DNA of 22,234 nucleotides from a virus, in the IMG/VR virus record IMGVR_UViG_3300037153_000208, positions 1 to 22,234 of that record; one strand, given 5' to 3'. Made by a program: the position numbers and the translations under genes. Shown piece after piece: positions 1 to 22,234 of the stretch (position 1 is the first letter of the stretch; the number at the start of each line of letters is the position of its first letter). Under the pieces are notes generated by a model. The model saw only the letters and a list, made by a program, of their open reading frames with translations, made no database searches and was not told the origin of the DNA.

Positions 1-720
1 ACGGCGACCGCCGGCCTCTCGGAGCTCGACGAGCTGATCCCGATCATGGAGCGGATCCAGGAGCTCGAGCTCGCGAAGCTGATCGGCGCCTACAGCGTGA
101 CCTTCCCGCAGAAGTGGATCACCGGCCTCGAGGTCAAGCGCGACGAGGACGGCCAGCCGATCAACCCCTTCAAGCCGGGCCCGATGCGCACCTGGGTCGT
201 CACGAACAGCGACGCCAAGATGGGCGCCTTCCCGCAGGGCGACATCGGCCAGTACCTGCGCGCGATCGACGACGAGGTCGCCGAGCTCGCCGCGATCAGC
301 CGCGTGCCGAGCTACTACCTCGTCCAGTCGGACCTGGCGAACCCGCCCTCGAGCGAGTCGCTGATCACCAGCGAGACGGGCCTGCTGACGAAGTGCCTCG
401 ACCGGCAGCGGAGCTACGGCGAGTCGTGGGAGAACGTTGTGCGGCTTGCCGCCCGGGCGAGCGGCGACGACGAGCTCGCCGGCGACCGCGAGCTCGAGAT
501 CCTCTGGCACACGCCCGAGCGGCGCAACCCGGCGGTGATCGCCGACGCCGCGACGAAGCTGCAGGCGGTCGGCGTGCCGACCGAGGCCGTGTGGGCGTTC
601 CTCGGCTACTCGCCGCAGGCGATCGCCCGCATGCGAGTCGAGGCCGACGCGCAGGCGATCCGCGAGGCCGCCGCCGTCGCTGCGGCTACCGCGGCCGCGG
701 CGCCGACGCCTCCGGCCTGA
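1..720 (+). CDS. Phage portal protein, C-terminal part (5' end outside window)
   Basis: The reading frame is open from base 1, so only the last 239 residues are seen and the start is outside the window. Portal proteins form the dodecameric ring at one capsid vertex, through which DNA is packaged and which binds terminase and the connector. The fragment resembles the C-terminal half of SPP1 gp6-like portals of actinophages: a stretch around GAFPQGDIGQYLRAIDDEV, then SRVPSYYLVQSDLANPPSSE and a helical segment with SESLITSETGLLTK. The tail is Ala/Pro-rich ([17 protein letters not shown]) and probably disordered. The stop overlaps the next start by one base (TGATG), implying translational coupling. 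Assignment is by recalled family likeness and by position upstream of MuF, scaffold and capsid genes. Confidence 0.85.
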   Translation, partial: TATAGLSELDELIPIMERIQELELAKLIGAYSVTFPQKWITGLEVKRDEDGQPINPFKPGPMRTWVVTNSDAKMGAFPQGDIGQYLRAIDDEVAELAAISRVPSYYLVQSDLANPPSSESLITSETGLLTKCLDRQRSYGESWENVVRLAARASGDDELAGDRELEILWHTPERRNPAVIADAATKLQAVGVPTEAVWAFLGYSPQAIARMRVEADAQAIREAAAVAAATAAAAPTPPA

Positions 721-1370
721 TGCCAGCGACCCGCGCGCTCGTCGACCGGCGACACCTCGCCCGGCAGTCGGCGATCCGAGTCGTGACCGGCGACCGGCTC
801 GCGTTCATGCTCCGAGCGCTGCCCGACCTCGAGCAGGAATCGATCGACCGCTACGTCGCCGGCGCCTACCCGACCGTGCTCGGCGGCCAGCGCGTCGCCG
901 CCGACACCGCGGCCGCCTACACGACCCTGCTCGCCGGCAGCCGCCGCCGAGTAGGAGCTCGCCCCGTCAACGTCGACCTGGCGCTCGCGCGGAGCGGCGT
1001 CCTGGTCGCCGCTGACAGCCGGTCGCTCGTCGCGCCGGTGCTCCGCGCTCGACATCTGGCCGCCGAGGGCGCGACGACGCGTGAGGCGCTCGCCGGCGCG
1101 ACCGGCTACGCCCGGCAGCTCTCGGGCGGCGACTTGCAGGCGGCGATGCGGGTCGGCTCGAGCGAGGGCGCCGACGCCGCCGACCTCCAGGTGACCGGCT
1201 GGCGCAAGGCGCTCAGCCCGGAGGCGTGCGACTGGTGCGCCGACATCGCCGACAACGTCTACGACTCGCCCGAGGACATCCCGTTTCACGACGGCGACCG
1301 CTGTGGCGCCGAGCCCGACCTCGGGGAGCGCGAGCCCGCACGCTTCGACGACTCCGACATCCCGTTCTAA
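720..1370 (+). CDS. MuF-like minor head protein
   Basis: A 216-aa protein placed directly after the portal, the usual site of MuF/SPP1 gp7-type minor capsid proteins. These enter the procapsid with the portal and help DNA packaging or ejection; some relatives are annotated as capsid maturation proteases. The C-terminal signature is visible: a CDWC pair at about residues 173-176 (EACDWCADIADNVY), then IPFHDGDRCGAEP, giving a C-x2-C...H...C arrangement that may bind metal. The rest is Ala/Arg-rich and mostly helical. The ATG overlaps the portal stop by one base. The stop is followed at once by the GGAGGG ribosome site of the scaffold gene. No protease catalytic set is evident, so MuF-like is preferred over protease. 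Confidence 0.75.
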   Translation: MPATRALVDRRHLARQSAIRVVTGDRLAFMLRALPDLEQESIDRYVAGAYPTVLGGQRVAADTAAAYTTLLAGSRRRVGARPVNVDLALARSGVLVAADSRSLVAPVLRARHLAAEGATTREALAGATGYARQLSGGDLQAAMRVGSSEGADAADLQVTGWRKALSPEACDWCADIADNVYDSPEDIPFHDGDRCGAEPDLGEREPARFDDSDIPF

Positions 1371-1379
1371 GGAGGGCCG

Positions 1380-2033
1380 ATGGCCGACGACCAGCAGCAG
1401 CAGAACGACGACCAGCAGCAGCAGCAGCAGCAGAACGACGACCAGCAGCAGGACGACCGCGACGACCGGCGCCAGGACGATGACCAGCAGCAAGGCGACG
1501 ACGAGCGCGCGATCGACGAGATCCGCAAGGACCCGGCCGGCGCGTTCCGCCGGATGCTCGGCCTCCAGAGCGAAGCCGGCGACTACCGCCGGCGGCTGCG
1601 CGACGTCGAGCGCGAACGCGACGAGCTCAAGCGCGCCGGCCTCGACGACCAGGAGCGCGCCGTCGCCGAGGCCGAGGCCCGCGGCCGGCAGGCCGCCGAA
1701 GAGGCCTACGGGCGGCGCACGCTCGAAGCGGAGATCCGCGCGGCCGCGGCCGGCAAGCTGCAGGACCCGGCCGACGCGATCCGCTACCTCGACGTCGCCG
1801 CGCTGCTCGAGCTCGACGACGAGCGCGAGCGCGAGCGCGAGCTCGGCAAGGCGATCGACAAGCTGGTCGACGACAAGCCCTACCTCGCCGGCACGAACGG
1901 CGACGGGCCGACGCCGACCCGCGGCGTCCCCCGCAGCTCGCAGGGAGCACGCTCGAGGGCCGGCGGCGGAACGAGCGCCGACCAGGACGGCAACGCCTGG
2001 ATGCGCAAGGCCGCAGGACGCAGCCGACGCTAG
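1380..2033 (+). CDS. Capsid scaffolding protein with D/Q-rich N-terminus
   Basis: 217 aa, very polar. Residues 3 to about 42 are a low-complexity run of Asp and Gln (DDQQQQNDDQQQQQQQ-type). A charged coiled coil follows at about residues 58-115, rich in RDVERERDELKRAG-like heptads, and then a basic Gly/Arg tail (about 175-217). Length, composition and place between MuF and capsid fit phage scaffolding proteins, which line the procapsid and leave or are degraded before packaging. A basic C-terminus that binds the coat is usual in the class. A clear GGAGGG site at 1371-1376 fixes the ATG at 1380. Odd point: the D/Q block recurs in the 44-aa gene at 6277. Family assignment rests on composition and synteny. 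Confidence 0.75.
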   Translation: MADDQQQQNDDQQQQQQQNDDQQQDDRDDRRQDDDQQQGDDERAIDEIRKDPAGAFRRMLGLQSEAGDYRRRLRDVERERDELKRAGLDDQERAVAEAEARGRQAAEEAYGRRTLEAEIRAAAAGKLQDPADAIRYLDVAALLELDDERERERELGKAIDKLVDDKPYLAGTNGDGPTPTRGVPRSSQGARSRAGGGTSADQDGNAWMRKAAGRSRR

Positions 2034-2165
2034 ACGCACGCCTGTCGCCGCGCTAACCTCGGCGGCGTAGGGCATCAGCGAGCCGGTGGCTCGCCGGTCA
2101 TCCCGCCGGTGGCGGGACGCCTAACCCCGAAGTCGAACCCTTCGACCTCACCAGGGAGGTGTCCC
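2034..2165 (+). promoter_or_regulatory. Capsid leader with three compact hairpins and a strong ribosome site
   Basis: This 132-bp gap is one of the few real intergenic gaps in the structural arm. It contains GCGAGCC-GGT-GGCTCGC (2078-2094), TCCCGCC-GGT-GGCGGGA (2101-2117) and GTCGAA-CCC-TTCGAC (2132-2146): perfect 7-, 7- and 6-bp stems with 3-nt loops. The hexamer GCCGGT occurs at 2082, 2093 and 2105, that is 11 and 12 bp apart. AGGGAGG at 2153-2159 is the ribosome site of the GTG at 2166. No T-run follows any stem, so they are not ordinary intrinsic terminators. An RNA-processing or stability element, an attenuator or a protein site are all possible. Confidence 0.6.
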
Positions 2166-3032
2166 GTGGCAACCGATTACGACAGCCTGATTCCGCAGGC
2201 CGTCTCGAACCAGCTGCTCGACGTCGTCACCGTCGAGAGCGCCGCGCTCGCGCTCGGCACCGTCATCCGCATGCCCGAAGGGCTGCAGCAGTTCCCGGTC
2301 GTCTCGGCGCTGCCGGCGGCCGGCTGGGTCAACCCGCGCTTCGGCGGCCGCAAGCCGGCCACGAAGATCGAATGGTCGAGCCAGCAGATCGTCCCCGAGG
2401 AGCTCGCCTGCGCGCTGGCGATCCCCGCCGCCTTCGTCGACGACGCCGGCTTCCCGGTCTGGGACCAGGTCCGCCCGCTGGTCGCCTCGTCGATGGCGCA
2501 GGTGATCGACGACGCGCTGCTGTTCGGCAACGGCGAGCCCGCCACGTTCCCGCCGAACGGCGTCAGCGGCGGCGCGATCGTCACCGGCACCGACGCGCTC
2601 GACGCGATCGACAAGGGCATGGCACAGATCGAGGGACAGGGCCTGATCCCGAACGGGATCGCCTCGAGCACCGCGATCGGCACCGCGCTGCGCCAGGCCT
2701 ACCGCGAGCTGATGGTCACGCCCGAGACGCAGCCGCAGGCCACGCTCTACGGCCTCGACGTCGAGGTCGCCCCGACCTGGGACGACACGAAGGGCGACGC
2801 GATCGTCGGCGACTGGACGAAGCTGATCATCGGGCTGCGGCAAGACATCCGCTTCGACATGTCGGACAGCGCGATCCTGCAGGACGGCGCCGGCGAGATC
2901 ATCGCGAACGCGTTCCAGGACGACCTCGTGGCGATGCGCTGCTACATGCGGCTCGGCGCCGCGATCGGCTCGCCGCTGAACGCTCAGGGCGACACGACCG
3001 ACGCGTTCGTGAACGTCGACTGGACGCCCTGA
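2166..3032 (+). CDS. Major capsid protein (HK97 fold)
   Basis: 288 aa starting at GTG, chosen because AGGGAGG lies 6 nt upstream. An upstream ATG at 2109 is in frame but would run through the hairpin leader and has no ribosome site. The sequence resembles PF05065-type phage capsid proteins of actinophages: [20 protein letters not shown] (E-loop/N-arm side), then [41 protein letters not shown] (spine helix) and a P-domain to A-domain region ending in [10 protein letters not shown]. It assembles into the icosahedral shell with the scaffold encoded just upstream. The short N-terminus leaves no room for a large delta domain, in line with a separate scaffold protein. Confidence 0.9.
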
Positions 3033-3037
3033 TCCTG

Positions 3038-3283
3038 ATGGCGCAGTCACACGCTGCCCGTCGAGCGCTCGCCGCAACCCGCAGGCGCGGCGGCCCCGGC
3101 GGGCCGTCGAAGCCGGCCGCGACGACGTCGTCCCCGTCGCGGCCGGCCTCCTGGCCGACGAAGATCACTCACGCCGAGCTCGACGAGCTCGCCGGCAAGC
3201 ACCGAATCACGTTCGAGGACGGGCTCAGCAAGAGCGACAAGCAGACCGTGCTCGACGCCGCCGGCATCGGCCCGGAGGACTGA
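3038..3283 (+). CDS. Small LEM/SAP-like protein downstream of capsid
   Basis: 81 aa, starting at ATG 5 nt after the capsid stop, with no strong ribosome site and so probably coupled. The N-terminal half (about residues 1-42) is basic and Ala/Gly/Pro-rich ([20 protein letters not shown]) and looks disordered. The C-terminal half, [20 protein letters not shown] followed by [16 protein letters not shown], looks like a single two-helix LEM/HeH/SAP or Rho-N-type fold. Such small domains are common just downstream of actinophage capsid genes, with no firmly known role. The same reading frame continues past its TGA into the next gene, which lacks a canonical start, so readthrough is a possibility. 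The function is not established. Confidence 0.6.
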
Positions 3284-3286
3284 CCG

Positions 3287-3670
3287 ACGGCAACGCTGTC
3301 GCTTGTCCCGCAGGTCGTCGGGATCGCCCTCTACGCCGGCGACGGCGCAGCGCTCCGTCTGACGGTCCGCGACACGGCGAGCCCGCCGCAGCCGCTCGAC
3401 CTGAGCGGCGGCGTCGCCGCGCAGATCCGCCAGCACCGCGACGACGACGACCCGCTGCAGGTGTTCGGCGTCGACCTCACCGACGGCGCCAGCGGCGTCG
3501 TGGTGCTGCATCTGACCGGCGAACAGACCGCCGCGCTCGTCAACGGCGGCGGCGCCTTCAAGGGCGTCTACGACGTGGAGTGGACGCCGGCAGGCAGCGA
3601 GCCGGTCACGCTCGTCCAGGGCGACGTCACCTGCGAGCTCGACGTCACTCGCCTCGAGGGAACGCCGTGA
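3287..3670 (+). CDS. Connector-region hypothetical protein, probable ACG start
   Basis: 127 aa if started at ACG 3287. In this frame there is no ATG, GTG or TTG between the upstream TGA (3281) and GTG 3461, and starting at 3461 would delete the first 58 residues of a well-formed beta-rich protein ([20 protein letters not shown], then [15 protein letters not shown]). GGAGG at 3274-3278 sits 8 nt before the ACG, ideal spacing. From memory, relatives start with a Met-Ala-Thr-Leu-Ser-Leu-like sequence, which the ACG reproduces. The fold looks like an immunoglobulin-like or head-decoration beta sandwich; its role, close to capsid and connector genes, is unknown. Readthrough of the TGA, or an ATG-to-ACG sequence error, are the alternatives. 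The stop overlaps the next gene by 4 nt (GTGA). Confidence 0.65.
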
Positions 3671-5760
3671 GCGGACCCGAGGCGACCGTCGATGTCGAGC
3701 TGATCGGCGACGTCGACGTCGACGTCGACCTCGACGGGCCCGACCTCGTCACCGACCTCGCCGAGGAGCTCACGCTCACGATCGTCGCCTCGAACGCCGG
3801 GCCGCCCGGGCCGCCCGGGCCGGAAGGCGACCCGGGGCCTCCGGGGCCCGCCGGGCCTGCCGGGGCGCAGGGTGCGCAAGGCCCGCCGGGGCCGTCGGGC
3901 GCCGACTCGACCGTGCCCGGGCCGCCGGGGCCGCCCGGAGCTCAGGGCGAGCAGGGCGACGCCGGACCCGCCGGGCCGACTGGGCCGAGCGGCCCGCCCG
4001 GCTCGGAGGGCGCGCAGGGCCCGGCCGGGATCAAGGGCGACACCGGGCCGGAAGGACCCCCAGGGCCGCCCGGCTCTCAAGGTGTGCAGGGCGTCAAGGG
4101 CGACACCGGGGCCGCCGGGCCGGAAGGCCCGCAGGGCGATCCGGGCCCGCAGGGCCCGCAGGGCGACGTCGGCCCGGCAGGCCCGCAGGGCCCGCAGGGA
4201 ATCGAGGGGCCCGAGGGGCCCGCCGGGGCGGGCGCCGTCCAGTGGGCCTACATGTATTCGGCGACGACGACCGAGCCGCCGACCGGCTCGCAACTGCGCT
4301 TCGACGCCGGGCCGGCAGCGGCGACGAAGGTGTGGGTCCGCGACCTCGACGTCGACGGCGTCGACAACCACTCGCTCTTCCTGGCAGTCAAGCCCGGCTC
4401 GCTCCTCTACGTGCAGGACCAGGACGACTCGAGCCGCTTCGCCCGCTTCGACGTCGTCGGCGACCCGATCGGAAAGTCGGGCTACGTCGAGTTCCCCGTC
4501 TCATACGTGAGCTCGGGCGGAACGATCCCCGAGCAGCGGGTCGAGCTCGTGATCGCCGCCGCCGGGATCGCCGGGCCGCAGGGGCCGCAGGGTCCGCCCG
4601 GTCCCGCAGGCCCGCAGGGCCCGGACGGTCCGCAGGGCGCCGCCGGAACGCCCGGAGCTCAGGGGCCGCCCGGGGCGACCGGCTCAGCCGGGCCGAAGGG
4701 CGACAAGGGTGACACCGGCGCGCAGGGCGCGCCCGGGGCGACCGGCTCGCAGGGGCCGCAGGGCCCGACCGGCTCGCAAGGCCCGGCAGGCGCACCCGGC
4801 GACGAATGGATCTACGGCACCGGCGACCCGACTCCTTCGGCCGACCGGGTGGGGACGCTCTACCTCGACGGCGCGACAGGCAAGGTGTGGGAGCAGCAGG
4901 CGTCCGGGTGGGTGTTCACCGGGCTCGTGCTGCGAGGCCCGCAGGGGCCGCAGGGTCCGGCGGGAACCGCCGTAGTCGACGTGCAGGCGTTCACCGCGTC
5001 GGGCACGTGGACGAAGCCTGCCGGTGTCACGACGGTATGGGTTGTCTGTATCGGCGGCGGCGGCGGTGGCGGCGGCGGCAGACTCGGCAGCGGCTCGACG
5101 GTGCGTGGTGGCGGCGGCGGCGGTGGTGGCGGCGGCTACACCGGGCGGATGCTTAGGGCATCGACGCTCGCCGCGACCGAGGCCGCCACTGTCGGCGGCG
5201 GCGGTGCTGGCGGCACCGCGAACGGCGGCGACGGGGGGCCGGGCCTCGCATCGTCGTTCGGCGCATGGCTCAAGGCGAGCGGCGGCGGTGGCGGCTCGGG
5301 CAGCGCGGGCAGCCCGGGTCCGCCCGGCGCTGGCGGTATCGGTGACGTCTACGGTGGCGGCGGCGGCGGTGGCACGGCAACCGGCGGGAGCTCTGGGGTC
5401 GCAGGTACAAGCTCGTCCACCGCCGGGGCTGGCGGCGGCGGCGGCGGCGGCGTCGGGACGAACAACGTCAGCGCCTCGGGCGGCGGCGGCGGATCGTCGG
5501 GAATCGACCTACGGGCAGGCGGCGTCGGCGGTATCGGCAATGTCGGCGGCGGCGGCGCTTCGGCGGCAGCAGGCGACGCGACGGGCGGCGCAGGCGGCGG
5601 CGGCGGCGGCGGCGTCCACAGCGGCAGCGGGCTAACCCTGGACGGCGGCAACGGCGGTAACTACGGCGGCGGCGGCGGCGGCGGCGGCGGCACGGCAGGA
5701 AGCCCCGCAGGCAGAGGCGGCGGCGGCGGCGGCGGAATAGTCGTGGTGGTGTCGTGGTGA
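3667..5760 (+). CDS. Collagen-like, glycine-rich fibre protein
   Basis: 697 aa, GTG start overlapping the previous stop. Layout: acidic N-terminus 1-44; collagen Gly-X-Y block about 45-188 with one break near STVP; a beta-type domain about 189-301 ([13 protein letters not shown] to VELVIAAAG); second collagen block about 302-378; a short spacer with [20 protein letters not shown]; three more triplets near 424; then a glycine-rich domain about 436-697 opening with [19 protein letters not shown] and holding a dozen or more poly-Gly runs separated by variable loops. Collagen repeats suggest a trimeric rod. The Gly-rich end matches the tip domain of many phage fibres and recalls the polyglycine-II sandwich of phage adhesins. 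Position in the head module, not the tail, suggests a capsid fibre; a tail fibre is the alternative. Confidence 0.8.
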
Positions 5761-5767
5761 GAGCCGG

Positions 5768-6286
5768 ATGAACGCCGACCGCGTCTACCGCCGGGCTCGG
5801 CTGCGCGGCCCGACACCGCCAGGAGCACGCGACGACGAGCAGACCTGGGGCCAGATCGTCACGCCCGACGAGCTCGAGCGGCTGCTCGGACTCGACCCGG
5901 AGAACGCCGCCCGCGCCGCCGAGCTCGTCCAGATCACGATCGAGGCCTACATCTGGCCGAACGTGATCGAGGACCCAGTGCCGCCGCCGGTGCACGCGGT
6001 CGGCCTCGCGCTCGCCGCCCGCTTCTCCGGCGCCACCCTGACGAAGGCCGGCAGCGTCGTAGGCGAGTCGATCGGCGCCTACAGCTACCGGCTCGCAGGC
6101 CCGCTGACCTTCGACGACGTCGTCCTGCTTCTCGGCGAGCTGGCCGACGCGCTCTACCCGTGGGCGCCACCGCGCCACGACAACGCCTACACCCTCGAGG
6201 GCTGGACGACGATCGCCTGGCCGGCCGAGTGGTGGCAGCGCGACCTGGACAACCTCGACCTCGAGAGGAGAACACCGTGGCAGTAG
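5768..6286 (+). CDS. Head-tail connector (gp6-like adaptor)
   Basis: 172 aa. The compact helical core (TPDELERLLGLDPENAARAA, VQITIEAYIWPNVI, then PPPVHAVGLALAARF) matches the gp6/gp15-type adaptor proteins that dock under the portal and start the head-tail interface. A segment around SYRLAGPLTFDDVVLLL follows, and the C-terminus is Trp-rich (WAPPRHDNAYTLEGWTTIAW). The ATG lies 8 nt after the fibre gene stop, with only a weak GAGAG upstream. The 3' end overlaps the next gene by 10 nt, and that gene's ribosome site GAGAGGAG lies inside this one. Assignment by family resemblance and by order before stopper and tail terminator. Confidence 0.75.
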   Translation: MNADRVYRRARLRGPTPPGARDDEQTWGQIVTPDELERLLGLDPENAARAAELVQITIEAYIWPNVIEDPVPPPVHAVGLALAARFSGATLTKAGSVVGESIGAYSYRLAGPLTFDDVVLLLGELADALYPWAPPRHDNAYTLEGWTTIAWPAEWWQRDLDNLDLERRTPWQ

Positions 6287-6411
6287 ACGAGACGACCGGC
6301 AAGGCCGACGACGACCGGCAGGACGACCAGCAGGACGACCAGCAGCAGGACGGCCAGCAGGACGACGTCGACGACGACCAGCAGGACGACGACACGACCG
6401 GAGGCGAGTGA
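6277..6411 (+). CDS. 44-aa D/Q-rich acidic peptide
   Basis: GTG start with a good GAGAGGAG site at 6263-6270; the gene overlaps the connector stop by 10 nt and the following gene by 4 nt (GTGA), so it is well embedded in the operon. The peptide is almost wholly Asp, Gln, Thr and Gly (for example DDDRQDDQQDDQQQDGQQDD) and should be disordered and strongly negative. The same D/Q block forms the N-terminus of the scaffold protein, down to the gac-gac-cag-cag codon pattern, suggesting duplication of a low-complexity module. No known domain. It could be a DNA-mimic, an assembly chaperone or a vestigial fragment. Good translation signals make it likely to be expressed. Confidence 0.6.
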   Translation: MAVDETTGKADDDRQDDQQDDQQQDGQQDDVDDDQQDDDTTGGE

Positions 6412-6791
6412 GCTCGACGATCGACCACCTGCTCACTATCCCCTGCGAGCTCCTCCAGCGGAGCTACTCGGAGGACGCCGGCGAGGACGGCCAGCAGGCC
6501 GCGACCGAGACGGTGATCGCCGCGACCCGCTGTGAGCTCCAGGGGGCCGGCAGTCGCGAGGACCCGACCGGGGCGATCCAGATCGCGACCTACCGGCTCT
6601 GGCTCACCGCCGGCACGCCGCTGCGCGGATGGGACGCCGTCCGCCTGACCGACACCGGCGAGATCCTCGAGCTCGAGGGGGACGCCTTCGAGGCCCGCTC
6701 GCCGCTGACCGGCAACGCGCACGTCGAAGCGGTCGTCCGCCGGACCGACTATGGCGAGGGCGAGCTCGCCCTCGAGGCCGCCGATGCCTAG
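6408..6791 (+). CDS. Head-tail stopper-like protein
   Basis: 127 aa, GTG start in a GTGA overlap with the preceding stop. It is beta-rich: TIPCELLQRSYSEDAGEDG, then TRCELQGAGSREDPTGAIQI, YRLWLTAGTPLRGWDAVRLT and EILELEGDAFEARSPLTGNA. Size, order (after the adaptor, before the neck and terminator proteins) and the short beta-barrel pattern agree with phage stopper/head-closure proteins of the SPP1 gp16/HK97 gp7 type, which seal the portal channel until the tail joins. No catalytic motif. Family identity is inferred mainly from synteny. Its 3' end overlaps the next gene by 8 nt. Confidence 0.65.
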   Translation: MSSTIDHLLTIPCELLQRSYSEDAGEDGQQAATETVIAATRCELQGAGSREDPTGAIQIATYRLWLTAGTPLRGWDAVRLTDTGEILELEGDAFEARSPLTGNAHVEAVVRRTDYGEGELALEAADA

Positions 6792-7086
6792 AGGCTTCGT
6801 ACCGGCACCGGACGCCGTCGAGACGACCGAGCGGCTCGGCCAGCCGAGCCTGCGGCCGACCGCCGAGGCGATCGCGCAGGCGATCCCCGCCTTCGTCCCG
6901 GTCGACGACGGCGTCATGCAGCGCAGCTACCGCCTGACCGTTCGGGCCGGGCCCGACCGCGACTACCGCGTCTACGTCGGCTCGCCGTTCTGGCACTGGA
7001 TGGAGTACGGCACGCGCTTCAACCCGGCCTACCGGCCGGTGCAGACCGCCGTCACGTCGCTCGGCCTCCGCTACGAGGCGCACTGA
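6784..7086 (+). CDS. Neck / HK97 gp10-like tail completion protein
   Basis: 100 aa, ATG at 6784 overlapping the stopper gene by 8 nt. The C-terminal half, YVGSPFWHWMEYGTRFNPAY followed by RPVQTAVTSLGLRYEA, has the Tyr-Gly-Thr...Pro-x-Arg-Pro signature of small HK97-gp10-like proteins at the head-tail joint (EYGT, then a Pro-rich turn and a terminal helix). The N-terminal helix (RPTAEAIAQAIPAFVPVDDG) is also typical. These proteins help to join or finish the tail. The stop overlaps the next start in TGATG. Confidence rests on the motif plus the gene order. Confidence 0.7.
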   Translation: MPRGFVPAPDAVETTERLGQPSLRPTAEAIAQAIPAFVPVDDGVMQRSYRLTVRAGPDRDYRVYVGSPFWHWMEYGTRFNPAYRPVQTAVTSLGLRYEAH

Positions 7087-7529
7087 TGAGGACGCCGCCG
7101 CTGCCCGACGTCGCGTTCCTGATCCAGCAGTACCTGCGCACCGTGCCCGAGGTCGCCGCGATCGCCGGCGGCCGGATCTACACCGCGTTCCCCAGGCAGC
7201 TCAGCAAGACGCTGCCATTCGTGCTCGTCCAGCGGATCGGCGGCATCCCGCCCGTTCCGCGACCGCTGGTCGTCGACCTGGCTGCTCTCCAGCTCGACGC
7301 CTACGGCGGCCGACAGGCCGACGCGCACCTCCTCGCCGCGACCTGCCTGTCCGCGCTCGCCGAGCTCGAGGGCGAGCAGCCGAACGGCACCGGCAACGTC
7401 TGCGGCGTCGTCGTCCTGACCAAGCGCGAGTCGGACGACGAGACATACAAGCCTCCGAGGCCGCGGTTCGTGTGCGACCTCGAGGTCACCGTCAAACCCG
7501 CCGGCGCAGCTCTCGCCGGCACAGCCTGA
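7086..7529 (+). CDS. Tail terminator protein
   Basis: 147 aa, starting one base inside the previous stop. The opening PDVAFLIQQYLRTVPEVAAI followed by GGRIYTAFPRQLSKTLPFVL and the central LVVDLAALQLDAYGGRQADA fit the gpU/DUF3168-type tail terminator fold, which caps the tail tube and fixes its length before joining to the head. The last third (GNVCGVVVLTKRESDDETYK and FVCDLEVTV) supplies the late beta strands. It sits immediately before the major tail protein, the standard place. The ribosome site of the next gene, AGGAGG at 7531-7536, lies just after its stop. Confidence 0.8.
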   Translation: MRTPPLPDVAFLIQQYLRTVPEVAAIAGGRIYTAFPRQLSKTLPFVLVQRIGGIPPVPRPLVVDLAALQLDAYGGRQADAHLLAATCLSALAELEGEQPNGTGNVCGVVVLTKRESDDETYKPPRPRFVCDLEVTVKPAGAALAGTA

Positions 7530-7543
7530 GAGGAGGCTCCCTG

Positions 7544-8152
7544 ATGGCAGGACAGAACCCGCAGGACGTCATCGTCGCCGGCACCGGCGCCGTCTACGTC
7601 GCCCCGGACGGCACGCCGCTGCCGGCCGACCTCGCCGACCTGGCCGACCCGTGGACCGACGTCGGCTACATCAGCGAGGACGGCGCGCAGTTCACCTTCT
7701 CGCGCGACCAGGAAGAGGTCAACGCGTGGCAGGTCTCGACGCCCGTCCGCGTGCTGGTCACGAACGAGCCGATCACGATCGCCTTCGAGCTGCTCCAGTT
7801 CGACCGCGCGACCGTGGCGCTCGCCTTCCGCGGCGGCGACTTCGCCGGCAGCACGGCGCCGTGGACGTACACGCCGCCCGACGCCGGCCAGTCCGACGTA
7901 CACGCGATCACGATCGACGCGATCGACGGCGACTACCAGTTCCGCTTCGCGTTCCCGCGCGTGCAGCTCAGCGAGGACGTCGACTTCTCGCTGGTGCGCT
8001 CGGACGCCGTCCGGCTCCCGCTGACCTTCAACGTGCTCGCGGCGCAGGAGAAGTGGGAGATCATCAGCGACCATCCGGCCTTCGGCGCGGCGGCGGCGCT
8101 GGCGGCGGCCACGAACGGCGGCACGACAAGCAAGACCGCGGCGGCAGCGTGA
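7544..8152 (+). CDS. Major tail (tube) protein
   Basis: 202 aa. The ATG at 7544 is set by AGGAGG at 7531-7536, 7 nt upstream; the frame is open further upstream but without such a site. Features typical of siphovirus tail tube subunits in actinophages: an N-terminal arm with VIVAGTGAVYVAPDGTPLPA, WTDVGYISEDGAQFTFSRDQ (tube beta sandwich), VNAWQVSTPVRVLVTNEPIT and a late strand RLPLTFNVLAAQEKWEI. The C-terminus is Ala/Thr-rich and probably disordered. It polymerises as hexamer rings around the tape measure protein. The strong ribosome site agrees with the high copy number needed. Confidence 0.85.
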   Translation: MAGQNPQDVIVAGTGAVYVAPDGTPLPADLADLADPWTDVGYISEDGAQFTFSRDQEEVNAWQVSTPVRVLVTNEPITIAFELLQFDRATVALAFRGGDFAGSTAPWTYTPPDAGQSDVHAITIDAIDGDYQFRFAFPRVQLSEDVDFSLVRSDAVRLPLTFNVLAAQEKWEIISDHPAFGAAAALAAATNGGTTSKTAAAA

Positions 8153-8153
8153 G

Positions 8154-8513
8154 ATGCCGCGCATCGACATCGCGCTCGTCTACACGGACGGGCGCAAGGA
8201 GGTCGTGACCGTCGGCCGGCCGGCCGACCTGATCGCCTTCGCCGACACATTCGAGAAGGTCGCCCCGAGCGAGCCGCACGTCATCCGCGAGGCCGCGTGG
8301 CTCGCCCACCATGCCCTGCACATCGAGCAGCCGCTCGACGAGTGGGTGCAGACACTCGACGACATCACGACCGAGGACGGCGCGATCGCCGAGATCCGCG
8401 CCGAGCTCGACAAGCGGGACCCTCCCGGCGCCGCCGGCGAGGCGGCCAGCATGACCAGCCTGGCACCGGTCGATCCGCCGGCGACCAGCAGAGAGATCGA
8501 GTCGCACGGGTGA
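8154..8513 (+). CDS. Tail assembly chaperone, first gene
   Basis: 119 aa, starting 1 nt after the tail tube stop. A mainly helical core (GRPADLIAFADTFEKVAPSE, then IREAAWLAHHALHI and EQPLDEWVQTLDDI) followed by a Pro/Ala/Ser linker. Size and place between tail tube and tape measure genes are those of the lambda gpG-type chaperones that coat the tape measure protein during tail assembly. In most siphoviruses a -1 ribosomal frameshift near the 3' end makes a fusion with the next ORF. Here the next ORF is indeed in the -1 frame and overlaps by 4 nt (GTGA), but no clean XXXYYYZ heptamer was found. Identity is by synteny. Confidence 0.7.
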   Translation: MPRIDIALVYTDGRKEVVTVGRPADLIAFADTFEKVAPSEPHVIREAAWLAHHALHIEQPLDEWVQTLDDITTEDGAIAEIRAELDKRDPPGAAGEAASMTSLAPVDPPATSREIESHG

Positions 8514-8812
8514 GCGCCGCGCTCGGCCTCGATCCGACCAGCCTGCTCGAGCTCGACGGGCCGATGTTCGCCGCGCTCGAGCGGGCGGTCGAATCCCGCT
8601 GGACGGCACACGACGAGCTCCAAGCGCTGACGCTCGAGCTCGCGCACGCGCACTTCGTCGCGTTCCTCGGCGCGCACACGAAGCCCGGCACACGGCTGCC
8701 GACACCGATGCGTGTGCCACGCCCGACCGCCGACGGCTTCGAGCGGCCGCCGGTGCTGACCCCGGCAGCGTTCGCCGCCGAGTACGGCCCGACCAGGAGC
8801 TCCGATGCCTGA
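8510..8812 (+). CDS. Tail assembly chaperone, second gene (gpT-like position)
   Basis: 100 aa from GTG 8510, overlapping the first chaperone by 4 nt in the -1 frame. The sequence has a helical start (GLDPTSLLELDGPMFAALER, then AVESRWTAHDELQALTLELA) and a Pro/Arg-rich second half (PTPMRVPRPTADGFERPPVL). Its place immediately before the tape measure gene suggests the T part of a G/GT chaperone pair, made either by its own GTG start or by frameshifting from the upstream gene. The 3' end overlaps the tape measure start by 8 nt. No domain is recognised with certainty. Confidence 0.6.
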   Translation: MSAALGLDPTSLLELDGPMFAALERAVESRWTAHDELQALTLELAHAHFVAFLGAHTKPGTRLPTPMRVPRPTADGFERPPVLTPAAFAAEYGPTRSSDA

Positions 8813-11222
8813 CTCGATCGGCACCGCGTTCGTCGACGTCGCGTTTGACCCGAAGCAGATCGAGGGCCAGGTCGCCGGCCTCGGCGGCAAGATCACCGGC
8901 GGCTTCGGCAAGCTCGGCAGCCTCGGCGGCGCGGCGATGGCGACCGGCATCGGCGCCGCGCTGACAGGCGCCGTGGTCGCCGGCAAGTACCTCTACGACA
9001 TCGGCGAGAAGTTCGACGAGATGGCCGACTCGATCCGAGTCGCGACCGGCGCAACCGGCAAGGAGCTCGACAACCTCGTCGACACCGCCAAGCGGGTCGG
9101 CACCGACGTGCCGACCTCGTTCGAGGACGCCGGCAAGGCCGTCGGCTTCCTGAGCCGCCGGCTCGACCTGACCGGCAAGCCGCTGCGCACGATGAGCGAC
9201 CAGCTGCTCGAGGTCAGCCGCCTGACCAAGACAGACCTGCAGGGCAACATGGAGGCGGCCGCGGCGGCGCTCTCGAAGTTCGGCGTGCCAGCCCAGGACA
9301 GCGCCGCGGCGCTCGACAAGCTGTGGCGGGCCAGCCAGGCGGCGCAGGTTCCGTTCGCCGACCTCGCCAAGGAGCTCGCCCGCTTCGGCACGCCGCTGCA
9401 GGCGTTCGGCTTCGACCTCGACCAGTCGGCCGCGCTGCTCGACTCGTTCCACAAGGCTGGCGTCAACGTGCAGTCGGCGATGGGCGGCCTGACGAAGGGC
9501 CTCGCGTCGCTGGCGAAGGCCGGCAAGGACCCGGTCAAGGGCCTCAAGGACACGGTCAAGCAGATCCAGAACGCCGGCAGCTCGGCCGAGGCGACCGGGA
9601 TCGCGGTCAAGCTGTTCGGCACTCGCGCCGGCCCCGAGCTCGCGAAGGCGATCCGCTCGGGCGCGCTCTCCTTCGACGACCTGCAAAAGACGATCGCGGA
9701 CGGCCGCGAGACGATCATCGGCGCCGGCAAGGACACCGCCGACTTCGCCGAGCAGTGGCAGCTCTTCAAGAACCGGATCGCTGTTGGCCTCGCGCCCGTC
9801 GCCGAGAAGCTGTTTACCGCGATCGGCCAGGGGATGGCCGCGCTGAACAAGGAGATGCCGAAGCTGAGCAAGGAGCTCAAGGACGAGCTCGGCCCGGCGC
9901 TCGACGACCTCGGCCCGGCCTTCGACGAGATCGGCGACGCGATCAAGGACCTCACGCCGGTCTGGAAGATCCTCGGCGAGGTCGTGCTCTCGACGATGCG
10001 CGTGATGATCGTCTCGATCAAGGCCTTCGCCGACATCCTCGCCGGCACGATCAAGGTGATCAGCGGGCTGCTGCACGGCGACTTCGGCCAGGCCTGGGAA
10101 GGCGCCAAGCAGATCGTCAGCGGCTTCGCCGACTACTTCAAGGCGCTCCTTCAGAGCGGCGTGCTCGGGCTGCTCGGCCAGATGGTCGGCCCGATCAAGA
10201 CCGCTGCGACGAACCTCGGCAAGGCGATCTACGACGGGATCGTCGCCGGCGTCAGCGCGCTCGCCGGCTTCATCTCGACGACGACCGGCGCGATCGCCTC
10301 CGCGCTGACCTCGGCGGTAGGTGCGGTCAGGAGCGCGGCGACCAGCGTCGGCCGGGCGATCTACGACGGAGTGGTCGCCGGCGTGACCGGGATCGGGGCG
10401 TTCGTCGCCGGCGTCTACAACGGCTTCGTCTCGATCGCGAGCGGCGCCGCAGGAGCGGTCAAGACCGCCGCGACCGCTGTCGGCAAGGCCGTCTACGACG
10501 GCGTGGTGGCAGGGATCACCGGCATCGGGACGTTCGTCGCCAACGTGTTCCGCGGCTTCGAGTCGATCGCGACCAGCGTGGTCGGCGAGGTCAAGACGGC
10601 CGCCGGCAAGGTCGGCAAGGCGATCTACGACGGGATCAGCGGGGCGATCACCGGCATCGGCGGCGAGGTCGCGAGTGTGGTCGGCGGGCTCGCCGGCAAG
10701 ATCACCGGCCTCGTAGGGAAGATCGGCGACGCCGCGCACGACATCGGCCACGCCATCTTCGCTGGCATCACCGGCGCGGTCGGCGACATCGCCGGCAATG
10801 TGTGGTCGAAGCTGAACGACGTCTACAACACGATCAAGGGCTGGCTCGACAAGCTGCGCTCGATCGCCGGCTCGGTCGGCGGCGTGCTCTCGAACCTGAA
10901 CCCGCTCAAGGCGGCGCCACTACCGCCCGAGGGCGGCGGCGAAGCGCCGGCGACGGCAGCTCGAGCTGGCCTCGGAGCCGCGCCGGCGAGCGCGAGCGCG
11001 ACGACGATGGGCGCCGGAACGATGTACGGCCAGCGCTCCCCGTTCGCAGGGCTGGCAAGCGCGATCCGAACGGCGAGCGCCACCGTGCCGACGGTCGGGC
11101 CGGCGGCCACCGTCGTCCGCGTGTTCATCGGCGACCAGGAGCTCCGAGGGATCGTCCGCACCGAGGTCAGCTACTCGGACGACCAGCTCGCCCGGACGCT
11201 GCTCGCAGGAGCGACGCGATGA
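8805..11222 (+). CDS. Tape measure protein
   Basis: 805 aa, the longest gene here. It fixes tail length and is ejected ahead of the DNA. N-terminal part: IGTAFVDVAFDPKQIEGQVA, a Gly/Ala-rich hydrophobic stretch (AAMATGIGAALTGAVVAGKY), then TMP-family helices (MADSIRVATGATGKELDNLV; VPTSFEDAGKAVGFLSRRLD). Residues of about 320-400 are amphipathic and charged. From about residue 464 to 667 there are four full copies plus one partial copy of a 44-residue module with the core GKAIYDGIVAGV. The C-terminus has an Ala/Pro linker and a beta-type end (VVRVFIGDQELRGIVRTEVS). The ATG overlaps the preceding gene by 8 nt, with GGAG close upstream; the stop forms an ATGA overlap with the next gene. Confidence 0.9.
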   Translation: MPDSIGTAFVDVAFDPKQIEGQVAGLGGKITGGFGKLGSLGGAAMATGIGAALTGAVVAGKYLYDIGEKFDEMADSIRVATGATGKELDNLVDTAKRVGTDVPTSFEDAGKAVGFLSRRLDLTGKPLRTMSDQLLEVSRLTKTDLQGNMEAAAAALSKFGVPAQDSAAALDKLWRASQAAQVPFADLAKELARFGTPLQAFGFDLDQSAALLDSFHKAGVNVQSAMGGLTKGLASLAKAGKDPVKGLKDTVKQIQNAGSSAEATGIAVKLFGTRAGPELAKAIRSGALSFDDLQKTIADGRETIIGAGKDTADFAEQWQLFKNRIAVGLAPVAEKLFTAIGQGMAALNKEMPKLSKELKDELGPALDDLGPAFDEIGDAIKDLTPVWKILGEVVLSTMRVMIVSIKAFADILAGTIKVISGLLHGDFGQAWEGAKQIVSGFADYFKALLQSGVLGLLGQMVGPIKTAATNLGKAIYDGIVAGVSALAGFISTTTGAIASALTSAVGAVRSAATSVGRAIYDGVVAGVTGIGAFVAGVYNGFVSIASGAAGAVKTAATAVGKAVYDGVVAGITGIGTFVANVFRGFESIATSVVGEVKTAAGKVGKAIYDGISGAITGIGGEVASVVGGLAGKITGLVGKIGDAAHDIGHAIFAGITGAVGDIAGNVWSKLNDVYNTIKGWLDKLRSIAGSVGGVLSNLNPLKAAPLPPEGGGEAPATAARAGLGAAPASASATTMGAGTMYGQRSPFAGLASAIRTASATVPTVGPAATVVRVFIGDQELRGIVRTEVSYSDDQLARTLLAGATR
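10194..10810 (+). repeat. 132-bp tandem repeat inside the tape measure gene
   Basis: The codons for the core (G-K-A-I-Y-D-G) recur with an exact 132-bp period: the Ala codon of the core falls at 10224, 10356, 10488, 10620 and 10752. Each unit encodes 44 residues, about IKTAATNLGKAIYDGIVAGV plus a hydrophobic Gly/Ala/Ile/Val second half. Copies 1-4 are full; copy 5 fades out near 10800. No insertion or deletion disturbs the spacing, so the length of the unit is conserved even where the sequence has drifted. Confidence 0.85.
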
Positions 11223-12046
11223 CAGACTGGCTCGCGGTCGGCCCGTTCGACTCCGTGGTCGCGACGATCGCGATCACCGACGCATCGCACCTGCACCTCG
11301 TCCGCTCGGGCCCCTCGGGCGTCGAGGCTGCGGTCCGCGGCTACGACCCGTTCGTCGTAGCGCCCGGCGCCAGCACCGTGATCGTGCGCGACTACGAGGC
11401 GCCGATCGGCGTCGAGCTCCACTACCGCGTGTGGCTCGACGAGGGCGAGATCGTCGGGCCGACCGAGGGCGACATCAGCGTGCCGGCGAGCGCGAGCGAC
11501 GACCCTTGGCTGGTCGATCTCGTCCGGCCGACGAACACGCAGCGGGTCGTCGTCCAGGCGCTGCCCGAGCTCGCGCACGACGCGCCGGCAGGCATTCACT
11601 GGGTGCTCAACCGACGCACGCCGATCTTCGCCGGCGACGTCGCGCACACGCCGACGTGCGAGCTCACGTTCGTGACCGCCGACGAGCAGGCGCGCGAGCG
11701 GGCCCGAGCGACGCTCGGCAACGGCGTCCCCGTCCTGCTGCGCACACCGCCCGAGCAGGGCGTCGGCAACCTCTACCTCGCCGTGCCGAGCTGGCGCGAG
11801 CAGCGAGTCTCGCGGCTCAGCCTGCACGGCGACCGCCGCTTCGTCGTCGCCGCCGTCCAAGTAGCCCGGCCCGACCCGGCGCTATACGTGCCGATCCCGC
11901 CGATGACCTACACGCGGCTGCTCGAGCTGCACGACACCTACGCCGACGTCAAGGCCGCCTATGCCAGCTATAGCGCGCTCCTCTACGACTACAGCGCCGT
12001 GCCGGGCGCAGCCGACGTCCAGCCCTGGCCGCCGAGGGACGTGTGA
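11219..12046 (+). CDS. Distal tail / minor tail protein
   Basis: 275 aa, ATGA overlap with the tape measure stop. The N-terminal half is beta-rich and resembles a fibronectin-like strand set (DWLAVGPFDSVVATIAITDA, then APIGVELHYRVWLDEGEIVG). The C-terminal half (DEQARERARATLGNGVPVLL, RTPPEQGVGNLYLAVPSW) matches the minor tail proteins that follow the tape measure in many actinophages, with a conserved end around PIPPMTYTRLLELHDTYADV and a final WPPRDV. It probably forms the ring joining the tube to the tail tip (Dit role). It overlaps the next gene by 4 nt (GTGA). Synteny and recalled likeness; no structure-level evidence. Confidence 0.7.
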   Translation: MTDWLAVGPFDSVVATIAITDASHLHLVRSGPSGVEAAVRGYDPFVVAPGASTVIVRDYEAPIGVELHYRVWLDEGEIVGPTEGDISVPASASDDPWLVDLVRPTNTQRVVVQALPELAHDAPAGIHWVLNRRTPIFAGDVAHTPTCELTFVTADEQARERARATLGNGVPVLLRTPPEQGVGNLYLAVPSWREQRVSRLSLHGDRRFVVAAVQVARPDPALYVPIPPMTYTRLLELHDTYADVKAAYASYSALLYDYSAVPGAADVQPWPPRDV

Positions 12047-13692
12047 GGCCGGTCGGCGACACCTTCCTCGCGTCGCTCCGCGACGACCACCTCGTCGCCG
12101 CCGCCGCCGAGCTGCGCTGGCCCGGCGACACCGAGTGGGTGCCCGTGCCGATCGTCGGCGGCGCGATCACGATGGACCGCACCTCGGCCGTCATGCGCAC
12201 CGGCCAGATCACGGTCCCCTGGTCGCTCGAGGCCGGGACCGACCTCGGCGTCGACCTGCGCGAGCTCCCGTTCGGCGGCTACTGCCGCCCATACCGCGGC
12301 CTCCGCTACGGCGACGGCACGACCGAGCTCTGCCGGCTCGGCACCCTCCGCATCGAGTCGGTCGCTTGGCGCACGGACGAGACGGCGACGCTCGAGCTCG
12401 CCGACCGGATGGCGCAAGTGCGAGACGAGCCATTCCAGGCGCCCTACATGCCGACGCCGAAGCCGACGGTCACGCGCACCGGCACAGTCGCCGACACCTC
12501 GCCGCTGCAGATCACCGGCCTCGCGACGACCAGCGACCTCACCGTCGGGATGGCGGTCGCCGGCCCGACCGTCCTGCCCGGCACGGTCATCACGTCGATC
12601 GACAGCCCGACCGCCGTCACGGTCAACCAGGAGATCGCGCTCCGCGTGCGACGCAACGCCCACCTCGTGAAGGGCCGCGCCTACCTCGACCGCATGGGCG
12701 ACGTCAGCGGAATCACGATCGGCATGACCGTGACCTCGGACACGCCGACCGACCTCTACCCCGGCACGACCGTGACCGCGGTCTACAACCCGCCGCGCAA
12801 CGGGCGCAACGTGCTGCTCAACCAGGGCGCCGCCGACACCGCGAGCCGCGCGCTCTACTTCAGCTTCGGCGGCACGACTGCCAGCTTCTCGTTCGTCTTC
12901 GGCGGCAACATCACCGTCGGCCGCGCGGCCGGTGAGATCGTGCAGGCCGTCTTCGGCGACGAGATCGCCTACCAGATCCTCTACGACCCGCCCTACGAAC
13001 TGCTCAACACTGCCTACACCGACTCGCGCGTCGACGCCGTGCTCGACCTTGCCCGAGCCTCGAGCGCGTTCGCCTTCTTCGACGCGAACGGTGACTTCGT
13101 GTTCACCGACCTCCCCTCGGTCGAGGCCGACGACTCCGTGTGGACGGTCGACGCCGGCGAGACGGGCGTGCTCGTTTCGGACGTCGAAGCGCTCGACCGC
13201 ACCGGCATCTACAACGGCGTCATCGTCCAGGGGCAGGCCAGCCCCGATCTGCCGCCGCTGCAGGCGATGGTCGTCGACGACGACCCGGAGAGCCCGACCC
13301 GCTGGGGCGGGCCCTACGGGCGCGTCGTTCGGATCGAGCAGTCCAGCGTCGTGCTCACGGTCGCTCAGGCGCAGGCGGCCGCGGCCGCGCTGCTCGACGC
13401 CCGCCTCGGCCTCAGCCGATCAATCGCGCTGACCGCCGCACCGAACCCGGCGCTCGAGCCCGGCGACGTGATCACCGTCACCTTCGAGGACGGCCGCCAG
13501 GAGCGCCACGTCGTCGACGCGATCGCCGTCGGCCTCGAGGCGACGGCCGCGCAGCAGCTGACCACCCGGTCCCGCTGGAGGCCGGGCGACGACGACTGGA
13601 CGCCGCTGCCGACGCCGAGCCGCGCCGTCTACGTCGGCGACGCCGCCTGGGAGCTCGCCCGCACCGCCCGCGTCGTCAAGGCCGGCGGATGA
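12043..13692 (+). CDS. Tail hub protein (DUF5047-like) with inserted duplicated module
   Basis: 549 aa, GTG start overlapping the previous stop. The N-terminal part (ELRWPGDTEWVPVPIVGGAI, RTGQITVPW, then CRLGTLRIESVAWRTDETAT) is typical of DUF5047-type minor tail proteins, with gp27/hub-like folds. The same family resumes at about residue 290 (FSFVFGGNITVGRAAGEIVQ; AFAFFDANGDFVFTDLPSVE) and ends with PALEPGDVITVTFEDGRQER. Between them, about residues 143-285, are two similar beta modules: one around GLATTSDLTVGMAVAGPTVL with PGTVITSIDSPTAVTVNQ, one around GDVSGITIGMTVTSDTPTDL with PGTTVTAVYNPP. They look like an insertion, perhaps a surface or carbohydrate-contact domain. It ends in an ATGA overlap with the next gene. 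Confidence 0.7.
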   Translation: MRPVGDTFLASLRDDHLVAAAAELRWPGDTEWVPVPIVGGAITMDRTSAVMRTGQITVPWSLEAGTDLGVDLRELPFGGYCRPYRGLRYGDGTTELCRLGTLRIESVAWRTDETATLELADRMAQVRDEPFQAPYMPTPKPTVTRTGTVADTSPLQITGLATTSDLTVGMAVAGPTVLPGTVITSIDSPTAVTVNQEIALRVRRNAHLVKGRAYLDRMGDVSGITIGMTVTSDTPTDLYPGTTVTAVYNPPRNGRNVLLNQGAADTASRALYFSFGGTTASFSFVFGGNITVGRAAGEIVQAVFGDEIAYQILYDPPYELLNTAYTDSRVDAVLDLARASSAFAFFDANGDFVFTDLPSVEADDSVWTVDAGETGVLVSDVEALDRTGIYNGVIVQGQASPDLPPLQAMVVDDDPESPTRWGGPYGRVVRIEQSSVVLTVAQAQAAAAALLDARLGLSRSIALTAAPNPALEPGDVITVTFEDGRQERHVVDAIAVGLEATAAQQLTTRSRWRPGDDDWTPLPTPSRAVYVGDAAWELARTARVVKAGG

Positions 13693-13982
13693 GCTCGAAC
13701 GGCCGGACGAGCACGCCGAACCCGCCGCCCGCCAGCCGCGACCTCATGCGCGTGCTGCGCCGGCAGGTCGGCACAGCCGGAGGCAGCGGAGGCCTCAGCC
13801 TGATTGTCGGCGAGTCGCGCGACCCGAACCCGGACGCCAGCTTCGTGGACGTGAGGATCGGCGGCGCCGACTACACGATCCCCAAGCTGCAAAGCATGGG
13901 CTCGATCAGCGCCGGCCGCCCCGTCTACATCCTCGTCGACTCGACGTTCAACACCATGCTCGCCCTCGGGTGGGTCACCTAG
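13689..13982 (+). CDS. Small baseplate-like tail protein
   Basis: 97 aa, ATGA overlap with the hub gene. After a Ser/Pro/Arg-rich start, the sequence runs GLSLIVGESRDPNPDASFVD, then VRIGGADYTIPKLQSMGSIS and AGRPVYILVDSTFNTMLALG. The strand pattern (V-R-I-G-G...I-P-K-L...G-R-P-V-Y-I-L-V-D) is that of an OB-fold-like barrel, as found in the hub/spike region of tail tips, where small OB proteins link the hub to the central spike. No enzymatic residues. Placed between the hub and the fibre gene, so a tail-tip part is likely; the exact role is not known. Confidence 0.55.
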   Translation: MSSNGRTSTPNPPPASRDLMRVLRRQVGTAGGSGGLSLIVGESRDPNPDASFVDVRIGGADYTIPKLQSMGSISAGRPVYILVDSTFNTMLALGWVT

Positions 13983-14002
13983 CGAAAAGGGAGGACACCG
14001 CC

Positions 14003-14692
14003 ATGCCGACCACGCCCGTCCTTCAGCTCCCGTTCCCGGGCGACACCGACCCGGCAGACGTCCCGACCGACGTGCAGGACCTCGCCGAGCGCGTCGAGGC
14101 CGTGCGCGGAGCTCCGAACGGGCTCGCCGCGCTCGACAGCAGCGGCAAGCTGCCGACCGGCCAGCGCGCCGCCGTGCCGCTGGTGGCCGCGCTGCCCGCC
14201 TCGCCAGCCGACGGCGAGGAGGTGATCCTGTGCGACAACGTCAGCGCCCCGGCCTACGCCTGGCGGCTGCGCTGGAACGCGACCGACGGCCGCTGGCAGT
14301 TCCTCGGCGGTACCGGCTACCGCAACGCCGTCGCCGCCTCAGAAACGACGACGACGATCGGCAGCTACGTCAACCTGGCGACGCTCGGCCCGCGCGTCAC
14401 GATCCCTCGAGCTGGCGACTACACGGCGCGGTTCGGCTGCACCGTGATCGACTCGGCCGCCGACTCGCAGATCAACATCGGCCTCGGCATCGGCGACTGG
14501 AGCGGAGCTCCGCTCGCCGAGGCCCGAGGACATATCTCTGCGGCCAACTACCACCTGACGATCGCCGGCGAGGCGCAGCTCACCGGGCTCGCCGCCGGCG
14601 CCGAGCTCCGCGCCAAGTACCAGCACGCGATCGCCGGCACCCTGACCGTCCTCAACCGATTTCTGACCGTCTCCCCGACCCGCCTCAGCTGA
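14003..14692 (+). CDS. Tail tip / receptor-binding fibre protein
   Basis: 229 aa. The ATG at 14003 follows a very good ribosome site, AAAAGGGAGG (13985-13994), 8 nt upstream, so expression is set independently of the upstream gene. The N-terminus (PVLQLPFPGDTDPADVPTDV, then QDLAERVEAVRGAPNGLAAL and DSSGKLPTGQ) is the usual attachment stretch of short actinophage fibres. It is followed by a linker (AALPASPADGEEVILCDN, WRLRWNATDGRWQFLGG) and a beta-sandwich head from about residue 110 (TTTIGSYVNLATLGPRVTIP; GTLTVLNRFLTVSP), resembling a C1q/jelly-roll-like receptor-binding head. Probably binds the host surface. It ends in TGATG, overlapping the lysin. Confidence 0.65.
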   Translation: MPTTPVLQLPFPGDTDPADVPTDVQDLAERVEAVRGAPNGLAALDSSGKLPTGQRAAVPLVAALPASPADGEEVILCDNVSAPAYAWRLRWNATDGRWQFLGGTGYRNAVAASETTTTIGSYVNLATLGPRVTIPRAGDYTARFGCTVIDSAADSQINIGLGIGDWSGAPLAEARGHISAANYHLTIAGEAQLTGLAAGAELRAKYQHAIAGTLTVLNRFLTVSPTRLS

Positions 14693-15630
14693 TGGCTACC
14701 GGCGACCAGTGGTGGGAGAAGGGCTACCCCGGCGGGCCGATGGTCAAGGTCGCCGGCTTCCCGCGGCCGCTCTACCCGCCCGACGCCGCGCAGCACGGCA
14801 AGACGCCCTCCGTCGATGGGCCCGACGTCGTCGCGTACAAGCGGACCGTCAGCCGCGCCGGCCGCTGGCCGTGGGACAAGTTCGACGACTCCTACTCGAA
14901 CGGCTTTTCACATGGCAAGAGCGGCAACGTCGGCGAGACGGGCGTCGCCGGCGTCCAGCGGCAGGGGCACATCGACGCGACCGGCTGGATCGGTCAACAG
15001 ACCTTCAACCTGCTCCGCTCGATCAGGATCCCCGACGGCCTACCGCACGCCGGCGACCCCGCGATGGACGCGACCGCCGTCGAGCTCATCAACCAGGCGT
15101 GGGGCGACTTCCACGGCTCCGAGCCTGCGCCCGACCGCGGCGGCACCGTCCGCGAGGCCGCGCTCAAGCGGGCGATCACGCAGCTCGGCACCTGCGAGTC
15201 GCCGAGCGGCTCGAACCTGCAGCAGTACGGCGCCTGGTACGGCGTCAACGGCGAGCCCTGGTGCGCGATCTTCGACACCTGGTGCTTCGAGCTCGGCGCC
15301 GCCGACATCGACAAGGACAGCCCGAGTTTCGTGCGCGGCAGCCGCTACGCCTACTGCCCCTACGTCGTCTCGGACGCCCGCGCCGGCCGCTACGGGCTCT
15401 CGACCACCGACGACCCGATCCCCGGCGACCTCGTCGTCTACGACTGGCAGGGCGACGGCACCTACGACCACATCGGGATTTTCGAGAAGTGGCTCAGCGG
15501 CACAACCGACTTCTCCGCGATCGAGGGGAACACAAGCTACTCGAGCAATTCGAACGGCGGCGAGGTCATGCGCCGCTCGAGGAGCCGCGGCGACCAGGGA
15601 ACCGTGTTCGTGCGCGTCGCCGAGCCGTGA
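14692..15630 (+). CDS. Endolysin: peptidoglycan-binding plus CHAP domain
   Basis: 312 aa, starting one base inside the fibre stop. Residues of about 40-115 contain a PG-binding-like helical module (VVAYKRTVSRAGRWPWDKFD; GVAGVQRQGHIDATGWIGQQ). Residues of about 155-312 form a CHAP amidase/endopeptidase: nucleophile Cys191 in GEPWCAIFDTWCFEL, His260 in YDHIGIF, and Asn280 in IEGNTSYSS as the usual third residue; DPIPGDLVVYDWQGDGTYDH is typical of the fold. It cuts peptidoglycan at the end of infection. No signal peptide is seen, so release depends on the holin(s) encoded next. The stop overlaps the next gene in a GTGA. Confidence 0.9.
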   Translation: MATGDQWWEKGYPGGPMVKVAGFPRPLYPPDAAQHGKTPSVDGPDVVAYKRTVSRAGRWPWDKFDDSYSNGFSHGKSGNVGETGVAGVQRQGHIDATGWIGQQTFNLLRSIRIPDGLPHAGDPAMDATAVELINQAWGDFHGSEPAPDRGGTVREAALKRAITQLGTCESPSGSNLQQYGAWYGVNGEPWCAIFDTWCFELGAADIDKDSPSFVRGSRYAYCPYVVSDARAGRYGLSTTDDPIPGDLVVYDWQGDGTYDHIGIFEKWLSGTTDFSAIEGNTSYSSNSNGGEVMRRSRSRGDQGTVFVRVAEP

Positions 15631-15788
15631 CCACTGCGCAGCGCCTAGTCGTCGGCGCCATTCTCGGCGCCTGGCTCGCCGGCGTGCTCGTCGCGCTCGT
15701 CGACGGCGCGACCGTGCTGCGAGTGACGACGCCGCTGATGACCACCGTGCTCGGCTTCGTGTTCACGGCGAAGGCGACGACCCGCTGA
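15627..15788 (+). CDS. Small holin candidate, two membrane segments
   Basis: 53 aa from GTG 15627, in a GTGA overlap with the endolysin. Two hydrophobic segments are visible: about residues 6-25 (RLVVGAILGAWLAGVLVALV) and about 31-48 (LRVTTPLMTTVLGFVFTA), with a short polar turn (DGA) and a basic C-terminus. Size, hairpin topology and place directly after the lysin suggest a class II-like holin that forms the membrane lesion for lysin export. It could instead be an antiholin partner of the next gene. It ends in TGATG, coupled to the next start. Confidence 0.65.
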   Translation: MTTAQRLVVGAILGAWLAGVLVALVDGATVLRVTTPLMTTVLGFVFTAKATTR

Positions 15789-16051
15789 TGGACTGGGCCT
15801 TCCTCGCGATCGGCGGCTTCCTCGTTGGCAGCCTGCTCTACGCCGGCTGGTACACGACCCGGTACGAGCCTGAGGCGCGGACCGCCTACGCGCTGATCGG
15901 CGCCGGCGTCCTCCTGGTCGTAGCCGTCAACACCTGGGTCGACTTCGTCCGCGACCAGTCCGACTGGTTCAGGGCGGCGACCCTGCTCGGCTACGCGATC
16001 ATCGCGGCCGGGCTCGTCCTGCTCGTCCGCGAACGACGGGCCCGCCGATGA
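15788..16051 (+). CDS. Membrane protein with three segments (second holin or antiholin candidate)
   Basis: 87 aa, starting one base inside the previous stop. Three hydrophobic segments: about residues 3-22 (WAFLAIGGFLVGSLLYAGWY), 33-55 (AYALIGAGVLLVVAVNTWVD) and 64-82 (AATLLGYAIIAAGLVLL), followed by a basic tail RERRARR. Lysis cassettes of actinophages often carry two small membrane proteins after the lysin, one the holin and the other a regulator, so a lysis role is inferred. It is the last rightward gene of the structural arm. Only 3 bases separate its stop from the stop of the convergent HTH gene, which leaves no room for a normal terminator. Confidence 0.6.
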   Translation: MDWAFLAIGGFLVGSLLYAGWYTTRYEPEARTAYALIGAGVLLVVAVNTWVDFVRDQSDWFRAATLLGYAIIAAGLVLLVRERRARR

Positions 16052-16054
16052 TCT

Positions 16055-16318
16055 TCATCGCTCGACGTCGGCTCCCCCCTGACCTCGCCGACGCGCATTC
16101 GCCGTCCACTGCTGAACGGTCGTAGAGCCGACGCCGAGCGCGTCAGCGATGCCGCGCGCGGAGCCGCCCGCATCGCGGCAGCGAAGCACGAAGTCCTCCA
16201 GCCGCTCGGCGTACATGGCGGAGTTCTGCCTTGCGCGCTGCTGGAGCTCGAGCAGGAGCCGCATGTGTTCGAGCTCCAGCGCCGTCAGCGCGCGCGCAGG
16301 TGGGCGGCCCCCTTTCAC
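16055..16318 (-). CDS. Small leftward HTH DNA-binding protein
   Basis: 87 aa from GTG (16318). Residues of about 54-76 (ARGIADALGVGSTTVQQWTA) form a clear helix-turn-helix of the resolvase/homeodomain-like type, with a basic tail NARRR. Residues of about 10-50 are a long charged helix (LELEHMRLLLELQQRARQNS), probably for dimerising. It is the only leftward gene besides the integrase, so it may be a lysogeny regulator or a DNA-binding accessory; a small terminase-like fold is a weaker option. The GTG has no good ribosome site. An internal ATG (codon 19, at 16264) has GGAG 9 nt upstream and would give 69 aa with the HTH intact, so the start is uncertain. Confidence 0.6.
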   Translation of the reverse strand: MKGGRPPARALTALELEHMRLLLELQQRARQNSAMYAERLEDFVLRCRDAGGSARGIADALGVGSTTVQQWTANARRRGQGGADVER

Positions 16319-16650
16319 CGCGCATGGACCCTAGAAGGTCACGCCCGTGGTTTCGTTCTGAGGCATGCACGGAACGTGTTACAGTCCCACGCGCGCTGCG
16401 ATCGGGCCGGCCTGCCTGCGGCCCCGGCCGATCAGCAGCGCCAGGCTTCACCAAGGACGAGGGAGGGGACGACGGCCGCGGCCACTGGCAGGCGAAAGTT
16501 TCCGCAAACAGCGGTAGTTTCGTGCGGGGCGTCACGGAGGCGCCTGGAGGCACCTGGGGGAGCAGGAGGGCTCTGGAAGGCACAGCGGGCTCGACCACAA
16601 CGCGCTACAACCAGCCGGCGATGCCGGAGCCCGCGCCACAAGGAGTCGAG
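16319..16650. promoter_or_regulatory. Divergent control region between HTH gene and excisionase-like gene
   Basis: About 330 bases without a convincing gene. Contents: a less GC-rich stretch at about 16350-16386 (tttcgttctg, then gtgttacagt), where a weak -35/-10 pair (TTCTGA and TACAGT, 18 nt apart) could drive rightward transcription; GGCCGCGGCC palindrome at 16474-16483; an imperfect dyad at 16494-16521 with CCGC-aaaca-GCGG nested in GAAA...TTTC; and a 10-bp tandem pair GGAGGCGCCT / GGAGGCACCT at 16536-16555. AAGGAG at 16640-16645 serves the TTG at 16651. This is a plausible operator region, with attP a lesser option. Promoter calls are by eye and weak. Confidence 0.4.
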
Positions 16651-16857
16651 TTGATCGAGCGGTGGCCGCGCTGGATGACCTACCGCACGGCTGCCGAGTA
16701 CCTCGACACAAGCGCGGAAACGATCGAGCGGCTGGCGCGCGACGGAAAGCTCTCCAAGCACACGATCGCCGGCAAGGATCGGCTACCACGGGTGGACAAG
16801 CTCGAGCTGGATCACCTGATCGAGGACGGTGAGGACTTCGGAGACGAGGCAACGTGA
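16651..16857 (+). CDS. Excisionase-like HTH protein
   Basis: 68 aa if started at TTG 16651, which has AAGGAG 5 nt upstream. An in-frame ATG at 16621 would add 10 residues but has no ribosome site. The sequence WMTYRTAAEYLDTSAETIER, then LARDGKLSKHTIAGKDRLPR and VDKLELDHLIEDGED, is a compact winged-helix/MerR-like HTH_17 domain: first HTH about residues 11-26, wing near KHTIAGKDRLPR. Such proteins are excisionases (Xis), or helix-turn-helix regulators of phage control regions. Large serine integrases are normally reversed by unrelated directionality factors, so with the serine integrase seen here a regulatory role is as likely as excision. The stop overlaps the next gene (GTGA). Confidence 0.6.
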   Translation: MIERWPRWMTYRTAAEYLDTSAETIERLARDGKLSKHTIAGKDRLPRVDKLELDHLIEDGEDFGDEAT

Positions 16858-17285
16858 GCGCCTTCTCCGACCTCGACCGCTTCTACGAGCTCGACGAGCG
16901 CCGCCGCCGATCCCCTGAGGTCGACTACGGCGTCTGGTGGCGCTGGCATGGCTGCAACTACCGAATCACCTGGGTCGAGGCAACCGGCGAGCTGATCGCC
17001 GTCCGGCTCGGCCCGACGCAGGTACGCCGGATCGGCGGCGTCAGTCACGCCGACGGCCTGCTCGCCCTCTTCGCCGGCGAGCCGATGGATGTGTACGTGC
17101 TGGCGACGCTTGCCGACCGCGACACCGCCGAGCGCGTGCTCGAGGGCTGGGCCGACGCTTGCGGCCAGCCCGACTCGCTCGCATGGGTCGCTCGCCGTCT
17201 CGAATCCTGCGGCCAGCTCGAGCCCGGCGAGGAGCTCGAGCACCGAGCCCGTCGCCTGATACCGGCGCGGCAGGAGCCCTGGTGA
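16854..17285 (+). CDS. Hypothetical protein, early small-gene operon
   Basis: 143 aa from GTG 16854 (GTGA overlap with the HTH gene). No family recognised. It has an N-terminal helix (SDLDRFYELDERRRRSPEVD), a beta segment with aromatic residues (YGVWWRWHGCNYRITWVEAT, then GELIAVRLGPTQVRRIGGVS), and a helical C-terminal half (HADGLLALFAGEPMDVYVLA; AERVLEGWADACGQPDSLAW). It is soluble with no signal peptide. The pattern of an N-terminal beta sheet around a substrate- or metal-free core is non-specific. It is tightly coupled with its neighbours, so it is likely an early phage function. It ends in a 4-nt overlap with the next gene. Confidence 0.55.
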   Translation: MSAFSDLDRFYELDERRRRSPEVDYGVWWRWHGCNYRITWVEATGELIAVRLGPTQVRRIGGVSHADGLLALFAGEPMDVYVLATLADRDTAERVLEGWADACGQPDSLAWVARRLESCGQLEPGEELEHRARRLIPARQEPW

Positions 17286-17554
17286 GCGCGCCCGAGATCG
17301 CCGGCGTCACTCGCGAGCAGGCCGCCTTCCGCACGATCGCCGACGTCGCCGACCAGCTACGCCGATTCGTCGCCGAGGGCGAAGCGCTCTGGGCGAAGTA
17401 CGCCGCTGCTCAGGAGGCCTGCCGGGGCGAGCACGTCGCGGTCGACGTCGAGCTACCGCCGGGCCCGGCGGCCTGGCACGCCGAGTGGAAGCAGCGTCGC
17501 GCGACCGCCGAAGCGCGAGAGCTCGCCCGCGAGGACGAGCGGTGCTCGAGATAG
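17282..17554 (+). CDS. Hypothetical helical protein
   Basis: 90 aa, GTG start in a GTGA overlap. Mostly helical and charged: TREQAAFRTIADVADQLRRF, VAEGEALWAKYAAAQEACRG, a Pro break (ELPPGPAAW) and a basic final helix (HAEWKQRRATAEARELARED). The first part may form a short coiled coil. No known domain or catalytic motif. Position in a run of small coupled genes beside the immunity/integration region suggests an accessory early protein. It overlaps the next gene by 13 nt. Confidence 0.5.
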   Translation: MSAPEIAGVTREQAAFRTIADVADQLRRFVAEGEALWAKYAAAQEACRGEHVAVDVELPPGPAAWHAEWKQRRATAEARELAREDERCSR

Positions 17555-17709
17555 GCGTGATCGCTGTCACGCTCGTGGTCGTCGACTTCCTGGTCGGCTG
17601 CGCGGTCGGGTTCTGGCTGTGCCAGATCCGACTCGAGCGGCAGCGCGACAAGTTCATTCGGCAGACGCTCGCCGAGGTCGAGCTCCAAGACGAGGGCCCG
17701 CCGGCATGA
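17542..17709 (+). CDS. Small single-pass membrane protein
   Basis: 55 aa from GTG 17542. One strong hydrophobic segment, about residues 3-26 (EIGVIAVTLVVVDFLVGCAV then GFWLCQI), followed by a basic stretch RLERQRDKFIRQ that predicts a cytoplasmic C-terminus, and an acidic tail. It overlaps the preceding gene by 13 nt and the following one by 4 nt (ATGA). Small membrane proteins near the integrase are sometimes superinfection-exclusion or signalling factors, but there is no direct sign of either here. Confidence 0.5.
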   Translation: MLEIGVIAVTLVVVDFLVGCAVGFWLCQIRLERQRDKFIRQTLAEVELQDEGPPA

Positions 17710-17900
17710 CCGACGGACCCGAGATCACCGCGATGCTCGAGGAGCGCTGCCGGCAGCTACGCCGCCGCTTCCCCGGCTTCGAGTTCCGCGTCGACCCCGC
17801 GCCGACCGCGAGACGGGCGCGGCGTCGGCGGCCCGTCGCCCCGGAACCGGAGCTCGACCTGCTGCTCGATCGGCGGCCGCGGGCCCGACGGCCGACGTGA
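17706..17900 (+). CDS. Arg-rich small protein antisense to integrase 3' end
   Basis: 64 aa, ATGA overlap with the preceding membrane protein. N-terminal helix (TDGPEITAMLEERCRQLRRR), then FPGFEFRVDPAPTA and a strongly basic tail (RRARRRRPVAPEPELDLLLD, RRPRARRPT). Bases 17757-17900 overlap the convergent integrase gene on the other strand for 144 bp. Both frames are open in this GC-rich DNA, so one of them could be a chance extension. The coupled start favours this gene being translated; the basic tail could bind nucleic acid or be an artefact of the antisense integrase codons. Low to moderate confidence. Confidence 0.4.
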   Translation: MTDGPEITAMLEERCRQLRRRFPGFEFRVDPAPTARRARRRRPVAPEPELDLLLDRRPRARRPT

Positions 17901-19238
17901 GACGATGACCGCGTCGAGGCCTGCCCTGATCATCCCGCGCCGCTCGTCCAGATCCTCGGGCCACACCTGGTCGCGATCGAGGAGCTCCGCGTCAGCCGCC
18001 GAGCCGACCGCCTCCGCGAGCTCGCCCTTCACCGCGGCGATCTCGTCGTCGATCTTCTGCAGCGCCCGCAGCGCCGCCTCGGGTCCGAGCTGGAGAGCGA
18101 AGGCCCCGTCCTCGTACATGAGCCGCTGCTCGCGCAGCGCCGCCAGCCGCGAGTGCAGCTCGACGACGTCGACCTCGACCGCGACCCGCGAGATCCGCGA
18201 CCGGGCCGACTCGAAGCGCTCGCGCGCGGCCGCCTCGACGTACTCCTCGAGCTCGCCCGCAGGGATCGACGCCGGCGCCGCACACTTCTCGGACGACGCG
18301 CTGTGAGCCCGACACCGATAGACGCCGCCGCCGGCACCCTGCTTCGAGAGGCCATAGCCGCAGGACGCGCAGCGAGCGATCCCGCCCGCGAGGAGCGCGA
18401 CCGTCGAGCGCGGCACCGCCCGCGGCTCGGGCCGCTCGAGCGCCTGCACCGTGTCGAACACCGGCAGCTCGACCAGCACCGGATGGGCGCCGGGCTTCGA
18501 ATACTTCCCCTGCCGGGCCTCACCGAGGTAGACGCGGTTCCGCAGAAGCCGCTTCACCGTGTCTCTCGTCCAGCGGCCGCGACCATCGGGGCCGCCCGGC
18601 AGGAGCTCCTCGAGGAGCGCGACCACCGCGCTGACCGGCGCGCCGGTCGCGCGCAGCTCGAATGCCGACGTGACCGCCGGCGCCGCCTTCGGATCGATCT
18701 CGAGCGGCCGGGCCGGCTCGCCCGGCTCGACGATCGGCCGGCGATAGCCGACCGGACACTTCGCCGAGATGTGGACGCCGCGAGCGATCGCCCGCCGCTT
18801 CGAATGGTCGGCGCGCCGGGCGTACTGCTTCCACTGCTCACGCGCGAGCGCCGCCCGCACCGCAAAGTTCAGCTCGTGGTCGCCGGTCGCCGTGTCGATT
18901 CCGTCAGCGACGACGACCAGCCGCACACCGGCACGCTGCAGGGCGTCGTAGACCTCAGCGGTCGCAAGGCCGTTCTCGCGCGAGAGCCGCGAGAGCTCCT
19001 CGACGACGATGCCGCCGGCAGCGCCGCGCTCGCACGCCTCGATGACGTCGCCGAGCTCGCGGTCGCGCCAGGGCTTCGAGCCCGACACGCCGGCCTCGAA
19101 CACCGGCTCGAGGAGCGGCACGCCGGCAGCGGCCGCCCACCCGTCGATCGCGCCGAGCTGGCGATCGCGCGAGACGGCAGGATCCTCCTTCGCCGACTTG
19201 CGGGCGTAAGGGATCAGGGCTTCGTTCGACTTCTTCAC
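17757..19238 (-). CDS. Large serine integrase
   Basis: 493 aa from GTG 19238, with GGAGG 6 nt before it. It catalyses site-specific recombination between attP and attB. Domains: resolvase-type catalytic domain about 8-150 with Y-A-R-K-S (Arg13, nucleophile Ser15), SRDRQL and the LSRLSREN motif (Arg84, Arg87); recombinase domain about 160-275 (HISAKCPVGYRR, then KRLLRNRVYLGEARQGKYSK); zinc ribbon with Cys290, Cys293, Cys309 and Cys319; coiled-coil region about 355-410 within the last domain. The tail (from about 450) is Pro/Arg/Gly-rich. Length and layout are standard for the class. It is leftward, divergent from the coiled-coil gene at 19334 and convergent with the small-gene operon. Confidence 0.95.
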   Translation of the reverse strand: MKKSNEALIPYARKSAKEDPAVSRDRQLGAIDGWAAAAGVPLLEPVFEAGVSGSKPWRDRELGDVIEACERGAAGGIVVEELSRLSRENGLATAEVYDALQRAGVRLVVVADGIDTATGDHELNFAVRAALAREQWKQYARRADHSKRRAIARGVHISAKCPVGYRRPIVEPGEPARPLEIDPKAAPAVTSAFELRATGAPVSAVVALLEELLPGGPDGRGRWTRDTVKRLLRNRVYLGEARQGKYSKPGAHPVLVELPVFDTVQALERPEPRAVPRSTVALLAGGIARCASCGYGLSKQGAGGGVYRCRAHSASSEKCAAPASIPAGELEEYVEAAARERFESARSRISRVAVEVDVVELHSRLAALREQRLMYEDGAFALQLGPEAALRALQKIDDEIAAVKGELAEAVGSAADAELLDRDQVWPEDLDERRGMIRAGLDAVIVSRRPSGPRPPIEQQVELRFRGDGPPTPRPSRGRRGVDAELEAGEAAA

Positions 19239-19264
19239 GGGGCACCTCCGGGGGGTCGTCGTTC

Positions 19265-19292
19265 AGTATGTCTACACGCAATCGTAGCACAA
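19265..19292 (-). promoter_or_regulatory. Possible integrase promoter
   Basis: On the minus strand TTGTGC (19292-19287) and CATACT (19270-19265) are 16 bp apart, matching TTGACA at 3 of 6 and TATAAT at 4 of 6. The pair sits about 30 bases upstream of the GTG start, with GGAGG in between. The -35 element overlaps the 18-bp dyad at 19283-19300, so a protein bound there would block it. By-eye prediction only. Confidence 0.35.
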
Positions 19293-19300
19293 GTGCTACG
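19283..19300. promoter_or_regulatory. 18-bp dyad CGTAGCAC-AA-GTGCTACG: operator or attP core candidate
   Basis: Perfect 8-bp arms around a non-palindromic AA, in the 95-bp gap between the divergent integrase and coiled-coil genes. Nearby are GTCTAC at 19270 and a second inverted pair, GTCTACT (19308-19314) and AGTAGAC (19323-19329). A symmetric dyad over a weak promoter is what a repressor operator looks like. A two-base asymmetric centre between symmetric arms beside a serine integrase gene is also what attP looks like, although attP arms are usually less perfect and span about 50 bp. There is no T-run, so a terminator is unlikely. Confidence 0.6.
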
Positions 19301-19333
19301 CGCGCAAGTCTACTTCCGCAGGAGTAGACAGCC

Positions 19334-19516
19334 GTGACCAGCCTGATCGCGCAGCTCGAGGAGCGCGCCACTGAGCTAACCGAGCGGCAGCGCGCGATCG
19401 CTGCCGACGCGATCGAGCTCGCCCGCCAGGCCGTCGACCTGCACGACGAGCTCGACTGCCTCCGCTACGAGCTCTACGCCGCCCGCCAGGACGAGCTCGA
19501 GGGCGCGCCGGCATGA
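19334..19516 (+). CDS. Short coiled-coil protein
   Basis: 60 aa from GTG 19334, with AGGAG 9 nt upstream (the site lies inside the inverted repeat 19308-19329). The whole sequence is one charged amphipathic helix: TSLIAQLEERATELTERQRA, IAADAIELARQAVDLHDELD, then a Tyr-containing end CLRYELYAARQDELEG. It probably forms a dimeric coiled coil. No known domain. Divergent from the integrase and coupled (ATGA) to the exported transglycosylase-like gene. It may be a small regulator or a structural accessory; function unknown. Confidence 0.5.
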   Translation: MTSLIAQLEERATELTERQRAIAADAIELARQAVDLHDELDCLRYELYAARQDELEGAPA

Positions 19517-20061
19517 CGCCGCACCGGCACCGCGTCCCCGAGCACGGCAGCCTGGCCGTGGCGATCGCGCTGCTCAGCGCGACGACGCTCGCGCTAGGCG
19601 CCGCCCTGGTCGTCGCCGGCGGCCGCGACGCCCACGCCGGCTCGACGACCACCCGCGGTGCCCGCACGGTCGGCTACGGCCAGATCCGCTACGCCGGCGC
19701 CGGCCCCGAGCGCTGGGCGCAACGCTGGCGGCGCGAGCACCGCAAGGTTGGCCGGCTGCAGCGGCGCCTCCAGGCGACCGGCCATGTGCTGCCGGCGCGA
19801 GGGATCGTCCGCGACTTCCTCTGCGTCTACGGCGGCGAGAACGCCGGCTACGGCTGGTCGGCGAACACCGGCAACGGCTACTACGGCGGCCTGCAGATGG
19901 ACCTCGACTTCCAGCGCACCTGGGGGCTCGAGTTCTTCAAGCAGTGGGGCACCGCCGACCACTGGCCGCCCGAGGTGCAGATCGCCGTCGCGATCCGCGC
20001 CTACTTCCACCGCGGCTGGCAGCCGTGGCCGAACACGAGCAGGGCGTGCGGTCTGCGATGA
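19513..20061 (+). CDS. Exported Rpf-like transglycosylase
   Basis: 182 aa, ATGA overlap with the preceding gene. A hydrophobic segment at about 15-37 (LAVAIALLSATTLALGAALV) after a basic start indicates a signal peptide or anchor. A basic linker (about 65-90) leads to an Rpf/transglycosylase-like domain: Cys104 in DFLCVYGGENAGYGW, Glu109 as the likely catalytic acid, NTGNGYYGGLQMDLDFQ (118-134), WGTADHWPPEVQIAVAIRA and PWPNTSRACGL (171-181); Cys104 and Cys179 could pair. The family cuts peptidoglycan outside the membrane. In classical Rpf the Glu follows the Cys directly; here it is displaced to GGE. The ending resembles chromosomal Thermoleophilia proteins, so it may be a host-derived gene for entry, release or lysogenic conversion. 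Confidence 0.75.
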   Translation: MTPHRHRVPEHGSLAVAIALLSATTLALGAALVVAGGRDAHAGSTTTRGARTVGYGQIRYAGAGPERWAQRWRREHRKVGRLQRRLQATGHVLPARGIVRDFLCVYGGENAGYGWSANTGNGYYGGLQMDLDFQRTWGLEFFKQWGTADHWPPEVQIAVAIRAYFHRGWQPWPNTSRACGLR

Positions 20062-20360
20062 CTAGGCCGGCCTCAGCGGGGCCAGTCCGGCCCGAGCTCG
20101 GCAGGGCATGGCCAGGCGCGGCGCGGAGATGCGCGGCAAGAACATGGCCAGGCTCGGCGCGGCGTGGCGGGGCTCGGCACGGCGTGGCACGGCACGGCGG
20201 GGCATGGCGATGCTCGGCGCGGTCCGGCTTGGCGGGGCATGGCGACGCGCACGCCCACGGAGGTGGTGAGGCCGTGACCTGAACCGCTCGACGAGAGAGC
20301 CGCGAGGGAGGCCGTCCCGCCCCCCTCGCACCTACACACACACGCGGAAGGAGTCTAAAC
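20062..20360 (+). other. Intergenic stretch holding pentamer array 1
   Basis: 299 bases between the Rpf-like gene and the 246-aa gene. The pentamer array occupies 20100-20245. After it comes a leader with cacacacacacg-like sequence (about 20334-20343) and the ribosome site GGAAGGAG (20346-20353). A frame opened by ATG 20058 (ATGA with the previous stop) stays open to 20282 (74 aa, R/G/A/H-rich), but its peptide simply mirrors the pentamers, so it is not listed as a gene. No terminator is evident. Confidence 0.6.
20100..20245 (+). repeat. Degenerate pentamer array 1, (GGCNN)n
   Basis: From 20146 to 20245 the sequence divides into 20 consecutive pentamers without a single indel; 18 begin with GGC (exceptions tgctc and ggtcc), while the last two bases take many values (ca, tc, gc, gt, gg, ac, at, ga, tt). 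A first section, 20100-20144, has nine more pentamers (6 with GGC) and is joined by one extra T at 20145. The period is 5, so it is not a codon effect. All units face the same way as the flanking genes, with the G-rich strand as the coding strand. Confidence 0.85.
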
Positions 20361-21101
20361 GTGACCACCGCAAAGGCCAAGACGACGATGTGGATGCGGC
20401 GAGTGGTGCCGCCCGGCTACCAGCGGGCGACCCTGCTCATGACCGGCACCGCACCGCTGCTGATGAACAGCGGCGAGTTCGACCGCGACAGCGAGACGTA
20501 TCGCGCCTACTACCTGCTCGGCAAGAAGCGCGGCAAGAGCCTCGACGACGAGGCCCGCCTGCGCGAGCTCGAGTGGTCGCTCGGCATCTACCTCGACGAC
20601 GAGGCCGGCCCGTACATCCCCGGCAAGAACGTCAAGGAGCTCCTGCGCTCAGCGGCGACGAAGTGGCGCAAGGGCGAAGAGGTGAAGCGGTCGCTGGTCG
20701 TCGTCGACTACCGAATCCCGCTGCTCTACGACGGGCCGCGCACCGCCGACGAGCTGTGGGCGGCCGGCTTCAAGTACGAGGCGATGGTCGCGCTCTCGGG
20801 CGCCGGCAGCGGCCGCGTCGTCAAGTGCCGGCCGAAGTTCGACGACTGGTCGCTGATCGCCGAGCTCGCCTACGACCCCGAGGACCTCGACTTCGACTTC
20901 CTCGAGCTCGTCGTCGAGCGCTCCAAGAAGTTCGGCCTCGGCGACTACCGGCCCGAGTTCGGCTCGTTCGAGGCCGAGCTCCAGGCGGGCGACCTGCACA
21001 AGCTCGCCTCGAACGGCAACGCGACCAAGGGCCGGAACGCCGCGCAGCTGAAGGCGCACCTGGCGATGGTCGACCGCGTGATGGTCGGAGCCGCCGCATG
21101 A
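20361..21101 (+). CDS. Conserved phage-type protein of unknown function, between the two arrays
   Basis: 246 aa from GTG 20361, with GGAAGGAG 7 nt upstream. Visible motifs: RATLLMTGTAPLLMNSGEFD (23-42), a charged helix (LGKKRGKSLDDEARLRELEW), GPYIPGKNVKELLRSAATKW (83-102), YRIPLLYDGPRTADELW (117-133), GSGRVVKCRPKFDDWSL (149-165) and GLGDYRPEFGSFEAEL (192-207). I recall uncharacterised phage proteins with the same PLLM-N-S, GPYIPG-N and GLGDYRP-x-x-G signatures. The alternating strands and late Gly-rich segment loosely recall RAMP/Cas7-like folds, but that is only a hypothesis. Its neighbour is a PD-(D/E)XK nuclease, so a partner role in recombination, such as strand annealing or ssDNA binding, is reasonable. 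ATGA follows its last codon. Confidence 0.6.
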   Translation: MTTAKAKTTMWMRRVVPPGYQRATLLMTGTAPLLMNSGEFDRDSETYRAYYLLGKKRGKSLDDEARLRELEWSLGIYLDDEAGPYIPGKNVKELLRSAATKWRKGEEVKRSLVVVDYRIPLLYDGPRTADELWAAGFKYEAMVALSGAGSGRVVKCRPKFDDWSLIAELAYDPEDLDFDFLELVVERSKKFGLGDYRPEFGSFEAELQAGDLHKLASNGNATKGRNAAQLKAHLAMVDRVMVGAAA

Positions 21102-21378
21102 CGTCTCGCCGCGGCCTTGTGCGGCACGGCAGGGTTGGCGCGGCTGGGCGCGGCGCGGCAGCCCAGGGCTTGGCGGAGCGGGGCAGTGCAAAGCTCAGCG
21201 CGGCACAGCGCGGCCTGGCGGGGCAGTGCGGGGCTTGGCTCGGCAGAGCGTCTCCTGGCACGGCTCGGCACGGCGCGGTCGGGCCCGGCGCGGTGAGCAT
21301 GGTTGGGCCGGGCGGGCCGAGGCCGGGCGAGGCTCGGCAAGGCGTGGCGAGCTCGACGCGGCATAGAGGGGCGGCGCG
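21102..21378 (+). other. Intergenic stretch holding pentamer array 2
   Basis: 277 bases between the 246-aa gene and the nuclease gene, almost filled by the array at 21123-21350. A frame from ATG 21098 (ATGA with the upstream stop) to TGA 21382 (ATGA with the nuclease start) is open throughout, 94 aa rich in Gly, Ala and Arg. The repeat contains few stop triplets in any frame, so this is weak evidence for coding and it is not listed as a gene. No ribosome site better than AGGGGCGG-like sequence (21367-21374) precedes the nuclease ATG. Confidence 0.55.
21123..21350 (+). repeat. Degenerate pentamer array 2, (GGCNN)n
   Basis: From 21136 to 21300 there are 33 uninterrupted pentamers of the form NGGCN; GC is kept at positions 3-4 in 28 and the full GGC in 21. 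After a phase change, 21301-21350 holds ten more, 8 starting with GGC (for example ggccg ggcga ggctc ggcaa ggcgt). A short start at 21123-21132 (ggcac ggcag) is in another phase. It has the same orientation and logic as array 1 but the pentamers are not copied from it in order, so the two arrays share a rule and not a recent common sequence. Confidence 0.85.
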
Positions 21379-22158
21379 ATGAGCGCCGCCCCGACCCTGC
21401 CCGGCCAGCGCCGCAACCACGGCCGCGGCCACAGCTACCGGATCGACGGCGAACGCGTCCCGAGCATCACCGGCATCCTCCGCGCGATCGCGAAGCCCGG
21501 CCTCGTCAACTGGGCCAGCGGCGAGTCGGCCAAGTACGCGATCAACCACTGGGACGAGCTCGCCGAGCTCCTGCCCTCGGAGCGGCTCGATCGGATCAAG
21601 GGAGCGCCGGACGAGTACCGCGACGCCCGCGGCGCTGTCGGCAAGAACGTGCACACGCTGATCGAGCAGATGATCCGCGCCGGCGAGGCCGACGTCGCCG
21701 ACGAGCTCAAGGGCTACGCCGACGCCTGGGATCGCTTCGACGAGGACTGGCAGCCGAAGCCGCTGCTCGTCGAGGAACCGTTCTACAACCGGACCGCCGG
21801 CTACGCCGGCACCCCCGACCTCGTCGCCGAGCTCGCCGACGGCCAACTGTGGCTGCTCGACTGGAAAACCGCGCTCAAGGGCATCTGGCCCGAGATCGCG
21901 CTCCAGCTCGCCGCCGCCCGCTTCGCCGAGTTCACGGTCGGCGACGACGGCCAGGAGCTCCCCGTACCGAAGGTCGACGCCTGCGCCGGCATCGAGATCC
22001 GCAGCGACGGCACCTACGACCTCAAGCCGGTCACCGCCGACGGCGAGGCCTTCGGGATCTTCCTCTACCTCAAGCACGTCGCCGACTTCACCGAGGACGG
22101 CCGCGACCGCTGGATCGGCGACGCGCTCCTACCACCGTCGAACGGAGGTGCACCATGA
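21379..22158 (+). CDS. PD-(D/E)XK nuclease, Cas4/RecB-like
   Basis: 259 aa, ATG 21379. The catalytic core is readable: helix with GKNVHTLIEQMI (His92), Glu132/Glu133 in LLVEEPFYN, GYAGTPDLVAEL (Asp147), LWLLDWKT (Asp161, Lys163) and the helix WPEIALQLAAARFAEF (Glu172, Gln176). This is the usual Glu...Asp...Asp-x-Lys...Gln order of RecB/Cas4-type and YqaJ-type exonucleases. No Fe-S cysteine cluster is present (a single Cys near residue 203), unlike Cas4. Phage members digest one strand to feed a recombinase or process replication ends. It sits after the unknown 246-aa gene, like an exonuclease/annealing-protein pair. The C-terminus overlaps the next start by 4 nt. Confidence 0.85.
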   Translation: MSAAPTLPGQRRNHGRGHSYRIDGERVPSITGILRAIAKPGLVNWASGESAKYAINHWDELAELLPSERLDRIKGAPDEYRDARGAVGKNVHTLIEQMIRAGEADVADELKGYADAWDRFDEDWQPKPLLVEEPFYNRTAGYAGTPDLVAELADGQLWLLDWKTALKGIWPEIALQLAAARFAEFTVGDDGQELPVPKVDACAGIEIRSDGTYDLKPVTADGEAFGIFLYLKHVADFTEDGRDRWIGDALLPPSNGGAP

Positions 22159-22234
22159 ACCTGTCCACCGTCGAGATCCCCCGCGCCGGCGCTCGAGCTC
22201 GAGCCGCCGAGTACCAGCGCGAGGCCCGCCGAAC
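22155..22234 (+). CDS. Start of an unidentified gene (cut by window end)
   Basis: ATG 22155 overlaps the nuclease stop (ATGA) and has GGAGGTG at 22144-22150, a good ribosome site with short spacing. The frame is open to the window edge; only about 26 residues are seen (MNLSTVEIPRAGARARAAEY, then QREARR), too few to assign a family. It is the third gene of the recombination/replication cassette. Confidence 0.6.
   Translation, partial: MNLSTVEIPRAGARARAAEYQREARR

Follow-up and report, generated by a model that had tools for sequence, protein, structure and literature searches.

The pentanucleotide arrays and the gene between them

The window analysed here (the whole stretch of 22,234 nucleotides of the IMG/VR virus record IMGVR_UViG_3300037153_000208) contains two arrays in which a GGC triplet recurs in 5-nt register while the two following letters (NN) vary widely. 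The locus raises the question of what maintains the triplet and its spacing, and which part the enclosed gene plays: the GGCNN arrays (20100-20245 and 21113-21350) are located on either side of a gene for a 246-aa protein (20361-21101), and both lie on its sense strand (+). The features are listed below; the terms vipr and vrRNA anticipate the assignment given in the next section.

20100..20144, + strand: array 1, 5' part; nine pentamers, six of them GGCNN; 1-nt register slip at the end
20146..20245, + strand: array 1 core; 20 in-register GGYNN units, no indel; predicted vrRNA guide region(s)
20246..20360, + strand: segment between array 1 and vipr; possible vrRNA tail and/or leader
20361..21101, + strand: vipr; 246-aa protein of predicted RAMP/Cas7 fold (sequence and model), PHROG 4652, homologue of SUSP1 Vipr (PDB 36pp)
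21113..21131, + strand: start of array 2; three or four units, then a 1-nt slip
21137..21296, + strand: main run of array 2; 32 in-register units, mostly GGC/GGT
21301..21350, + strand: last run of array 2; 10 units in shifted register
21368..21392, + strand: 10-bp perfect G+C hairpin directly 3' of array 2; candidate vrRNA tail or boundary
21379..22158, + strand: PD-(D/E)XK exonuclease, PHROG 298; neighbour 3' of array 2

The core of array 1 is composed of 18 GGC units, one GGT (GGTCC) and one TGC (TGCTC); the 20 indel-free pentamers with 18 GGC, and the nine further ones before a 1-nt slip, which had been described in a first-pass annotation made from the sequence alone, were confirmed. Several degenerate NGC units are present in the main run of array 2, and CCC and CTC units also occur in this array. 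The autocorrelation proposed at that time as a check clearly exceeded Markov shuffles: identity at lag 5 amounted to 0.546 in array 1 (shuffles 0.342 +/- 0.039, z 5.3) and to 0.553 in array 2 (21102-21370; z 6.4), and the signal of both arrays recurred at lags 10 and 15. A scan of both strands of the window for further runs of at least four GGCNN gave none outside the two intergenic stretches that border the 20361 gene. The arrays are real and non-random, and the earlier view holds that GGC and the 5-nt spacing are kept while NN is free, and that this is no microsatellite.

No CRISPR repeat-spacer pattern was found at the locus, which displayed 5-nt periodic units only. The Rfam search of the window and ten array loci returned no known RNA, a sigma-70 promoter or T-run terminator was not found close to the arrays, and the peptide obtained by reading array 1 as codon letters had no tblastn match in phages; a literature search for pentanucleotide repeats in phages gave nothing useful.

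The array-linked protein family and the VIPR system

In phmmer, the 246-aa protein matched a single PDB chain, 36pp, the "SUSP1 Vipr protein" (E 3.5e-17). Both proteins match PHROG 4652 (131.6 bits for the window protein, 322.8 bits for SUSP1 Vipr), a family of unknown function that was likewise matched by 65 of 66 sampled members of the array-linked family described below; no Pfam model was found for the Vipr family protein. The reading frame of the window gene is intact and the RAMP motifs are conserved. An AlphaFold2 model (pLDDT 86.9, pTM 0.81) was compared with known structures by Foldseek: all 50 PDB matches listed were Cas7-type CRISPR subunits of type III and type VII complexes, the best among those listed being 6ifl_F (E 3.1e-7). 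According to the model, the protein belongs to the RAMP/Cas7 fold, which it would have in common with the Cas7 subunits of class 1 CRISPR-Cas (Csm3, Cmr, type VII). A Cas7 subunit has a footprint of 6 nt on an uninterrupted spacer; the window locus differs from class 1 CRISPR-Cas by its 5-nt GGY/NN units, the missing repeat-spacer array and the single small protein.

Proteins of this kind belong to VIPR, a CRISPR-like system that is used by phages against rival phages, is proposed to predate CRISPR and had been described months earlier (bioRxiv, April 2026; PMC13142463). Its phage RAMP protein, Vipr, works with vrRNAs, each built of 9-16 GGY/NN repeats followed by a 3' tail. Through their NN letters the vrRNAs recognise double-stranded DNA in a pattern that passes over one base between successive pairs; satellites and prophages make up most of the natural targets, and their transcription is repressed (PMC13142463). 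In phage SUSP1, the vrRNAs are discrete RNAs of ~100 nt whose NN letters direct repression (PMC13142463). An accessory gene, vap, is described as typical, its universality not being stated, and staggered arrays with overlapping vrRNAs are mentioned (PMC13142463). The small single-RRM RAMP homologue that characterises VIPR is represented in the window by the 246-aa protein, as judged from the 36pp and PHROG 4652 matches and the Foldseek result.

The linkage between arrays and protein was surveyed in IMG/VR with a pattern of eight consecutive GGC at 5-nt spacing, which retrieved at least 120 stretches. Among the matches listed, the array contigs ranged from 39% to 76% G+C, and the arrays were confined to one strand per locus except in a single perfect microsatellite (L029). 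When all ORFs at the array loci were clustered, the array-adjacent gene repeatedly belonged to one protein family including the window protein (four clusters, joined because they recognised each other in single-pass profile searches). Among the matches listed, this family was present in 88 of ~123 array loci; the suspected partnership of arrays and 246-aa gene was borne out. In some of the loci lacking a family member the array was situated at a contig end. A scan of contigs for homologues detected only two remote relatives (Dokdonella and a Caulobacteraceae MAG).

The reverse, array-blind approach started from 47 homologue loci that were fetched by protein alone and then inspected for arrays. 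Strict arrays were present within 1.2-1.5 kb of the gene in 34 of them, with 8.1 array units per kb near the gene, 0 far from it and 0.06 on the antisense strand. Most of the remaining 13 loci, and the locus of mycobacteriophage prophiBWHA-1, contained degenerate 5-nt arrays as assessed by eye and by a lag-5 score without shuffle control; among the 13, one locus (L178) had no degenerate array and two (L164, L170) had weak ones. Homologues chosen blindly thus carry arrays, and related phages with the same genes but devoid of any array, which had been named beforehand as counter-evidence, were not the pattern encountered. In the homologous loci, an in-register GG was followed by C or T 956 times out of 1032 (93%); the constant part of the repeat is in consequence better written GGY than GGC, although the first-pass annotation was right that GGC is kept in register. 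This survey, performed without the data of the VIPR authors, supports the view that GGY/NN arrays and the RAMP protein co-occur in phage contigs of 32% to 76% G+C.

The flanking arrays, the homology to SUSP1 Vipr, the Cas7-type matches of the model, the family-wide linkage, the preference for C/T at position 3, the placement in the protein tree (see below) and the description of just such a combination in PMC13142463 together lead us to assign the locus, with high confidence, to a phage VIPR system in which the window arrays are the vrRNA (guide-RNA) genes and the 20361-21101 gene encodes Vipr. The membership of the window in VIPR is solid. Counting against the assignment are the chance-level IMG/VR matches of the 1-skip patterns and the slight preference for a 1-nt skip in the pooled test (see below), in-register runs above the published length, the degenerate units of array 2, the lack of a conserved vap gene in the window clade and of a tail structure clearly common to both arrays. 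It is in relatives of the window system only that binding of RNA, the 1-nt skip code and repression were shown (PMC13142463); we infer the guide function of the window arrays from homology and anatomy, and their expression, guide boundaries, target and effect in the window phage are presumed. In such a mechanism, the GGY/NN strand would be transcribed and Vipr subunits would bind the transcripts by gripping GGY in every unit; the NN pairs, left exposed, would base-pair with double-stranded DNA, skipping one target base between successive pairs, and the Vipr-RNA complex would silence genes of competing phages or satellites. The earlier suggestion that the array is recognised by a protein whose footprint is 5 nt came close to this.

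The window thus adds an independent VIPR member, from an uncultured phage and from a divergent clade that the text of PMC13142463 does not treat separately, to a kind of system that is already described and is also recognisable by sequence match as PDB 36pp. The type II VIPR of Escherichia phage SUSP1 resembles it in being phage-encoded and in having sense-strand GGY/NN arrays both before and after vipr; indeed, GGTNN arrays were found on both sides of the SUSP1 Vipr gene, in agreement with PMC13142463. The SUSP1 arrays are mostly GGT, those of the window mostly GGC; the Vipr proteins have ~29% identity over the core, and a C-terminal extension sets them apart; SUSP1 has 9-16 in-register units with a repeated tail, the window 20 and 32; and no vap1 lies beside vipr in the window, unlike in SUSP1. 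The nearest isolated relatives are Gordonia phages Trine and MakoManhole and Mycobacterium phage LittleE (37-43% identity to the window protein), whose arrays adjoin the gene as in the window but are shorter; in LittleE and MakoManhole a neighbour gene (annotated as DNA-binding in MakoManhole) directly follows vipr at the place occupied by array 2 in the window. In Trine, gene 40, annotated as a hypothetical protein (4579-5382 of locus L134), runs through a GGCNN array at 4622-4681; this gene call is probably spurious.

Guide letters, targets and alternative readings

The NN letters are hypervariable both inside an array and from one array to another: 3-unit words seldom recur (87 of 5102), yet more often than in shuffled arrays (31). 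Under the 1-skip rule, array 1 reads CAxTCxGCxGTxGGxTCxACxGTxACxACxGGxATxGAxTCxGCxCCxTTxGGxATxGA. Four 8-unit 1-skip patterns (three from array 1, one from array 2) each had 5-12 exact matches in IMG/VR, none of which extended past chance, so that no target was found there. When 521 array runs were pooled and tested on 1.5 Mb of fetched loci, a skip of 1 was weakly favoured: at a score of at least 16 it gave 12 matches, five of which were dropped as fetched by pattern, leaving 7 versus a shuffled mean of 4.0 (maximum 6). The NN pairs have a dinucleotide bias like natural DNA (TA 0.67 of expected) and the letters across GGY are nearly independent, which is suggestive only; the bias correlates best with codon positions 1-2 on both strands (0.87 vs 0.79 and 0.71), which could reflect a general dinucleotide bias.

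Contig L010, whose protein is 100% identical, differs from window positions 1427-22234 (~20.8 kb) by one base, T to C at 20205. This is an NN position of array 1, and NN letters make up ~0.5% of positions; the difference is suggestive of a guide change, although as a single event it could be an assembly or sequencing error. The remaining L010 differences, small insertions among them, cluster at window 1115-1413, at the L010 contig end (a possible chimera or variable spot).

Three other readings were weighed against guide RNA genes. In the first, the G-rich strand would form structures at the DNA or RNA level (two-tetrad G-quadruplexes, R-loops) from which replication or recombination starts. 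This reading would fit the GG every 5 nt, i.e. (G2N3)n, and the exonuclease, behind which the near-identical contig has a RecT-like gene. It is nevertheless the least probable of all, to a degree that makes it hardly tenable: the third letter is kept as C/T, which a G-quadruplex does not need, from phage to phage the arrays accompany a Cas7-like gene and lie on its sense strand, with none far off, and the recombination genes are not conserved beside vipr in the clade. The G-quadruplex, the R-loop replication start and the loading site for SSB or a recombinase, all considered initially, are set aside, given a Cas7-fold partner (by the model) and a system that makes guide RNAs elsewhere (PMC13142463). 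Slightly less remote, but still very improbable, are arrays that serve as Vipr binding sites in the vipr mRNA (for autoregulation or as assembly scaffold) with NN as a mere spacer and without targeting. Their position on the vipr sense strand on both sides and the failure of the 1-skip patterns to find a target in IMG/VR would agree with this, but the discrete ~100-nt vrRNAs of SUSP1 and the repression directed by their NN letters (PMC13142463) do not, nor, suggestively, do the natural-DNA-like bias of NN and its near independence across GGY.

A decayed or silent VIPR locus with guides no longer working is a sub-case of the VIPR assignment, with overlapping confidence, rather than its opposite, and is considered unlikely: the degenerate NGC, CCC and CTC units of array 2 and the lack of a target match in IMG/VR point in this direction, whereas array 1 is clean, the vipr frame and RAMP motifs are preserved and both arrays are kept in two near-identical genomes.

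Array boundaries and neighbouring genes in the window clade

In the protein tree, the window grouped with L010, L011, L012 and L146 with full support, and this group nests in a 33-row group including SUSP1 (support 96/98). A further close relative, L147 (53% identity), was mis-framed in the tree, and its position there is therefore meaningless. The arrays of the window clade are long and nearly unbroken and lack the repeated linkers of L014, L032 and L074; the in-register runs of the window (20 and 32) exceed the 9-16 repeats published per vrRNA. Such continuous arrays raise the question of where guides begin and end when neither linker nor tail separates the units.

The hairpin at 21368-21392 is a candidate boundary (stretch 21351-21430 folded, z -3.6), while folding of 20246..20360 was not above shuffles (z -0.60), and no tail structure clearly common to array 1 and array 2 was found by folding. 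Hairpins also occur 3' of the arrays in L146, L147 and L012, that of L012 folding no better than shuffles. The ATG annotated for the exonuclease gene (21379) lies in the loop of the window hairpin, which could hold down translation of this gene or delimit the array.

Apart from vipr, no gene neighbour was conserved across the window clade; the scanned neighbours comprised exonuclease, RecT-like, transglycosylase and integrase genes. The exonuclease is probably part of a phage recombination module and not a conserved VIPR accessory. Upstream, at 17757-19238, the window encodes a large serine recombinase (resolvase, recombinase and zinc ribbon domains), which suggests a temperate phage.

Tentatively, and with rather less than even confidence, the window and L011, L012, L146 and L147 might represent a VIPR variant without conserved accessory gene, whose long arrays of 20 to >100 GGY units, unbroken except for small register slips, would be read as overlapping or unusually long guides instead of discrete tailed vrRNAs; in view of the staggered arrays mentioned in PMC13142463, such a variant may already be among its VIPR types.

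Other array loci are organised differently. L014, L032, L074 and L105 have a CRISPR-like layout in which hairpin linkers of ~38-71 nt, near-identical to one another, separate GGCNN blocks 55-105 nt long, the linker of L105 including a stretch like a tRNA T-arm; these linkers are probably repeated vrRNA tails. In L127 and L036, a 7-nt element (GGAACGN or GGTACNN) with a 2-nt register shift lies between array blocks and is a possible guide boundary mark.
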